The position numbers and the translations under genes are program-made. The notes under the pieces were generated by a model. The model saw only the letters and a list, made by a program, of their open reading frames with translations. It had not been told where the DNA came from and searched no databases. This document shows positions 1 to 64,000 of a stretch of 64,000 nt of DNA, piece by piece (positions within the stretch are counted from its first letter, which is position 1; the number at the start of each line of letters is the position of its first letter). The DNA is from Cupriavidus sp. WKF15 (lineage in GTDB: Bacteria > Pseudomonadota > Gammaproteobacteria > Burkholderiales > Burkholderiaceae), in contig NZ_CP119573.1 in assembly GCF_029278605.1 (NCBI RefSeq), positions 2,418,001-2,482,000 on the forward strand, given 5' to 3'.

Positions 1-47
1 CGCCCGGCGCTGTCATCCACCGCTTCCTGGAGGAAATCTGCACATGA
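1..47 (+). CDS. 3' end of an unidentified gene, truncated by window start
   Basis: An open frame enters from the left edge and ends with TGA at 45-47, giving the C-terminal peptide PGAVIHRFLEEICT. Its stop overlaps the ATG of the following enoyl-CoA hydratase (ATGA at 44-47), the usual sign of translational coupling in an operon. Too little is visible to name a family. Confidence 0.5.
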   Translation, partial: PGAVIHRFLEEICT

Positions 48-835
48 CGGACCTGATTGAAGCCGAACGCCATGGCCAGCACACGCTGCTGGTCCTGAAC
101 CGGCCCGACAAGCTCAATGCCCTCAGCTATGCGCTGATCGATGCGCTGATGGCGCGGCTCGACGCCGCCGAGGACGACGATACCGTGCGCACCGTGATCC
201 TGACCGGCAAGGGCACGCGCGCGTTCAGCGCGGGCGCCGACATCGCCGGCTTTGCGCCGGACCTGGAGGCCTCGCCGGAGCTAGCGCTGCGCCGCTTCCT
301 GATGCGCGGACAGGCACTGACGCGCCGGATCGAGAACTTCCCCAAGCCGGTGATCGCCGCCATCAATGGACTGGCGTTCGGAGGCGGCTGCGAGGTGATG
401 GAGGCCTGCAGCCTGGCGGTGGCGGCCGAGCACGCGACCTTCGCCAAGCCGGAGATCCGGCTCGGCTTTCCGCCGACGTTCGGCGGCACGCAGCGGCTGC
501 CGCGGCATGTGGGACGCAAGCACGCCAACGAGATGATCCTGACGGGCGACGCCATCGGCGCCGACGAGGCAGCGCGCATCGGGCTGGTCAACCGCGTGGT
601 GCCTGCCGATGCGCTGCTGCAGGCATGCATCGATCTCGCGGAGCGCATCGCCCGGCATTCGCCGATCGCCGTGACCGCCTGCCTGCGGGCGGTCACACGC
701 GGCATCAATGTGCCGGTCGATGAGGGGCTGGCGATCGAAGCCATGCAGTTCCGCGCCGCCGCGGCCAGCGCGGACGCGCGCGAAGGCACGCGCGCGTTCC
801 TGGAGAAACGCGAGCCGGCTTTCGCCGGCCGCTGA
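44..835 (+). CDS. Enoyl-CoA hydratase/isomerase (crotonase) family protein
   Basis: 263-residue crotonase-fold protein, the normal family length. Members hydrate or isomerise enoyl-CoA thioesters in fatty-acid or aromatic-acid degradation. The oxyanion-hole segments FSAGADI and FGGGCEV and the downstream PEIRLGF...GGTQRLPR block are all visible. A GGAGGAAAT ribosome site precedes the ATG, which also overlaps the preceding stop by 4 bp. The next gene is convergent, so this is the last gene of a plus-strand operon that starts outside the window. The exact acyl-CoA substrate cannot be read from the sequence. Confidence 0.9.
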   Translation: MTDLIEAERHGQHTLLVLNRPDKLNALSYALIDALMARLDAAEDDDTVRTVILTGKGTRAFSAGADIAGFAPDLEASPELALRRFLMRGQALTRRIENFPKPVIAAINGLAFGGGCEVMEACSLAVAAEHATFAKPEIRLGFPPTFGGTQRLPRHVGRKHANEMILTGDAIGADEAARIGLVNRVVPADALLQACIDLAERIARHSPIAVTACLRAVTRGINVPVDEGLAIEAMQFRAAAASADAREGTRAFLEKREPAFAGR

Positions 836-847
836 ATCCCGATCGCT

Positions 848-2248
848 TCAGGCCTCGAGCTTTGCCGCAGCGTCGCGCAAGGCCGTACGCAGCCCCTCTT
901 CCACCACCGGATGGTAGAACGGCATGGTCAGCATCTGCGCAATGGTCAGGCCCTGCTGGTAAGACCACGCCAGCAGGTGCGCGATATTCTCCGCGCGCGG
1001 ACCGGTCCATTCGGCGCCCAGGAAGCGGCCCGTCGCCTTGTCGGCATACACATGCATCAGGCCGCGGTTCTTCAGCATGACGCGGCTGCGCCCCTGGTCC
1101 TCGAAGCTGACCTCGCCGGTGACGAAACTGCCTTCGGCCAGGTCGGCAAAGCGCTGGCCGACCATGGCGATCTGCGGGTCCGAGAACACCACCGCGATGG
1201 GCGCGCGGCGCGCGAGCGGCTTCACCTGCGGATACGCGGCAGCGTTCTCGCCGGCCGCCTTGCCTTCATCGGCGGCTTCATGCAAGAGCGGCAGGATGTT
1301 GTTGGCATCGCCGGCAATGAACACCGGCGATGCGCCGCACTGCAGCGTGGCCGGGTCGAACACCGGCACGCCGCGCCCATCGAGTTCCAGGCCGGTGTTC
1401 TCCAGCCCCAGGCCGCGCACATTGGGCTCGCGGCCGGTCGCGGCCAGCACGTAGTCGAAGGTCTCCGTGACGGACTTTCCGTCGCCGTCGGTGTAGGTGA
1501 TGCGGGCCAGGTCGCCATCGCGCGCCATGTCCGTGACATTGGCTTCGGTATCGAGGAAGAACTCCTTGCGGAAGGTCTCGTCCGCATAGCTGCGCACGAC
1601 CGGGTCGGTCAGCGGGCCCAGCGAGCCCCGCACGCCGAATACGCGGACCCGCACGCCAAGGCGCGACAGCGCCTGGCCCAGCTCCAGTCCGATCACGCCG
1701 GGGCCGAACACGACCACGCTGCGCGGCAGGTCGTCCCAGGCAAACACGTCGTCGTTGACGATCAGGCGATCGCCGAACACCTTGAACGGTGCCGGCACCA
1801 CCGGACGCGAACCGGTGGCAATCACCACACGGCTGGCACGCACGGTGACGTCGCCATCGGCGGCAGCCACCTCCAGCGTGGTGTTGTCGATGAAGCGCGC
1901 ATAGCCTCGGACGCGGTCCGCCTCGGGGATCGTCTCCACGCCGCGTACGACGAAGCCGACAAAGCGGTCGCGTTCGCTGCGCACGCGGGCCATGACCTCG
2001 CGGCCGTCGATGCGGATATTTCCATCCACGTGTACGCCGAACGGGGCCGTGTGACGCAGCTCGTGCGCGGCTTCGGCGGCGGCGATCAGCAGCTTGGACG
2101 GCATGCAGCCCACGCGGGCGCAGGTGGTGCCATACGGGCCGCCTTCGATGATCACGGCGCGCTTTCCGGCCGCGATGGCGGCGCGGTAGGCAGCGAGGCC
2201 GGCGGTGCCTGCTCCGATGACGGCGACGTCGGTCTGGATGATCTTCAT
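848..2248 (-). CDS. Dihydrolipoyl dehydrogenase-like pyridine nucleotide-disulfide oxidoreductase
   Basis: 466-residue flavoprotein. It shows the FAD-binding VIGAGTAGLAA near residue 10, the redox-active pair C43/C48 in CARVGC, a second NAD-binding motif FGPGVIGLE, and the C-terminal HPVVEE (His-x4-Glu) base pair of the LPD/glutathione-reductase/mercuric-reductase class. The start at 2248 (MKIIQTDVAV) is preferred over the longer frame because the FAD motif then sits at the usual distance from the N-terminus. No E1/E2 dehydrogenase genes are adjacent, so it is a stand-alone paralogue. The physiological disulfide substrate is unknown; dihydrolipoamide dehydrogenase is the closest class. Confidence 0.85.
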   Translation of the reverse strand: MKIIQTDVAVIGAGTAGLAAYRAAIAAGKRAVIIEGGPYGTTCARVGCMPSKLLIAAAEAAHELRHTAPFGVHVDGNIRIDGREVMARVRSERDRFVGFVVRGVETIPEADRVRGYARFIDNTTLEVAAADGDVTVRASRVVIATGSRPVVPAPFKVFGDRLIVNDDVFAWDDLPRSVVVFGPGVIGLELGQALSRLGVRVRVFGVRGSLGPLTDPVVRSYADETFRKEFFLDTEANVTDMARDGDLARITYTDGDGKSVTETFDYVLAATGREPNVRGLGLENTGLELDGRGVPVFDPATLQCGASPVFIAGDANNILPLLHEAADEGKAAGENAAAYPQVKPLARRAPIAVVFSDPQIAMVGQRFADLAEGSFVTGEVSFEDQGRSRVMLKNRGLMHVYADKATGRFLGAEWTGPRAENIAHLLAWSYQQGLTIAQMLTMPFYHPVVEEGLRTALRDAAAKLEA

Positions 2249-2310
2249 GGTGTACGGTTCCTTCCCTTCAGTGATGGTTCGAGATCGATCTGGCATCAAT
2301 CGGCGGACTG

Positions 2311-2362
2311 GATGGCGCCACGCGGACAGCGCGGCGCCATCGGGTCCGGCGACTGCCGGACC
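2311..2362 (-). terminator. Two tandem perfect hairpins downstream of prx-grx
   Basis: GATGGCGCC at 2311-2319 pairs with GGCGCCATC at 2333-2341. GGTCCGGC at 2343-2350 pairs with GCCGGACC at 2355-2362 around a GACT loop. They lie between two minus-strand genes. There is no U-tract, so they may be attenuator or RNA-stability structures rather than a classical terminator. Confidence 0.4.
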
Positions 2363-2391
2363 GCGCAATGGCGGTCTTGAGCTACGCGGAA

Positions 2392-3123
2392 TTACTGGCC
2401 CAGGTACTGCTCGAGCGCGGTGGCGCCGCCGACCAGCTTGCCGTTGATGAACACCTGCGGCGCGGTCATTTCACCGGACACGGCGCCCAGCACCCTGCCG
2501 CGCACCTTGTTGTCCAGCGGCACTTCGATGTATTCGTAGCCGGCATCCGACAGTTGCTGCTTGGCCTTGGCGCAGAACGAGCAGCCCACCTTCGAGAACA
2601 CCACCACCTGGTCCGGACGCTTGGCGCCGGGGGCAATGTGGTTCAGCATGGTGTCGGCGTCGGAGACCTTGAACGGGTCGCCCGGCTCTTCCGGCTCGAT
2701 GAACATCTTCTCGACCACGCCGTCGCGGACCAGCATCGAATAGCGCCAGCTGCGCTTGCCGAAGCCCAGGTCGGCCTTGTCCACCAGCATGCCCATGCCT
2801 TCGGTGAACTCGCCGTTGCCGTCGGGGATCATGGTGATGTTCCCGGACTCCTGGTCCTTGGCCCACTCGTTCATCACGAAGGTGTCGTTGACCGACACGC
2901 ACAGGATCGCGTCCACGCCCTGCTTCGCGAACGCCGGTGCCAGTTCGTTGTAGCGCGGCAGGTGGGTCGACGAACAGGTCGGCGTGAAGGCGCCGGGCAA
3001 CGAGAACACGACGACGGTCTTGCCGTCGAACAGTTCGCCGGTGGTCACGGTCTTCCACTCGTTGTCCTGGCGGATACGGAAAGCGACATTGGGAACGCGT
3101 TGGCCTTCACGGGATTGCAGCAT
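2392..3123 (-). CDS. Peroxiredoxin-glutaredoxin fusion (hybrid Prx5)
   Basis: 243-residue fusion. The N-terminal Prx5/AhpC-TSA domain (about residues 1-160) has the peroxidatic cysteine C50 in [11 protein letters not shown]. The C-terminal glutaredoxin domain (about 170-243) has the CxxC at C181/C184 (GCSFC). Such hybrids reduce H2O2 and alkyl hydroperoxides using glutathione, with the Grx module recycling the Prx. The start at 3123 is chosen for the AAGGAGTGATCCCG ribosome site and normal length; the longer frame would add an unsupported 29-residue leader. It is followed by the LPD-like gene in the same direction after two hairpins, so they may or may not share a transcript. Confidence 0.93.
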
Positions 3124-3375
3124 CGGGATCACTCCTTGGTTTCGGTGGTTGCTGCGTGCAGCAGCGATGAACCACATTCTGTCGATCCGGATGTGATTTG
3201 TACAATTCATCGTTTAAACCATTCCGATTAGCAATTACTATCGAATGGTGGTCAGGCTCTCCTTCCGGATCGTCATAAAGCGCCTCAAAGATCACTCTTA
3301 GTCTACAACGCAAGCCAAAAGTGCCCTATCATGCTGCCATCTCCCGATATCACTCGGAATCACCCATAGGCGCCG
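3124..3375. promoter_or_regulatory. Divergent promoter region, prx-grx / M20 peptidase
   Basis: A 252-bp intergenic stretch, AT-richer than its surroundings, separates two outward-facing genes. It holds the 8-bp palindromes TTGTACAA (3198-3205) and GTTTAAAC (about 3212-3219). Prx-grx genes are often OxyR-controlled, but I could not fit a complete four-part OxyR site here. Confidence 0.35.
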
Positions 3376-5124
3376 ATGACCCGCCCTGTCTCTCTTAGCT
3401 CCCGCCGCCACGGCCGGCTGGTCTCCCTGCTTGTGTTGTCGCTGGCACTGGCCTGCCCCGCCCCCGCCGAAACGCTGCGCAAGCCCGCCCTCGACACGCT
3501 GATCGCCGCCCACAAGTCCGGTGCGTCAGGGAGCCTGGAAACGTTCCTGGCCAACGCGGCCAGGGCCGAGCCCACTGTGGCGCCGGCCGTGGCCGCGTGG
3601 CAGGCGGGAACGCCGCTCAGTGGCGACAACCTCGTCAACATGGGCCGCCTGCTTGGCGTCTATAACCGGTTGCACAACGAGGCAGCAGTCATTGACGTCC
3701 TTGGCAAGATGGTCGCGCTGCGCACCGTTCGCGATGAAAAGATCCCGCAGCACGAGAACCCCGCCATCATCGAATTCGGCAAGCTCGTCGAAGGCAAGGC
3801 GAAGTCCTTCGGGCTGGTCTATCGCAATATCGACAACCGCGTGTTCGAAGTCACGCTGCCGGGCACCGGCCTGGACACCTTCGGCATCCTGACCCATGCG
3901 GACGTGGTGCCCGCGGTCGCCGACGAATGGGTGCTGGAGGACGGCACGAAACTCGATCCGTTTGCCGTCACGCGCGTGGGCGGCTACCTGTACGGGCGCG
4001 GCACCATCGACGACAAGGGCTCGATTGCGGCGGCGCTCTACGCCATGAAGACCGTCAAGGAAAGCGGCATTGCGCTGGAGCGCAGCCTGCGCCTGATGAT
4101 CGAGACCACCGAGGAAACCGGTGGCGACGGCATGAAGTACTACCGCGAACACAACGCGCTGCCGGACTACAACATCGTGCTCGACAGCAAGTACCCGGCC
4201 GTGGTGGCGGAGAAGGGCGCGGGCGCGCTGCGCGTCAAGTTCCCGGCGCTTGGCACGAACACCAAGCGGCCGGCCATCGTGAGCATGCGCGGCGCGGCGT
4301 CGGCCAGTACCGTGCCCGAGACTGCCGTCGCGCGCATCGCCGGCGGCGATCCGGCATCCGTCATGGCGGCGCTCGAAGGCGCCCGCGCGGCCTTCATCCG
4401 CAAGTACACGCCGCAGGGCGGGAAATTCGCGATCGACGTCAGGCGTGACGGCAACGACGTCGAGGTCAAGGTAACCGGCGTATCGGCGCACGGATCGCGC
4501 CCCGAAGAAGGCGTCAACCCGCTGCCCAGGCTCGCGCTGTTCCTGCAGTCATCCGGCCTCCAGCTCGCCGACAATCAGTACGTGCGCGCCGCGCGCTATA
4601 TCGGCGACCTGTATGGCGTGGGCTATCTCGGCGAGAAGATGGGGCTGGCCTATCGCGATCCGTTCATGGGCCCGCTGACGATGTCGCCAACCCAGGTCCG
4701 CGAGCTGGGCGATTTCGTCGAGGTCACCACCAATGTGCGCATGCCGCGCGGCAGCACGCCGGAGGCGCTCAGCGGCAAGGCCGTGCAGCGCATCTACAAG
4801 TGGGCGGCGTCCTCGGGTTCCACGGTCGAGATCAAGTACGACCAGGACAACTGGATGGCGCGCGAGTCCAAGGGTGCCTGGATTTCCACCTTGCTAAACA
4901 TCTTCGGCGAAACCACCGGTCTGGAGGCCAAGCCCGTGGCCACGGCCGGCAGCACGACTGCCAAGCTGCTGCCCAATGCCATCAACTTCGGGCCGGCGAT
5001 GCCGGGCAAGAAATACACCGCCCACAACGCGAAGGAGTACAAGGAAATCATCGACCTGGACCTGGATCTGCAGATGTTCACGGAGATGATGGTGCGGATC
5101 GGGAATCTCGGAAAGATGCAGTAG
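3376..5124 (+). CDS. M20 family metallopeptidase (dipeptidase), exported
   Basis: 582 residues. An N-terminal signal peptide (RRHGRLVSLLVLSLALACPAPA, ending near residue 31) predicts export. The M20 di-zinc site is intact: HAD (H174, D176), DDKG, EETGG and the dimerisation-domain SAHGSRPEEG. The C-terminal NFGPAMPGKKYTAHNAKEY matches the M20 dipeptidase/carboxypeptidase group. Likely role: hydrolysis of small peptides or amidated amino acids in the periplasm. It is a single-gene unit, followed by a LysR remnant. Substrate is unknown. Confidence 0.88.
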   Translation: MTRPVSLSSRRHGRLVSLLVLSLALACPAPAETLRKPALDTLIAAHKSGASGSLETFLANAARAEPTVAPAVAAWQAGTPLSGDNLVNMGRLLGVYNRLHNEAAVIDVLGKMVALRTVRDEKIPQHENPAIIEFGKLVEGKAKSFGLVYRNIDNRVFEVTLPGTGLDTFGILTHADVVPAVADEWVLEDGTKLDPFAVTRVGGYLYGRGTIDDKGSIAAALYAMKTVKESGIALERSLRLMIETTEETGGDGMKYYREHNALPDYNIVLDSKYPAVVAEKGAGALRVKFPALGTNTKRPAIVSMRGAASASTVPETAVARIAGGDPASVMAALEGARAAFIRKYTPQGGKFAIDVRRDGNDVEVKVTGVSAHGSRPEEGVNPLPRLALFLQSSGLQLADNQYVRAARYIGDLYGVGYLGEKMGLAYRDPFMGPLTMSPTQVRELGDFVEVTTNVRMPRGSTPEALSGKAVQRIYKWAASSGSTVEIKYDQDNWMARESKGAWISTLLNIFGETTGLEAKPVATAGSTTAKLLPNAINFGPAMPGKKYTAHNAKEYKEIIDLDLDLQMFTEMMVRIGNLGKMQ

Positions 5125-5159
5125 GCGCAGGCCGGATGCCGGCAGCAGTGGGATAGCCA

Positions 5160-5414
5160 TTGTCGCCTTTTGCCGCTGTCCCAGGCTGTGCAGCCAGTTC
5201 CCGGGTCGGGGAACGCCTTGGCGTGCGCCTGATCCAGCGCTCGACGCGACGCTTCGCCGTCACCGGGATCGGGCGCATCTACTACGAGCACTGCAAGGCC
5301 ATGCTGGTACAGGCGGAGGCCGCGCAGGAAGCCATCGAGGTCACGCGCGCCGAGCCGGTCAGGATGCTGATCGACCACCTGGCCGACCGCCTTGGACACA
5401 TGGACGAGGAGTAA
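5160..5414 (+). pseudogene. LysR-type regulator remnant with large internal deletion
   Basis: The 84-codon frame reads like two pieces of a LysR regulator. The first is the end of the winged helix-turn-helix and its linker (ERLGVRLIQRSTRRFAVTGI, then GRIYYEHCKAMLV). After RAEPVR it jumps directly to a LysR-like C-terminus (MLIDHLADRLGHMDEE). About 200 residues of effector domain are absent, and the first half of the HTH is replaced by a degraded segment. It cannot be a functional LysR protein as read. Confidence 0.75.
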
Positions 5415-5451
5415 GAGTAGCTGCGGCCGTCTGCATGGGCAGGCGAGCCGT

Positions 5452-7182
5452 TCAGGCCGCCTGCGTTGCCGGCAGCCCGGCCAGGTAGCTGTGGATCTGC
5501 GCGACCACGGCTGCGCCCTCGCCTACCGCCGCGGCCACGCGCTTGGTCGAACCCGAACGCACATCGCCAATCGCGAACACGCCCGGCACGCTGGTCTGCA
5601 AGGGATATGGCACCGCCGAAGCGCAGCCCAGCGTGCCCCCACCCGTGCGCACGAAGCCTTTGTCGTCGGTCTCCACATGGCAGGTACGCAGCCACGACGC
5701 ATTCGGGTCGGCGCCGATGAACAGGAACAGGTGGCGCACCGGCAATGAAACCAGCGCGTCGCTCTCCGCGGGCGCGTGATAGCTCACGCCGGAAAGCCAG
5801 CCGTCGCCGTGCAGCGCACGGATTTCCGCATGGCTGTGAAGCTGTACGTTGGGCAGCCCTTCGATCCGGTCGATCAGGTAGCGCGACATGGTGGCGGCCA
5901 GCCCCGGGCCGCGCACCAGCATATGCACCTGCGCCGCATGCGTCGCCAGGTAGACCGCGGCCTGCCCCGCCGAATTGCCGCCGCCCACGAGCATGACAGG
6001 CTCGTTCCGGCACAGCTTGGCTTCCACGGGCGAGGCCCAGTAGTACACCCCGCATCCCTCGAAGCGTTCCAGCGCTGGAATCGCCGGCCGCCGGTATTGG
6101 GCCCCAGTGGCGATCACCACGGTGTGCGTGGGGATCATGCGGCCATCGGCCAGTTCCAGGCGGATCGGGTCCGCGCCGCATTGCAGTGCCTTTACTTCGA
6201 GCGGAATGGCAATATGGGCGCCGAACTTGAGCGCCTGCACAAACGCTCGCCCGGCCAGCGCCTGGCCCGAAATGCCGGTGGGAAAGCCAAGGTAGTTTTC
6301 GATCCGCGCACTGGCACCGGCCTGCCCGCCCGGCGAGCGGCAATCGATCACCGCCACCGACAGGCCTTCCGACGCGGCATAGACGGCCGTGGCCAGGCCG
6401 GCGGGACCCGCCCCCACCACGATCACGTCATACACGTGCGCCGGGTCGAATTCGGGCAGCAGCCCGAGGCAGGAGGCAAGCTGTCCCTCGTCGGGCGCGC
6501 GCAGCACGCGGCCGTCCGGGCAGATCACGAGCGGGAAATCCGAGGCCGGCGCGTTGGCGAACTCGCTCAGGCAGGAGCAGTCGCGCTCGGTGTCCATGTC
6601 GATCACCGTATAAGGGTGACCATTGCGGCGCAGGAAGGCCTGCAGCGCCAGCAGCAGCGGCTCCGTGCCGTGTCCGACCAGCACCGGGCCGCTGCCGGAC
6701 TCGATCAGCCCGACGCGGCGCAGGATCAGTGCGCGCATGATGCGCTCGCCCAGTTCGGCCTCCGCCACCAGCAGCGCGCGCAGCCGGTCGGGCGGAATGA
6801 CAAACCCCTCGGAATCCGTCAGCGCGCGGCCGTCCACCAGCGACGGGCGCCCGGTCAGGGTGCCGACTTCGGCCGAGAACATGCCCGGCCCGAGATCGGT
6901 GACCAGGTGCTCGCGCCCGAGCCCATCGCGGCGAATGATCCGGATGCAGCCGCTCACCACCACGCACATGCCCCGGCCCACCTGCCCGACCGAAAACAGC
7001 TGCTCGCCCGCGCTCCAGCGTTGTGGCTCGCCGAAGCGGCGCATCCGCACTACCTCATCGGCACTCAGCGTCGGGAACATCTGGTGCGCCCGGGTTTCCA
7101 GCGTGGAATATGGCGCGTCGAGGCTGGCTGCCGCTTCCGTGCCCTGCCCTTCAACGCCCGCCGTCAGTTCCGCCTGCGCCAT
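5452..7182 (-). CDS. Cyclic nucleotide-binding domain / thioredoxin reductase-like flavoprotein
   Basis: 576 residues in three parts. Residues ~30-150 form a CRP-type cNMP-binding domain (MCVVVSGCIRI, then SAEVGTLTGRPS). Residues ~185-230 resemble a small thioredoxin-like module (YTVIDMDTERD... VICPDGRVLRAP). Residues ~252-576 form the TrxR-type FAD/NADPH domain, with GAGPAG at 257-262 and a final GVFAIGDVRSGSTKRVA. The position that carries CxxC in classical TrxR reads WASP (382-385), so disulfide reduction through that motif is not possible. The start at 7182 has GGAGG spaced 7 nt upstream. It is divergent from yceH. Function is probably signal-gated NADPH oxidoreduction; the substrate is unknown. 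Confidence 0.85.
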   Translation of the reverse strand: MAQAELTAGVEGQGTEAAASLDAPYSTLETRAHQMFPTLSADEVVRMRRFGEPQRWSAGEQLFSVGQVGRGMCVVVSGCIRIIRRDGLGREHLVTDLGPGMFSAEVGTLTGRPSLVDGRALTDSEGFVIPPDRLRALLVAEAELGERIMRALILRRVGLIESGSGPVLVGHGTEPLLLALQAFLRRNGHPYTVIDMDTERDCSCLSEFANAPASDFPLVICPDGRVLRAPDEGQLASCLGLLPEFDPAHVYDVIVVGAGPAGLATAVYAASEGLSVAVIDCRSPGGQAGASARIENYLGFPTGISGQALAGRAFVQALKFGAHIAIPLEVKALQCGADPIRLELADGRMIPTHTVVIATGAQYRRPAIPALERFEGCGVYYWASPVEAKLCRNEPVMLVGGGNSAGQAAVYLATHAAQVHMLVRGPGLAATMSRYLIDRIEGLPNVQLHSHAEIRALHGDGWLSGVSYHAPAESDALVSLPVRHLFLFIGADPNASWLRTCHVETDDKGFVRTGGGTLGCASAVPYPLQTSVPGVFAIGDVRSGSTKRVAAAVGEGAAVVAQIHSYLAGLPATQAA

Positions 7183-7394
7183 TGCTTGCCTCCGGTCATC
7201 AAGAAGGGGATGTGTCGGTTGCTTCGCACACCCGTAGCTGCCCGCCATCACACCTCATCGATAGTAGTCTGCGGCGACACGAATGCGAGGGAGAGGCCGC
7301 GCGGCGGCCAAAGGCAGTTGCGCATTGGGCCAGCTTGCGCTTGAATGTCCGCCTTGCCGGCTCCGGCCCAATGCAACTCGACACGAACCTCCTG

Positions 7395-8099
7395 ATGAGC
7401 TCCACGTCCGAATCCCCTTCGCGCCCGCCAATCCGCACCCTGACGCCGATCGAAGGACGCGTGCTCGGCGTACTGCTGGAAAAGCAGCACACCGTGCCCG
7501 ACACCTACCCGCTCTCGCTCAACGCGCTGACCGCGGGCTGCAACCAGAAGACGGCCCGTTCGCCGGTCATGAACGTTACGGAAGCGGAAGTGGTGGTGGC
7601 CATCGACGGCCTGAAAGGCCTGAGCCTGGTATTTGAAGGCAGCAGCAGCCGCGTGCCGCGCTTTGAACACAATATGGGCCGCGTGCTGGGCGTGCCATCG
7701 CAATCCGCGGCGCTGCTCGCCATGCTGCTCCTGCGCGGTCCGCAGACCGCGGCCGAATTGCGCCTGAACACGGTGCGCCTGCATGCCTTCGCGGATGTCT
7801 CGTCGGTCGAAGCCTTCCTTGACGAGCTGGCGGAACACGAGCCGCCATATGTCGTGAGGCTGCCCCGCGCTCCGGGCGAGCGCGAGCATCGCTGGATGCA
7901 CCTGCTTGGCGGTGAAATCAGCGTGGAAAGCCTTGCGGCGAGCGCGCCAGGCGCTAGCGAAGAGTCCGTCTCGCCGTCTGAACTGGAGCGGCTGCGCGCC
8001 GAGCAGCGCGAGCTTGCCAACCGGGTCCAAAGGCTGGAGGCGCTGGTCGAGCACATGGCCAGCCAGCTCGGCATCGACCCGGATGCGCTGACCAGCTGA
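7395..8099 (+). CDS. YceH family protein (DUF480)
   Basis: 234 residues. The conserved DUF480/UPF0502 block is obvious: RTLTPIEGRVLGVLLEKQ, TYPLSLNALTAGCNQKTAR and NVTEAEV. It forms two winged-helix-like domains, followed by a C-terminal coiled coil (SELERLRAEQRELANRVQRL). Biochemical role is unknown. The start could equally be the in-frame ATG at 7371; 7395 puts the conserved core at the usual distance from the N-terminus. Neither start has a strong ribosome site. Confidence 0.88.
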   Translation: MSSTSESPSRPPIRTLTPIEGRVLGVLLEKQHTVPDTYPLSLNALTAGCNQKTARSPVMNVTEAEVVVAIDGLKGLSLVFEGSSSRVPRFEHNMGRVLGVPSQSAALLAMLLLRGPQTAAELRLNTVRLHAFADVSSVEAFLDELAEHEPPYVVRLPRAPGEREHRWMHLLGGEISVESLAASAPGASEESVSPSELERLRAEQRELANRVQRLEALVEHMASQLGIDPDALTS

Positions 8100-8110
8100 C
8101 CATGGATAGT

Positions 8111-8136
8111 CCGGGCCGCGGGGGCCTGGCCCCGGC
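8111..8136 (+). terminator. GC-rich hairpin after yceH
   Basis: CCGGGCC and GGCCCCGG flank a G-rich loop about 12 bp past the yceH stop. It has the position of a terminator but lacks a U-tract. Confidence 0.3.
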
Positions 8137-8250
8137 AATCGCAGGGGCTTAGCCGACGAACTCAGCGGTCCGAACTGCGGGGTCACGTAGCCGCCGTATT
8201 CATCCTTTGCCGCGATACGACCGTAGGCCGCTTCAAAGGTCAGGCAGCCT

Positions 8251-8270
8251 GTCGGTTAATTGCGCAATTG
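8251..8270 (+). repeat. Copy A of a 20-bp motif bracketing the IclR/Bug module
   Basis: GTCGGTTAATTGCGCAATTG contains the perfect palindrome AATTGCGCAATT (8258-8269). A 17/20 match in the same orientation lies at 15961-15980, beyond the other end of the catabolic module. It could be a pair of regulatory sites, module borders or coincidence. Confidence 0.4.
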
Positions 8271-8318
8271 CGGCACCCAGGCCCGGGATGCCTCGATGAG
8301 GGACGAACCGAACACCGC

Positions 8319-9320
8319 TTACTCCAGCGTGATATTGGCGGCCTTGGCCACGCGGCTCCACTTGGCGATGTCAGCCCTCTGGACCTCGGTCAACTTCTCG
8401 GGCGGACCACCCACGATCCTGATGCCGAGCTTTCCTAGCTGCGCCTTGACCTCCGGGTCCTGCAACGCACGATTGATCTCGGCATTCAGCCGCCGCACGA
8501 TGGCGGGCGGTGTGCCCGCGGGTGCGAATACGCCCTGCCATTGCTCGGCCTCGAAATTCGGCACGCCCGCCTCGGCCATTGTCGGCACATCCGGCAGGCT
8601 CGGCACGCGCGCAGCCGTGGCTACCGCCAGCGCACGCAGCTTGCCGGCCTTTACATGCGGCAGGATCGGCGCCGTAGGTGCAAACATGAAATCGACGTGG
8701 CCGGCCATCACGTCCTGGATCGCCGGAACATCGCCCTTGTAGGGCACGTGGGTCATCCGCACGCCCTTCTGCTCCTTGAGCAGTTCGGCGGACATCTGCA
8801 GGATGGTGCCGCTTCCACCCGACGCATAGCTGACGGCGTCGGGCTTGCGCTTTGCGGCCGCGATCAGGTCGCTGACGTTCTGATAGGAGCTGTTCGGTCC
8901 GACGATCAGCACACTCGGGATCGTTCCATACAGCGCCACCGGCGTGAACGCCTTTACAGCGTCATACGGCAGCTTCGGGTTCAGCGCCGGATTGATCGCG
9001 TGCGATGCGGTGGACGCGCCCAGCAGCGTGTAGCCATCTGGCGCGGAGCGCGCGACGAATGCCGAGCCAATGGCACCCGTGGCACCAGGGCGGTTCTCCA
9101 CGACGATGGTCGTATGGAGCGCCTGTCCGACTTTCTGTGCGATCAGTCGCGCCAGGATGTCGGTCGTGCCGCCCGCCGGATATGGCACGATGTAGTTGAT
9201 CACCTTGTTGGGCCAGTCCGTCTGTGCACGCGCGGTCGTTGCGCACAGCGATGCGGCGGCGATGAGCGCGACGGCACAGAACGTTTGCATGCGCATCGGC
9301 TGGAACAGCTTGTGGAACAT
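8319..9320 (-). CDS. Bug/TctC-type tripartite tricarboxylate receptor (third of module)
   Basis: 333 residues with signal peptide MQTFCAVALIAAASLCATTARA. Typical Bug signatures follow: WPNKVINYIVPYPAGGTTD, VENRPGATGAIG and the MTHVPYKGD...AIQDVMAGHVD region. These are periplasmic binding proteins for carboxylates; some work with TctAB permeases, many are orphans or sensors. The start at 9320 has GGAGACAAAG directly upstream. It is the distal gene of the 8.3-14.9 kb operon, 56 bp after the amidohydrolase. The ligand is probably a carboxylated intermediate handled by the neighbouring enzymes (inference). Confidence 0.9.
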   Translation of the reverse strand: MFHKLFQPMRMQTFCAVALIAAASLCATTARAQTDWPNKVINYIVPYPAGGTTDILARLIAQKVGQALHTTIVVENRPGATGAIGSAFVARSAPDGYTLLGASTASHAINPALNPKLPYDAVKAFTPVALYGTIPSVLIVGPNSSYQNVSDLIAAAKRKPDAVSYASGGSGTILQMSAELLKEQKGVRMTHVPYKGDVPAIQDVMAGHVDFMFAPTAPILPHVKAGKLRALAVATAARVPSLPDVPTMAEAGVPNFEAEQWQGVFAPAGTPPAIVRRLNAEINRALQDPEVKAQLGKLGIRIVGGPPEKLTEVQRADIAKWSRVAKAANITLE

Positions 9321-9376
9321 CTTTGTCTCCAATACTTTCTTGCTATCTGAATTGGCCGCGCTCTGGCCGACCGAAG

Positions 9377-10246
9377 TCATGCAGGTTTGGCGTCGGGGAA
9401 CCCGTAGAGCACCTGCGGATTGCTGACCAGCACGCGCTGGGTGGCGGCCTCTATCGAATCGCACCAACGCAAGAACGTTTGCAGCACCGTCCGGTCGTCG
9501 ATCGGTTCCCCTCCTTTTGCATGCACGGAGGGGTGCGGCCAGTCCGATCCCCAGACCACGCGCTCTGGTGCCAGCACCATGTAGCGCACGGCCAACGTAC
9601 GCATATCGCCGTAATCCGGCGCCCCTTCGCGGGACTCAAGGTACGGCCCGGACAACTTGACCCACGCCTTGCCCGCCGACACCAGGTCGGCAATCACGCG
9701 GTATGCCGGTTCGGCTCGTGGCGTACCCAGCCGCAGATGACCGTAGTGATCGAAGACGAGCGGCACCGGCAGGCTGGCCAGTTTTCCGCCGATGTCGGGC
9801 AACCATTCCGCCGGCAAGTTGAGCTGGACATGCCATCCGAAGGCAGCGATCCGGGCGGCGAGCGTTGGCAGATCATCCAGCGTAAGCGGAGCCGGCAGCC
9901 TCAGGTTCAGGCGAATGCCGCGAATGCCTGACCGATGCAGGTGATCGAGTTCTGCATCGGTCACGCTTGCCGGGACGACCGCCACACCGCGCGCGCAGTC
10001 GCCAAACGCCGAGATGGCATCGACGGTGCTGGTGTTGTCCGTCCCGTAGGTCGACGGCGTGACGACGACGACCCGTTCAGTGCCGAGCATACGCTGAAGT
10101 TGGCGGTAGTCGTCCACTGAAGCATCGGGGGGGCGCAGCTGCGCCCCCGGCGCCACCGGATAGTGGCTGCCATAGACGTGCATGTGGCAGTCGCATGCGC
10201 CTTCGAAGCCGAGGACAGGGAGGACAGGCCTGTGCGTCGCGCTCAT
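9377..10246 (-). CDS. Amidohydrolase family 2 protein (LigI / D-galactarolactone isomerase group)
   Basis: 289-residue TIM-barrel metallohydrolase. The first metal-type motif CHMHVYG lies near the N-terminus, then VFDHYGHL and the terminal GSDWPHP aspartate. This arrangement is that of COG3618 (2-pyrone-4,6-dicarboxylate hydrolase, galactarolactone isomerase), enzymes that act on lactones. Its ATG overlaps the stop of the SMP-30 gene by 4 bp (10243-10246), so the two putative lactone enzymes are translationally coupled. Exact substrate unknown. Confidence 0.85.
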   Translation of the reverse strand: MSATHRPVLPVLGFEGACDCHMHVYGSHYPVAPGAQLRPPDASVDDYRQLQRMLGTERVVVVTPSTYGTDNTSTVDAISAFGDCARGVAVVPASVTDAELDHLHRSGIRGIRLNLRLPAPLTLDDLPTLAARIAAFGWHVQLNLPAEWLPDIGGKLASLPVPLVFDHYGHLRLGTPRAEPAYRVIADLVSAGKAWVKLSGPYLESREGAPDYGDMRTLAVRYMVLAPERVVWGSDWPHPSVHAKGGEPIDDRTVLQTFLRWCDSIEAATQRVLVSNPQVLYGFPDAKPA

Positions 10247-11169
10247 GCCGGTTGTCCTTCGTACACCGGCGCACCGCGTTCATCCATCTCTGCGCACAGG
10301 ATCGTGCCCGTGGTGGATTCTGTCATCAGCAGCGTCTTGCCATCGACACCGCCAAAGCACAGGTTGGTCAGGGACGCCCCGCTCGGGCTGCGCAGCACTT
10401 CGACCGGCTCCGCGCGATGGTTGAGCACCCATACGTAACCCAGCCCCGGATTGGCGACCAGCAGGAAGCCGTCGGCACGCATGGCCAGCCCGTCGGGACC
10501 GCTCGGTCCGTACGACGTGAAGAACTGGCCGACCTTGCTGACCGAGCCGTCGGCCTGCAGCGGCACGCGCCACACGCAGTTGCCGCGCGTCATGGCGACG
10601 AACAGTACTTTCTCGTCGGGCGACAGCACGAGCCCGTTCGGGCTGGGGCAGTTGTCCAGCAACAGGTCAAGCTTGCCCGCCGGCGCCAGGCGATAGACGC
10701 GGCCGGAGGGGTCATGCATGCCGGTCTGCCCCTGGTCCGTGAAGTACAGGTTGCCGGCCGAATCGAATGTCAGGTCGTTGACGCCACGAAAGCGCTCGGA
10801 ATTCCGGCGCTCGAGGAAAGGCGTGACCGCACCGGTCCTGGCGTCCAGCCGCATCAGCCCGTTGCGGTAGTCGGTGATCAGGAAGTCGCCGCCGGCCAGG
10901 TGCTTCATGCCGTTCGGCTCGCCGTCGTACTCGGCCACGAGTTCCCAGTCGCCCTGCAGCGATACGCGGAACACGCGGCCGTATGGAATATCGGTCACCC
11001 ACAGATGGCCGTCCGCCCACACGGGGCCTTCTAGGAACGAGTCGGTTACCGCGCCACCACGGTTGGCCAGCGACCAGGCATTGTCCCAATCCCTGCGACG
11101 AAACGATTCCGGCAGCCGGGTGAGCATCTTGGCGTCACGGACGGTGGGTTGCTGAAGCAGCAGCATCAT
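10243..11169 (-). CDS. SMP-30/gluconolactonase/LRE family protein
   Basis: 308-residue six-bladed beta-propeller. Metal-site segments are recognisable: EGPVWADGHLWVTD (Glu), GVNDLTFDSAGNLYFTD (Asn), SPNGLVLSPDEKVLFVAM (Asn) and SGPDGLAMRADGFLLVA (Asp). The family hydrolyses aldono- and other lactones. No signal peptide is seen, so it is probably cytoplasmic. GGAGAGCC precedes the ATG pair at 11164-11169. It sits between a Bug gene and the coupled amidohydrolase, consistent with a lactone step in the module's pathway. Confidence 0.87.
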   Translation of the reverse strand: MMLLLQQPTVRDAKMLTRLPESFRRRDWDNAWSLANRGGAVTDSFLEGPVWADGHLWVTDIPYGRVFRVSLQGDWELVAEYDGEPNGMKHLAGGDFLITDYRNGLMRLDARTGAVTPFLERRNSERFRGVNDLTFDSAGNLYFTDQGQTGMHDPSGRVYRLAPAGKLDLLLDNCPSPNGLVLSPDEKVLFVAMTRGNCVWRVPLQADGSVSKVGQFFTSYGPSGPDGLAMRADGFLLVANPGLGYVWVLNHRAEPVEVLRSPSGASLTNLCFGGVDGKTLLMTESTTGTILCAEMDERGAPVYEGQPA

Positions 11170-11190
11170 GGCTCTCCGCGAGGCATCCGG

Positions 11191-12162
11191 TTATTGCTTT
11201 TCAATATTGGCCTTCATTGCAACGGTAGCCCACTGCGCGGTTTCTCGCTGGATCAGTTGTGCAAACGCGGGACTGTCCAGATTGCCCGGCTGCGCACCCA
11301 TCTGCGCCAGGAATTCCTTCATGTCGGGCGCCTGGAGGGCCCTCTGGATTTCAGCCTGCAGACGAGCGACGACCTCCTTGGGCGTGCCCTTCGGCGCGGC
11401 CAGACCCGACCAGTTGAACAGGCTGAAAGCCGGTACGCCCGCTTCGGCAAATGTCGGCACGCTCGGGAACACACCGACGCGGCTCTTGCCGCTGATGGCC
11501 AGCAGGCGCATCTGATTGCCCTTCACCGGCGCCAGTGCGGTCGGCGTGGAGACCACCAGCAGATCGACGCTGCCGCCCAGCAGCCCAACCATGGCTTCGC
11601 CGGCGCCCTTGTACGGCACGTGCATCAGCTTGATACCGGCCGCTTGCTGAAAGGCCTCGGCGGCAAAGTGCGGCGAGCTGCCGGGGCCGCCTGTGCCGAA
11701 CGTCACTTCACCGGGATGCGCCTTGGCGTAGCTCACCAGCGAGGCCAGGTCCTTGAAGCGCGAATCGGCCTTGACCCCTAGCACGACCGGCGAGAATGCG
11801 AATGGCGCGATGGGAACCAGCGCGCTCTGGTGATCCCAGTTCAGCTTCTTGAACACATAAGGCAGCGTCGTGTACGAGTTGTCGTTCGCCAGCAGCGTGT
11901 AGCCGTCAGCCGCTGCGTTGACCACTTGCGTGGTACCGATGGTGCCCGACGCACCCGGCTTGTTCTCGACGACAAAGCTCTGCCCCATCTGCACGGTAAG
12001 CTTCTGCGCGATCTTGCGCGTCACCACATCGACGGCGCCGCCGGGCGGGTTGGGCACGACGATGCGTACGGGCTTGTCGGGATAGGCCGCGAACGCGGGT
12101 AGCGTGCCAGCGCCCAGCAGCGTCGCGACGGCGGCAAACAGAGGGATTGCGCGATGAAACAT
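11191..12162 (-). CDS. Bug/TctC-type tripartite tricarboxylate receptor (second of module)
   Basis: 323 residues. Signal peptide (IPLFAAVATLLGAGTLPAFA), then YPDKPVRIVVPNPPGGAVDV, VENKPGASGTIG and LMHVPYKGAGEAMVG. The start at 12162 is supported by CAGGAGACAACG. Periplasmic ligand capture for the adjacent pathway is the likely role. It is clearly diverged from the other two Bug proteins of the operon, suggesting separate ligands rather than recent duplication. Confidence 0.9.
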   Translation of the reverse strand: MFHRAIPLFAAVATLLGAGTLPAFAAYPDKPVRIVVPNPPGGAVDVVTRKIAQKLTVQMGQSFVVENKPGASGTIGTTQVVNAAADGYTLLANDNSYTTLPYVFKKLNWDHQSALVPIAPFAFSPVVLGVKADSRFKDLASLVSYAKAHPGEVTFGTGGPGSSPHFAAEAFQQAAGIKLMHVPYKGAGEAMVGLLGGSVDLLVVSTPTALAPVKGNQMRLLAISGKSRVGVFPSVPTFAEAGVPAFSLFNWSGLAAPKGTPKEVVARLQAEIQRALQAPDMKEFLAQMGAQPGNLDSPAFAQLIQRETAQWATVAMKANIEKQ

Positions 12163-12241
12163 CGTTGTCTCCTGCTGTCGCGGTGGTTGCCTGGGCCAGA
12201 CCACCAGGTCGGACCAGCCCCGCGACGATCGTTATCTCAAT

Positions 12242-13183
12242 TCAAGCGGGCGCCGCAGCACCCTGCAGCACCGCGATCACGTTCTTCGCCGCGCCCACGC
12301 CCATGTTCACGTAGGCCGCGTCGCTGACGCCACCGATGTGCGGCGACAGGATCAGGTTGGGCACCTGCTGGAACGGATGCGGCACGGGCATCGGTTCGAC
12401 CGCAAAGCTGTCCAGCCCCGCGGCGTACAGCTTGCCGTTCTGCAACGCCTCAACGAGCGCTGGTTCATCGATCAGGCCGCCACGCGCGGTGTTGACCAGG
12501 ATGGCGCCGTCCTTGAACGTGGCCAGCGTTTCGCGGTTCAGCATGCCGCGGTTCTCGTCGGTCAGCGGGCAATGCAGCGACACGACATCCGACTCGCGGA
12601 ACAGTTGCGCCAGATCGACCAGCGTGACGCCTTCGGGCACCGTCTTCGCAAACGGATCGAAAGCGATCACGTGCATGCCCAGTGCCACACCGGTCATCGC
12701 CGCCCGACGACCAATCTCGCCGAGGCCGACGACGCCCAGCGTGCGGCCGTTCAGCTCGATGGTCTTGTGCGTCGACTTATCCCAATGGCCGCCGCGCATG
12801 CGGTCGTTCAGGTGAGGCACGGCCTTCGCGCACGCCAGGATGAGCGCCCAGGCGTGCTCGGCCACGGCTGCGGCGTTGGCGCCAACCGCGGCTTTCACCG
12901 CGATGCCACGCTCGGCCGCGGCCTTCTGGTCGATCACGTCGATGCCGCTGCCATGCTTGGAGATGACCCTCAGCGACGGTGCGGCGTCCATCACGCTGGG
13001 GCCGACCTTGCCGTAGCGCACGATGATGGCGACAGGGTCCTTCGCCTTCGCCATGGCCACCACCGTGTCTTCGCTGCACTGCCTGCCCGCGAAGCACACT
13101 TCGAAGTCCTGGAGCAGTTCAAGCGCCTGCGGTGCAAGGTCATTGCCCGTGACCAGCAGAGCGGGTTTCTTCACGGCATTCAC
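12242..13183 (-). CDS. D-isomer-specific 2-hydroxyacid dehydrogenase
   Basis: 313 residues. N-terminal substrate domain, a Rossmann domain with LGVVGLGEIGRR, then the catalytic series NTARGGLIDE (Arg), DSFAVEP (Glu) and LSPHIGG (His) of phosphoglycerate/hydroxypyruvate-type dehydrogenases. It interconverts a 2-hydroxyacid and a 2-oxoacid with NAD(P)H. No ACT domain, so it is not a regulated SerA. It starts with GTG and overlaps the upstream aldolase stop (GTGA at 13180-13183). In this context it probably oxidises or reduces the substrate or product of the RraA-type aldolase (inference). Confidence 0.9.
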   Translation of the reverse strand: MNAVKKPALLVTGNDLAPQALELLQDFEVCFAGRQCSEDTVVAMAKAKDPVAIIVRYGKVGPSVMDAAPSLRVISKHGSGIDVIDQKAAAERGIAVKAAVGANAAAVAEHAWALILACAKAVPHLNDRMRGGHWDKSTHKTIELNGRTLGVVGLGEIGRRAAMTGVALGMHVIAFDPFAKTVPEGVTLVDLAQLFRESDVVSLHCPLTDENRGMLNRETLATFKDGAILVNTARGGLIDEPALVEALQNGKLYAAGLDSFAVEPMPVPHPFQQVPNLILSPHIGGVSDAAYVNMGVGAAKNVIAVLQGAAAPA

Positions 13184-13875
13184 AGCGTTTCACCCTCGGC
13201 CAGCACACCAGCGGCGCGCAGCTCCTTGTCCAGCCAGCCCGGGCGCAGGTCGCCACCCTTGATGGCGGCAATGCGCTTGGCTTCCGCATCCACCTTCTTT
13301 TGCGCCAGGTCGAGGATCGCGGGCACCTCTTCACGCGGAATCACCACCACGCCGTCGGCATCGCCCACGATCAGGTCGCCCGGGTTGACCGCGACGCCAG
13401 CCACCGACACCGGCCAGTTCACCAGGCCGCCGATCGCCTTGGTCGGGCCGCACGGATTGGTGCCCGCTGAAAACACCGGAAACGCGCCGCCGGCCAGCTC
13501 GTGCGAATCGCGCACGGCGGCATCGATCACGAAACCCGCCACGCCGGATGCCTGGGCCTGCGTCGCCATGATTTCGCCGCACAGCGCGGCGGTCTGGTCG
13601 CCCTTGCCGTCGACGACGATCACATCGCCTGGCTTGGCCAGCGCCAGGCCGACGTGGAACATCAGGTTATCGCCGGGACGCACTTCCACGGTCAGCGCGG
13701 GGCCGACCACCTTCATCGACGGTGACAGCCCTTGCACGCGTGCATTCAGCGTGCCGCGACGGCCCACGACGTCCGCGAGGATGGCGGCCTGGAACTTCGA
13801 TGCACGCTCCACCAGTTCAGGAGAGACGCGCTCGAAATCGCGACGTATCGCGGGGGATGCTTTGGGGGTGCTCAT
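13180..13875 (-). CDS. RraA-type 4-hydroxy-4-methyl-2-oxoglutarate/CHA aldolase-like protein
   Basis: 231 residues of the RraA/DlpA fold. Conserved features include RPGDNLMFHVGLALAKPGDV, DGKGDQTAALCGEIMA and the divalent-metal/substrate motif VIDAAVRD. Class II pyruvate aldolases of this fold cleave 4-hydroxy-4-methyl-2-oxoglutarate or 4-carboxy-4-hydroxy-2-oxoadipate to pyruvate plus a second oxoacid. The stop overlaps the dehydrogenase start, so the pair is coupled. RNase E inhibition (true RraA) is unlikely given the catabolic setting. Confidence 0.85.
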   Translation of the reverse strand: MSTPKASPAIRRDFERVSPELVERASKFQAAILADVVGRRGTLNARVQGLSPSMKVVGPALTVEVRPGDNLMFHVGLALAKPGDVIVVDGKGDQTAALCGEIMATQAQASGVAGFVIDAAVRDSHELAGGAFPVFSAGTNPCGPTKAIGGLVNWPVSVAGVAVNPGDLIVGDADGVVVIPREEVPAILDLAQKKVDAEAKRIAAIKGGDLRPGWLDKELRAAGVLAEGETL

Positions 13876-13923
13876 GTACGACTCCAGATATGACGGACAA
13901 ACAAAGTGGATTTACTCAAGGGG

Positions 13924-14886
13924 TCACTTCGTGGAAGCGATCTTCCAGAGGCTTTCGAACTTTCCGCGCTGCGTGGCCATGTGCTCGGTCCACGCAGCGC
14001 CAGACAGATAGGAGATGCCGCGCGCCTCGTTGACGGCGCGGGCCAGGAATTCCGGGTCCTTCGTCGTGGCTTCGACGGCGGCCTGCAGACGCCTGGCGAT
14101 GTCCGGCGGCAAGCCGCGCGGCGCCGCGAAGCCACGCTCCGACGAGATCGTGATGTCGAGCTTCTGCTCGCGTGCCGTGGGCACGCCGGCCACCACGCCC
14201 GGGCGCCGTTCATCGCCCAGTTGCGCCAGCACTTTCACGTCCTTCGAAGCGCGATCGGCCTCGGTGTATTCCGTGGTGCTCATTGCCATCACGTCGATGT
14301 GATGGCCCAGCAGGCTGGTTTTAGTCTGCGACGTTCCGGCAAAGGGAATGTGGTTGACCCTGGCGCCCGTCGCCTGCTGCAACGCCAGGGCGGCCATGTG
14401 CCCGTTCGTGCCAATGCCGTTGCTGCCCATCGACAAGCCCTCCGGGTTGGCCTTGAGCTGCTTGACCAGGTCCGCCATGGAAGCGAGCTTGCTGTCGCCC
14501 GCGACCACGAACATGGTCGGGTCATCGATCACGCGCGCCAGTGGGACGATGGCCGCGGGGTCGTACTTGGGCTTGCGCTGGATGGGGATGGTCAGGAACG
14601 ATGGCGTGGACACGATGCCGATGGTGTAGCCGTCCGCCGCCGCACGCGAGAGCGCCGAATAGGCGATTTCACCCGATGCGCCGGGCTTGTTCACGACCAC
14701 GATGCGGGCCTTGCCTCCGACATGCTTCTGAAGAAACGGGGCCATGGCCCGCGCCAGCAAATCGGTCCCTCCCCCTGCGGCGAACCCGACGTACACCTCG
14801 ATGGGCCGGTCATCGGGCCAGGCCGCATGGGCCGACATCGTGGTCGTAGCCAGAGCCGCCAGGAGGAGGGATCGGATTGGACGCAT
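13924..14886 (-). CDS. Bug/TctC-type tripartite tricarboxylate receptor (first of module)
   Basis: 320 residues with signal peptide MRPIRSLLLAALATTTMSAHA and the Bug core (DDRPIEVYVGFAAGGGTDLL, NKPGASGEIAY, HIPFAGTSQTKTSLLG). The start at 14886 has CGGAGACAACG upstream. It is the promoter-proximal gene of the minus-strand operon, transcribed from a region holding two TTGTAC palindromes and facing the IclR gene. Confidence 0.9.
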   Translation of the reverse strand: MRPIRSLLLAALATTTMSAHAAWPDDRPIEVYVGFAAGGGTDLLARAMAPFLQKHVGGKARIVVVNKPGASGEIAYSALSRAAADGYTIGIVSTPSFLTIPIQRKPKYDPAAIVPLARVIDDPTMFVVAGDSKLASMADLVKQLKANPEGLSMGSNGIGTNGHMAALALQQATGARVNHIPFAGTSQTKTSLLGHHIDVMAMSTTEYTEADRASKDVKVLAQLGDERRPGVVAGVPTAREQKLDITISSERGFAAPRGLPPDIARRLQAAVEATTKDPEFLARAVNEARGISYLSGAAWTEHMATQRGKFESLWKIASTK

Positions 14887-14903
14887 TCGTTGTCTCCGTT
14901 TTG

Positions 14904-14922
14904 CGTTGTACGTGGTACAACG
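14904..14922. promoter_or_regulatory. IclR-type operator 1 (TTGTAC palindrome)
   Basis: CGTTGTAC-GTG-GTACAACG: perfect 8-bp arms with a 3-bp spacer, centred at 14913, 18 bp upstream of the Bug gene's ATG. It matches operator 2 in both arm core (TTGTAC) and spacer length. Overlap with the promoter or leader suggests repression by the adjacent IclR protein. Confidence 0.7.
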
Positions 14923-15005
14923 ACGTTTCATAAATATGAGGCAACTATAGTCCGTTAAGGTCGTCGTTCCACTTGGCGTTTACCCCTGTACTCTGCAAAA
15001 TGACG

Positions 15006-15020
15006 TTGTACACAGTACAA
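15006..15020. promoter_or_regulatory. IclR-type operator 2 (TTGTAC palindrome)
   Basis: TTGTAC-ACA-GTACAA: perfect 6-bp arms, centred at 15013, exactly 100 bp from operator 1 and 27 bp before the iclR ATG. The position fits autoregulation and possibly looping between the two sites. Confidence 0.7.
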
Positions 15021-15047
15021 TCATCGAAATTCGTATGAGGACAAACG

Positions 15048-15776
15048 ATGAGTAACCATGGGGTGGCCGCAGTCGAAAAGGCGCTCGGCTTGCTGGACTG
15101 CTTCCGACTTGGCGCCGAGATTCAGTCGCTTGCGCAACTCTCCAATGCCTCCGGCATGCACAAGACGACAGTCTTCCGTCTGCTGAATTCGCTCGAGCGG
15201 ATGAGCTATGTGGTGCGCACGGCCGATGGCCGCTACGCACTTGGGCCGCGCCTGCTCTATCTCGGCAAGCTTTACGAGCAGTCGTTCCAGCTCGGCTCGA
15301 TCATCGAGCCCGTGCTGCAAGAGCTGGCATTGGCGACCAAGGAAAGCGCGTCGTACTACGTGCTCCACGGCGACGAGCAGCGTATGTGCCTCTATCGCGC
15401 CGAGCCCAGCGAAGGTTTGCGGGAGACGCGATTGCCCGGCACGATCCTGCCATTGGACGATACCGCAATCGGTTCCGTGCTCAAGTACTGGGGAAAGGAA
15501 GAGCAAGCGGCAAAACGCGACGAGGCGCTGCCATGGTTTACCGCTGGTGTGCGGGACCTCTACACCGCCGCTTTCGCGACACCGCTGTTCGGCGCCGGCG
15601 ACAAGTTCATGGCCTCGCTCACACTATCTGGCCCCGCCACGCGTTTGCAGGCCGCGGATCGCACCGAGATCGCACGGGTGCAATTGGTCGCGGCCGCAAA
15701 GCTGTCCAGGCTTCTCGGTGCAAGTTCCGGATGGTGCGAGAAGGTCTACGGCACAGGCAATTACGTCCACGACTAA
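15048..15776 (+). CDS. IclR family transcriptional regulator of the Bug/lactonase/aldolase module
   Basis: 242 residues. N-terminal winged HTH (VAAVEKALGLLDCF, LAQLSNASGMHKTTVFRLLN), then an IclR effector domain with ESASYYVLHG and the C-terminal domain. It diverges from the operon it probably controls. The TGAGGACAAACG ribosome site supports the start. Two matching palindromes in the shared 161-bp intergenic region are its likely binding sites. The effector is probably the imported substrate or an early product (inference). Confidence 0.9.
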   Translation: MSNHGVAAVEKALGLLDCFRLGAEIQSLAQLSNASGMHKTTVFRLLNSLERMSYVVRTADGRYALGPRLLYLGKLYEQSFQLGSIIEPVLQELALATKESASYYVLHGDEQRMCLYRAEPSEGLRETRLPGTILPLDDTAIGSVLKYWGKEEQAAKRDEALPWFTAGVRDLYTAAFATPLFGAGDKFMASLTLSGPATRLQAADRTEIARVQLVAAAKLSRLLGASSGWCEKVYGTGNYVHD

Positions 15777-15915
15777 AGCATCCGCGCTGCACCGTCGTTG
15801 TCGCCCCCTGCCGAACTGACTTCTCCTGGTTCTCCGTAGCTTTGGCGTCGGATCAGTTCGGCGACTTTACTGTCGTGCGGTGCATATAGGTCAGGCGTTC
15901 GCCCCACGGGCTGCA

Positions 15916-15937
15916 GCGACCTCGCATAAGAGGTCGC
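15916..15937 (+). terminator. Hairpin downstream of iclR
   Basis: GCGACCTC-GCATAA-GAGGTCGC, perfect 8-bp stem. It is 140 bp past the iclR stop and lacks a strong U-tract, so the terminator role is tentative. Confidence 0.35.
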
Positions 15938-15960
15938 CTTAGAGGTGGAAGTACTGTCAC

Positions 15961-15980
15961 GTCAGTTAATTGCACAATCG
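15961..15980 (+). repeat. Copy B of a 20-bp motif bracketing the IclR/Bug module
   Basis: GTCAGTTAATTGCACAATCG matches copy A (8251-8270) at 17 of 20 positions in the same orientation, including an exact GTTAATTGC. The two copies enclose the whole iclR-Bug-enzyme module. Confidence 0.4.
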
Positions 15981-16138
15981 GCCCGGACGCGGTTTCCCGA
16001 CCAGCATCCGCTAAGCAGATGTGAGCCACCTGCCGTGGGATTTTCGAGCGGCCAGTCGCTCCACCCGCTTCGGTGTCGCCTAAGCTTTGCTCAGGACGAC
16101 TTCCACCAACCAGCGCGGATATGCGCCGGACCCATATC

Positions 16139-17077
16139 ATGGAAAAAACCGCTTTCGTCTTTGCCGGCGGCGGCAGCCTGGGCGCGATCCAGGTCGGCAT
16201 GCTGCGTGAACTGGTAGCGTCGGGCCTGACTCCCGACCTGGTGATCGGTGCTTCGGCCGGTGCCATCAATGGCGCCTACTTCGCCTGCAATCCCGGGCGC
16301 GATGGCGCGGCACGGCTGGAACAACTCTGGCGCGCAATCCGCCGCACGGAAATCATGCCGTGGTCATGGCGCAGCGTACTGGGCATGCTCGGCGGCAGCC
16401 GCGGCTACCTGGTGGACGCATTCGGCCTGCGTGCGCTGCTAAGCCGGAATTTCGGCGATGCACGCGTGGAAAATGCCGCGCTGCCGCTGCACGTCGTGGC
16501 CACCGACATGCAGAGCGGCGCGGAGGTCCTGCTCTCCAGTGGCGCCATTGTCGACGCGGTGCTGGCCAGTGCAGCCATTCCCGGCGTCTTCCCGCCGGTG
16601 CAGTTCGAGGGACGCACGCTGATCGATGGCGGCGTGGCGAACAACACCCCCGTTTCGACCGCGGTGCGGCTCGGCGCCACGCGCGTGATCGTGCTGCCGG
16701 CGGGCTTCACGTGTTCCGAGCGGCGCCCGCCGCGCGGGGCATTGGAGCACGCGTTCAACGCGCTCTCCCTGCTCGTCGCGCGCCAGCTCGTGCACGACCT
16801 GCAGCACTGGGGCAGCTACGCGCATATTTCTGTGGTGCCCCCGCTTTGCCCGCTCGATATCTCGCCCTATGACTACTCGCGCTGCGGCGAACTGATCGAC
16901 CGCGCGGCCAGTACCACCGCGCTGTGGCTGTCGCACAATGGCCTGGAAAGCCAGAACGTGCCAGGGGCGCTTCATCCGCATACGCATACGCACGATGCGG
17001 AATCGCCGAGCTGCAGTGCCGACCTCACGCCGCCACCGCCTCCGCAGGCATCGTCCGGCACGCATCACCACTTATAG
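16139..17077 (+). CDS. Patatin-like phospholipase family protein
   Basis: 312 residues. The Ser-Asp dyad is present: oxyanion FAGGGSLGA, nucleophile S39 in GASAG, and D163 in LIDGG. The family hydrolyses phospholipids or acyl esters, usually in the cytoplasm or at the membrane. The start at 16139 gives the family's short N-terminus; an in-frame ATG at 16121 is possible. The last ~35 residues are unusual: a His-rich run (HPHTHTHD), five prolines, then THHHL, which could bind metal. It is followed by a convergent Bug gene. Confidence 0.87.
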   Translation: MEKTAFVFAGGGSLGAIQVGMLRELVASGLTPDLVIGASAGAINGAYFACNPGRDGAARLEQLWRAIRRTEIMPWSWRSVLGMLGGSRGYLVDAFGLRALLSRNFGDARVENAALPLHVVATDMQSGAEVLLSSGAIVDAVLASAAIPGVFPPVQFEGRTLIDGGVANNTPVSTAVRLGATRVIVLPAGFTCSERRPPRGALEHAFNALSLLVARQLVHDLQHWGSYAHISVVPPLCPLDISPYDYSRCGELIDRAASTTALWLSHNGLESQNVPGALHPHTHTHDAESPSCSADLTPPPPPQASSGTHHHL

Positions 17078-17088
17078 CGGCCCGGCCT

Positions 17089-18087
17089 TTACTCCACTTT
17101 CACGCCGCCCTTCCTTACCACCTCGCCCCAGCGTACCGACTCCTCCCTGATGAAGGCCTGGAACTGATCGGCCTTGCCGCCGACGGGGTCGATGCCGTAT
17201 TCGATCAAGCGGGTCCGGACCTCCGGCTGGCGCAGCACGGCATCCATCTCCGCGGAGATCTTCGCCAGCACCGCAGGCGGCGTTTTGGCCGGCGCGATCA
17301 GGCCGATCCAGCTGCTGGCCGTCACGGACGGATAACCGGCCTCGGCCATGGTCGGCACGTCCGGCGCGGCCGGCCAGCGCGTCGGGCTGGAGATCGCCAG
17401 CGCGCGCACCTTGCCGGCCTTCACCTGCGGCATCATGGTCTGCACCGAGTCGAAGATGATGGCAACCTGCCCCGAGAACAGGTCAGGCAGGGCCGGGGAG
17501 ATGCCCTTGTACGGGACATGGACCATCTTCACGCCCGTGGCCTGCGCGAACAGTTCGCCGGCCAGATGGGCACCCGAGCCGTTGCCGCTCGAAGCAAAGG
17601 TCATCTTGTCCGGATGAGCCTTGCCCCAGCTCACGAGTTCCTTCACGCTGGCAGGCGGCAGTTGCGCGCTCGACACCAGCAGCAGCGGAATGCGGCCGAT
17701 CAGGCTGACGCCGGTCAGGTCCCTGACCGGGTCATAGCTCATGCGCGGATACAGGCTCGGGTTGATCGCGTGCGCCGCCACCACGACCAGCAGCGAGTAG
17801 CCATCCGGCGTGGACTTGGCCACGTTGTCCGAGCCGATCATGCCATTGGCGCCGGGGCGGTTCTCCACCACCACCGGCTGGCCGATGCGCTCGGCCAGCT
17901 TCTGCATCACGAGCCGCGTGACGGCATCGGAAACGCCGCCCGGCGTGTAGGGCACGACCACGCGCACCGGATGATTCGGCCAGTTGTCGCCCTGCGCAAA
18001 GGCCGGCATCGCGCCGGCGACCAGGCCGGCGAACAGGCCAAGCCCCAGCAGCCTGCGGATGCGCCCGTTGGGCTTGTGTTGCGTCAT
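17089..18087 (-). CDS. Bug/TctC-type tripartite tricarboxylate receptor (carboxylase operon)
   Basis: 332 residues. Signal peptide LLGLGLFAGLVAGAMPAFA, then WPNHPVRVVVPYTPGGVSDA, VENRPGANGMIGSD and MVHVPYKGISPALPD. It begins 51 bp after the AtuA-like gene in the same direction, so it is the last gene of the acyl-CoA carboxylase operon. Likely role: periplasmic capture of the organic acid the operon degrades (inference). Confidence 0.9.
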   Translation of the reverse strand: MTQHKPNGRIRRLLGLGLFAGLVAGAMPAFAQGDNWPNHPVRVVVPYTPGGVSDAVTRLVMQKLAERIGQPVVVENRPGANGMIGSDNVAKSTPDGYSLLVVVAAHAINPSLYPRMSYDPVRDLTGVSLIGRIPLLLVSSAQLPPASVKELVSWGKAHPDKMTFASSGNGSGAHLAGELFAQATGVKMVHVPYKGISPALPDLFSGQVAIIFDSVQTMMPQVKAGKVRALAISSPTRWPAAPDVPTMAEAGYPSVTASSWIGLIAPAKTPPAVLAKISAEMDAVLRQPEVRTRLIEYGIDPVGGKADQFQAFIREESVRWGEVVRKGGVKVE

Positions 18088-18138
18088 GTCTCCTCCTTGT
18101 CGGATGGGCGCCTGTTGCCGGCGCGTCGGTTCAGTCAG

Positions 18139-19934
18139 TCAGTGGCCCGCATCCTGTACCCAGCCCTGCGGCACGGAAATCGGGAAATCGAGCAGCATCT
18201 GCGCGTAGCTCTTGCCAAGCGGGTCGGAGCGCAGGCTTGCGACACCGCCGCCGGCCAGCGCGCCATGCATCAGGAAGTTCAGCGCATGCAGGCCGGGCAC
18301 TTCGAAACGCTCGACCTCCCCATGCACGAGGTGGGCGAAGTACGCGTGCACGGCCTGCGGCGTCATCTGTTCGCGCAGCAGAGCCAGGTACTCCGGCCGC
18401 CGCGCGATCACGCCGATGTTTTCGTCGTCGCCCTTGTCGCCACTGCGTGCGTAGGCCAGCGCGACCAGCGGGCGCTCGACGCGCGGTCCGGCGGGCAGCG
18501 GCTGCGGCACGGGCATGTCGATGGCCGCGGGCGGCCCGGCATCGCCGCTTTGCGCGGCATTGGCCAGCACGACCTCGCCACCCTCGAAACCCACGCGCAT
18601 CGGCACATCGGCCTTCGGTACGAGGAAGGAAAAGACCTTGACCACCGGCTGGATGTCGACCCGCCCCGAAAACGACGAGCGTGTGCCCGCCGCCATCGAC
18701 GTGCCGGCCGACGAGCATTCGCGCTGCAGGAAGCCCAGTGCCCTGGCCTGTTGATGGCGTGCGCCGATACGCAGGACCACCTCGCGCGTCGGCAGGTCGC
18801 GCGCATGAGGCCCGTACTGCGACTCACAGCCAAGCAACTCGACAATGGTCTCGCTGTAGTCCGGCAGCCCGCGCGCGGCCAGCATGTCGCGCGTGCGCTT
18901 CAGCAGCGCATCGGCCGTGCGGCGCGCCTTGGCGGGGGCATCGATGCCGCGGATCGCCATCATCAGGCTGATCTGGTAGCCGTCCTGCCAGGTCGCGTTG
19001 CCCTTGTAGTGGCTGCCCGGCGCACGGCCGCGCGCGCCCCACACGCGCACCTGGCCCGGTGCCGCCAGTTCCGTGCGCACCGCGCGGAAGTCGCAGGTGA
19101 CGTCGGGCATCAGGTAGTTGGCGGGATCGCCCACCTCATACAAGACCTGCTCCGCCACGGCGGCCGGCTCGACCAGCCCGCCGGTGCCTTCCGGCTTGCC
19201 GAGCATGAAGCTGCCGTCGTGCGCGCAATCGATGACCGGATAGCCCATGCGATCCCAGTCGGGCACGCGCTGCCAGTCGGTGAAGAGCCCGCCCGTGGCC
19301 TGGGCACCGCACTCGATGACATGGCCGGCCAGCGTGCCTGCCGCCAGGCGGTCCCAGTCGGTCCAGTCCCATTCGAACTCGTGGGCCAGCACGCCGACCA
19401 CCACGGCGCTGTCCACGCAGCGTCCGGCGATGACGATGTCCGCGCCAAGCGCCAGCGCGCGCGCGATGGCCTGCGCGCCGGTGTAGACGTTCGCGGACCA
19501 CGGCTCCGTGGTCGGCACCGGCTGGCCGTCCAGGTCCGTCAGGCCCTGCCCGCACCATTGCGCGAACTGCGCCCGCACGTCGTCGCCCGTGATCACGGCG
19601 ATGCGCGGCGACAAACCCTGCTGGGCGGCTGCCTTCAGCAGAGCGTCGCGGCAGGCTTGCGGATTCAGGCCACCGGCGTTGGCGACCACACGGATGCCGC
19701 GGCGCAGGATCTCGCCAAGGTTCGGGGCCATCGCGGCGTTCACGAAGTCCGTGGCGTAGCCCAGCGCCGCATCCCTCGCGCGGGCGCGCGCCAGGATGGA
19801 CATGGTGGTCTCGGCCAGGTAGTCATAGACCAGGTACTGCATGCCCGGCACTGTCAGCAGTTGCGGCGTGGCAATCGCGGAATCGCCCCAGAAGCCCGAG
19901 GCGCCGCCAATGCGGATGGTCCTGGCGGTATCGG

Positions 19935-19938
<4 letters not shown>
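18139..19938 (-). CDS. Acyclic terpene utilization AtuA family protein (DUF1446)
   Basis: 599 residues. The N-terminal ~450 residues are the DUF1446/AtuA core (RIGGASGFWGDSAIA, ANAGGLNPQACRDAL, GADIVIAGRCVDSAVVVG). The C-terminal ~120 residues (VALAYARSGDKGDDENIGVI and on) are the AtuA-like ferredoxin-fold domain often encoded as a separate gene. AtuA is required for citronellol/geraniol use in Pseudomonas but its reaction is not established. The ATG overlaps the biotin carboxylase stop by 4 bp (19935-19938). Co-occurrence with carboxylase, dehydrogenase and hydratase supports a branched-acid pathway. Confidence 0.87.
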
Positions 19939-21935
<1,997 letters not shown>

Positions 21936-21965
21936 GAAGGGAATCCCGTGAATCTCTTTGAAGTC

Positions 21966-22811
21966 TCAGGCGATGGCCTGCGCGGCGCGCACGGTATCGG
22001 CATCAAAGCGCGCCACCCAGTTCGCGTCGCGCTTCTCGCGGAAAGCCGCCACGCCTTCGGCGCCTTCGCGCCGCATGCACTGCGCGAACAGGCGCGAGGC
22101 CTCATCCAGCAGCGGCACCACCGGCTCCTGGCCACAACGGCCCACCAGCGTCTTGAACACGCGGTTGGCCTGCGGGCCGCAGCGGCCAATACGCGTCAGC
22201 CATTCGGCAATCAGGGCATCCAGTTCGGCACTGTCCTCGGCAAGCTGGTCGACCAGGCCGATGGCCACCGCCGACTGGCCGTTGATACGCTCGCCGGTCA
22301 GCCCGAGCCGCCGCGCGGCCACGGCGCCCAGGCGCTGCACCACGAACGGCGCAATCTGCGCGGCGATGATGCCCAGCGTCGTCTCAGACAACGCGAAGCG
22401 CGCGTCGCGCGTGGCCAGCACGATGTCCGCCGCGCACGCCAGTCCCATGCCGCCGCCCATGGCCGCGCCGTCCACGGCGGCGATCACGGGCACCGGCAGC
22501 ACCGACAGGCGCTCCATGAAATAGCCGAACTGGCGGTTGCGCGTGGCGACCGGGTCTTCCTGGCTGGCGTCCGCCTGCAGGCGCGCCTGGAAATTGCCGA
22601 CGTTGCCGCCGGCGCTGAAGATGCCGCCGGCGCCGCGCAGCACCAGTGCACGGATTTCAGGGTCGGACTCCGCCTGTTCCATGGCGCCGGCCAGCGCCGC
22701 CACGACTTCGGGCGCGAGCGCGTTGCGCGTGGCGGGGATGTTCAGCGTGGCGAACAGGACGCCGCCGGCGCGGCGCACGATCACGCCGTCGTTCTGCGAG
22801 GTATCTGGCAT
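21966..22811 (-). CDS. Enoyl-CoA hydratase/isomerase family protein of the carboxylase operon
   Basis: 281 residues. Crotonase motifs are clear: NIPATRNALAPEV, FSAGGNVGNF and AAVDGAAMGGGMGLACAAD. In Atu and Liu pathways the equivalent hydratase adds water to the carboxylated 3-methylglutaconyl- or isohexenylglutaconyl-CoA. The operon position between the dehydrogenase and biotin carboxylase genes fits that role. The substrate cannot be decided from sequence alone. Confidence 0.88.
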   Translation of the reverse strand: MPDTSQNDGVIVRRAGGVLFATLNIPATRNALAPEVVAALAGAMEQAESDPEIRALVLRGAGGIFSAGGNVGNFQARLQADASQEDPVATRNRQFGYFMERLSVLPVPVIAAVDGAAMGGGMGLACAADIVLATRDARFALSETTLGIIAAQIAPFVVQRLGAVAARRLGLTGERINGQSAVAIGLVDQLAEDSAELDALIAEWLTRIGRCGPQANRVFKTLVGRCGQEPVVPLLDEASRLFAQCMRREGAEGVAAFREKRDANWVARFDADTVRAAQAIA

Positions 22812-22845
22812 GGCAGTATGTCGTTGAGGATGGTCGGAGCTGCGC

Positions 22846-24006
22846 TCAGCCGCGCGACATCAGGCCCATCTGCTTGGCGATGACCTGCAGCATGACCTCG
22901 TCGGCGCCGCCGCCAATCGAACCGAGGCGGAAGTCGCGATAAGCGCGCGAGGCATGGTTGTCCCAGGTGTAGCCCATGCCGCCCTGGAACTGCATGCACC
23001 AGTCCGCGACCTCGCGCGACAGGCGCCCGGCCTTGAGCTTGGCCATCGACGCCAGCTCGGTGACCTCGCCGCCGTCGATATAGGTCTGCGTGGCCACGTA
23101 GACCAGCGCGCGCAGCGCCTCCATCTCGGTCTTGAGTTCGGCCAGCTTGAACTGGATGAACTGGTTGTCCAGCAGCGGCTTGCCGAAGGCGATGCGCTGG
23201 CGCAGGTAGTCGGCGGTTTCCTCGATCAGCGCGGTGCAGGCCAGGCGGCGCGCGGCGCCGTTCAGGCGTTCCTCCTGGAACTGCTTCATCTGGTAGATGA
23301 AGCCCATGCCCTCTTCGCCGATGCGGTTGCGCACCGGCACGCGCACTTCGTCGAAGAAGATCTGTGCGGTGTCCGAGCACCACATGCCGAACTTCTTGAT
23401 CTTCTGCACTTCCACGCCCTTCGCGCGCTTGCCGTCTTCCTTGAGCGGCACCACGATCAGGGACTTGTTCTTGTGCGCCGGGCCGTCGGAGGTGTTGCAC
23501 AGCAGGCAGATCCAGTCGGACTGGGTGCCGTTGGTGATCCACATCTTCGAGCCGCTGATGACGTAGTCGTCGCCATCGCGGCGCGCGCGCGTCTTGAGCG
23601 AGGCCACATCGGAGCCCGCCCCCGCTTCCGATACGCCGATCGAGCACACCATGTCGCCGGCAATGGCGGGCGCCAGGAATTCGCGCTTGAGCGCATCGGA
23701 GCCGAACGCGGTCAGGGCGGGCGTGGCCATGTCGGTCTGCACGCCCACGCCCATGCCGATGCCCTGGGCGCGTGCATAGCCGAGCGCTTCGGCCGCGGCG
23801 ATGGCGTAGGAGAAATCCAGGCCCAGGCCGCCATACTCGACCGGCTTGGTAATGCCCAGGAAGCCCAGGCTCCCCATCTTCTTGAACAGCTCATGCGCCG
23901 GAAAAATCTCCGCGGCTTCCCACTCGTCGACGTGCGGATCGATCTCCGCCGTCACGAAGCGGCGGATGCTGTCCATGATGTTGCGGTGGTCTTCGGTGTA
24001 AAGCAT
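22846..24006 (-). CDS. Acyl-CoA dehydrogenase (citronellyl-/isovaleryl-CoA type)
   Basis: 386 residues with the full ACAD fold: N-terminal helical domain, VCSIGVSEAGAGSDVASLKT FAD/substrate segment, and the C-terminal MQFQGGMGYTWDNHASRAYRDFRL block. FAD-dependent alpha,beta-desaturation of a branched acyl-CoA is expected. The CTGGAGACCAGC ribosome site supports the start. It lies between the carboxylase beta gene and the hydratase, the normal pathway neighbourhood. Confidence 0.92.
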   Translation of the reverse strand: MLYTEDHRNIMDSIRRFVTAEIDPHVDEWEAAEIFPAHELFKKMGSLGFLGITKPVEYGGLGLDFSYAIAAAEALGYARAQGIGMGVGVQTDMATPALTAFGSDALKREFLAPAIAGDMVCSIGVSEAGAGSDVASLKTRARRDGDDYVISGSKMWITNGTQSDWICLLCNTSDGPAHKNKSLIVVPLKEDGKRAKGVEVQKIKKFGMWCSDTAQIFFDEVRVPVRNRIGEEGMGFIYQMKQFQEERLNGAARRLACTALIEETADYLRQRIAFGKPLLDNQFIQFKLAELKTEMEALRALVYVATQTYIDGGEVTELASMAKLKAGRLSREVADWCMQFQGGMGYTWDNHASRAYRDFRLGSIGGGADEVMLQVIAKQMGLMSRG

Positions 24007-24079
24007 GCTGGTCTCCAGGAATTCTTGTTGGCTTGATTTCGTTGCAGTGTCGCAGGGTCGTGGTGTCGCTGCAGGCCGC

Positions 24080-25699
24080 TTACAAGCGGGCTACGCCGAA
24101 CTGCACGGCGCGCGGCTGGCGCAGGTTCGCTTCACGCGCGGTGGCCAGCACGAAGGCCAGCACGGCACGCGTATCGCGCGGGTCGATCACGCCATCGTCC
24201 AGCATCAGGCCGCTGGTGACGAAGGCGCTGGCCTGGCGTTCGAAGTTGGCGACGATCTCGGCGGTCTGCGCCGCGAGCTGGGCTTCATCGACCGTCGTCC
24301 CCTTGCGCTCGGCCTGCTGGCGCGCCACGATCTCCAGCGTCATGGCAGCCTGCTCGCCGCCCATCACCGCGGTGCGCGCATTGGGCCACGAGAAGCAGAA
24401 GCGCGGGTGAAAGCCGCGGCCGCACATGCCGAAGTTGCCCGCGCCGAACGACGAGCCGCAGTAGATCGTGACCTGCGGCACGCTCGAGTTGGACAGGGCC
24501 TGGATCATCTTCGCGCCATGCTTGATCATGCCCGCCTCTTCCGATGCGCGGCCGACGATGAAGCCGGTGGTGTTCTGCAGGAACACGATCGGCGTGCCCG
24601 ACTGGTTGCATAGCTGGATGAACTGCGCGGCCTTGGTCGCGCCGGCCGGGTCGATCGGGCCGTTGTTGGTGATGAAGCCGACGGCGTGGCCTTCGATGCG
24701 CGCGTGGCCGCACACGGTGCCAGGGCCGTAGTCGGGCTTGAACGGCAGCCACGCGGAATCGTCGACGATGCGCGCGATCACCTCGCGCATGTCGACGGGG
24801 CGCTTCATGTCCAGCGTCATCACGCCATCCAGCTCGGCCGGGTCCTGGCGCGGCGCACGCACCGGCTGTGCCGGCGCCGGCGACACGTCCGGCCAGTCGA
24901 GGCTGGCCACTATGTCGCGCGCTGTGGCAATCGCGTGCTCGTCGTCCTCGGCCAGGTATTCGGCCAGGCCGCTGACGGTGGCGTGCAGCTCGGCACCGCC
25001 CAGTTCCTCATCCGTCGCGACCTCGCCGGTGGCGGCCTTGAGCAGCGGCGGGCCGGCCAGGAACGCGCGGGCACGATTGCGCACCATGACCACGTAATCC
25101 GACAGGCCTGGCATGTAGGCGCCGCCTGCGGTGGACGAGCCGTGCACCACGGTGATCACCGGCAGCCCTGCCGCCGACAGGCGCGCCAGGTTGTAGAAGA
25201 TGCTGCCGCCGCGGATGAACTTGTCCACGCGGTACTTGCGCAGGTTGGCGCCGGCCGACTCGACCAGGTGGATGAACGGCAGCCGGTTCTCCAGCGCGAT
25301 CTCCTGGCAGCGCATCAGCTTCATATTGCCGGCCTCGGTCATGGCCCCGGCGTCGATGCCGGAATCGGTGGCCAGCACCATGCAGCGTACGCCGCAGACG
25401 ATGCCGATGCCGGCCACGAGCGAACCGCCCGGGATCGACGTGTCGGGGTTCGGGTCGTCCATGCCGAAGCCTGCCAGGCTGGCGATCGGCAAGAAGGGCG
25501 CGCCGGCGTCGAGCAGGCGGCCGATGCGCTCGCGCGGCAGCAGCGCGCCACGTTTGGCAAAGGCCGCACGGGCGCGCTCGGAGGCGGCCACCGCACGCTG
25601 CTCCAGGCTGCGCAGACGCTCGATCAGGGCCTGCATGCCGGTGCGCTGGCTGGCAAACGAGTCGGAAGACGGGTCGATGCGGGTCTCGATGGGAATCAT
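24080..25699 (-). CDS. Acyl-CoA carboxylase beta subunit (carboxyltransferase), Atu/Mcc type
   Basis: 539-residue carboxyltransferase with both crotonase-like halves: QEIALENRLPFIHLVESAGA in the N-half, GFITNNGPIDPAGATKAAQF and SFGAGNFGMCGRGF in the C-half. It transfers CO2 from biotin to the acyl-CoA, pairing with the biotin carboxylase at 19935. The start at 25699 (MIPIETRIDP) gives the normal length. A TTG start at 25753 would add a low-complexity leader and run over the putative operator. It is the promoter-proximal gene of the operon, divergent from an IclR regulator. Confidence 0.92.
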   Translation of the reverse strand: MIPIETRIDPSSDSFASQRTGMQALIERLRSLEQRAVAASERARAAFAKRGALLPRERIGRLLDAGAPFLPIASLAGFGMDDPNPDTSIPGGSLVAGIGIVCGVRCMVLATDSGIDAGAMTEAGNMKLMRCQEIALENRLPFIHLVESAGANLRKYRVDKFIRGGSIFYNLARLSAAGLPVITVVHGSSTAGGAYMPGLSDYVVMVRNRARAFLAGPPLLKAATGEVATDEELGGAELHATVSGLAEYLAEDDEHAIATARDIVASLDWPDVSPAPAQPVRAPRQDPAELDGVMTLDMKRPVDMREVIARIVDDSAWLPFKPDYGPGTVCGHARIEGHAVGFITNNGPIDPAGATKAAQFIQLCNQSGTPIVFLQNTTGFIVGRASEEAGMIKHGAKMIQALSNSSVPQVTIYCGSSFGAGNFGMCGRGFHPRFCFSWPNARTAVMGGEQAAMTLEIVARQQAERKGTTVDEAQLAAQTAEIVANFERQASAFVTSGLMLDDGVIDPRDTRAVLAFVLATAREANLRQPRAVQFGVARL

Positions 25700-25728
25700 G
25701 GCGCTGGCTTGGTTGGCTTGATTTGCTC

Positions 25729-25756
25729 GGTTTGCATGATGAGCCGATTGCAAACC
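25729..25756. promoter_or_regulatory. Inverted repeat in carboxylase-operon / iclR promoter
   Basis: GGTTTGCA (25729-25736) and TGCAAACC (25749-25756) form perfect 8-bp arms whose centres are 20 bp apart, about two helical turns. It is 30 bp upstream of the carboxylase beta ATG. A plausible operator for the divergent IclR protein. Confidence 0.55.
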
Positions 25757-25792
25757 ACCGCGTCGCGCGGGACAACCTCAATCGCTCAGTTT

Positions 25793-25807
25793 GTGCATAA
25801 TGTGCAC
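25793..25807. promoter_or_regulatory. GTGCA-N5-TGCAC inverted repeat upstream of iclR
   Basis: Perfect 5-bp arms in GTGCATAATGTGCAC, 39 bp before the iclR ATG. The arms share the TGCA core with the 25729-25756 repeat, so both may be sites for the same protein. Confidence 0.4.
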
Positions 25808-25845
25808 GCCCAACCCAATGCTCCGCCGCCGGGAGCCCGCCGCGC

Positions 25846-26589
25846 ATGCCTGCCAAGCCATCCACGCCCAACGGCGTCCAGAGCCTCACACGTGCCTTCG
25901 CCCTGCTGGAACTGCTAGCCGAGCATCACGACACGGGGTTAACCCTGGCGGACCTGGCCATCAAGGCGGAGATCGACCGCACCACGGCGCACCGCATGGC
26001 GCGCTTCCTGGAGGCTGCCGGCTACATCGAACGGGAATCGGGCAGCAAACGCCTGTTCCTGGGCACCACGGCCATGTCGCTCGGCCTGCGCGCGATGAAC
26101 CGCCCCCCGCCCGGCAGCGCACTCGTGACCAAGATGAAGGCGCTCGCGCGCCTGACCGGCGACGCGGTCTTCCTGATCGTGCGCATCGGCGACCATGGCC
26201 ACTGCCTGCATACCGAACAAGGCAGCCACCGCATCAAGTCCTTCCATATGCTGACCGGCAGCTCGCGCCTGCTGGGCCAGGGTACCGGCAGCATGGCCTT
26301 GCTCGCGCGGCTGGACGATGACGCTGTCCGTGCGCACTACGAACGTCACCGCGCCGAGTACGAAGCCGGCGGCCTGAGCCTGATGAAGCTGATGCGGGGC
26401 GTGGAACGCAGCCGCACGTGCGGCTACGCGCTCGCCGGCGCCGACGGCGTGGCCGGCGTGGGCTATGCGCTGCCCATGGCCATGCACGCCGAGGCTGCCA
26501 TCAGCATTGTGTCGGCCGCTTCACGCATGCCGGTGGCGCGCCGGCACGAGATGGGACGGATCATCGGCGGGATGTTTGCGGGGGACTGA
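25846..26589 (+). CDS. IclR family transcriptional regulator of the acyl-CoA carboxylase operon
   Basis: 247 residues. N-terminal wHTH (VQSLTRAFALLELLAEH, LADLAIKAEIDRTTAHRMAR), then a GAF-like effector domain ending in AISIVSAASRMPVARRHEMG. It is divergent from the carboxylase operon and probably controls it through the inverted repeats in the 146-bp shared region. A GGGAG site lies 11 nt before the ATG. Confidence 0.9.
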   Translation: MPAKPSTPNGVQSLTRAFALLELLAEHHDTGLTLADLAIKAEIDRTTAHRMARFLEAAGYIERESGSKRLFLGTTAMSLGLRAMNRPPPGSALVTKMKALARLTGDAVFLIVRIGDHGHCLHTEQGSHRIKSFHMLTGSSRLLGQGTGSMALLARLDDDAVRAHYERHRAEYEAGGLSLMKLMRGVERSRTCGYALAGADGVAGVGYALPMAMHAEAAISIVSAASRMPVARRHEMGRIIGGMFAGD

Positions 26590-26645
26590 CGGCACCCGCG
26601 CTGCATTGCGATCCCATCGTTCCTGCGGCAACAAGCGAACGCCCG

Positions 26646-26687
26646 GCTTGAACGAAAAGGCTGCGGAATCAGCCTCTTCGTTCAAGC
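26646..26687 (+). terminator. Long stem-loop between iclR and lipoprotein gene
   Basis: 18-bp arms at 26646-26663 and 26670-26687 with one mismatch and a 6-nt loop (CGGAAT). It starts 57 bp past the iclR stop. There is no U-tract, so it may act as a Rho-dependent end or an RNA-stability element. Confidence 0.55.
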
Positions 26688-26744
26688 GCCGGGGAGCACG
26701 CGTGCGGAAAAATCTGCGGACCGAAACACTCTTTTCAGGAACGC

Positions 26745-27176
26745 ATGATGGTTCGCACGTTAGCAATGTTCTCCATCCTTCTTGCCGGCTACGGCTGCAC
26801 CACCCCGCCCCAGGACCTCGACCTGTCCCGCGACAAGTCCTCCGACGGCGGCCGCTACCAGGTCGCGATCGTCGCGCCGACGCCGTCCCCCGCGGTCAAC
26901 CAGATGCATAGCTGGAAGGTCCGGTTGACGACGCCCGACGGCCATCCCGTGCGAGGCGCGCAATTCTCGGTGGCGGGCGGCATGCCGCAGCACGGCCACG
27001 GCTACCCGACGCAGCCGCGGGTGACGCGCGAAGTCGACGACGGCACCTACCTGCTCGAAGGCATGAAGTTCAGCATGAGCGGCTGGTGGGACCTCAAGCT
27101 TGGCATTCGCGCGGAGCCCGGACCGGATCAGGTCGCCTTCAATATTGTCATCGACCCCCGGTCGCAGCGCCCGTGA
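26745..27176 (+). CDS. YtkA/FixH-like lipoprotein paired with MauG-type peroxidase
   Basis: 143 residues. The N-terminus (MFSILLAGYGC) is a signal peptide with a lipobox-like cysteine, so the mature protein should be membrane-anchored in the periplasm. The rest is a small YtkA/FixH-like beta sandwich. It carries a Met/His segment (GGMPQHGHG), a second FSMSG segment and a double tryptophan (GWWDLKL). Met/His pairs in this family suggest copper or other metal contact (inference). Its stop overlaps the GTG of the di-haem peroxidase gene (27173-27176), so the two products are made together. Confidence 0.75.
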   Translation: MMVRTLAMFSILLAGYGCTTPPQDLDLSRDKSSDGGRYQVAIVAPTPSPAVNQMHSWKVRLTTPDGHPVRGAQFSVAGGMPQHGHGYPTQPRVTREVDDGTYLLEGMKFSMSGWWDLKLGIRAEPGPDQVAFNIVIDPRSQRP

Positions 27177-28459
27177 AGACGCTCGGCATCAAGGCCGGCA
27201 TGGCACTCGCGGGCGTGCCGGTGGCCATGGCTATCGCGGCGGGCGTGTCGACGCCGGCACCGCAGGCGGCGCTGCGCGACGCCTGGGTGCCGGAAGACCT
27301 GCAGACACTGGCCACCATGCAGCTCGCACAAGCGGGGCCGCGCCCTGCCGACCCATCCAATATCCACGAGCGCAGCGGCAACGCGGCCAGTCTGGGCCGG
27401 GCATTGTTCAATGATCCGCGCCTGAGCCGCAATGGCCATGTCTCGTGCGCAAGCTGCCACGCGCCCGCCGCGCAGTTCGAAGATGGACGGCCACTGGGCC
27501 AGGGCCTCGGGACCGGCAAACGGCGGACCATGCCGGTGATGGGTGCGGCGGGAGCGCCGTTCCTGTTCTGGGATGGCCGCAAGGACAGCCTGTGGTCGCA
27601 GGCGCTGGGGCCGATGGAGGACGCCGCCGAACACGGCGGCAACCGGGTACGGTTTGTCCGGATCATGCAGGCGCACTACGCCGCGCAGTATGAGCAGGTC
27701 TTCGGGCCGCTGCCGGCAATGCCAGCGCTTGCGCCGGACGCCTCGCCGCTCGGCACGGAGGACGAGCGTGCGGCCTGGGCGGCCCTGCCGCCCGCCACAC
27801 AGCAGCAGGTGAACCGCGTCTTCGCCAATATGGGCAAGGCCATTGCCGCCTATGAAAGCCGCGTGCAATATGGCCCTTCGCGCTTCGACCGCTATGTCGG
27901 GTCCACCCTCGCCGCGGACTCGCGCGGCCAGGATGTGCTGACTGTCCAGGAGGTACGCGGACTGCGGCTCTTCCTGGGCAAGGGCCAGTGCATCACCTGC
28001 CACAACGGCCCGATGCTCAGCGACCATGCCTTCCACAACACGGGCGTCCCGCCGCTGGATCCGGGGCATCCCGACCGCGGGCGTGCCGACGCGATTACAA
28101 AGCTGCTCCGTGATGAGTTCAATTGCCTTGGCCCATACAGCGACGCAAAGCCCGAACAATGTGGCGAGCTGAATTTCCTGGCGAAAGACGACCCTGCGCA
28201 TCTTGGCGCGTTCCGCACGCCGAGCCTGCGCAACGTCGCGGAGCGCGCGCCGTACATGCACGCCGGGCAGATCACGACGCTGCGGGACGTGGTCCGGCAC
28301 TACGTGGAAGCGCCAGACGCCGTGGTCGGGCAAAGCGAACTGGCGCGCCCTGGCGAGGCACCGGGACAGCGCCAGGCTGTGCGGCTGTCACCGCGCGACG
28401 TCGAGGACCTGGTGGCATTTCTCGGCACCCTGTCCGGCGCGATCGATCAGCCGAGGTAG
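27173..28459 (+). CDS. Di-haem cytochrome c peroxidase, MauG/CcpA family
   Basis: 428 residues from a GTG start that overlaps the lipoprotein stop. A signal peptide (MALAGVPVAMAIAAGVSTPAPQA) directs export. Two haem-c sites are present: CASCH (C92, C95, H96) and CITCH (C273, C276, H277). The C-terminal FRTPSLRNVAERAPYMHAGQ segment is characteristic of the family. Members either reduce H2O2 or oxidise a partner protein through high-valent haem, as MauG does. Tight coupling to the YtkA-like lipoprotein suggests a dedicated partner. It converges on the AraC gene with a 13-bp overlap. Confidence 0.9.
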   Translation: MKTLGIKAGMALAGVPVAMAIAAGVSTPAPQAALRDAWVPEDLQTLATMQLAQAGPRPADPSNIHERSGNAASLGRALFNDPRLSRNGHVSCASCHAPAAQFEDGRPLGQGLGTGKRRTMPVMGAAGAPFLFWDGRKDSLWSQALGPMEDAAEHGGNRVRFVRIMQAHYAAQYEQVFGPLPAMPALAPDASPLGTEDERAAWAALPPATQQQVNRVFANMGKAIAAYESRVQYGPSRFDRYVGSTLAADSRGQDVLTVQEVRGLRLFLGKGQCITCHNGPMLSDHAFHNTGVPPLDPGHPDRGRADAITKLLRDEFNCLGPYSDAKPEQCGELNFLAKDDPAHLGAFRTPSLRNVAERAPYMHAGQITTLRDVVRHYVEAPDAVVGQSELARPGEAPGQRQAVRLSPRDVEDLVAFLGTLSGAIDQPR

Positions 28460-29256
28460 GAGGACGAGGCGCGCAGCCGCTCGCTCAGCGGCCCCCTCAT
28501 CTGCATGGCCGAGGGGGCCAGGCCGAACATGGTGCGACAGGTGCGCGACAGGTGCGCCGAGTCCGCAAACCCCGCTGCGTGGGCGGCATTCGCGAGGTTG
28601 TCGCCCTCCATGAGGATTTCCCAGGCCTTCAGCAACCGGCGCCAGAGCTGGTAGGTCCGCAGCGGCATCCCGGTCTGCTCGACAAAGACATGGCGAAACC
28701 GGCTGGCCGACAGGTGCACGACCGCAGCCACGTCCTCCAGGCTCGGTGGCTCGCCGCGATGCGCCCGGAGATGCTCGATCGCCTTCAGCACGCGTGGATC
28801 CGACGGCACGTGCGGGATGGTCCGCGACAGCGAGCCCACCAATGCCTGCGCGACGTCCTGTACCGCCTCCACGGTTCTGGTCATTCGCCAGGCGTGCTCC
28901 AGCCGGGACAGCACGCCCGCCAGCACCGCTTCGCCCAACAGCTCCACTTGCCCCTCCATCCGCGCCGACAGCGCACGACCCTCGCGTGTCTCCGGCTCGA
29001 TGAACAGCACCGCGCTCCAGTCGCACGACGAGACATCTATGCTGTGCACCGCGCGGGATGGCACGAGCGCGCCCTGGCAAAGCATCGCTTGCCCGCGATG
29101 GCCGGACTGGACCCGAAGACCCGACGGGGCCCCGATCACCAGCTGGATCGCGTAATGCGCGTGCGGCGCCACGGGGCCGCCCCCTGAACCGATGAACAGG
29201 CAGCCACCGGTCCAGGCGACGTAGTCGCCCTGGTATCGCTGCGGCTTGCCACTCAC
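28447..29256 (-). CDS. AraC family transcriptional regulator
   Basis: 269 residues from a GTG start. The N-terminal cupin-like sensing domain is HAHYAIQLVIG... and the C-terminal double HTH is SLEDVAAVVHLSASRFRHVF followed by NLANAAHAAGFADSAHLSRT and CRTMFGLAPS. Its 3' end overlaps the 3' end of the di-haem peroxidase gene, so antisense interference is possible. The target genes are not evident. Confidence 0.88.
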   Translation of the reverse strand: MSGKPQRYQGDYVAWTGGCLFIGSGGGPVAPHAHYAIQLVIGAPSGLRVQSGHRGQAMLCQGALVPSRAVHSIDVSSCDWSAVLFIEPETREGRALSARMEGQVELLGEAVLAGVLSRLEHAWRMTRTVEAVQDVAQALVGSLSRTIPHVPSDPRVLKAIEHLRAHRGEPPSLEDVAAVVHLSASRFRHVFVEQTGMPLRTYQLWRRLLKAWEILMEGDNLANAAHAAGFADSAHLSRTCRTMFGLAPSAMQMRGPLSERLRASSSYLG

Positions 29257-29653
29257 CGGGCGGCTCCCGGCAGCCGGCGGCCGGGCGACGCCGCCGCCCT
29301 GTCCCGCACGCGTTTGATGCCGCGGCCCGCCGCAAGGCCAGCGCTTGCCCGACCCTGATTCAGGATCGGCGCCCTGATCGTCCCGCAGACCAGCGCACCG
29401 CCCTGCCTGTTTGCCCTGACGATCGGGTCACGTCCCGAATCGCGTCGATGCATGCCTTGTCCTGATGTCAAGTTTTCGTGTTCCAGCCGTGCCCGGCCGC
29501 GAGGGCACAAAGCCGCCAACGCAGGCAGAAGCCTCTGCTCCGATATTGGGAAGCCGCACGCGGCCAGGCGAAGTGCCCGCAAGTGTCGCATGCCCAGGCT
29601 TCCAAAGCGCTATCCGATGCCGCGATCCCACAGCACCGGGCTGACGGCGGTAC
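29257..29653. other. Intergenic region, no supported gene
   Basis: 397 bp between the AraC gene and the RraA-type gene. The open frames here lack ribosome sites and family motifs. The first ~150 bp serve as the AraC gene's upstream region. I see no clear repeat or operator. Confidence 0.55.
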
Positions 29654-30352
29654 TCAGCGAGTCGCCCGCTGCTGGTAGGCAAAGGTGGCGGCAAAGACCT
29701 CGTCCACGCCGATCAACTCGCCCACGGTTCCGCCCCCGGCACGCAGCTTTTCCTGGAGCACATGCTCGGTCTCAAGCAACTGCTCGGCCTTTTGCAGTAT
29801 CTCCTGCGCACGCGCCTGCGGCACCACGACCACGCCGTTCTCGTCCCCCACCACGATGTCGCCCGGGTTCAGCGCGATGCCGCCGCATTGCACCGGCACG
29901 TTCACCTCGCCATATCCGGCCACTGCCGCCACGTTGGGCACGATACCGCGGCATACCACCGGGAAGCGGAGCCGGCGGATCTCCGTGACATCGCGACAGG
30001 CACCATCGACGACGGCGGCGACCACGCCGCGGTTCATCGCCGACAGGGTCATGTTCTCGCCCCAGAATGCCGTGCTGGCAGCCATATGCGCATCGACCAC
30101 GACCACGTCGCCGGCCTCGCTCACGTCAATGGCCTTGAGCGGCGCGGCCAGGTCGGAAGCCAGCGTGCGCGCGGTGATCGCAGGCCCGGCGAACGACACG
30201 GGTTCGAAGACCGGCCGCATGGCCGCCGACATGGCGCCGAAGCGCCCCATGCAGTCAGACAATGCGCAGGTGACAGAGTCGTACATCTGCAGCAGCCCCC
30301 GGTACGCCTCGATGACTTCGCGGGCGGGACGTTGCACGGTTGGAATCAGCAT
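29654..30352 (-). CDS. RraA family aldolase/decarboxylase-like protein (second copy)
   Basis: 232 residues. RraA-fold signatures: VTCALSDCMGRFGAM, DVVVVDAHMAASTAFWGENM and the metal/substrate motif VVDGACRDVTEIRRL. The start at 30352 uses the AAGGGGGCCGCC ribosome site. It has no enzyme partners next to it, unlike the copy at 13180, and differs widely from that copy. Pyruvate-aldolase activity on a hydroxy-oxo-dicarboxylate is the family expectation. Confidence 0.83.
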   Translation of the reverse strand: MLIPTVQRPAREVIEAYRGLLQMYDSVTCALSDCMGRFGAMSAAMRPVFEPVSFAGPAITARTLASDLAAPLKAIDVSEAGDVVVVDAHMAASTAFWGENMTLSAMNRGVVAAVVDGACRDVTEIRRLRFPVVCRGIVPNVAAVAGYGEVNVPVQCGGIALNPGDIVVGDENGVVVVPQARAQEILQKAEQLLETEHVLQEKLRAGGGTVGELIGVDEVFAATFAYQQRATR

Positions 30353-30450
30353 GGCGGCCCCCTTCTTGCTACCGCCGGGCGGCAGTAGCGGCTGTGATCC
30401 TGTCATCCAGCATAGGCAAATAGCCGCGCCCTGATAGCGCCAGGTACCGC

Positions 30451-30570
30451 TCAGGGGAGGCGGGCCAGCAAGCGCTCACGCAAGGTCGGCGGCAGCACCA
30501 GCCTGCCCTTGCCGTCGACAGCGCCGGGATCGAAGATCTCGGCAACTCTGCCTTGCAGGATTCCGGTCAT
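30451..30570 (-). CDS. Small 39-codon ORF translationally coupled to the HPt gene
   Basis: Encodes MTGILQGRVAEIFDPGAVDG followed by a basic, leucine-rich end (KGRLVLPPTLRERLLARLP). The ATG overlaps the HPt stop (ATGA at 30567-30570), and a good GGAGCAGGTGA ribosome site lies inside the HPt gene. That arrangement, and its place as third gene after the response regulator and HPt, argue for translation. No family recognised. Confidence 0.55.
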   Translation of the reverse strand: MTGILQGRVAEIFDPGAVDGKGRLVLPPTLRERLLARLP

Positions 30571-31229
30571 TCACCTGCTCCGGCAATCAGCATGGCGTGG
30601 AATTCGCGGGCGGTCGGCGTGAAAATCGCGGCCACCGCCCCCGCCAGCCCGGCATCGCCGCTGCGGGCTGCGTTCTCCAGCCTTTGCGAGAGCCGCTGAA
30701 AGCCCTGGCAGTCGGCAAGGTGTGCCGCTGCCTTGACGCGGTGCGCCACGCTGCCCAGGCTTTCCAGGCTGTCGCCTTCCGCCTGCAGCCTTTCGAGGTC
30801 GGATTCCGTTGCGGTCGCCAGCGCCTGCACCAGTTCGGCGGCAAGTGCGGGGTCGCCAAAGGTCTGGCGCGCAATGGCATCGGCCAGGCCAGCGCGCTCG
30901 CTGCCTGAAATGGCCACGTAGCCGTGCCTGGCCAACAGGCGGAATACGGCTTCCTCGGTGACTGGCTCGGCCAGAACATCGTCGCAGAAGTCCGGCTGCG
31001 CCTGGCCTACGCAGACCAGCAGCGCTCCATCCCGGCGTGCGCGCTGCAGCAACGACGTGGCGACTATGTCCGGCGCGCCGACGATCAGGCGAGGCACGGC
31101 GGCGGCGAGTACCGCATCGGCCTCGGCAGCCGTCACGCATTGCGCCGACAAGCCCGCGTCGCCAAGCCATTGCGCCAGCAACTCGCTCCAGGCGCTGCCC
31201 GACTGGGCCAGGACGAATGCATCAGGCAT
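30567..31229 (-). CDS. Stand-alone HPt phosphotransfer protein with degenerate receiver-like N-terminus
   Basis: 220 residues. The C-terminal ~100 residues form an HPt domain with phospho-accepting H163 in VAHRVKAAAHLADCQG. The first ~105 residues resemble a response-regulator fold (VLAQSGSAWSELLAQWLGDAG..., LIVGAP, LLVCVG) but lack a clear DD...D...K active site. It likely shuttles phosphate between the REC domains of the two nearby hybrid kinases and the BvgA-like regulator. It lies 12 bp after the regulator gene in one operon. Confidence 0.8.
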   Translation of the reverse strand: MPDAFVLAQSGSAWSELLAQWLGDAGLSAQCVTAAEADAVLAAAVPRLIVGAPDIVATSLLQRARRDGALLVCVGQAQPDFCDDVLAEPVTEEAVFRLLARHGYVAISGSERAGLADAIARQTFGDPALAAELVQALATATESDLERLQAEGDSLESLGSVAHRVKAAAHLADCQGFQRLSQRLENAARSGDAGLAGAVAAIFTPTAREFHAMLIAGAGE

Positions 31230-31241
31230 GGCAGTCCTTTG

Positions 31242-31865
31242 TCACCCGATGGCGATATGGTGCCGCCGGGCGAAATCGATCACATCGACCAGCGAACGCG
31301 CGCCCAGCTTTTCCATGATGCGGGTCTTGTGCGTACTGACGGTCTTGTTGGAAATGAACAGCACCTCGCCAATCTGCTTGTTGGACATGCCCTTGGCCAG
31401 CATCTGCATGATCACCAGCTCCTTGTCGGACAGGCTGCCCAGCCGGCGCGCCTCGTCCAGGTCTTCGGCGCGTCCGTTGCCAACCTCCGGCATGACCGAG
31501 TAGCCGGCCAGCACGGATTCCACGCAGCGGACGATCTCCGGCAGCTCCTGGGTCTTGCTGACATAACCATTCGCGCCGGCCTGCCGGGCACGCGGGGCAA
31601 AGGTGCTCTGGTCCTGGCCCGAGATCACCAGGACGCGTACGTTCGGCTGGATCGCCTTGAGCCGCGGGATGACATCCAGACCGCTGATGCGCGGAATGTC
31701 CAGGTCGAGGATCACGACATCGGGCGCATACTGGCGCACTATCTCGATGGCAGCCTGCCCATTGTCCGCCTCCAGGACATGCGTCACGCCGAGGACCTGC
31801 GACAGGTGCGTCTTCAGCACGACCCGCACTGCGGGGTGGTCGTCGACGATAAGGATTGTGACCAC
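31242..31865 (-). CDS. LuxR-type response regulator, BvgA/EvgA-like
   Basis: 207 residues. Receiver domain with D54 in VILDLDIPRISG and the acidic pair in ILIVDDHPAV. The C-terminal LuxR/NarL HTH is LSDKELVIMQMLAKGMSNKQ, then IGEVLFISNKTVSTHKTR. It starts with GTG preceded by GGAG. It forms the output of a phosphorelay with the neighbouring HPt protein and two hybrid kinases. A GGAAATTTCC palindrome 100 bp upstream, repeated in the kinase promoter, is a candidate binding site. Confidence 0.92.
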   Translation of the reverse strand: MVTILIVDDHPAVRVVLKTHLSQVLGVTHVLEADNGQAAIEIVRQYAPDVVILDLDIPRISGLDVIPRLKAIQPNVRVLVISGQDQSTFAPRARQAGANGYVSKTQELPEIVRCVESVLAGYSVMPEVGNGRAEDLDEARRLGSLSDKELVIMQMLAKGMSNKQIGEVLFISNKTVSTHKTRIMEKLGARSLVDVIDFARRHHIAIG

Positions 31866-32090
31866 GCAAGCACTCCATCTCTAATGGCATTGCCCGCTGA
31901 TGGCATTCGCAGGCATTTATTGTCTGGCGCATCATTGTGTTCAGCATTTTTCCTCACGGGGGCAGGAAATTTCCGAGTGCCAGTACGACTTTTCCCGATT
32001 CGGCGCCAAAAGCACGGTAGGTACCGCGACGCGCACCTGTGCATCATGTGGGCCGGCGATGCCCTGCGCACGGTCACCTCATGATGCGCC
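31866..32090. promoter_or_regulatory. Promoter region of the response-regulator operon
   Basis: 225 bp, lower in GC than flanking genes. It contains GGAAATTTCC at 31965-31974 and an ACAATAAATG -10-like stretch nearer the GTG on the minus strand. Confidence 0.5.
31965..31974. promoter_or_regulatory. GGAAATTTCC palindrome, copy 1
   Basis: Perfect 10-bp palindrome in the context CAGGAAA-TTTCCGA, 100-109 bp before the response-regulator start. The same 10-mer lies between the two kinases (34250-34259). Confidence 0.55.
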
Positions 32091-34121
32091 CTAACGCGCC
32101 CACCGGGCAATGCAGGCACGCAGGTCCTCCACGTGCACAGGCTTGAACAGGCATGCGTCCATGCCCGCCTCCAGACATTGCCGGGCGACATCGGTACCGA
32201 CCGATGCCGTCAGCGCGACGATCGGCACATCGGCATTGGCGTCCGGCCTCGCGGCCCGGATCCGGCGCGCCAGCTCGAAACCGTCCATGCCGGGTAGCTG
32301 GCAATCCGTGAGCACTAGTGCAAACGATTGCTGCCTCAGCAGTTCCAGCGCTGATTCTGCGCCAGGCGCCAAGGTACAGTCCTGACCCAGCATTTCCAGC
32401 TGGCGGCGCATGATGACCTGGAATGGCAGGTAATCCTCCACCAACAGAATGGCCTTTCGCGCGCCGAGCGGTTCGATCGGCGCAGGCTGCGGCACGGCCG
32501 CTTCTCCGGTCGCAGGCGCTGATACGGGCTCAGCCACCGGCAACGTCACGCACAGCGAGACGGTGGTACCCGTGCCAGGCGCGCTGTCGAGCGTAAGCGT
32601 GCCGCCCATGCCCTGAGCCAGACGCCGGCAGATCGCCAGGCCCAGCCCGCTGCCGCCGAAGCGGCGCGAAATGGAGCTGTCCGCCTGGGAAAACGGTGCA
32701 AACAGCTGTTCCTGCTGCGCGGGCGGGATGCCGACACCGGTATCGGCAACGCTGAGCGCCACGCGCTGGCGCTCGCCCAGGTCTTCCAGCAATGCCAGCC
32801 GCACCGTGATGCCGCCCTGTGCCGTGAACTTGACCGCATTGCCGATCAGGTTGAGCAGGATCTCCTTGAGCCGCGTGGGATCGCCGAGCAAGGCCGGGGC
32901 GATGCGCGGATCGGCGTCGAACTCGAACGCCAGCCCCTTGGCTGTGACGGCGGGCCGGTGTACCGCCATCACGGATTCCACAAGCGCGCGCGGCTCGACC
33001 GGCAGCGATTCCAGCTCCAGTTGCCCGGCCTCCAGCCGGGAGTAATCGAGGATACCGCCAAGGATCTCCATCAGCAAACGCGCGGCATTGTCGGCCAGGG
33101 TGACCTCCGCGGCTTGCTGCGCGCTCATCGGGCTGCCGCGCAGCAATTCCAGCGCACCGATGACGGCGGCGAGCGGGGTGCGGATCTCATGCGTCATGGC
33201 GGCCAGGAAGCGCGCCTTGGCCTGTGCCGCCTCTTCCGCCGTGGCACGTGCCGCCGCCAGCGCGGCGAGCTGGCGGTGTTCGTCCGTGGCATCGCCGGCA
33301 TAGCCGCTCCAGCGCAGCTGGCCCGATGCGCTGCGCACGGGTGCGCCCACGAACAGCCTCAGCCAGCGGGTTTCACCCTCGACCAGGATGCGCAGCTCGA
33401 ACTGGGCCGCCGACTGCGCGGCCGCGGAGCGGCGCAGAGCCTCTGCCATTTTCAGCCTGTCGTCGGGCAGTACCGACGCATACCGCCCGTCGACCACGGC
33501 AAGCAGCCGCTCGGCGGACCAGCCGCGGTACCGCTCGGCCTTGGCAGAGAAGTACGAGAACCAGTGCCGGCCGTCGGGATCGGCGCAGAGCTGGAACGAC
33601 GCCACCGGCAAGGCATCGGCGATTTCGTCGAGCACGCGCTTGGCATCGTGTGCGGCCTGTTCCGCGGCGAGCCGGTCCGTGATGTCGATCGTTGCGGAGA
33701 CGGTGCCGGCCTGGGCGCCATCCGGCAGGCGCAGCGGCTGGGTGGCGAACAGCAGGTCGTGCCAGACGCCGGCGGCATCCCGCACGCGCAAGGTGGCGTC
33801 GACACGCTGGCCGGACGCCCGGGCTTGCTCGATCGGCGGCGTCACGGCGGCGATGATATTGCCCGCCACCCCGGCCTCCTCCATGGTCCGCCCCAGCATT
33901 TGCGCGCGGCCGGTTCCAAGAAATGTCTCCAGCGCCGCGTTGATCACGACAAAACGCCCACCCTCGTCGCGCGCGGCGATCGGGCAGGGCGCGGCGTCGA
34001 CAATGGCGGCCAGCACATCGCGCTGGCCGCCCAGCGATCGCAGGCGCCGGTACATATGAAGCAGGCAGGCACCCATCAGCACCAGGCAGGCTGCCAGCAG
34101 GCCGGTCAACGCAGTCGGCAT
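32091..34121 (-). CDS. Hybrid sensor histidine kinase (PAS-PAS-HisKA-HATPase-REC)
   Basis: 676 residues. One N-terminal membrane helix (about 4-23) and no periplasmic domain. Two PAS domains (about 36-150 and 165-285) follow, then HisKA with H311 in MTHEIRTP and an ATPase with NAVKFT, DTGVGIP and GGSGLGLAI. The C-terminal receiver has D606 in LTDCQLPGMDG. No HPt domain, so the relay must continue through a separate HPt protein. The start at 34121 has GGAG six bases upstream. It is divergent from a second hybrid kinase. Confidence 0.9.
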   Translation of the reverse strand: MPTALTGLLAACLVLMGACLLHMYRRLRSLGGQRDVLAAIVDAAPCPIAARDEGGRFVVINAALETFLGTGRAQMLGRTMEEAGVAGNIIAAVTPPIEQARASGQRVDATLRVRDAAGVWHDLLFATQPLRLPDGAQAGTVSATIDITDRLAAEQAAHDAKRVLDEIADALPVASFQLCADPDGRHWFSYFSAKAERYRGWSAERLLAVVDGRYASVLPDDRLKMAEALRRSAAAQSAAQFELRILVEGETRWLRLFVGAPVRSASGQLRWSGYAGDATDEHRQLAALAAARATAEEAAQAKARFLAAMTHEIRTPLAAVIGALELLRGSPMSAQQAAEVTLADNAARLLMEILGGILDYSRLEAGQLELESLPVEPRALVESVMAVHRPAVTAKGLAFEFDADPRIAPALLGDPTRLKEILLNLIGNAVKFTAQGGITVRLALLEDLGERQRVALSVADTGVGIPPAQQEQLFAPFSQADSSISRRFGGSGLGLAICRRLAQGMGGTLTLDSAPGTGTTVSLCVTLPVAEPVSAPATGEAAVPQPAPIEPLGARKAILLVEDYLPFQVIMRRQLEMLGQDCTLAPGAESALELLRQQSFALVLTDCQLPGMDGFELARRIRAARPDANADVPIVALTASVGTDVARQCLEAGMDACLFKPVHVEDLRACIARWAR

Positions 34122-34249
34122 CGGAAGCTCCATCGCGAAAGGAACACGCAGGGAACACGCAGGACAATGATAGCGTTGTGCGGTGCCTTTCCCGACGCAC
34201 CGGCGACCGGCAGGCACTCGCCTCGGCATGGGCGGCTCACAAATAAATA

Positions 34250-34259
34250 GGAAATTTCC
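34250..34259. promoter_or_regulatory. GGAAATTTCC palindrome, copy 2
   Basis: Perfect 10-bp palindrome within TAGGAAA-TTTCCGC, in the AT-rich gap between the divergent kinases. The left heptad reads TTTCCTA on the opposite strand, which resembles the BvgA heptad consensus as I recall it. It could serve both promoters. Confidence 0.6.
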
Positions 34260-34344
34260 GCATATAAACTCAGACGATTCAGAAACAGCAGCGAGTCAGG
34301 CATCCATAGAGTGTGTAGAGATCGCGCACCGCGGCCGCAACGCC

Positions 34345-36222
34345 ATGCAGCGCGGTCCTCCATGCCCGTTGCCTGCACCCTCGATGCTGTCCGCCCTGCC
34401 CCCGCTAATCTTCTGGCTGGCCATGTGCCTGCCACTGCTGCTCGCGTCCGCGCTGCTTGCTGCGCGCCTGCGCGTGCTGCGGCGCCGGCTTGCACGCAGC
34501 CAGGCGTCCGCGGCAAGGCTGCGGCAGCGGCTGGCGCTTCATACGGCAGTGCTGGACAGCATCCCGCAGCCCGTCTACGTGCGCGACGCCGATCAGCGGC
34601 TCATTACGTGCAACCGTCGCTACGAGGAACTGGTCGGGGCTTCGCTGGCCTCGCTGCGCGGCCAGCCTCCGGACGCCCCCGAACAGCTGGCAGGCGTGAT
34701 CGAGGACATCGAGGCGCTGTCGGAAGACTATCGCGACGTCATTGCTTCGGGCCGCCCGCTCAACAAGGACCGCTGCCTGCACATCCACGGAGCAAAACGG
34801 CACGTGCTGAACTGGGTCGCGCCATTGCCCGGCCCTGGCGAGGCGGTGACCGCGCTGGCGGGCGGCTGGGTGGACCTGACCGAGCGCCACGACATGCTGG
34901 CGCAACTGGCCGAAGCCAAGGCCCGTGCCGAAGCGGCCAGCCGTGCCAAGTCCACCTTCCTCGCTTCGGTCAGCCATGAAATCCGGACGCCGATGAATGC
35001 CGTGGCCGGCATGCTCGAGCTGACCCTGGAACGGCCTGGTTTGTCCCCCGACGACCGCCGCATGCTTTCCATCGCGCATGATTCAGCGCTGGCACTGCTG
35101 GCGCTGATCGATGACATTCTCGATCTGTCGAAGATGGAAGCCGGCAAATTGCGCATCCATCCCGTCCCCACAAGCCTGCCGGGACTGGTGGACGAAGTGC
35201 TGCAGATGCTCGGGCCAGTGGCCGCGCAGAAGCCATTGCCGCTGGTACCGGTGATCGATGCGGGCGTCGCGCCCGCGCACAAGATCGACCCGCTTCGCTT
35301 CCGGCAGATTCTCGGCAATCTGGTTGCCAACGCTATCCGCTTTACCGACCAGGGCGAGGTACGCGTGCGCCTGCGGGGCGGCCCGGTGCACGCGGGCCGG
35401 CAGGAAATCGAACTGACAGTCTCCGATACCGGCATCGGCATTGCCCGGGCCGACCAGGCCCGCCTGTTCCAGGCGTTCGAGCAGGCGCACGACCGCTCGC
35501 GTCCCCAATCCGGCGGTACCGGACTGGGCCTGGCGATCTGCCGCCGCCTGGTCGCGGCCATGGGAGGCCGCATCCGCCTGGACAGTGAGCCCGGCTCCGG
35601 CACGCGCGTGCAGGTCAACTTGCGGCTACCCACGGCCTGCGCGCCAGCGGCTCGTGCATCTTCCGCGCCGCCTGACTGCGCTGCGGCCACCGCTTCCCTG
35701 CATGTCCTGGTTGTCGACGACCATGTCCCCAACCGCCTGCTGCTGAAGTGGCAGCTCGAACACCTGGGCCATCGTGTCGACACGGCCGCCGACGGTTGCG
35801 AAGCGTTGGCACGGCTGGTCACGCCCGAGCCCGGGCAGGCCGATCCGTTCGACCTGGTGGTCTGCGACTGCGCCATGCCTGTCATGGATGGACTCGCGTT
35901 TGCACGGGCGCTGCGCGAGCGCAACGACACACTCGCACGCTTGCCGTTGATCGGCTGCACCGCCAGTGCCGTGCCCGAGGATCACCACGCCGCGCTACAG
36001 GCCGGCATGGATGGTGTACTGGTGAAACCCGTCGGACTGCGGGCGTTGGGCGAGGCTGTGCGCACTTATGCATGCGCAGGCCGCCGTCCTGACGCTTCCA
36101 CGACTGTGCCGCTGCCCTGGCCTGCCAGCCAGGCGGACCCGCTGCCCCCGGCACCCGGGTCCGACGGATGGTGCGAGGTCTGCCACGCCATGAATGTGCA
36201 GTGCGACCGGTTCCGGCAGTAG
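34345..36222 (+). CDS. Hybrid sensor histidine kinase (PAS-HisKA-HATPase-REC) with C-terminal CxxCH tail
   Basis: 625 residues. A membrane helix (PLIFWLAMCLPLLLASALLAA) near the N-terminus, one PAS domain (IPQPVYVRDADQRLITCNRR), HisKA with H211 in SVSHEIRTP, an ATPase with DTGIGIA and GGTGLGLAI, and a receiver with D508 in VCDCAMPVMDG. After the receiver, about 40 residues run to an odd tail with CEVCH (C610, C613, H614) and a further Cys. No HPt domain. The start is uncertain (34345 or 34384; neither has a good ribosome site). It is divergent from the other kinase and probably shares its HPt and regulator. Confidence 0.88.
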   Translation: MQRGPPCPLPAPSMLSALPPLIFWLAMCLPLLLASALLAARLRVLRRRLARSQASAARLRQRLALHTAVLDSIPQPVYVRDADQRLITCNRRYEELVGASLASLRGQPPDAPEQLAGVIEDIEALSEDYRDVIASGRPLNKDRCLHIHGAKRHVLNWVAPLPGPGEAVTALAGGWVDLTERHDMLAQLAEAKARAEAASRAKSTFLASVSHEIRTPMNAVAGMLELTLERPGLSPDDRRMLSIAHDSALALLALIDDILDLSKMEAGKLRIHPVPTSLPGLVDEVLQMLGPVAAQKPLPLVPVIDAGVAPAHKIDPLRFRQILGNLVANAIRFTDQGEVRVRLRGGPVHAGRQEIELTVSDTGIGIARADQARLFQAFEQAHDRSRPQSGGTGLGLAICRRLVAAMGGRIRLDSEPGSGTRVQVNLRLPTACAPAARASSAPPDCAAATASLHVLVVDDHVPNRLLLKWQLEHLGHRVDTAADGCEALARLVTPEPGQADPFDLVVCDCAMPVMDGLAFARALRERNDTLARLPLIGCTASAVPEDHHAALQAGMDGVLVKPVGLRALGEAVRTYACAGRRPDASTTVPLPWPASQADPLPPAPGSDGWCEVCHAMNVQCDRFRQ

Positions 36223-36643
36223 GTCCCGTGGCCGGCAACTCTCCTGCGGCAAAGCGCTCGCAGGAAGTGGATGTGCCAGCAGTGGTATCATTGGCTCTCA
36301 TTGCCATTCATCGACAGGTGTCGACCTGAATGTGCTGGCCGCCAGACCTCATGGGTCGAACAATATCGGCGGCCTGTCGGGCGTACACCCGAATTCTTCA
36401 GGGCAACCCGCCCACAACCCTACCCGACCGGCGGCACGTCCGCTCCGCAATGCTCGCGCATGTACCAGGTGCGCCGGCTTGCGCAAGCACGGTCCTCCAG
36501 CGCCAGTTCTGCCGCCCGTGCCATTGCGCGGGACGCGACACTGACGCTTCATCAACGGCACCCGGTTCGCCAGGCAGGCATGCGCGGCACAAGGCCGTGC
36601 AAGATGCTGCCCCAGGATCGAACGCGCCCAAGCAGGAGACAAT
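36223..36643. other. Intergenic region after hybrid kinase
   Basis: 421 bp without a supported gene. A 7-bp hairpin, TCCTGCG/CGCAGGA, at 36242-36265 may end the kinase transcript. The remaining frames lack family motifs and, apart from the one at 36644, ribosome sites. Confidence 0.5.
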
Positions 36644-36895
36644 ATGAACCCAAGCATCACGCCCTTCAACGTTTCGGTGTATCCAATCCAACAGCAACCG
36701 GGTGTCTGGTTTGCGAACTACATGATCGCCGAATACCGGAATGGCGCCGAGCGCATCGTGGCCAACGTCTCGATGCGGCATTGCACGCACCGCTCTGAAG
36801 CCGAAGCCCGAAAGGCCGCCCACCGCGCCGGGGAAAGCGCCGCCGCGCGAATGCGCGCGCAGCGCTCGCCGCACCGGCAAGCACAGGCAACTTGA
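36644..36895 (+). CDS. Small hypothetical protein
   Basis: 83 residues preceded by an excellent AGGAGACAAT ribosome site. The N-terminal half reads like a small beta-rich fold (FNVSVYPIQQ, WFANYMIAEYRNGAERIVAN). The C-terminal half is a basic Ala/Arg-rich helix (SEAEARKAAHRAGESAAARM). No family recognised with confidence. First of five short genes between the phosphorelay and the salicylate operon. Confidence 0.65.
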   Translation: MNPSITPFNVSVYPIQQQPGVWFANYMIAEYRNGAERIVANVSMRHCTHRSEAEARKAAHRAGESAAARMRAQRSPHRQAQAT

Positions 36896-36986
36896 ATCAC
36901 TGACTGACACACGGGCGCAGCGTGGCCTCATGCCGGCACGCTGCACCCACCTTCACCAAACCCGTCCACTGGAGAGCAGATAGATC

Positions 36987-37241
36987 ATGCCGAATAGCGA
37001 AGAATGGGAAGAATTGCACCTGACTCCCGCAGGCTGGATTGCCGGCAGTTACCGGCACACGCCCTGGGCGCCGGTTGAGGTTGCGCCGCCCGATGCTGGC
37101 GTCTTGACGGTGCGCCGCCACGTGACCGCAACCTACTGCGGTCCGTCGCGCGCCATCGAGGACCGCACGCCGCAAACGCAGGATATGGCACTGATCGAGT
37201 CGTTGCTGACGCGCTACGGCGGTCCTGAATTCAGCATCTGA
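36987..37241 (+). CDS. Small hypothetical protein
   Basis: 84 residues (MPNSEEWEELHLTPAGWIAG...). A GGAGAG motif sits 14 nt before the ATG. Acidic start, several Trp/Tyr residues, no signal peptide or membrane segment. Family not recognised. It follows the 36644 gene in the same direction with a 91-bp gap. Confidence 0.6.
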   Translation: MPNSEEWEELHLTPAGWIAGSYRHTPWAPVEVAPPDAGVLTVRRHVTATYCGPSRAIEDRTPQTQDMALIESLLTRYGGPEFSI

Positions 37242-37291
37242 AGGGCAGCCCCAGCGCTGAAAAGCGCAACGCATGGCTGCATGGGAAGGCC

Positions 37292-37648
37292 CTATCGTGC
37301 GCGGCCCGGTGCACCGCCACCTACCGGCCTGAGTTCGCCTTCCCATGGCACGGCTTGCAGATCCAGCACGGACTCACCCTCTCGCGTCTTCTCGTAGAGA
37401 TGGTCCCGGATCGCCTGCCCGATTGCCAGGCGGCATAGTGTCTCGCAATTCTGTGGGATCGCGTCCGGAGACGAATCCGCCGCGACCATCACCCCGAACG
37501 AACGCCTGCCATCTCCGACAAAGCTGGCGAACCTGACGCCGGTCGGATGTCCCGCTGACGCAAAACACGCGGCAACATGGTAGGCAATCCCTTTGCCTGC
37601 GCCTGGCAGCGTGCACAGGAAGCTCGACGATACCGCGACATTGTTCAT
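37292..37648 (-). CDS. Small hypothetical protein
   Basis: 118 residues. The central part (GVRFASFVGDGRRSFGVMVA, CRLAIGQAIRDHLYEKTREG) looks like a compact alpha/beta domain. The ribosome site is weak and the start uncertain. No family recognised. Confidence 0.5.
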   Translation of the reverse strand: MNNVAVSSSFLCTLPGAGKGIAYHVAACFASAGHPTGVRFASFVGDGRRSFGVMVAADSSPDAIPQNCETLCRLAIGQAIRDHLYEKTREGESVLDLQAVPWEGELRPVGGGAPGRAR

Positions 37649-37732
37649 GGTTGTACCGGCGCTCCAGGCGGCTTCGCGCCGCTGTTGCCCTGTGACCTCT
37701 TGGGCGCGATTGACAACACCCGTCGACTACGC

Positions 37733-38017
37733 TCAGAGCGAGACGACGGATTGACCGGGAATGGCACCGTTGATGATGTCTTCGGCATAGCGAAGCACTG
37801 CGCGCCGTGCCGCGCCAACGTTGTCCCAGGGTGTTGCATCAAGACGGAAGGTGCGCGCCGTCTCGCCTTCGGGCTGTCCGCCCTCGCGACAGATCACAAC
37901 TGCAGCGTTGAAGGATCGATCTGGCCTGGGCTCCAGCCAGGCGCGTTCCGCGGTATGCCTGTAGACCAGAGGGTAAAGGTCGTACCCCTTGTAAGTGGCA
38001 GTCGGGTAAGCATCCAT
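37733..38017 (-). CDS. Small hypothetical protein (YxGYDLYPLVY type)
   Basis: 94 residues with a CGGAGCGTGTC ribosome site. The pattern YKGYDLYPLVYRH..., FNAAVVICREGG and ARRAVLRYAEDIINGAIPG resembles small single-domain proteins common in Burkholderiales that I know only as hypothetical. It precedes the 37292 gene in the same direction, 84 bp apart. Confidence 0.6.
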   Translation of the reverse strand: MDAYPTATYKGYDLYPLVYRHTAERAWLEPRPDRSFNAAVVICREGGQPEGETARTFRLDATPWDNVGAARRAVLRYAEDIINGAIPGQSVVSL

Positions 38018-38242
38018 GACACGCTCCGGGGCGTTTGCGGTGTATCGCCCACTCTACTCCTCTTGTGAGGCCGGGAGTGCCTTTATTTACCGGGGATAGC
38101 AACCGTACGACAGTACTTGCGAAAAGCCTTTGCAATACGAAGCCATCTGTGGCCATCCTCACGCGATCCCGCGAGGCCGGATGTGCAAGCGAAGCCGGTG
38201 ATGCGTGCTACAGTGAGCCTCCCCCAATGCAAGAGGGGCAGT

Positions 38243-38479
38243 ATGTCGCTCTGTGCAAACTGTCTCGCACTGATCCCTGACACACCCGGCATCGCTGGCC
38301 ACCGCGCACTGCGCATCGTGGATACCCAGCGACGCAGGATGCCGCGGGCGGCCACGGTCACCCTGAGCACATTCCGCTGCGCGGACTGCGGTGCCATCTG
38401 GCGTTACCGCGAGGCGAAGGACGACGGCCCGCAAGGCTGGGCGCTTCTCACGACAGAAGCTGCTGGCGAGGGCCCCTGA
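38243..38479 (+). CDS. Small zinc-ribbon-like protein
   Basis: 78 residues starting at an ATG with AAGAGGGGCAGT upstream. Two CxxC pairs (LCANC near the N-terminus and RCADCG in the middle) suggest a zinc ribbon; CADCGAIWRY is typical of such a knuckle. Possible nucleic-acid or protein-binding role, not established. Confidence 0.65.
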   Translation: MSLCANCLALIPDTPGIAGHRALRIVDTQRRRMPRAATVTLSTFRCADCGAIWRYREAKDDGPQGWALLTTEAAGEGP

Positions 38480-38504
38480 CTGCCCGGCGCCAGAGTCGCC
38501 AGCC

Positions 38505-39407
38505 TCAATCCGAGAACAGGCCGACGAACTCCTTGCGCAACCACTGGTTCGCGGGATCGCGATGATATCGGGCGTGCCAGAACAGGTTGATCTGGATTTC
38601 GGGCAGGTCGATCGGATGCGGGATGTGCCGCAATCCAAAGTATGCGGCGCTGCGCCGGGCAAAGGTCTCGGTGACCGTCGCGACGAGGTCCGTGCTCGCG
38701 ACAATGTCAGCCAGCGCGGCAAAGTGCGGCACGCGCAAGCGGATCTTCCGCTGCACGCCGCGCTGAGCCAGGATTTCGTCGACGCGCGCATGCCCGGTGC
38801 CTGCCGCGGTCACCACCACGTGCTCCGCTTGCTCGAAGTCGCTGCGGCTGACGGTGCCCTGGTCCAGCGCATGGCCTGGCCGGAACATGCATACGTAGCG
38901 CTGGCGGAACAGCCGCCGCTGGAAGAACTCCGAACCCAGTTCCGGCAGCGGCCCCACTGCCAGATCGATCTTGCCGAGGCTCATTTCCGATGCAAGGTCG
39001 ACGGCCGTGTTGCGCACCGTTGCCACCGAGACACCCGGCGCACGCTCCCGCAGCGCTCCCATCAGCCGCGGAATGAAGTGCACCTCGCCGATATCGGTCA
39101 TCGCAATCCGGAAGGACCGGTCACTGCGCAACGGGTCGAACGAGACCTTCTGGCTCAGCGCGACCTGCAAGGACTCGAGTGCGTAAGCAACCGGCTCCGC
39201 CAAGTCCTGCGCGAGCGGCGTCGGCAGCATGCCCTTGCTGCTCCGCACAAACAACTCGTCGTCGAACATGCGCCGCAGCCGCGCCAAGGCGTTGCTGACA
39301 GCGGGCTGGCTCAAGTTCAGTGTCCTGGCCGCGCCCGAGACCGTCCGCTCGCGCAACAGGTGCTCGAATACGACCAGCAGGTTCAGGTCCACATCCTTCA
39401 GTTCCAC
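38505..39407 (-). CDS. LysR family regulator, NahR-like, of the salicylate hydroxylase operon
   Basis: 300 residues from a GTG start with AAGGTG upstream. N-terminal wHTH (MELKDVDLNLLVVFEHLLRE, SQPAVSNALARLRRMFDDE). The rest follows NahR closely in pattern (TPLAQDLAEPV, FRIAMTDIGEVHFIPRLM, AAGTGHARVDEIL, NLFWHARYHRDPANQWLR). NahR proteins activate naphthalene/salicylate genes in response to salicylate. It is divergent from a ring-hydroxylating oxygenase operon, matching that role. Confidence 0.9.
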   Translation of the reverse strand: MELKDVDLNLLVVFEHLLRERTVSGAARTLNLSQPAVSNALARLRRMFDDELFVRSSKGMLPTPLAQDLAEPVAYALESLQVALSQKVSFDPLRSDRSFRIAMTDIGEVHFIPRLMGALRERAPGVSVATVRNTAVDLASEMSLGKIDLAVGPLPELGSEFFQRRLFRQRYVCMFRPGHALDQGTVSRSDFEQAEHVVVTAAGTGHARVDEILAQRGVQRKIRLRVPHFAALADIVASTDLVATVTETFARRSAAYFGLRHIPHPIDLPEIQINLFWHARYHRDPANQWLRKEFVGLFSD

Positions 39408-39430
39408 GGCGCACCTTTATTGATTTTGTG

Positions 39431-39443
39431 AATATTCGATATT
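39431..39443. promoter_or_regulatory. AATAT-TCG-ATATT palindrome in LysR / oxygenase promoter
   Basis: Perfect 5-bp arms around TCG in the 115-bp divergent region, 24 bp from the lysR start and 80 bp before the reductase gene. It is the best candidate LysR-type site here. A strict NahR consensus (ATTCACGCT-N2-TGAT) was not found. Confidence 0.4.
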
Positions 39444-39522
39444 GCCGTGATTCTATTGGTTAATTTTGCCCGCTGCACCATGATTCCCCCAAGCCAGAAC
39501 ACAAGCACTTGCCGGAGACATC

Positions 39523-40512
39523 ATGGAAGTCCTCATCCAGCCACTGGGCAAACGCCTCGACGTCGCCGGCGGCGAGAACCTGCTGGCCGCGCTGCAGAAG
39601 CACGGCATCCCCATTTCGCACAGCTGCATGGCCGGTCGCTGCGGGACCTGCCGCTGCCGGGTGATCGACGGGGACATCCATGAAGCCGGCGGCTACGAAT
39701 TCCACAATGCCGACCACGCGTCGCAGCGCCATGTGCTGGCCTGCCAGTCGGTAGTAGCCGGCAACTGCACCATCGAGATTCCCGAGCCGGACGAGGTGGT
39801 CGTGCATCCCGCGCGCATCGTCAAGGCGACCGTCACCGCGCTGACCGACCTCACCCACGATATCCGGATGATCCGGCTGGCACCGTCCAGGCCGTTGTCG
39901 TTCTCGCCGGGCCAGTACGCGATGCTGCAGTTCACGCCGGACCATGTCCGCCCTTACTCGATGGCGCGCCTGGCCAGTGACGGCGAGCTGGAATTCCATG
40001 TGCGGATGGTGCCCGACGGCCGCGTCACCCGTTACATCCGCGACGTCCTGAAGGTAGGCGACACCGTCCGCGTCAGCGGTCCGCTGGGCACGTCGTACCT
40101 GCGCACGCGCAACGACGATCCGATCCTCTGCATTGCCGGCGGCACCGGACTTGCCCCGGTACTGTCGATCGTGCGCGGCGCCATCGCGGCGGCGCTGAAG
40201 AATCCGATCCATCTCTACTTCGGCGTGCGCGCGCCGCGCGATGCCTATGGGCTCGACTGGCTGAGCGAACTATCGCAGGGGCACCCGCAACTCCGAGTCG
40301 AGGTCGTGTCGACGTTGCCGGGCGACGACGCCGGCTTGCGCACCGGCCTGGTCACCGAGGCTGTCGCGGCGGACTTCTCCGACCTGCAGGGCTGGCGCGC
40401 CTACCTGTGCGGCGCACCGCCGATGGTCGATGCCGCCACGCTGCTCCTGCGCAGCAAGGGCGTGCAGCCCGCACACATCTACGCAGACGCCTTCTATGCA
40501 ACCGGCACCTGA
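39523..40512 (+). CDS. nagAa: Oxygenase reductase component (ferredoxin-NAD reductase), NagAa-like
   Basis: 329 residues. N-terminal plant-type [2Fe-2S] domain with Cys ligands in SCMAGRCGTCRCRV and VLACQ. Then an FNR-type FAD domain (RPYSMARLASD) and an NAD domain (CIAGGTGLAPVLSIV). It passes electrons from NADH to the Rieske ferredoxin of the oxygenase. GCCGGAGACATC precedes the ATG. First gene of an operon in the same order as nagAa-nagG-nagH-nagAb of Ralstonia U2. Confidence 0.85.
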   Translation: MEVLIQPLGKRLDVAGGENLLAALQKHGIPISHSCMAGRCGTCRCRVIDGDIHEAGGYEFHNADHASQRHVLACQSVVAGNCTIEIPEPDEVVVHPARIVKATVTALTDLTHDIRMIRLAPSRPLSFSPGQYAMLQFTPDHVRPYSMARLASDGELEFHVRMVPDGRVTRYIRDVLKVGDTVRVSGPLGTSYLRTRNDDPILCIAGGTGLAPVLSIVRGAIAAALKNPIHLYFGVRAPRDAYGLDWLSELSQGHPQLRVEVVSTLPGDDAGLRTGLVTEAVAADFSDLQGWRAYLCGAPPMVDAATLLLRSKGVQPAHIYADAFYATGT

Positions 40513-40561
40513 CCACCGCGCAACACCCAGACATCCAGACATCACAACGACGGAGACATCC

Positions 40562-41815
40562 ATGGCGAGCGACCCCGCACAAGACCGGCCGGTATGGGCC
40601 GACGACGGCATCAGCCGCATCCCGTTCCGCGTCTACACGGACCAGCAGCTTTACCAGCGCGAGCTGGAACGCGTGTTCTATCAGGGCCACTGGAACTACA
40701 TGGGCCTGGAGGCGGAAATTCCGCATCCGGGCGATTTCAAGCGGACCACCATCGGCGAGCGCTCGGTCATCCTCGTGCGCGACCAGGAAGGCGGGATCAA
40801 CGTGGTCGAGAACGTCTGCGCCCATCGCGGCATGAAGTTCTGCCGCGAACGCAGCGGCAACCGCAAGGACTTCCATTGTCCTTACCACCAGTGGAACTAC
40901 GACCTGAAGGGCAACCTGCAAGGCGTGCCGTTCCGGCGCGGCGTGAAGCAGGACGGCAAGGTCAACGGCGGCATGCCGGCCGACTTCAAGCCGCAGGACC
41001 ATGGGCTCACGCAACTGAAGGTCGCCTCGCGCGGCGGCGTGGTATTCGCGTCGTTCGACCATGGCGTGGAGCCACTGGAGGATTACCTCGGGCCGGAAAT
41101 CCTCGGCTATTTCGACCGCCTGTTCAACGGCCGCAAGCTGAAGGTGCTCGGCTACAACAAGCAGCGCATCCCGGGCAACTGGAAGCTGATGCAGGAGAAC
41201 ATCAAGGATCCGTACCATCCCGGGCTGCTGCACACGTGGTTCGTCACGTTCGGCCTCTGGCGCGCGGACAACAAGTCGCGCCTGGTCATGGACCCGCAGT
41301 TCCGTCATGCGGCCATGGTCTCCACGCGCGGCCAGGGCGGCAAAGGCGAGGTCACATCGGGCGTGGCCAGCTTCAAGGACCAGATGACACTGCAGGACGA
41401 CCGCCTCCTCGACATCGTCCACGAGCCCTGGTGGGGCGACCCGACCGCAGTGATGATGACGGTCTTCCCGAGCGTGATCTTCCAGCAACAGGTGAACTCG
41501 GTGTCGACGCGCCACATCCAGCCCAACGGCCCGGATTCCTTCGACTTTGTCTGGACGCATTTCGGCTTCGAAGACGACACCGAGGAAATGACGCGCCGAC
41601 GCCTGCGCCAGGCCAACCTCTTCGGGCCCGCCGGCTTTGTCTCCGCCGACGATGGCGAGGTCATCGAATGCTCGCAGGAAGGCTTTGCGCAGAAGCCGTG
41701 GCACCGCGTCGTCGCGGAGCTTGGCGGCAAGACCGTGGAGAACACCGAACACATGGTCACCGAGACCCTGATCCGGGGCATGTACGCCTACTGGCGCAAA
41801 GTCATGGAGATCTGA
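40562..41815 (+). CDS. nagG: Salicylate 5-hydroxylase large (alpha) subunit-like Rieske oxygenase
   Basis: 417 residues. Rieske centre CAHRGMKFC...CPYHQWNYD, and a mononuclear-iron region around [20 protein letters not shown]. The sequence pattern ([30 protein letters not shown]) fits the NagG/SalA group that converts salicylate to gentisate. The CGGAGACATCC ribosome site fixes the start. Substrate assignment rests on operon order plus the NahR-like regulator; close relatives act on substituted salicylates or anthranilates. Confidence 0.82.
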
Positions 41816-41819
41816 CGAC

Positions 41820-42290
41820 ATGGAATTCGCAACGTATCACGCGCTGCTGTCGCTGTATGCCGACTACGCCAGCGCCGTCGACCAGGGCGAGTGGGACCGC
41901 TGGCCCGACTTCTTCACCGACGACTGCCTCTACCGCATCCAGCCGCGCGAGAACTTCGAACGCGGCCTGCCGCTGGCCACCATGTCGCTCGAGAGCAAGG
42001 GCATGCTCAGGGACCGCGTCTTCGGCATCCGCGAAACGCTGTTCCACGATCCCTACTACCAGCGCCACATCATCAGCGCGCCGCTGGTGCGTGAAAGCAC
42101 CGGCGAGCACATCGTCACGGAAGCAAACTACGCGGTACTGCGCACCAAGCCCGACCAGGTGAGCGAGGTCTTCAACACCGGCCGCTACCTCGACCGCATC
42201 GTACCCACGCCGCAAGGCCTGCGCTTCGCCTCGCGCCTTTGCATCTTCGACAGCGAGATGATTCCCAACTCGCTGATCTATCCCATCTAG
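41820..42290 (+). CDS. nagH: Salicylate 5-hydroxylase small (beta) subunit-like protein
   Basis: 156 residues of the ring-hydroxylating dioxygenase beta-subunit fold (SNTL-like). Typical segments: [35 protein letters not shown] and [12 protein letters not shown]. It stabilises the alpha subunit. It begins 4 bp after the large-subunit stop. Confidence 0.83.
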
Positions 42291-42313
42291 CCACGACAAC
42301 CGGAGACAACACC

Positions 42314-42628
42314 ATGACCGAAACCTGGATCGAGGCCGCCGCGCTCGCCAGCGTACCGCAGGACGATGTGATTGCCGTGGAGGTACAAGGCCGCGAGATC
42401 GCCCTGTACGGCGTCGATGGCGAGGTGTTCGCCACCGACAATCTCTGCACGCACGGCCATGCCCGGCTCTGCGATGGATTCCTCGACGGCCACGAGATCG
42501 AATGTCCGCTGCACCAGGGCAAGTTCGATGTGCGGACCGGTGCGGCAATGTGCGCACCGTTGACGGAGGCGGTACGCGCCTATCCGGTGAGGATCGAGGG
42601 CGGCAAGGTGTTTCTCGACCTGGGCTGA
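42314..42628 (+). CDS. nagAb: Rieske-type ferredoxin, NagAb-like
   Basis: 104 residues with Rieske ligands in [11 protein letters not shown] and CPLHQGKFD. It shuttles electrons from the reductase to the terminal oxygenase. The start at 42314 has CGGAGACAACACC. Last clear gene of the four-gene operon; a small CGCACC/GGTGCG hairpin follows at 42632-42647. Confidence 0.87.
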
Positions 42629-42703
42629 AGGCGCACCGACGGGTGCGTTCCGCCTGCGGCGGTGGCGCTACAATGCCTGCAACACCCCGAGGAATCACCC
42701 GTC

Positions 42704-42925
42704 ATGCTGCCAGACAGCGAATCCCTTCTCCTGCTTGTCACCCGCCAGATGCCGTTCGGCAAACACAAGGGAACGCTGATTGCCGACCTGCCCGGCAACT
42801 ACCTGAACTGGTTCGCGCGGGAGGGATTTCCTCCCGGCGAAATCGGGCGGCTGCTGGCGTTGATGCACGAGCTGGACCACAACGGACTGACGGACCTGCT
42901 CAAGCCGCTGCGCGGCAGGGCCTGA
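42704..42925 (+). CDS. DUF3820 family protein
   Basis: 73 residues. The core MPFGKHKGTLIADLPGNYLN WFAREGF is the DUF3820 signature (sometimes annotated as a putative quorum-sensing-regulated virulence factor). GAGGAA lies 9 nt before the ATG. It probably has its own promoter and no link to the oxygenase operon. Confidence 0.8.
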   Translation: MLPDSESLLLLVTRQMPFGKHKGTLIADLPGNYLNWFAREGFPPGEIGRLLALMHELDHNGLTDLLKPLRGRA

Positions 42926-43091
42926 ACCTCGGGCTGGGTGCCCGGCCATAGTGTAATCTACAACCAGTCCATCCCCCTTTTTGCGGTGCCCGCGCGACCC
43001 AAGATCCGCTGCAGTCGCCGCACCGCCCCGTCACGGCGCTCGCCCCTCCCGATGATGCCGCCGGCATTCCTACCAATCCCGGAGACGCCCC

Positions 43092-43976
43092 ATGACCTCC
43101 ACCACCTCCTCCCGCAGACGAGCATTTCGCCAGCAGGTCGCGTCGAAGCAGGGCCTGCTCATGCCCGGCGCATTCAACGCCATGAGCGCAAGGGTGATCG
43201 AAGACCTCGGCTTCAAGGCGCTCTACCTGACCGGCGCCGGTGTTACCAACATGTCATTCGGCCTGCCCGATCTCGGCTTCATTGGCCTGAGCGACATCGC
43301 CGAGCACACCGCGCGGGTGCGCGATGCCGTCGACCTGCCGCTGCTCGTGGATGCCGACACCGGCTTTGGCAACGCGCTGAACGTCCGGCATGCCGTGCGC
43401 ACGCTCGAACGTGCCGGGGCGGACGCGATCCAGCTCGAAGACCAGGTGATGCCGAAGAAATGCGGGCATTTCGCCGGCAAGGACGTCGTCAGCACGGACG
43501 AGATGGCGGCAAAGATCCGGGCCGCGGCCGAGGCGCGCGACGATCCGGATTTCCAGATCGTTGCACGCACCGATGCCGCCGCCGTGCATGGCATCGAGGA
43601 TGCGATCGAACGTGGCCATCGTTTTGCCGAAGCCGGCGCCGATATCCTCTTTCTCGAGGCGATCGAGGATCTCTCCGACATCGCCCGCCTGCCCGGCCTG
43701 TTCAAGGTGCCGCTGCTGATCAATATCGTCATTGGCGGCAAGACGCCGGTGCAAGGCCGCGATGCCCTGCAGCGGTTTGGCTACGGCCTGGTGCTCTATG
43801 CCAACGCCGCGCTGCAGGGCGCCGTGCGCGGCATGCAGCAGGCTCTCGGCAGCCTGCAGTCGAACGGCCGGATGGACGAGGACCCTGCCATGGTCGCGCC
43901 CTTCGGCGAACGCCAGCGCCTGGTCCGCAAACCGATGTACGACGAACTTGAAGCGCGGTACAAGACCGAGGACTGA
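43092..43976 (+). CDS. Isocitrate lyase/PEP mutase family protein
   Basis: 294-residue TIM barrel. Signatures: LMPGAFNAMSARVIED, the metal-binding LLVDADTGFGNALNVR, and the catalytic loop MPKKCGHFAGK with the KKCGH cysteine. Candidate reactions in this superfamily are 2-methylisocitrate lyase, oxaloacetate decarboxylase or carboxyPEP mutase; the sequence does not decide. GGAGACGCCCC precedes the ATG. Solitary gene, convergent with the VWA operon. Confidence 0.85.
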   Translation: MTSTTSSRRRAFRQQVASKQGLLMPGAFNAMSARVIEDLGFKALYLTGAGVTNMSFGLPDLGFIGLSDIAEHTARVRDAVDLPLLVDADTGFGNALNVRHAVRTLERAGADAIQLEDQVMPKKCGHFAGKDVVSTDEMAAKIRAAAEARDDPDFQIVARTDAAAVHGIEDAIERGHRFAEAGADILFLEAIEDLSDIARLPGLFKVPLLINIVIGGKTPVQGRDALQRFGYGLVLYANAALQGAVRGMQQALGSLQSNGRMDEDPAMVAPFGERQRLVRKPMYDELEARYKTED

Positions 43977-43989
43977 GCGCTGGGCCGAC

Positions 43990-45051
43990 CTATAGCACCC
44001 GCCCGAACCACCATAACGACAGCAGCCCGGCACAGGCTGCCAGCAGCGCGCCCAGCGCCGCGAAGAACGCCGTCACTTCGACCTGGTCGCGCTTGTCGAA
44101 GGCAAGCCTTGCATTGAGCGCGCGGTATACCTTCTTCAGCGAGGCGGCATCCTCGAGGCGGAAGTACTCGGCCCCGGTTGCATCGGCGACTTGCTTCAAC
44201 GCTTTTTCGTCGAGCCTGACACGCGCCGACCAGCCGTCCGCCGACAGCACCACGCCTTCGGTGGTGCCGACGCCGACGGTATAGACGCGCACACCGTACC
44301 TGGCGGCGAGTTGCGCGACCTGCTCCGTGCCAGGGCCCGCGTTGTTTTCGCCATCGGAGAACAGGACGATTGCGCCCGACGCATAGGAACCAGGCGTCGC
44401 GGGGCCATCGTCTCCGGGTGCCCCGGGCTTTTTCGGCGGCGCGACGTCGATGCCGTTCATCAGGCGTTCAGCGTCGCCGGCAGCCTCCGGCAACAGCGTT
44501 GTCAGCGCAACGAGCAGGCCATTGCCCAAGGCCGTGCCGCCTTGCGGCTTCAGCCCTTCAATGGCCGCGGCCACGTCGTCCTTGCTGCGACTGGGCGCCT
44601 GTGCCAGCGCAGCGGTGCCCGCCATCGCCACCACCCCCACGCTGACGCCCGCTGGCTGGGCGTCGAGCAGGACCTTTGCTGCCTGCTGGGCAGCGCGGAT
44701 GCGGCTCGGGCGCACGTCCTGAGCACGCATGCTGCCCGACAGGTCGATGACGAGGATCACGGTCTTGATACGCGAAGGCAGCATCAAGACCGCCTGCGGG
44801 CGGGCCATGGCAAAGATCAGCGTGCTCAAGGCCAGCAGTGTCAGCACGGCAGGCACGTGACGGCGCCAGCCGGTCCCGCCCTTGATGGCCGCGCCGACGG
44901 ATCTCAGCGCGGGACGGTTCACCGCCGCACGCCGCCGGCGCAGGTCGAGCCAGAGGTAGCTTGCGGCCAGTACCAGGACCAGGGCGAGCAGCCAGAGCAT
45001 GCCGGGCCACAGAAAGCTGAATAGCGGCAACCGGTTCACGGTCTCGGTCAT
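43990..45051 (-). CDS. VWA domain-containing membrane protein (BatA-like)
   Basis: 353 residues. An N-terminal helix (about 16-35) and a second helix (about 68-84) precede the von Willebrand A domain with intact MIDAS D103-S105-S107 (DLSGSM). A C-terminal helix ends the protein. Such proteins work with MoxR ATPases in assembling or activating envelope complexes. The ATG overlaps the DUF58 stop by 4 bp (45048-45051). Last gene of a four-gene minus-strand operon. Confidence 0.88.
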   Translation of the reverse strand: MTETVNRLPLFSFLWPGMLWLLALVLVLAASYLWLDLRRRRAAVNRPALRSVGAAIKGGTGWRRHVPAVLTLLALSTLIFAMARPQAVLMLPSRIKTVILVIDLSGSMRAQDVRPSRIRAAQQAAKVLLDAQPAGVSVGVVAMAGTAALAQAPSRSKDDVAAAIEGLKPQGGTALGNGLLVALTTLLPEAAGDAERLMNGIDVAPPKKPGAPGDDGPATPGSYASGAIVLFSDGENNAGPGTEQVAQLAARYGVRVYTVGVGTTEGVVLSADGWSARVRLDEKALKQVADATGAEYFRLEDAASLKKVYRALNARLAFDKRDQVEVTAFFAALGALLAACAGLLSLWWFGRVL

Positions 45052-46056
45052 ATCGCCCCCATGGCCGCCATTCTGTCCGCTCCCCTGGCTGCCCCTTGCC
45101 GGAATCGGCGCTCGCGCGTGAACTGCAGCAGTGCCAGGTCGATCGGCGCGTAGGTCGAAAGCGTCAGGCATTCCACGCCCGCGCACGCGAACGCGCGGCG
45201 CAGTTCGGTCTCGCGCGCCTCGGCAGCGGCAGCGAAGCGCTTGCGGAATGCAGGATCATGCGTGTCGACGAACATCTGCTCTGCGCTTTCGGCATCCTGC
45301 AGCACCACCAGCCCCAGGTCGGGCAAGGCCATCTCCAGCGGATCGACCAGCCGCACGGCGACGACTTCATGGCGCCGGGCCAGCATGGCAAGCGGCACTT
45401 GCCAGCCCGGGGTGCTGATGAAATCGGAAACGACGAACATCACCGAGCGCCGCTTCGCGACGGCGCGCGCGCGCTCGAGCAAGTCGCGCAGGCGGGTCTC
45501 GCCCGGGCATGCGGCCGGGGTCGCGTGCATGCGGTTCAGCAGGTGCAGCAGCTGGCGCCTGCCGGAGCGCGGCGGGATCATCGATGCCTCCGCCCCGCCT
45601 GCCCCGCCTGCCCCGCCATAGAGCACGGCGCCGACGCGGTTGCCATAGCGCGTCAGCAACAGCGCCATGACGGTGGTGAAGTCGCTCAGCAGGTCGCGCT
45701 TGCGCACCGCGCCCGAGCCGAATTCCACCGACCCGCTCAGGTCGAGCACGAACCACGCCGAGAGGTCGCGGTCTTCCTGGAACTCGCGCACATGCGGCGT
45801 CTGCAGCCGGGCCGTCACGTTCCAGTCGATATGCCGCACATCGTCGCCGGGACGGTACTCGCGCAAGTCGGCAAGATCCAGCCCGAAGCCGCGGAACAGC
45901 GTGCGGTAGTCGCCTTGCAGAAGACCGTCGAGGCGCCGCACCACGGTCCACTCCAGGCGCCGCAACAGCGTCTCGGCCTGCCTGGCGCCGACACTTGCCA
46001 GCGCCGCGCCGGCACGCGCGGCCTCGGGGGCGACCGCCCCCGCGCCGTGCCGGCGC

Positions 46057-46079
<23 letters not shown>
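45048..46079 (-). CDS. DUF58 domain-containing protein
   Basis: 343 residues. The canonical DUF58 segment is present: DLADLREYRPGDDVRHIDWN, followed by a VWA-like fold (FVLDLSGSVEFGS). An unusual Gly/Ala run (GGAGGAGG), encoded by a short tandem repeat near 45590-45616, interrupts the middle. It overlaps the MoxR stop by 23 bp. DUF58 proteins are constant partners of MoxR ATPases. Confidence 0.87.
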
Positions 46080-47070
<991 letters not shown>

Positions 47071-47082
47071 AGGCCTCCGCGT

Positions 47083-48006
47083 CTAGAAAGGAGAAGTTCC
47101 AAGGGAAGCGCCGGCGCTTTCGATGGTGACGGCAAAGCCGATCCCGAGGAAGGTGCCGCTCTGGTTGGGGTTGAGGATGGCGGTGACGATCCCGACCACT
47201 TCGCCGTCCATGTTCACCAGCGGGCCGCCCGAATTGCCGGGATTGGCCGCTGCGTCGAACTGGATCAGGTTGTCCAGGCTCTGCTTGTTGTCGGGCGACA
47301 CGAACTGCCGGTCGAGCCCCGACACCACGCCGGCGGACACCGACGGCCCGATGCCGAACGGAAAGCCGACCGCGACGACTTCGGACCCCGGTGCAAGGTT
47401 GCGGCTGGAGCCCAGTGTCGCTGCCGGCAGGTCGTCGGGGATGGATTTCGGCCTGACGAGGGCAAGGTCCTTTTCCGGTATCGCCTGCATCACCGTCGCC
47501 TCGGAAGTCAGGCCATCGTGAAACCGGACCTCCACGCGCTTGGCATCGGCAACCACGTGGTAGCTGGTCAGCACCAGCCCGCTTTCGGTCACGACCACGC
47601 CCGAGCCAATGTGACGCGCTTCACGCCCGCCTTTGGCCGGATCCTTGCCGGCAGGCGGATCTGCCTTGGCCTGCTCGTCGGGCGGCGAGCGCCGTGATGG
47701 CGGCAAGGCTCTTGGGCGTGTGGCCGGCGGATCACGCCTGGCGCGCGGCGCGGGCGCAGCTTCGGGCACTGGCTCCGCCGGCGAGAAGCTGCGCACTTCC
47801 ACCACGGATTCGCGGATGGCCTCGGCCGCCCGCGCGGTGCGCGACGGCAGGCTCTTGGTCTGCAGCGTGTGCAGCACGGCCGCGTCGATATCCGCCTGCG
47901 TCAGTACCCGTGGCGATGGGCGCGACAGCCACGCAAAGGCCAGCGCCGACGCCACCAGCGCCGTGACCGCCGCCGAGACCCATCCGTAGATCGTCACACG
48001 CTTCAT
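47083..48006 (-). CDS. Trypsin-like serine protease (S1C, DegP-like), membrane-anchored
   Basis: 307 residues. An N-terminal helix (7-27) anchors it. A Pro/Ala/Arg-rich linker (about 77-130) follows, then a chymotrypsin-fold domain with triad H150 (TSYHVV), D180 (EKDLAL) and S259 (GNSGGP). No PDZ domain, unlike DegP/DegQ. First gene of the minus-strand operon with MoxR, DUF58 and VWA; a protease in such an operon may process their client (inference). Confidence 0.88.
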   Translation of the reverse strand: MKRVTIYGWVSAAVTALVASALAFAWLSRPSPRVLTQADIDAAVLHTLQTKSLPSRTARAAEAIRESVVEVRSFSPAEPVPEAAPAPRARRDPPATRPRALPPSRRSPPDEQAKADPPAGKDPAKGGREARHIGSGVVVTESGLVLTSYHVVADAKRVEVRFHDGLTSEATVMQAIPEKDLALVRPKSIPDDLPAATLGSSRNLAPGSEVVAVGFPFGIGPSVSAGVVSGLDRQFVSPDNKQSLDNLIQFDAAANPGNSGGPLVNMDGEVVGIVTAILNPNQSGTFLGIGFAVTIESAGASLGTSPF

Positions 48007-48081
48007 CGCACGCTCCCGAGGTCCCGTGCCGCCTTAAAAAATACAGTACCATCCCCTTAACCATGCGCCAAGGAGCAGGGC

Positions 48082-49146
48082 ATGCAGTTTCTCTGGCCGC
48101 AAATGCTCTGGCTGCTGCTCGCGCTTCCGTTGCTGGCAGTCGCTTACCTGTACCTGATCGCGCGACGCAAGAAGGCCGCCCTGCTTTACGCCAGCCTTGC
48201 GCTGCCGCGCGCCGCGCTCGGCCCCGGCCAACGGCTCCGGCGTCACATTCCCCCGCTGCTCTTCCTGTTTGCCCTGGGCGCCGCCCTGCTGGCCTGCGCG
48301 CGGCCCACGGCTACCATCACGCTACCGTCCGACACGATCACCCTCGTGCTGGCCATGGATGTCTCGCGCAGCATGGAAGCCACCGATGTGGCGCCCACGC
48401 GCATCAGCGCCGCACAGCAGGCGGCGCGCGACCTGATCGTCGGCTTGCCGGGTAGCGTTCGCCTTGGCATCGTCTCGTTCGCCGCCACGGCTACCGTGGT
48501 GCTGCGCCCCACCAGCAACCGGCAGGACATGATCGACGCGATCGACCGGTTCCAGCTCCAGCGTGGGACGGCGACGGGCAGCGGACTGATCCAGGCACTG
48601 GCCGTGCTGTTTCCGGACGATGGCATTGACCTCGAAGCGATTCTCTTCAGCGACGACCCGCCCTTCTCCTCGGCGCGCGGGGCCAGGCCGCTCGACGAAG
48701 CGGCCGCGGCCGACGCCGCGCGCAAGCGTGCGCAGGAGCGGCCGCCGGCGCAGCCGGGCTCCTACCGGCACGGCGCGGTCATCCTGCTCAGTGATGGCCG
48801 CCGCACCACGGGCCCGGACCCGCTCGACGCGGCGCGCATGGCGGCACAGCGTGGCGTGCGCGTCTATACCGTCGGCTTCGGAACGCTGGGCGGCAACGCG
48901 CCCGAGACCAGCCTCTCCTACTACATGCAGCTCGATGAGCCCACCTTGCGCACGGTGGCCACGCTGACCGGAGCGGAGTACTTCCAGGCAGGCTCGGCGG
49001 CGGACCTGAGCCAGGTGTACCGCGAACTCAGCGCGCGCTTCGCGATGGAGCGCCGCGAGACCGAGGTCGGTGCGCTGCTGGCCGCGGTGGCAGTCTTGCT
49101 GCTTGTGTCGGCTTGCGCACTTTCGATGCTGTGGTTCCGGCGCTGA
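48082..49146 (+). CDS. VWA domain-containing membrane protein (BatB-like)
   Basis: 354 residues. Helices near 8-25 and 56-72, then a VWA domain with MIDAS D93-S95-S97 (DVSRSM), and a C-terminal helix. Its domain order matches the 43990 protein, so the two may be a heteromeric pair. AAGGAGCAGGGC precedes the ATG. It is divergent from the protease-MoxR operon and shares its promoter region. Confidence 0.88.
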   Translation: MQFLWPQMLWLLLALPLLAVAYLYLIARRKKAALLYASLALPRAALGPGQRLRRHIPPLLFLFALGAALLACARPTATITLPSDTITLVLAMDVSRSMEATDVAPTRISAAQQAARDLIVGLPGSVRLGIVSFAATATVVLRPTSNRQDMIDAIDRFQLQRGTATGSGLIQALAVLFPDDGIDLEAILFSDDPPFSSARGARPLDEAAAADAARKRAQERPPAQPGSYRHGAVILLSDGRRTTGPDPLDAARMAAQRGVRVYTVGFGTLGGNAPETSLSYYMQLDEPTLRTVATLTGAEYFQAGSAADLSQVYRELSARFAMERRETEVGALLAAVAVLLLVSACALSMLWFRR

Positions 49147-49282
49147 CGTTGCCTGGCAGGCAAGGTCCTGACATACCGGAATCCAGGTGTCAACGCGTGC
49201 CTGCTGCCTTGTGCACCGTGTCCCGACGCCATGTTGTTGAGGTATGCTTCCGCCTCCAGAACGATCTTCTCCAGAGGGGCAA

Positions 49283-50050
49283 ATGCGGCGCGTCGTGTTC
49301 AATCAGAAGGGTGGCGTGGGCAAGTCGACCATCGTGTGCAATCTCGCCGCGATCAGCGCCAGCAAAGGCTTGCGCACGCTCGTCGTGGACCTGGACGCGC
49401 AGGGCAACTCCACCCAGTACCTGATGGGCGCACAGGCCGCCGAGGCCAGCCCCACCGCCGCCCACTTCTTCGAGTCGTCGCTGACCTACAGCTTCAAGCC
49501 GGTCGACCTGAGCAGCTTCATCCATGCCACGCCATTCGAGAACCTCGATGTGATGCCGGCGCATCCCGACCTCGATGCGCTGCATGGCAAGCTGGAATCC
49601 CGCTACAAGATCTACAAGCTGCGCGATGCCCTGATCGAACTGGAGTCGGTCTACGACGCGATCTACATCGACACGCCGCCCGCGCTCAACTTCTACACGC
49701 GCTCCGCGCTGATCGCGGTGGAGCGCTGCCTGATCCCGTTCGATTGCGATGACTTCTCGCGCCGGGCCCTGTACACGCTGCTCGACAACGTGAAGGAGAT
49801 TCAGCAGGACCACAACGAGGCGCTGCACGTGGAAGGCATCGTCATCAACCAGTTCCAGCCGCGTGCGAGCCTGCCCGTGAAGCTGGTCGAAGAACTGGTC
49901 AGCGAAGGGCTGCCGGTGCTGGGCTCACGGCTGTCGTCGTCGGTGAAGATCCGCGAATCGCACCAGCACGCTACGCCCATGATCCACCTCGATCCGCGCC
50001 ACAAGCTGTCGCAGGAGTACCTGGCGCTGCACAGCGAGCTGGCAGGCTGA
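49283..50050 (+). CDS. ParA/MinD-type ATPase (orphan)
   Basis: 255 residues. Deviant Walker A KGGVGKST (9-16), switch DLDAQGNSTQYL and IDTPPALNFYTRSAL. The closest type is ParA/Soj. No parB gene or parS-like repeat is seen next to it, so chromosome segregation is unlikely to be its only explanation. AGAGGGGCAA supports the start. Confidence 0.87.
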   Translation: MRRVVFNQKGGVGKSTIVCNLAAISASKGLRTLVVDLDAQGNSTQYLMGAQAAEASPTAAHFFESSLTYSFKPVDLSSFIHATPFENLDVMPAHPDLDALHGKLESRYKIYKLRDALIELESVYDAIYIDTPPALNFYTRSALIAVERCLIPFDCDDFSRRALYTLLDNVKEIQQDHNEALHVEGIVINQFQPRASLPVKLVEELVSEGLPVLGSRLSSSVKIRESHQHATPMIHLDPRHKLSQEYLALHSELAG

Positions 50051-50144
50051 GGCATCGTCGGGGATCGTCGGAGCCGGATCACGTAGAATTCCGGCCTGCC
50101 GCCCTGCCCCCGCTTTCGGGGCGGTGCACGACGACCACCGAGCC

Positions 50145-50759
50145 ATGCCGAAATCCAAAGCCACCGCCATTGACCGGTCCACCAGCGAGCAGGCACTCCA
50201 GCTGCTCGACGCCGCCACCGGGCAGGTGCTTGCCAATGGCCTCGGGGACCTGTCGCTGCGCAGCATGGCCGATGCGCTCGGCACCAGCCACCGGATGCTG
50301 ATCTACTACTTCGGGTCCGCCGATGGCTTCTGGCAGGCGCTGCTGCACCGTATCCGGCACGCGGAGCAGGACGCGCGCCAGCGCGTGATCGTCGACGGCA
50401 TGGAGCCCCAGGCCGCGATGGAAGCCGCTTGGGACCGCTACTCCGCGCCCGGCTACCTGCCGATCATGCAGTTGCTGTTCGAGATCTATGGCAAGGCCAT
50501 CCGGGATCGCGAGCGCTTCAGCGGCTTCCTCGAGGACGTTGTCGGCAGCTGGACCACGATGCTCGCCGAGCGCTTTCGCCAAAGCATGGACCTTGACGAG
50601 GACGAAGCGCGCCTGCGTGCGCGCGTCGAAGTTGCCACGATGCGCGGCCTGTTGCTGGACCTCGTCACCACCGGCGACCGCGAGGGCACCACGGCTGCAC
50701 TGAAGTATTTCGCCAGCCGCATGGCAATATCCCCCACCTCCGGCAAATCCTCCACGTAG
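50145..50759 (+). CDS. TetR family transcriptional regulator
   Basis: 204 residues. N-terminal TetR HTH (LLDAATGQVLANGLGDLSLR, ADALGTSHRMLIYYFGSADG), then a helical ligand domain. It precedes the Bug/M24 operon in the same direction. A near-perfect 18-bp palindrome between them (50808-50825) is a natural target. Confidence 0.88.
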   Translation: MPKSKATAIDRSTSEQALQLLDAATGQVLANGLGDLSLRSMADALGTSHRMLIYYFGSADGFWQALLHRIRHAEQDARQRVIVDGMEPQAAMEAAWDRYSAPGYLPIMQLLFEIYGKAIRDRERFSGFLEDVVGSWTTMLAERFRQSMDLDEDEARLRARVEVATMRGLLLDLVTTGDREGTTAALKYFASRMAISPTSGKSST

Positions 50760-50807
50760 CTCCCGCTTCGCTGACGAGATCGGCGTAAACCCCGATTTCG
50801 CCCTTCG

Positions 50808-50825
50808 ATGTACCACATGGTACAT
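50808..50825. promoter_or_regulatory. TetR-type operator, ATGTACCA-CA-TGGTACAT
   Basis: Perfect 8-bp arms with a 2-bp centre, 54 bp before the Bug gene's ATG and 49 bp after tetR. Size and symmetry are typical of TetR operators. Confidence 0.65.
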
Positions 50826-50878
50826 TGCTTCCACGCTCCGGCGGTCGGGGCGTCTCTCGCAATGAATCAAGGTGGAAT

Positions 50879-51847
50879 ATGGACCGGCGACAACTACTGG
50901 CCTGGGCGGCCGGTACCGCGGCAGCGATGACGCTGCCGGGTATCGGGCTGGCGCAGGTTTTTCCCTCGAAACCCGTGCGGCTCGTGGTGCCGCAGGCCGG
51001 AGGCAGCGGCAACGACGTATTGGCCCGCGCGCTCGCGGAAAAGCTGGGGCAGGCCTGGAAGCAGCCTGTGGTCGTGGAGAACAAACCCGGCGCCAACGGC
51101 ACGCTGGCGATCGGCTACGTGCTGGGCCAGCCGGCCGATGGCCACACGCTGTTCTTTGCCGGCGTCTCCAACCTCGCGTTCAATCCCTTCCTTTACCCGA
51201 AGCTGCCTTACAGCCCGACCCGCGACCTGACCGGCGTGGCGATGCTGGCCAATTCGCCGTTCGTATTCGTCGCGGCGCCATCGCTCAAGGTCGGCTCGTT
51301 CCAGGATTTCGTGCGCATGGCGAAGGCGCATCCGGGCGAGATCAGTTTCGCATCGGGTGGCATCGGCAATTCCACGCACCTGGCCATGGAACTGGTCGCG
51401 GAACGCACCGGCATCCGCATGCAGCACGTGCCGTTCAACGGCACCGGCGGTTCCACCAGCCTGATGAGCGGACAGACGCCCGTGATGATGAACGTGATCG
51501 CCGGAGTGCAGCCCTTCTTTGCCGGCAGGAAACTCGTCCCGCTGGCGGTTACCGGTGACAAGCGCCTGCCGGCCCTGCCAGCCGTGCCCACCTTCAGGGA
51601 ACTTGGCTACGACGTTCAGGTGCCGGGCTGGTACGCCATCGTCGCGCGGGCGGGCACGCCGGCTAGCGTGATCCAGCAGGTCAATGCCGACATCAACCAC
51701 GTGCTGGACGACCCCGGATTCAGGGAGAAGCTCGGCTTCCAGTTCCTTGAGCCGATCAAGGGGCCGCCGTCGGAAGTCGAGCGCTACATCCAGCGCGATG
51801 CCGACACCTGGGGCCCGATCATCCGGCGCCTGAATATTTCTCTCTAG
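50879..51847 (+). CDS. Bug/TctC-type tripartite tricarboxylate receptor
   Basis: 322 residues. Signal peptide LLAWAAGTAAAMTLPGIGLA follows an RR pair (MDRRQ), possibly Tat-like. Core motifs: FPSKPVRLVVPQAGGSGNDV, VENKPGANGTLAIG and MQHVPFNGTGGSTSL. AAGGTGGAAT precedes the ATG. It is 9 bp ahead of the M24 gene. No TctA/TctB partner is visible. Confidence 0.9.
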   Translation: MDRRQLLAWAAGTAAAMTLPGIGLAQVFPSKPVRLVVPQAGGSGNDVLARALAEKLGQAWKQPVVVENKPGANGTLAIGYVLGQPADGHTLFFAGVSNLAFNPFLYPKLPYSPTRDLTGVAMLANSPFVFVAAPSLKVGSFQDFVRMAKAHPGEISFASGGIGNSTHLAMELVAERTGIRMQHVPFNGTGGSTSLMSGQTPVMMNVIAGVQPFFAGRKLVPLAVTGDKRLPALPAVPTFRELGYDVQVPGWYAIVARAGTPASVIQQVNADINHVLDDPGFREKLGFQFLEPIKGPPSEVERYIQRDADTWGPIIRRLNISL

Positions 51848-51856
51848 GACATCGAT

Positions 51857-53047
51857 ATGGCATACCTGAGCAAGGCAGTACACGACTATCGCCTGGCGGC
51901 GATGCATCGGCTGATGGACCGCCTGCGCGTCGACGCGCTGGTCTTCGGCACGCCCGACTTCTTCCAGTACGCGACCAATTTCCAGCTCGACGTCTGGCCG
52001 TGGGAACGCCCCGTGTTCGTGGTCGTTCCGCGCAACGGCGAAACGTTCGCGGTGATGAACGAACTGTCGACCAACCACCTGCGCTTCGCCGCCAGCAAGG
52101 GCACGGTATGGCTCACGGACGTGACCTTTTATGCCGAGCATCCGCGTATGTCGAACCGGCTGCCGTTGCCCGCGCAATTGCCTGAAGTCGTCGCGGCGAT
52201 GCTGGGCGCAAAGGGGCTCGGCATGTCGCGGATCGCCGTCGACGTCCAGCATCCGATCCTTGCCGGCGCGCAGCGCTACCTGCCGGAACTGACCTTGCGC
52301 CAGTCGCTCGCGGAAATGCGCAGCCTGCGCTGGGTCAAGCACGCCGAGGAGCACCAGGTCATGCGCAACCTGGCCGCGCTGACCGACTGGGTACAGGACC
52401 GCTACCGCGAGAACATCCGTGCGGGCCGGCTGGTGCAGGAACTCGACCACGCCATGGCCGCGCTGATGGTGGAAGAAGCGGCGCGCCGCTTCCCGGGTGA
52501 GGACTTCGACATCCTTAAATGCTGGACGCTCACCGGGCCCGCCTCGGCCTCGCCGCATGGCGACGGCGCCGCATGCGGGGCACGGATTGCGCGCGGCGAC
52601 ACCATCGTCAACCTCGTGCTGCCGCGACTGAACGGCCTCCATGTCGAGAACGAACGCACCTGGTTCTGTGGCCAGCCCGACGCCGAACAGTCGCGGCTTT
52701 ACCAGGTCGCCGCGCAGGCGACCGACGCCGCGGTGGCCGCCGCCGTGGTCGGCAACCGCGTCTGCGATATGGATGCCGCGGCCCAGGCGGTGATCGAAGC
52801 AGCCGGCTGCGGACAGTACGTCTTCCACCGTACCGGCCATGCGGTCGGCCTGCTGCTGCACGAGTATCCCGAAGACATGGCGTTCAACACGCGGGCGCTG
52901 CTTGCCGGCGAAGTGTACTCATCCGAGCCGGGACTCTATGTCTATGGCCTTGGCGGCTTCCGGCTCGACGATACGGTGATCGTCGGCGACAAGCCGGAAG
53001 TGATCGTCAATACGCCGAAAACGCTCGAGTATGCGACGGTGAGGTAA
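51857..53047 (+). CDS. M24 (Xaa-Pro aminopeptidase fold) family protein with altered metal site
   Basis: 396 residues: creatinase-type N-domain, then a pita-bread M24 domain. The His region HRTGHAVGL and first Glu (SSEPGLY) are present. The usual D/D motif reads NLVLPRLNGLHVENERTWF, giving Asn and Glu at the expected Asp positions, and the last Glu (RxEDT) is Asp (FRLDDT). It is therefore either an unusual metallohydrolase or a metal-independent enzyme like creatinase. Operon with a Bug protein and TetR suggests action on an imported small amide or ester. Confidence 0.82.
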   Translation: MAYLSKAVHDYRLAAMHRLMDRLRVDALVFGTPDFFQYATNFQLDVWPWERPVFVVVPRNGETFAVMNELSTNHLRFAASKGTVWLTDVTFYAEHPRMSNRLPLPAQLPEVVAAMLGAKGLGMSRIAVDVQHPILAGAQRYLPELTLRQSLAEMRSLRWVKHAEEHQVMRNLAALTDWVQDRYRENIRAGRLVQELDHAMAALMVEEAARRFPGEDFDILKCWTLTGPASASPHGDGAACGARIARGDTIVNLVLPRLNGLHVENERTWFCGQPDAEQSRLYQVAAQATDAAVAAAVVGNRVCDMDAAAQAVIEAAGCGQYVFHRTGHAVGLLLHEYPEDMAFNTRALLAGEVYSSEPGLYVYGLGGFRLDDTVIVGDKPEVIVNTPKTLEYATVR

Positions 53048-53124
53048 GACGCGCAGGGTTGGAGCGGGCGCCTGGCATCCCAGCCGCGCCAAACCCTTCC
53101 GGGATTGCCCGATGCGGCTGCCGG

Positions 53125-53928
53125 TCAACCCAGCGCCAGCCCGCCGTGCGCCAGCACTTGCCGGAACACCTCAAGCCGGGCGTCGCCGGTCGCGGCCAGC
53201 TGCTGGCAGACGTGCATATGCTTGTCCATGTCGCTGTGTCCGCGCAGCGCTTCCTCGCACTCCTGCTCGGAAATTTCGAGGTGGACGCCGGTCAGGATCG
53301 CGCGTCCCTGGCCGACCCGCGAACTGACGATTGCCGGTGGCGTGCCCTCGATATCGGCATAGACGGCCAGCACTTCCGTGCCGGCATCGGCCGCTTCGCC
53401 AAAGTCGAATCGGCAGCCGCCATGGTAGTGGGTGTAGACCGACATCGGCACCGCGGCCAGCCGGTCGGTGGTGCGCAGTTCGACCGCTGCGGTGGTGCGC
53501 GGCGTCCCGTCATAGAGCCGGCCGCCAGTGAGCTCGGGCAGCGAGCCGACCGCGACCGCATCGACGAAGCTCAGTTCGCGCGGGCCGCAGATCGCGCCTT
53601 GGGTGCCAGCGTGGAAGGCCAGTTCCCGGCACGCGTAGTAGGCGCCCGCGCAGATCCCCAGGTAGACGCCGCCCTCCTCGACGAAGCGCCGGATGCGCGC
53701 ATTGGGCGCGCCATTGAGCTTCGCGCAATACGGCAGGTCGGCACCGCCCGGCATGACGAACATGACGGCGTCGTCGAACAGCGTCGGATCATGCCGGATG
53801 TCCGATGCCATGACCGCGCGCATTTCATAGGCGCCGGACTGTAGCTGCTGGCCGATCGTGCGCATCAGGCACGCGGTCCAGTCGGAGGCACCGGCATCGA
53901 TGTAGGTCAGGATGTGGGGCTTTGGCAT
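53125..53928 (-). CDS. BPL_N / glutamine amidotransferase-like domain protein
   Basis: 267 residues. A class I GATase-like fold with elbow cysteine in GVYLGICAGAYYA and a later GVHLEIS histidine segment, as in BPL_N (biotin-protein-ligase N-terminal) proteins. Reaction unknown; no biotin-ligase catalytic domain follows. The start at 53928 (MPKPHILTYID) is the one that fits the fold. It is convergent with the M24 gene. Confidence 0.78.
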   Translation of the reverse strand: MPKPHILTYIDAGASDWTACLMRTIGQQLQSGAYEMRAVMASDIRHDPTLFDDAVMFVMPGGADLPYCAKLNGAPNARIRRFVEEGGVYLGICAGAYYACRELAFHAGTQGAICGPRELSFVDAVAVGSLPELTGGRLYDGTPRTTAAVELRTTDRLAAVPMSVYTHYHGGCRFDFGEAADAGTEVLAVYADIEGTPPAIVSSRVGQGRAILTGVHLEISEQECEEALRGHSDMDKHMHVCQQLAATGDARLEVFRQVLAHGGLALG

Positions 53929-54007
53929 CTTGGATTGCAACCGGTCGGGCCACCATGGCGCTTTGCACCGAGTGTATGCCACATACGGATCGGCATCCGC
54001 AAAGGCT

Positions 54008-54481
54008 TCACACCTCCATCGGCACGGCGCTGGTGCACTTGATCTCGTCGAGGCACACGCTGGACTTCACGCCGCTCACGCCTGGAATGCGCATCAGCGT
54101 ATCCAGCAGGAAGTCCGACAGCGACTTGAGATCCCTGGCGACCACCTTCAGCACGTAGTCGATATCGCCAGTCACCGAGAAGCACTCCTGGATCTGCGCG
54201 AGTTCCGCCACCAGGCTCTTGAAGTTGGACAGGTCGCGGATATGGCCGCGCTCCATGGTCACGTGGATGAACGCCACGACGCCGAAGCCCAGGGCCGCCG
54301 CATCCAGCCGTGCCTCGTAGCGCTTGATGATGCCGCTCTCCTCCAGGCGGCGGTGGCGGCGCAGCGTTTGTGCCGGCGACAGCGCAATGGCTTCGGCCAG
54401 CTCCAGGTTCGAAGCCCGTCCCTGCTCCTGTAGCACCCCCAGCAAACGGCGATCCGTGCGGTCCAGCTCGATGGTTTGCAC
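54008..54481 (-). CDS. Lrp/AsnC family regulator, probably of HPPD
   Basis: 157 residues from GTG, with GGGGAAAC upstream. HTH (TDRRLLGVLQEQGRASNLEL, AEAIALSPAQTLRRHRRLE) then the RAM ligand domain (ERGHIRDLSNFKSLVAELAQ, IQECFSVTGDIDYVLKVVA). It is divergent from hpd across a 410-bp AT-rich region. AsnC-type regulators next to hpd usually respond to tyrosine or related ligands. Confidence 0.9.
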   Translation of the reverse strand: MQTIELDRTDRRLLGVLQEQGRASNLELAEAIALSPAQTLRRHRRLEESGIIKRYEARLDAAALGFGVVAFIHVTMERGHIRDLSNFKSLVAELAQIQECFSVTGDIDYVLKVVARDLKSLSDFLLDTLMRIPGVSGVKSSVCLDEIKCTSAVPMEV

Positions 54482-54891
54482 TTTTGTTTCCCCTATATTC
54501 GATTACATGCAATCAGATTTCGTAATTCAGGGTTTCCCTGCGTGAGTTATGAAATCCAATTTTGTCGGCCAGAATATACACTGCATCCAAGATTGGCAAT
54601 GCCTACGAGGAGCCAGAGAGACTTCCAGACATTGCCAGCGCGCGCCGCAGGTCACGATCGTGGCGCACCGTTCGCAATATTATTTCCCGGCCAACCGGCC
54701 GGCCTGCAAGCGCCCCATGACCACTCGCCTACCGTCCCTGCCACGTCAGAACGCCCACCGGCACGACCCCGGGCTCCGGACACGCGTGCGCTGATTCCAG
54801 CGCTTGCCCGCTTTTCCCTTTTCCCCCACGCTGCCGGGCACCCTATCCGGCGCGTGAGATCAAAACACTTACCTTCCCCGTGAGACAAACC
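54482..54891. promoter_or_regulatory. Divergent regulatory region lrp / hpd
   Basis: 410 bp, AT-rich near the lrp side, without a supported gene. GATTACATGCAATC at 54501-54514 is a 12/14 near-palindrome just upstream of lrp. A TTGTCG...TATACA pair around 54562-54582 is a possible promoter toward hpd. The hpd start lacks a strong ribosome site. Confidence 0.5.
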
Positions 54892-55971
54892 ATGGCCGAC
54901 CTCTTTGACAACCCGATGCAACTGATGGGCTTCGAATTCGTCGAATTCGCCTCGCCCACCCCCAATGTGCTGGAGCCGCTGTTCGAGAAGATGGGTTTCT
55001 CGCTGGTGGCCCGCCACCGCTCCAAGGACGTGCTGCTGTATCGCCAGGGCGAAGTCAACTTCATCGTCAACCGCGAGCCGCACAGCCACGCCGCCTACTT
55101 TGCCGCCGAACACGGCCCGAGCGCCTGCGGCATGGCGTTCCGCGTGAAGGATTCGCACAAGGCCTATGCCCGCGCGCTGGAGCTCGGCGCGCAGCCGGTG
55201 GAAATCCCGACCGGCCCGATGGAACTGCGCCTGCCCGCGATCAAGGGCATCGGCGGCGCGCCGCTGTACCTGATCGACCGCTTCGAGGAAGGCAAATCGA
55301 TCTATGACATCGACTTCGAGTTCATCGAGGGCGTGGACCGTCACCCCGAAGGCCACGGCCTGAAGCTGATCGACCACCTGACGCACAACGTCTACCGTGG
55401 CCGCATGGCCTACTGGGCCAGCTTCTACGAGAAGCTGTTCAACTTCCGCGAGATCCGTTACTTCGACATCAAGGGCGAATACACGGGCCTGACCTCCAAG
55501 GCCATGACCGCGCCGGACGGCAAGATCCGCATTCCGCTGAACGAGGAATCGTCCAAGGGCGCCGGCCAGATCGAGGAATTCCTGATGGCCTTCAATGGCG
55601 AGGGCATCCAGCACATCGCCTTCCTGACGGACAACCTGATCGAAGTCATCGACAACCTCCAGCTCGCCGGCGTGGAACTGATGACGGCGCCGAACGACTA
55701 CTACTACCAGGCCCTGGATACCCGCTTGCCCGGCCACGGCCAGCCGGTGGACCAGCTCAAGGCCCGCGGCATCCTGCTGGACGGCACCACCGAAGGCGGC
55801 AAGCCGCGCCTGCTGCTGCAGATATTCTCGAAGACCGTGCTCGGCCCGGTGTTCTTCGAGTACATCCAGCGCAGCGGCGACGATGGCTTCGGCGAAGGCA
55901 ACTTCAAAGCGCTGTTCGAATCGCTGGAGCGCGACCAGATCGCGCGCGGCACACTCAAGGTCGAGGCCTGA
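54892..55971 (+). CDS. hpd: 4-hydroxyphenylpyruvate dioxygenase
   Basis: 359 residues with the two vicinal-oxygen-chelate halves of HPPD. Iron-binding region [20 protein letters not shown], and the C-terminal [20 protein letters not shown] with the glutamate ligand in FFEYIQR. It converts 4-hydroxyphenylpyruvate to homogentisate. With the downstream permease and aminotransferase it forms a tyrosine/phenylalanine catabolic group. The hairpin at 55992-56021 separates it from the permease. Confidence 0.95.
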
Positions 55972-55991
55972 CCGGCCCCGTCCTGTCACCG

Positions 55992-56021
55992 TCGCCGGGC
56001 ACCGCACCCCATGCCCGGCGA
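55992..56021 (+). terminator. Hairpin after hpd
   Basis: TCGCCGGGCA / TGCCCGGCGA, perfect 10-bp arms with a 10-nt loop, followed by TCCTT. Likely intrinsic or attenuating terminator between hpd and the permease. Confidence 0.55.
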
Positions 56022-56111
56022 TCCTTACGGCCCAGGCGTCCCACCCGCACAGCAAGAGACGCCAGGTCTGCGCATGCCATTCCATAAGAATGGGTAGAGG
56101 AAACAACACAG

Positions 56112-57497
56112 ATGGTTGCAAGCAACAATGACGGCACGCTCAAGCGTGGCCTCAAGAACCGGCACATCCAGCTGATCGCCCTTGGTGGCGCCATCGGCAC
56201 CGGGCTGTTCCTGGGCATCGCCCAGACGATCAAGATGGCCGGCCCCTCGGTCCTGCTCGGCTATGCCGTCGCGGGCATCGTGGCCTTCTTCATCATGCGC
56301 CAGCTCGGCGAGATGGTGGTGGACGAGCCGGTTGCCGGCTCCTTCAGCTACTTCGCCAACAAGTACTGTGGCCACTTCGCCGGCTTTATGTCGGGCTGGA
56401 ACTACTGGGTGCTGTACATCCTGGTGAGCATGGCCGAGCTGTCGGCGGTCGGCATCTACGTGCAGTACTGGTGGCCCGGCATTCCGACCTGGGTCTCGGC
56501 GCTGGCGTTCTTCCTGATCATCAACGCCATCAACCTGTCGAGCGTGAAGTCGTTCGGCGAGATGGAATTCTGGTTCTCGATCGTCAAGGTCGCGGCCATC
56601 ATCGGCATGATCGGCTTCGGCGGCTACCTGCTGGTGTCGGGCAATGCCGGCCCGCAGGCCAGCATCACCAACCTGTGGCAGCACGGCGGCTTCTTCCCGA
56701 ACGGCCTGGGCGGACTGGTCATGGCCATGGCGGTGATCATGTTCTCGTTCGGCGGCCTGGAACTCGTCGGCATCACGGCGGCGGAAGCCGACCAGCCCGA
56801 GAAGAGCATCCCGAAGGCGACCAACCAGGTCATCTACCGCATCCTGATTTTCTACGTCGGCGCGCTGGCGGTGCTGCTGTCGCTGTACCCGTGGGAAAAC
56901 GTCGTGACCGGCGGCAGCCCGTTCGTGCTGATCTTTCACGCGCTGAACAGCAACTGGGTGGCCAATGTGCTGAACGTGGTGGTGCTGACGGCCGCTCTGT
57001 CGGTCTACAACAGCGGCGTGTACTGCAACAGCCGCATGCTGTTCGGCCTGGCCCAGCAGGGCAATGCACCGAAGTCGTTGCTCAAGGTCAGCAAGCGCGG
57101 CATTCCGCTGACGGCGCTGGGCGTCTCGGCGGCGGCCACCGGCCTGTGCGTGCTGATCAACTACTTCATGCCCGGCAAGGCGTTCGAACTGCTGATGGGC
57201 CTGGTGGTCTCGGCCCTGATCATCAACTGGGCCATGATCAGCATCATCCACCTGAAGTTCCGCGCCGATAAGCGCAAGGCCCGCCAGGAAACGCGTTTCC
57301 AGAGCTTTGGCTACCCGCTGACCAACTATCTGTGCCTGGCATTCCTGGGCGGCATCCTGTACGTGATGTACCTGACCGACGGCCTGCGCATCTCGGTGTA
57401 CCTGATCCCGGTGTGGCTGGCCGTGCTCGGCATCAGCTACCGCCTGCGCCAGAAGAACGCCGTGCCGGCCCTGCAGGGCAGCGTTTCGGCCCGGTAA
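56112..57497 (+). CDS. Aromatic amino acid permease (APC/AAT family)
   Basis: 461 residues with about 12 membrane helices. Signature GLKNRHIQLIALGGAIGTGL and FNLVGIT-like ELVGITAAEADQPEKSIPKA are those of AroP/PheP/CycA permeases. Proton-coupled uptake of aromatic amino acids is the best call because it lies between hpd and an aromatic aminotransferase. GAGGAAACAACACAG precedes the ATG. Confidence 0.9.
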   Translation: MVASNNDGTLKRGLKNRHIQLIALGGAIGTGLFLGIAQTIKMAGPSVLLGYAVAGIVAFFIMRQLGEMVVDEPVAGSFSYFANKYCGHFAGFMSGWNYWVLYILVSMAELSAVGIYVQYWWPGIPTWVSALAFFLIINAINLSSVKSFGEMEFWFSIVKVAAIIGMIGFGGYLLVSGNAGPQASITNLWQHGGFFPNGLGGLVMAMAVIMFSFGGLELVGITAAEADQPEKSIPKATNQVIYRILIFYVGALAVLLSLYPWENVVTGGSPFVLIFHALNSNWVANVLNVVVLTAALSVYNSGVYCNSRMLFGLAQQGNAPKSLLKVSKRGIPLTALGVSAAATGLCVLINYFMPGKAFELLMGLVVSALIINWAMISIIHLKFRADKRKARQETRFQSFGYPLTNYLCLAFLGGILYVMYLTDGLRISVYLIPVWLAVLGISYRLRQKNAVPALQGSVSAR

Positions 57498-57616
57498 GTC
57501 CCCGGCAAGACAACGGCGGGGCGCCATGGCGCGCCGCCGGTTACACTTCAGTCTGTGCGCCCGGCGCCCGGCCGGCCGCGCACGCTCCAGCCCCGACCCA
57601 GAATCCTGAGAATCCC

Positions 57617-58816
57617 ATGTTTGCACATATCGAGGCCTTTCCCGGTGACCCGATCCTTTCGCTCAACGAAGACTTCCAGAAAGACCCGCGCACCGAAAAG
57701 GTCAACCTGAGCATCGGCATCTACTTCGACGACGACGGCCGCCTGCCGGTGATGCAGGCCGTCGAAAAGGCGGAGGCCGCGCTGCTGGCCGACATGGGCC
57801 CGCGCCCCTATCTGCCGATGTCGGGCCTGGTGGCCTACCGCAATGCCGTGCAGGCCCTGGTGTTCGGCGAGGACAGCCCGGCCCGCGCCGCCGGCCGCGT
57901 CGCCACGCTGCAGACCCTGGGCGGCTCGGGCGCGCTGCGCGTCGGTGCCGACTTCCTCAAGCGCTACTTCCCGCAGTCGCAGGTATGGATCAGCGACCCG
58001 AGCTGGGAAAACCATCGCGTCGTGTTCGAGCGCGCCGGCTTCACCGTCAACACCTATCCCTACTATGACGATGCCACCGGTGGCCTGAAGTTCGACGCCA
58101 TGGTCGACGCCATTGGCAAGCTGCCGAAACAAAGCATCGTGCTACTGCACGCTTGCTGCCATAACCCGACCGGCGTGGACCTGAACCAGGACCAGTGGCG
58201 CCAGCTCGTCGGCGTGCTCAAGGCGAAGGAACTGCTGCCGTTCGTCGACATGGCCTACCAGGGCTTCGGCGAAGGCCTGGAGGAAGATGCGTTCGCGATC
58301 CGCGAACTGGAGCGCCAGGGCGTGCCGTGCCTGGTGGCCAACTCGTTCTCGAAGAACTTCTCGCTGTACGGCGAGCGTTGCGGTGGCCTGAGCGTGGTGT
58401 GCAACAGCGCTGGCGAAGCGGCCAACGTGCTGGGCCAGCTGACCGGTGCGGTGCGTGCCAACTACAGCAACCCGCCGACGCATGGCGCACGCGTGGTGGC
58501 CAAGGTGCTGACCACGCCTGAGCTGCGCTCGCTGTGGCAGCAGGAACTGGCGGAGATGTGCAACCGCATCGCACGCATGCGCCAGGCCATCCACCACAAC
58601 CTGCGCGACCATGTCAGCGGTGAAGCGCTGTCGCGTTACCTGACCCAGCGCGGCATGTTCACATACACCGGCCTCACCGCCGGCCAGGCCGACCGCCTGC
58701 GTGAAGACCACGGCGTGTACCTGCTGCGTTCTGGCCGCATGTGCGTGGCCGGGCTCAATGAACGCAATGTGACGGTGGTCGCCAAGGCCATCGCCAGCGT
58801 GCTCGGCGGCAAGTAA
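57617..58816 (+). CDS. tyrB: Aromatic amino acid aminotransferase
   Basis: 399 residues, class I aminotransferase. PLP lysine K246 in NSFSKNFSLYGERCG; substrate segments LHACCHNPTGVDL and SNPPTHGARVV; C-terminal FTYTGLTAGQADRL. It interconverts tyrosine/phenylalanine and their oxoacids, feeding HPPD. The perfect hairpin at 58832-58859 follows. Confidence 0.92.
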   Translation: MFAHIEAFPGDPILSLNEDFQKDPRTEKVNLSIGIYFDDDGRLPVMQAVEKAEAALLADMGPRPYLPMSGLVAYRNAVQALVFGEDSPARAAGRVATLQTLGGSGALRVGADFLKRYFPQSQVWISDPSWENHRVVFERAGFTVNTYPYYDDATGGLKFDAMVDAIGKLPKQSIVLLHACCHNPTGVDLNQDQWRQLVGVLKAKELLPFVDMAYQGFGEGLEEDAFAIRELERQGVPCLVANSFSKNFSLYGERCGGLSVVCNSAGEAANVLGQLTGAVRANYSNPPTHGARVVAKVLTTPELRSLWQQELAEMCNRIARMRQAIHHNLRDHVSGEALSRYLTQRGMFTYTGLTAGQADRLREDHGVYLLRSGRMCVAGLNERNVTVVAKAIASVLGGK

Positions 58817-58831
58817 ATCCCCCGCCGCTTG

Positions 58832-58859
58832 CGCGGTCCGGCCTCTGTTCCGGACCGCG
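58832..58859 (+). terminator. Intrinsic terminator-like hairpin after tyrB
   Basis: CGCGGTCCGG / CCGGACCGCG, perfect 10-bp arms and an 8-nt loop, followed by TTCCCTCCTTC. It starts 16 bp past the tyrB stop. Confidence 0.65.
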
Positions 58860-59047
58860 TTCCCTCCTTCAGGGCCCACGGCCACCGTGGCGCCTGCGCT
58901 ACATCCTCCGCATTCCCCTCGCCTGCAAGCCTTGGCCGTTCGTAGTACAAACGCAGGGGCGGCGGGCGGCGCCATGCCAGGTGCCGTCCATGCCATCCTC
59001 CGAGGCCTCCTGCGCCGCGTTCGGCGCACATCCTGAAAGGTACCGCC

Positions 59048-59842
59048 ATGAAGATCGATCTGTCGGGCAAGACTGCCCTGGTCACGGGTTCCACCGCGGG
59101 TATTGGCTTTGCCACGGCGAGGGGCCTGGCGCAGGCCGGCGCGCGCATCATCCTGAACGGGCGAAAGGCCGATGCGCTGGCGAAGGCGGCGGACACGCTG
59201 CGCGCCGAAGTGACCGGCGCGGACGTGGTCACGTTCGCCGGCGACCTGGCCACGCCGCAAGGCGTGCAAGCGCTGCTGGCGCAAGTGCCGGCCGTCGACG
59301 TGCTGGTCAACAACCTGGGCATCTTCAACCCTCAGGATTTCTTCGAGACGCCGGACAGCGAATGGACGCGCTTCTTCGAAACCAACGTGATGTCGGGCGT
59401 GCGGCTGTCGCGTGCCTACGCACCCGGCATGGTGCAGCGCAAGTGGGGACGGATCGTGTTCATCTCGTCCGAATCCGGGCTGAACATCCCCGTGGAGATG
59501 ATCCACTACGGTTTCTCCAAGACCGCACAGCTCGCGGTATCGCGCGGGCTGGCCAAGCGGCTGGCCGGTACCGGCGTGACGGTGAATGCGGTGCTGCCCG
59601 GACCAACCCTGTCGGAAGGCGTGGAGGAAATGCTGGCTGATGAAGTCAAGCGCACCGGTAAACCCGTGGAGGAAGTCGCGGCGGATTTCGTCAAAGCGCA
59701 TCGCAGTTCATCTATCATTCAGCGCGCGGCGACCGTCGATGAAGTGGCCAACATGATCGTGTACGTGTGCTCGCCGCAGGCGTCCGCGACGACCGGTGCC
59801 GCGCTGCGCGTGGATGGCGGCGTAGTCGATACCATTGCATGA
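59048..59842 (+). CDS. SDR family NAD(P)-dependent oxidoreductase
   Basis: 264 residues. Cofactor motif TGSTAGIG near residue 13, NNLG, a catalytic serine region (FISSESG), and Y154-x3-K158 (YGFSK). The C-terminal GAALRVDGGVVD is standard. Substrate unknown. GAAAGGTACCGCC precedes the ATG. Confidence 0.9.
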   Translation: MKIDLSGKTALVTGSTAGIGFATARGLAQAGARIILNGRKADALAKAADTLRAEVTGADVVTFAGDLATPQGVQALLAQVPAVDVLVNNLGIFNPQDFFETPDSEWTRFFETNVMSGVRLSRAYAPGMVQRKWGRIVFISSESGLNIPVEMIHYGFSKTAQLAVSRGLAKRLAGTGVTVNAVLPGPTLSEGVEEMLADEVKRTGKPVEEVAADFVKAHRSSSIIQRAATVDEVANMIVYVCSPQASATTGAALRVDGGVVDTIA

Positions 59843-60009
59843 CCGGTGCCGATGCAGATTCTGCGAGCGGCAGGGAAGTTTGAGATGGCTTGCACGGCTT
59901 TGCCGGGCCGCGCGAGCCGCATGACCAGCTGAGGCATCGGGCATCGCGCTTGCTCGGCCAGATACAAGAAAAAGACCGCCCTTGCATGGCATGCGGTCAG
60001 GAGGAATAC

Positions 60010-60903
60010 GTGAAGAACGTGAAAACCCCGGGAATCGCAATTGCTTCCAGTACACCACGCGCCGGCTGCCGCATGCGCGTGTCAGCGTACCTGCTGGCGC
60101 TGGGCGCTCTGGCGTCGACGCAAGCGCAAGCGCAGACGCCGGCCCCGCTGGCCGAATGGCAGTTCTCCGTCGGCGTGCCGCTCGAAAAGCTGTTCGAAGA
60201 GACCATTCCGGAATGGGAAGTCCGCCTTGGCGCGGCGGCAATGCTGCGCCCGCACTATGACGGCTCGTCGAAATACATCGTGATCGGCGGACCCAGCGTC
60301 GATATCCGCTACCGCGACATCGCGTTCGCCTCGATTGGCGAAGGCCTCGGTGTCAATGTCCTGCGCGGCAAGAACTACCGGGCAGGTATTGCGCTGACCT
60401 ACAACCTGGGCCGGCGCGCCGAGGAAAATTCCCCGCTGCTGGACGGCATGAAGAACATCAACCCGGCGCCGGAAGCCAAGCTCTTTGCAGAATACGCCGT
60501 GTCCAAGGAATTCCCGCTGGTGATGCGCGTCGACGCGCGCCGCAGCCTGGGTGGCTCGGATGGCTGGATCGGCGACATCGGCGCCTACATGCCGTTGCCG
60601 GGCAGCTCCGAGAAGTTCTACTGGTTCGCGGGCCCCACGCTGACCCTGGCGGACTCGCGCTACATGAACGCCTGGTACGGCGTGAGCGCATCGCAGGCAC
60701 GGCCCGGACGGCCGCAGTTCAGCCCGGGCGGCGGCGTACGCTCCTACGGCTTCGGCCTCAGCGCGGTCTGGTTCTTCGACAAGCACTGGTTCGCCACGAC
60801 CGATGTCTCGGTGCTGCAGCTCGTGGGCGATGCCAAGCGCAGCCCCCTCACGCAGACTGCGACGGGCGGGGCCTTCGATCTGTCGATCAATTACCAGTTC
60901 TGA
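60010..60903 (+). CDS. MipA/OmpV family outer-membrane protein
   Basis: 297 residues from GTG with a strong AGGAGG site. Signal peptide (RVSAYLLALGALASTQAQAQ), then alternating beta strands ending in the aromatic terminus DLSINYQF, typical of outer-membrane barrels. MipA/OmpV segments such as GPSVDIRYRDIAFASIGEGL are present. Possible role: scaffold for murein enzymes or a small-molecule porin. It is followed by a large inverted repeat. Confidence 0.85.
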   Translation: MKNVKTPGIAIASSTPRAGCRMRVSAYLLALGALASTQAQAQTPAPLAEWQFSVGVPLEKLFEETIPEWEVRLGAAAMLRPHYDGSSKYIVIGGPSVDIRYRDIAFASIGEGLGVNVLRGKNYRAGIALTYNLGRRAEENSPLLDGMKNINPAPEAKLFAEYAVSKEFPLVMRVDARRSLGGSDGWIGDIGAYMPLPGSSEKFYWFAGPTLTLADSRYMNAWYGVSASQARPGRPQFSPGGGVRSYGFGLSAVWFFDKHWFATTDVSVLQLVGDAKRSPLTQTATGGAFDLSINYQF

Positions 60904-60922
60904 GCGGCGCGGCAAGAAAAAA

Positions 60923-61066
60923 GGTTCTTTGCCGGATTGCGGGGGATGGGGAATGACGGGGTTGTCGTTCTTGGCAGGCGCCGCTGTTTCGCCGGCTACG
61001 CCGGCGAAACAGCGGCGCCTGCCAAACACGCCCCCCTCCCCCATTCCCGCAATCCGGCGAAGAACC
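60923..61066 (-). repeat. Large nested inverted repeat (26-bp perfect inner stem, 21-bp outer arms)
   Basis: The inner arms at 60971-60996 and 61000-61025 are perfect complements with a TAC loop. The outer arms at 60923-60943 and 61046-61066 match at 20 of 21 positions. On the minus strand the stem is followed by TTTTTT (60917-60922), so it can terminate the small minus-strand gene at 61131. On the plus strand an A-tract follows instead. Confidence 0.8.
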
Positions 61067-61130
61067 GAAAAAAAAGCGGCGGAGCCTCCTGCCGAGGCTG
61101 CGCCGCACGGCAAACCCATCAGCCCGGCAC

Positions 61131-61310
61131 TTATTGCGCCGTCTTGTCGGCGGCAGGCTTCTTCGCGTGCTTGTGAGCGTGGGTCTTCTCCTTGTGGTTG
61201 CTCTTCTCCACCTTGGCAGGCTCCTTCGACTCCGGCGCGGCAGCCGGCGCTTGCGCAAATGCACCAGCGGCAAACAGGCCCAGGGTCAGGATGGCAAGGA
61301 CTTTCTTCAT
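61131..61310 (-). CDS. Small secreted Lys/His/Ala-rich protein
   Basis: 59 residues. Signal peptide MKKVLAILTLGLFAAGAFAQ, then a low-complexity mature part (SKEPAKVEKSNHKEKTHAHK, HAKKPAADKTAQ). GGAGACTGACA supports the ATG. The charged Lys/His tail suggests a periplasmic metal- or polyanion-binding role (inference). It ends just before the large inverted repeat. Confidence 0.75.
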   Translation of the reverse strand: MKKVLAILTLGLFAAGAFAQAPAAAPESKEPAKVEKSNHKEKTHAHKHAKKPAADKTAQ

Positions 61311-61431
61311 TGTCAGTCTCCGGAAGGACGCGCGAGGTTGCGCGTTGCTCCTGAAAACGTCGACCGGCAGCGTACTGTTGACGGGCCGCCCGCGGAGTGT
61401 GTAACGGAATATTTCCGCCGCACGGAGGACT

Positions 61432-61445
61432 TTGCGGTACCGCAA
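61432..61445. promoter_or_regulatory. 14-bp perfect palindrome TTGCGGTACCGCAA
   Basis: It lies between the divergent small genes (61310 and 61592), 122 and 147 bp from their starts. Nearby CGGAA-TAT-TTCCG (61405-61417) is a second small palindrome. Possible operator for either gene. Confidence 0.45.
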
Positions 61446-61591
61446 TATCCCGTCGATGTGATTTAAAGCTGGCAATCCTGTGCCGATAACGCTGGCATCC
61501 CCCGCATATTCCGTTCCCCAGCCTCGTACGTACGTTGCCCCCGGCGTGGCGTGCAGCAAATCGCAAGCAGTCCCTCAACTGGAGCATCACC

Positions 61592-62065
61592 ATGAGCCTG
61601 ATCGAATCCGCCACGGCAAGCCCGCCCGTCCCCTCCTCTGCGGATACTCCCGCCATGGCAGCGGACGCGGCTGCCGATACGCCGGGTAGCGCCACGGCGC
61701 GGCCCGGTGCCGATGTCCGGATCTCCATGCCCGGGAGCATCCTGGGTTCCGGACGCGCGGCGAAGGAGGCAGCCGCCAAGGACAGCGAAATCGACAACAG
61801 CAACCTGCCCGACAACGTCAAAAAGCTGGTCAAGCGGCTGCGCGAACTGCGCGAGAAGCTTGAGCAGAAGGTCCAGGAATTGCAGGAGCTCAGCAACAGC
61901 ACGACCGGCAACCCCGAGCAGCGCCGCATGTGCATCGAGGCGCTGCGCACCGAGGTTGACGGGCTGACGGCCGCCATGGCCAGCGTCAGCGCCGACCTCG
62001 CCGAAGCTACCCGCAAGTTCAGCAGGGATCAGAAGACGCTCGTAGCCAGCCTGATCATGGGCTGA
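61592..62065 (+). CDS. Coiled-coil hypothetical protein
   Basis: 157 residues. An Ala/Pro/Ser-rich N-terminal third is followed by a charged coiled coil (LPDNVKKLVKRLRELREKLE, QKVQELQELSNSTTG) and a second helix with DGLTAAMASVSADLAEATRK. No signal peptide. CTGGAGCATCACC fixes the start. Family not recognised. Confidence 0.7.
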   Translation: MSLIESATASPPVPSSADTPAMAADAAADTPGSATARPGADVRISMPGSILGSGRAAKEAAAKDSEIDNSNLPDNVKKLVKRLRELREKLEQKVQELQELSNSTTGNPEQRRMCIEALRTEVDGLTAAMASVSADLAEATRKFSRDQKTLVASLIMG

Positions 62066-62095
62066 GGCCACGCCGTATCCGGCTGCGGGCTCAAT

Positions 62096-62143
62096 CGGGG
62101 CATCAAGCGGGGCATCAAGCGGGGCATCAAGCGGGGCAGCGAC
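62096..62143 (+). repeat. 12-bp tandem repeat CGGGGCATCAAG x3 plus degenerate fourth
   Basis: Three exact copies at 62096-62131 and a partial fourth (CGGGGCAGCGAC). Each GGGGCATCA can pair with TGATGCCCC at about 62158-62166, giving alternative hairpins after the coiled-coil gene. Confidence 0.8.
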
Positions 62144-62269
62144 ATCGGGCCGCCTTGTGATGCCCCGCCCTGATGTAACCGCTCCCACGCAAAGGAGCGC
62201 CCCTGGCACCCACATTGCACCTGGAATCGCCTAGTCTGGGATAGAGAGCAGCCGTTTTGGGGATGCACA

Positions 62270-62599
62270 GTGGCCGCAGCCAGATCCACACGACAGTCCA
62301 GCAAGCAGCGCCGCCATGGCCGCCATGCGCGCCGCTGGTCAAAGCAGGTCGGTGAACACAGTGACGCGCTGGACCTGGAACCCGACACCTTCAAGCGCAC
62401 CGACCCGAAGGAAATCGCCGCTTCGCTGAAGCGCTCTGCCGAACACAGCCGCCGGCGCAAGGGCACGGCGTTCCAGTCAGCGATGTCGATGCTCAATTTC
62501 TACATCAACCGCGCGGGCCGCAACCTGCCGAAGACGCAGCTGAACGTACTCCAGCGTGCCAAGGGCAAGCTGCGCGAAGCCTTTGGGCGCGCGCCGTGA
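62270..62599 (+). CDS. DUF3175 family protein
   Basis: 109 residues from GTG. The pattern RRWSKQVGEHSDALDLE, TFKRTDPKEIAASLKRSAEH, SMLNFYINRAGRNLP is the DUF3175 core. Highly basic N-terminus; function unknown. It is 27 bp ahead of the aldolase gene and could be co-transcribed. Confidence 0.82.
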   Translation: MAAARSTRQSSKQRRHGRHARRWSKQVGEHSDALDLEPDTFKRTDPKEIAASLKRSAEHSRRRKGTAFQSAMSMLNFYINRAGRNLPKTQLNVLQRAKGKLREAFGRAP

Positions 62600-62626
62600 C
62601 AGGACAGCTGGAGAACCGGAGAAGCT

Positions 62627-63658
62627 ATGGATACCGCAAGCGAACTGCAGGCCACGGTGAAAGCCATGGTGCAGCCGGGCAAGGGATTGCTCGCCGCCGA
62701 CGAAAGCGGCCCCACCATTGCCAAGCGCTTCGCCACCATCGGCGTGGAGTCGAATGAAGAAAACCGCCGTGCATGGCGCAGCCTGCTGTTGTCGACGCCA
62801 GGGCTTGGCGCGCATATCAGCGGCGTGATCCTGTATGAGGAAACGCTGGGCCAGCGCGCCGACGACGGCACGCCGCTGCCCGAGCTTTGCGCGCGCCAGG
62901 GGATCGTGCCCGGCATCAAGGTCGACAAGGGCAAGGTGCCGCTCGTGAATGCGCCGGGCGACGAGATCACGGAAGGGCTGGATGGATTGCCGAAGCGGCT
63001 GGAGGGCTACCGCCAGCAGGGCGCACGCTTCGCCAAATGGCGTGCGGTGATCAATGTTTCGGACACCTTGCCCGGCGCGCTTGCCGTGCAGGCCAACGCG
63101 CAGGTGCTGGCCGCGTATGCGGCGATCTGCCAGGCAGCGGCCATCGTGCCGATCGTCGAGCCTGAAGTCCTGATGGACGGCGACCACAGCATGGCGCGCT
63201 GCGCGGCCGTGACCGAACGCGTGCTGCATGCGGTGTTCCATGCGCTTCATCGCTATGGCGTGGTCTTCGAACACATGGTGCTCAAGCCGAGCATGGTGAT
63301 CGCCGGCAAGAAGTGCGCGCAGCAGGGATCCGTGCAGGACGTGGCCAGCGAGACCGTGCGCGCGCTCAAGCGCACGGTGCCGGCGGCGGTGCCCGGCATC
63401 TTCTTCCTGTCAGGCGGACAGACCCCCGAACAGGCGACCGCGAACCTCGATGCCATGAACCGGCTCGGCCCGATGCCGTGGCCGCTGAGCTTCTCCTACG
63501 GACGCGCGCTGCAGGAGCCGCCGCTCGCCGCATGGCGCGGACAGGCGGCTAATCTCGGAACGGCGCAGCAGGCACTGCTGAAGCGCTCGTTGCTCAATGG
63601 CAAGGCTTGCCTGGGGCAGTATGAAGCGGCGCAGGAGACGATGAAGGAAGGCGCCTGA
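62627..63658 (+). CDS. Class I fructose-bisphosphate aldolase
   Basis: 343 residues. Class I aldolase signatures: GKGLLAADESGPTIAKRF, GVILYEETLGQ, KVDKGKVPL, EPEVLMDGDHS and HMVLKPSMVIAGKKC with the Schiff-base lysine region, then FLSGGQTPEQAT. It cleaves fructose-1,6-bisphosphate in glycolysis/gluconeogenesis without metal. CCGGAGAAGCT precedes the ATG. Confidence 0.93.
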   Translation: MDTASELQATVKAMVQPGKGLLAADESGPTIAKRFATIGVESNEENRRAWRSLLLSTPGLGAHISGVILYEETLGQRADDGTPLPELCARQGIVPGIKVDKGKVPLVNAPGDEITEGLDGLPKRLEGYRQQGARFAKWRAVINVSDTLPGALAVQANAQVLAAYAAICQAAAIVPIVEPEVLMDGDHSMARCAAVTERVLHAVFHALHRYGVVFEHMVLKPSMVIAGKKCAQQGSVQDVASETVRALKRTVPAAVPGIFFLSGGQTPEQATANLDAMNRLGPMPWPLSFSYGRALQEPPLAAWRGQAANLGTAQQALLKRSLLNGKACLGQYEAAQETMKEGA

Positions 63659-63668
63659 CCGCTGGATG

Positions 63669-64000
63669 CTAAGCGTCGTGGTTCCGGCGCTTGCGCCCCG
63701 TCAGCATCGCCAGCACCAGATTTTCCTTGCCGGTCACGCTGAACACCACGGCGGCAAGCACGTGGACGATGATCAGCGCGGTCAGCATGTCCGCGAGCGC
63801 GCCATGGATGTCGATCGGCCAGTCTTCGCCCCACAGGGCATCGAGCCGCGACATCCATCCGGTGACTGCCAGCGCCAGGATCAATGCCCACATCAGCAGC
63901 ATCATGACCGCGCCAAGCGGCGTGTGGCTGAGGAAGCGCGGCGCGCGGCGCTGCACCAAGGCCTTGCTGTAGGCCAGCACGCCAGCCGGCTGCGGCACCC
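63669..64000 (-). CDS. Cytochrome b561 family protein, truncated by window end
   Basis: C-terminal ~110 residues only. PAGVLAYSKALVQRRAPRFL, SHTPLGAVMMLLMWALILAL and the helix HGALADMLTALIIVHVLAAV with a haem-ligand-type His match b561/NiFe-hydrogenase-type cytochrome b. The N-terminal helices and start lie beyond 64000. Electron transfer in the inner membrane. Confidence 0.8.
   Translation of the reverse strand, partial: VPQPAGVLAYSKALVQRRAPRFLSHTPLGAVMMLLMWALILALAVTGWMSRLDALWGEDWPIDIHGALADMLTALIIVHVLAAVVFSVTGKENLVLAMLTGRKRRNHDA

Follow-up and report, generated by a model that had tools for sequence, protein, structure and literature searches.

A probable split BvgAS-type phosphorelay with two hybrid kinases and one free HPt protein in Cupriavidus sp. 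WKF15

Introduction

Two hybrid kinases, a BvgA-like regulator and a small HPt protein are encoded side by side in the soil bacterium Cupriavidus sp. WKF15, and the question raised by this locus is whether both sensors pass their signals through one HPt protein to one regulator, as a preliminary description of the sequence had proposed. The layout is not new. A split BvgAS system was published in 2008 for Bordetella petrii (BvgS1 Bpet4469, HPt Bpet4470, BvgA Bpet4471 and BvgS2 Bpet4472; PMC2572626), and a bvgSA locus with the same four components as the present module was published in 2010 for Cupriavidus metallidurans CH34 (Rmet_5710, 5713, 5714 and 5724; PMC2864759). In the classical pathogenic Bordetella, as described in the 2008 report (PMC2572626), HPt and periplasmic domains are held in a single BvgS, whereas the kinases of the present module have neither. 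What is shared with classical BvgAS is the regulator subfamily and, as a sequence match, the inverted GAAATTTC type of site.

Results

In the window (the whole 64,000-nucleotide stretch of DNA that was analysed), the two kinases were assigned from their open reading frames, Pfam domains and a kinase tree. HK1 (32091..34121, minus strand) is a class I (BvgS2-type) hybrid kinase with the domain order TM-PAS-PAS-HisKA-HATPase-REC, and HK2 (34345..36222, plus strand) is a class II (BvgS1-type) hybrid kinase with the order TM-PAS-HisKA-HATPase-REC, where the match of the classes to the published names was taken from gene order and domain content. The domain search detected no HPt domain fused to either kinase, bearing out the earlier reading that both end in a receiver without an HPt, and no periplasmic SBP_bac_3 (Venus flytrap) domain in the module's kinases, HK2 included; SBP_bac_3 is present in the class II relatives of HK2 at L053, L056 and L052. 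RR-A (31242..31865, minus strand) is a BvgA/EvgA/RocA1-like response regulator of 207 aa with REC and GerE domains and a GTG start. The catalytic residues are intact in the receivers of HK1 and HK2 and in RR-A, as seen in the alignment.

In the kinase tree, HK1 fell into a clade of six rows (100/99) that also contains kinases from G016, G030, B. petrii and Achromobacter, and HK2 into a clade of 26 rows (100/98) with the second kinase of the same organisms. HK1 grouped with L064 and L081_8002, and HK2 with L056 and L081_11413; the kinases of B. petrii BT 1 9.2 (L081) thus fall into the same two classes, on branches that the tree tool flagged, among others, as long. Common to the published B. 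petrii system are a pair of hybrid kinases that lack both an HPt and a large periplasmic domain, the BvgA-like regulator and the independent HPt (PMC2572626). The arrangement differs, in that the class II kinase of L081 is convergent and downstream of the HPt gene whereas that of the window diverges from HK1, and fimbrial genes adjoin the L081 module but are absent at the window module. The CH34 region (G030) was identical to NC_007974.2 over 18,001 bases. Its class II kinase (L056) keeps two SBP_bac_3 stretches whereas HK2 has none, and its class I kinase is separated from the rest by about 8 kb whereas HK1 is adjacent. The window therefore contains a BvgA-like REC-GerE regulator adjoining an independent HPt gene, together with two BvgS-related, HPt-less hybrid kinases that end in a receiver and belong, by a tree in which the B. 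petrii branches are long, to the BvgS1 and BvgS2 classes. These results confirm the overall observation and support its reading as a split BvgAS-like relay in which both HPt-less kinases are linked to a single HPt-regulator pair.

The free HPt protein (30567..31229, minus strand; 220 aa) was identified by its open reading frame, Pfam, an AF2 model and fold matches. Pfam Hpt scored 21 bits, below the cut-off, and the HPt results are based on an A1-derived model together with Pfam. The AF2 model had a pLDDT of 91.3; with high confidence, residues 1-105 are predicted to fold as a receiver and residues 108-220 as an HPt domain. In the HPt half (residues 106-220; 30570..30914, minus strand), a predicted helical bundle carries His163 (codon 30741..30743, minus strand), the expected phospho-acceptor, which was invariant in three alignments (13/13, 17/17 and 11/11 rows). 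The separate 220-residue HPt protein with H163 beside a BvgA-like regulator was thereby borne out. The other half (30915..31229, minus strand) has a predicted receiver fold in which, as mapped by eye, the acidic pair is replaced by Q9 and S10, the acceptor Asp by G51, the Thr/Ser by G75 and the Lys by E88, with Pro89 kept. This pseudo-receiver agrees with the degenerate receiver-like half noted earlier, and the B. petrii HPt homologue is also predicted to consist of a receiver-like part and an HPt domain. The RcsD ABL domain was absent from the fold matches listed for the HPt protein.

The RR-A and HPt genes are 12 bp apart, which fits the proposed cotranscription of the two; in addition, the pair carries its own promoter-like element (31934..31996, minus strand), which was kept in genomes without HK1. 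This element contains two GGAA motifs 21 bp apart, the second within CTCGGAAATTTCC, followed by CACAAT, and the block was gap-free in 16/16 aligned rows (15 distinct). A sequence match to a BvgA-type inverted site, GGAAATTTCC, lies within it (31965..31974, neither strand assigned), 100 bp upstream of RR-A. A second match (34250..34259, likewise unstranded) lies between the divergent HK1 and HK2, 86 bp before HK2, and was exact in C. yeoncheonensis with one mismatch in G016. The window contains exactly two copies of GGAAATTTCC versus 0.01 expected, both in intergenic or promoter-like regions of the cluster. As a sequence match, GGAAATTTCC is close to the BvgA site of Pfha, published as TAAGAAATTTCCTA (PMC7250471). 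The regulator had no exact GGAAATTTCC within 300 bp at the placed loci of Alcaligenaceae (0/3) and Paraburkholderia (0/5), these counts covering the 3/5 and 5/12 loci at which the regulator could be placed. A search of the window genome with a 22-bp tandem pattern gave 0 matches; the spacing at the cluster is 21 bp, and the pattern was ill-suited.

Genome-wide, GGAAATTTCC occurs eight times, including the two copies in the cluster. Two others belong to copies of a single repeat (L241 and L244) next to a frame that we take to be transposase-like, two are inside picked coding frames (L239 and L240), and one precedes a Usp gene (L238). The last precedes a start-less repeat fragment (L237, L245), presumably of a haemagglutinin-like family, and was judged to be there by chance. 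No convincing adhesin target of RR-A was found in the window strain. Ushers are present in 37/60 genomes, its own included, and usher matches occurred in 9/149 loci plus the window scanned, representing eight distinct places, where many loci are short or without an RR. The full promoter matrix gave no match in 17 usher regions. RR-A was rejected as controller of the genome's own chaperone-usher operon, and kept only as a lead, because that operon includes a gene for a fimbrial subunit and has its own local regulator, only 29% identical to RR-A. L157 has a local kinase with an HPt (24.0 bits, just below the cut-off), and the cluster is found also in L158, L159, L166 and L167.

Across Cupriavidus, Achromobacter and B. 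petrii, the RR-HPt pair is found again together with either one or two hybrid kinases that lack an HPt. RR-A is 94% identical to its counterpart in G016, 87% in C. yeoncheonensis, 60% in the B. petrii homologue and 46% in PA7. Typically, the mapped Cupriavidus modules consist of HK2-RR-HPt without an adjacent HK1. Because, among these mapped modules, only those of the window and G016 have HK1 next to them, and HK1 is reduced to a fragment in C. yeoncheonensis, the one case in which its loss was seen, HK1 appears dispensable in the sense that the module can persist without it (60 genomes were searched for HK1 at a strict E<=1e-100, with at most 19 candidates scored per genome). This pattern, and the identity of only 36% between the HK1 and HK2 receivers, would fit a model in which HK2 alone drives the HPt protein and the regulator, while HK1 modulates HK2 as an accessory through hetero-oligomers or phosphatase activity, in the style of RetS/GacS or PvrS/RcsC, or feeds another HPt. 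A precedent has been described in PA14, where PvrS and RcsC oppose each other at a single regulator and the three free HPts are not involved (PMC3842833). However, HK1 is under purifying selection (dN/dS of 0.16 against G016) with its receiver intact, its class lies directly upstream of the RR in A. pulmonis, A. insolitus and B. petrii and near it in CH34, and the GGAAATTTCC site of the RR-HPt promoter-like element recurs between HK1 and HK2; we regard the accessory role as unlikely. A recent insertion of HK1 between HK2 and the RR was not upheld, since kinases of its tree class accompany the same RR-HPt pair, adjacent or nearby, in Alcaligenaceae and CH34.

Comparison supports two sensors acting on one HPt. 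The two receivers are no closer to each other than that of HK1 is to those of other kinases of the same genome (38% to L196 and 40% to L197), so that a shared specificity of the two for one HPt is putative. Further HPt-less hybrid kinases exist besides HK1 and HK2, and use of the HPt by these two kinases only was not established.

Nor was the single output that had been proposed established, because RR-B, a paralogue of the same subfamily (60%), is present elsewhere in the genome (G000:C2:900864-901481) without an adjoining HPt gene. RR-B keeps the acceptor residues, and the single HPt might phosphorylate both regulators. Among 36 genomes of the genus, an HPt gene lies beside RR-B in 12/12 that lack the module and in 0/14 that have it; three genomes fall outside this split and seven have neither RR-B nor the module. 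In G020, only one of two such regulators has an HPt beside it, and the close relative L053 has the HPt at the other locus, a second, independent HPt loss. In addition, two-hybrid tests were reported to show the free HptA of P. aeruginosa binding RocA1, RocA2 and RocR3 (PMC12051241). Against such branching, the HPt-less RR-B fall into a single clade (99/96), so that the 14 genomes reflect one loss, and G030 keeps both HPt genes. Moreover, GGAAATTTCC was absent at HPt-less RR-B (0/14) versus 6/8 placed RR-B with HPt (8 of 13 such loci could be placed; beyond these, L191 has an exact copy and L188 and L193 one with one mismatch), so that decoupling of RR-B fits as well as sharing. A branched output is unlikely.

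Broken modules do occur, with the RR split over two frames in G034 and only the end of the HPt found in G029, with no RR found beside it, but synteny conserved in more than 10 species, dN/dS values of 0.06-0.23 against G016 (purifying selection) and the conserved RR-HPt promoter-like element make it very improbable that the cluster is a decaying or chance collection of two-component genes with no relation to each other.

Discussion

We consider it likely that the cluster encodes a split BvgAS-type, autoregulated four-step phosphorelay in which both kinases act through the single HPt on RR-A. HK1 and HK2 would be inner-membrane PAS sensors, each of which would autophosphorylate on its HisKA histidine and pass the phosphoryl group to the Asp of its own C-terminal receiver. 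Both receivers would then use His163 of the one free HPt protein, which would phosphorylate Asp54 of RR-A. Phosphorylated RR-A would bind the GGAAATTTCC-type inverted sites before its own operon and in the HK1/HK2 intergenic region, leading to autoregulation; in some relatives, sites of this type may lie before surface-adhesion genes.

Roc of Pseudomonas aeruginosa (RocS1/RocS2/RocS4, HptA and RocA1/A2/A3; PMC12051241) is similar in its homologous regulator, its BvgS-type kinases and, as described there, a free HPt, HptA, linked with a hybrid kinase as well as several regulators. The PA7 kinase has a fused HPt, SBP_bac_3 domains and a REC-EAL neighbour; most Pseudomonas relatives in the scan have kinase, REC and HPt in one protein, as shown by Pfam for PA7. 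From gene order we take the PA7 locus to be roc1. No REC-EAL (RocR) partner was found at the window locus, where the receivers listed for 25-40 kb of the window are those of the RR and the two kinases only.

The pseudo-receiver half would be unable to take a phosphoryl group. Of the two roles proposed earlier, dock or brake, it would most likely serve as a fixed docking surface, by analogy with the ABL domain of RcsD, the nearest precedent. The domain before the HPt of RcsD has been reported to bind RcsB and inhibit RcsB phosphorylation (PMC7418988). Unlike RcsD, which is large, membrane-bound and equipped with kinase-like domains, the HPt protein of the window is small and has no membrane stretch. 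How bacterial pseudo-receivers get activated remains a mystery according to a 2025 review (PMC12632262), and the free HPt protein offers a small, testable case, since its pseudo-receiver adjoins the phosphotransfer site and can be cut off.

What is fresh beyond the published layout is some testable details, and the predicted GGAAATTTCC sites can be used directly in a reporter assay. A further, rather improbable, idea is that the HPt protein is a hub with a built-in dead receiver, which is fed by two sensors, serves both RR-A and RR-B and has its docking set by the pseudo-receiver. If so, one HPt pool per cell would decide whether cells switch, and one complete RR-HPt pair per genome would be enough, the second regulator living off its HPt. 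More broadly, this locus links two-component genes of environmental Burkholderiales to the BvgAS switch, and shows that a split system built from two kinase classes and one regulator-HPt pair is found repeatedly, in Cupriavidus, Achromobacter and B. petrii.

Domain organization of the cluster

The genome carrying the window consists of three contigs, with the window on C2 (G000:C2:2418001-2482000). The free HPt gene (30567-31229), RR-A, a BvgA/EvgA-like response regulator (31242-31865), and HK1, a class I (BvgS2-type) hybrid kinase (32091-34121), lie in the same direction on the minus strand, and HK2, a class II (BvgS1-type) kinase (34345-36222, plus strand), is divergent from HK1. Pfam assigned PAS-PAS-HisKA-HATPase-REC to HK1, PAS-HisKA-HATPase-REC to HK2 and REC-GerE to RR-A. 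At E<=1, the Pfam search did not find Hpt in HK1 or HK2; the Hpt match of the free protein was under the cut-off. Both kinase receivers have kept Asp, Thr and Lys as well as the acidic pair. The solved structure closest to RR-A was EvgA, the closest NCBIfam models were FimZ and EvgA (both under model cut-offs), and the closest named relatives of HPt and RR-A were from Cupriavidus. An RraA-like gene (29654-30406, minus strand) is immediately downstream of the HPt gene. In 13 of 24 mapped loci this downstream position is held by a gene of about 190 aa (cluster c3), which was not found in the mapped part of the window.

An independent HPt with BvgS1, BvgS2 and BvgA was already described in B. petrii (PMC2572626), as was the same four-component set in C. 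metallidurans (PMC2864759). Bpet4470 is named as the periplasmic domain in PMC5045587, a label that does not fit PMC2572626 or the predicted fold of the homologue in B. petrii BT 1 9.2. In the Roc system, PMC12051241 reports two-hybrid binding of the free HptA to one hybrid kinase and three regulators. A literature search by title and start of abstract, which covered a minority of subscription journals, found no description of a pseudo-receiver on this HPt.

Module layout and loss of HK1 in C. yeoncheonensis

HPt matches were found in 24 of the 60 genomes searched (own included), every one in the same genus, and in none of 24 other genera sampled; the weakest were short HPts or, in genomes G001 and G031, large kinase-size frames. 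In the mapped Cupriavidus modules, HK2 and RR-HPt point away from each other or, in a few of the modules, towards each other; HK1 is next to the module only in the window and G016. RR-HPt has two adjacent kinases in the window, G016 (L040), Achromobacter pulmonis and A. insolitus (L076, L077) and B. petrii (L081). A. aegrifaciens (L104) also has two kinases beside RR-HPt, but from another branch, and C. metallidurans CH34 (G030) has both kinases at a greater distance. Two modules are broken: in G034 (L042) the regulator is split over two frames, and in G029 (L054) only the HPt end is present and an adjacent RR was not found. The usher is truncated in G034, and G029 has none.

In the kinase tree (66 rows, 64 different), in which several branches including both B. 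petrii kinases were flagged long, the HK1 clade (6 rows, support 100/99) holds kinases of G016, CH34, B. petrii and Achromobacter, and the HK2 clade (26 rows, 100/98) includes the second kinase of these species. Because both clades hold kinases from the same species, the two-kinase set may be old and the class I kinase lost later. One loss is seen directly: HK1 was deleted in C. yeoncheonensis (HPt 90% identical), where a 273-bp remnant (83% identity) is left between RR and HK2 (L070:9542-9814). The window kinases have no SBP_bac_3 domains, whereas two class II relatives (L053, L056) and one class I-like relative (L052) retain them. HPt is inside the kinase in most Pseudomonas relatives of the scan; the order in PA7 is SBP_bac_3-PAS-kinase-REC-HPt, REC-EAL, regulator.

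Candidate BvgA-type sites

The BvgA-type inverted sequence GGAAATTTCC occurs before RR-A (31965..31974) and between HK1 and HK2 (34250..34259). These two copies compare with 0.01 expected in the window; two were reached in 0 of 100 shuffles, and there are eight copies in the 7.4-Mb genome. PMC7250471 gives TAAGAAATTTCCTA as the primary BvgA site at Pfha and a spacing of 22 bp between BvgA dimers. With at most one mismatch, GGAAATTTCC was present within 300 bp of RR-A in 16 of 22 loci (exact in 11), and five of the other six carry a variant. Up to 300 bp from the regulator, no such site was found in the placed loci of Alcaligenaceae (0/3) and Paraburkholderia (0/5).

The block upstream of RR-A was kept in all 16 aligned rows (15 distinct); C. 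yeoncheonensis is outside this alignment but has the block. It comprises a pair of GGAA-like repeats at a distance of 21 bp, with CTCGGANNNTTC containing the second, and, at a fixed distance, a CACAAT box that we infer to be the -10 box.

A second regulator

RR-B (G000:C2:900864-901481; L171:9865-10482), a paralogous regulator 60% identical to RR-A, has no adjacent short HPt gene in the window genome. Among 36 genus genomes searched (own included), 12 carry RR-B without the RR-A module, and an HPt gene adjoins RR-B in all 12. Fourteen carry both (G029 and G034 with a broken module), with an HPt gene beside RR-B in none, and seven carry neither. G022 has the module, with RR-B absent at the cut-off used; in G020, only one of two such regulators adjoins an HPt gene, and CH34 has both HPt genes. 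All 14 HPt-less RR-B form a single clade (support 99/96), therefore reflecting one event, not 14. GGAAATTTCC was within 300 bp of none of these 14 and of six of the eight placed RR-B with HPt; the downstream control gave 0 in each group. HPt sharing and RR-B decoupling both fit these data, and the role of RR-B in the split relay can be read either way.

Neighbouring genes and possible output

In A. pulmonis and A. insolitus, GGAAATTTCC lies between the class II kinase and the following gene, which in A. pulmonis encodes an EAL domain by Pfam (L076:13485-14333); a YadA-like adhesin gene (L076:15624-20222) adjoins the same module. In A. deleyi, the site is about 80 bp before a gene (L079:2823-9095) whose 2091-aa product carries an ESPR type V secretion signal. 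The B. petrii module adjoins chaperone-usher fimbrial genes (L081:13505-20621). Near the neighbour genes in L076 there is also a 22-bp spaced pair (14898, 14920). The site and these adhesin or fimbrial neighbours are a weak pointer to an ancestral output in surface adhesion.

A search for RR-A targets in the window strain gave none that was convincing. The only usher match of its genome (L154, G000:C1:1704500-1717500) belongs to an operon that also includes a FimA-type gene and, upstream, a regulator at 29% to RR-A, and is without the HPt-bearing kinase cluster that adjoins ushers in L157-L159, L166 and L167. Elsewhere, GGAAATTTCC is about 80 bp upstream of a start-less repeat fragment (L245:3843-4766) of a family that we take to be haemagglutinin-like; the fragment is probably a remnant.

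Taken together, the predicted pseudo-receiver on the window HPt is well supported, candidate BvgA-type sites are conserved in sequence in both promoter regions of the cluster, and the cluster belongs to the split BvgAS kind, of which it is an informative example.
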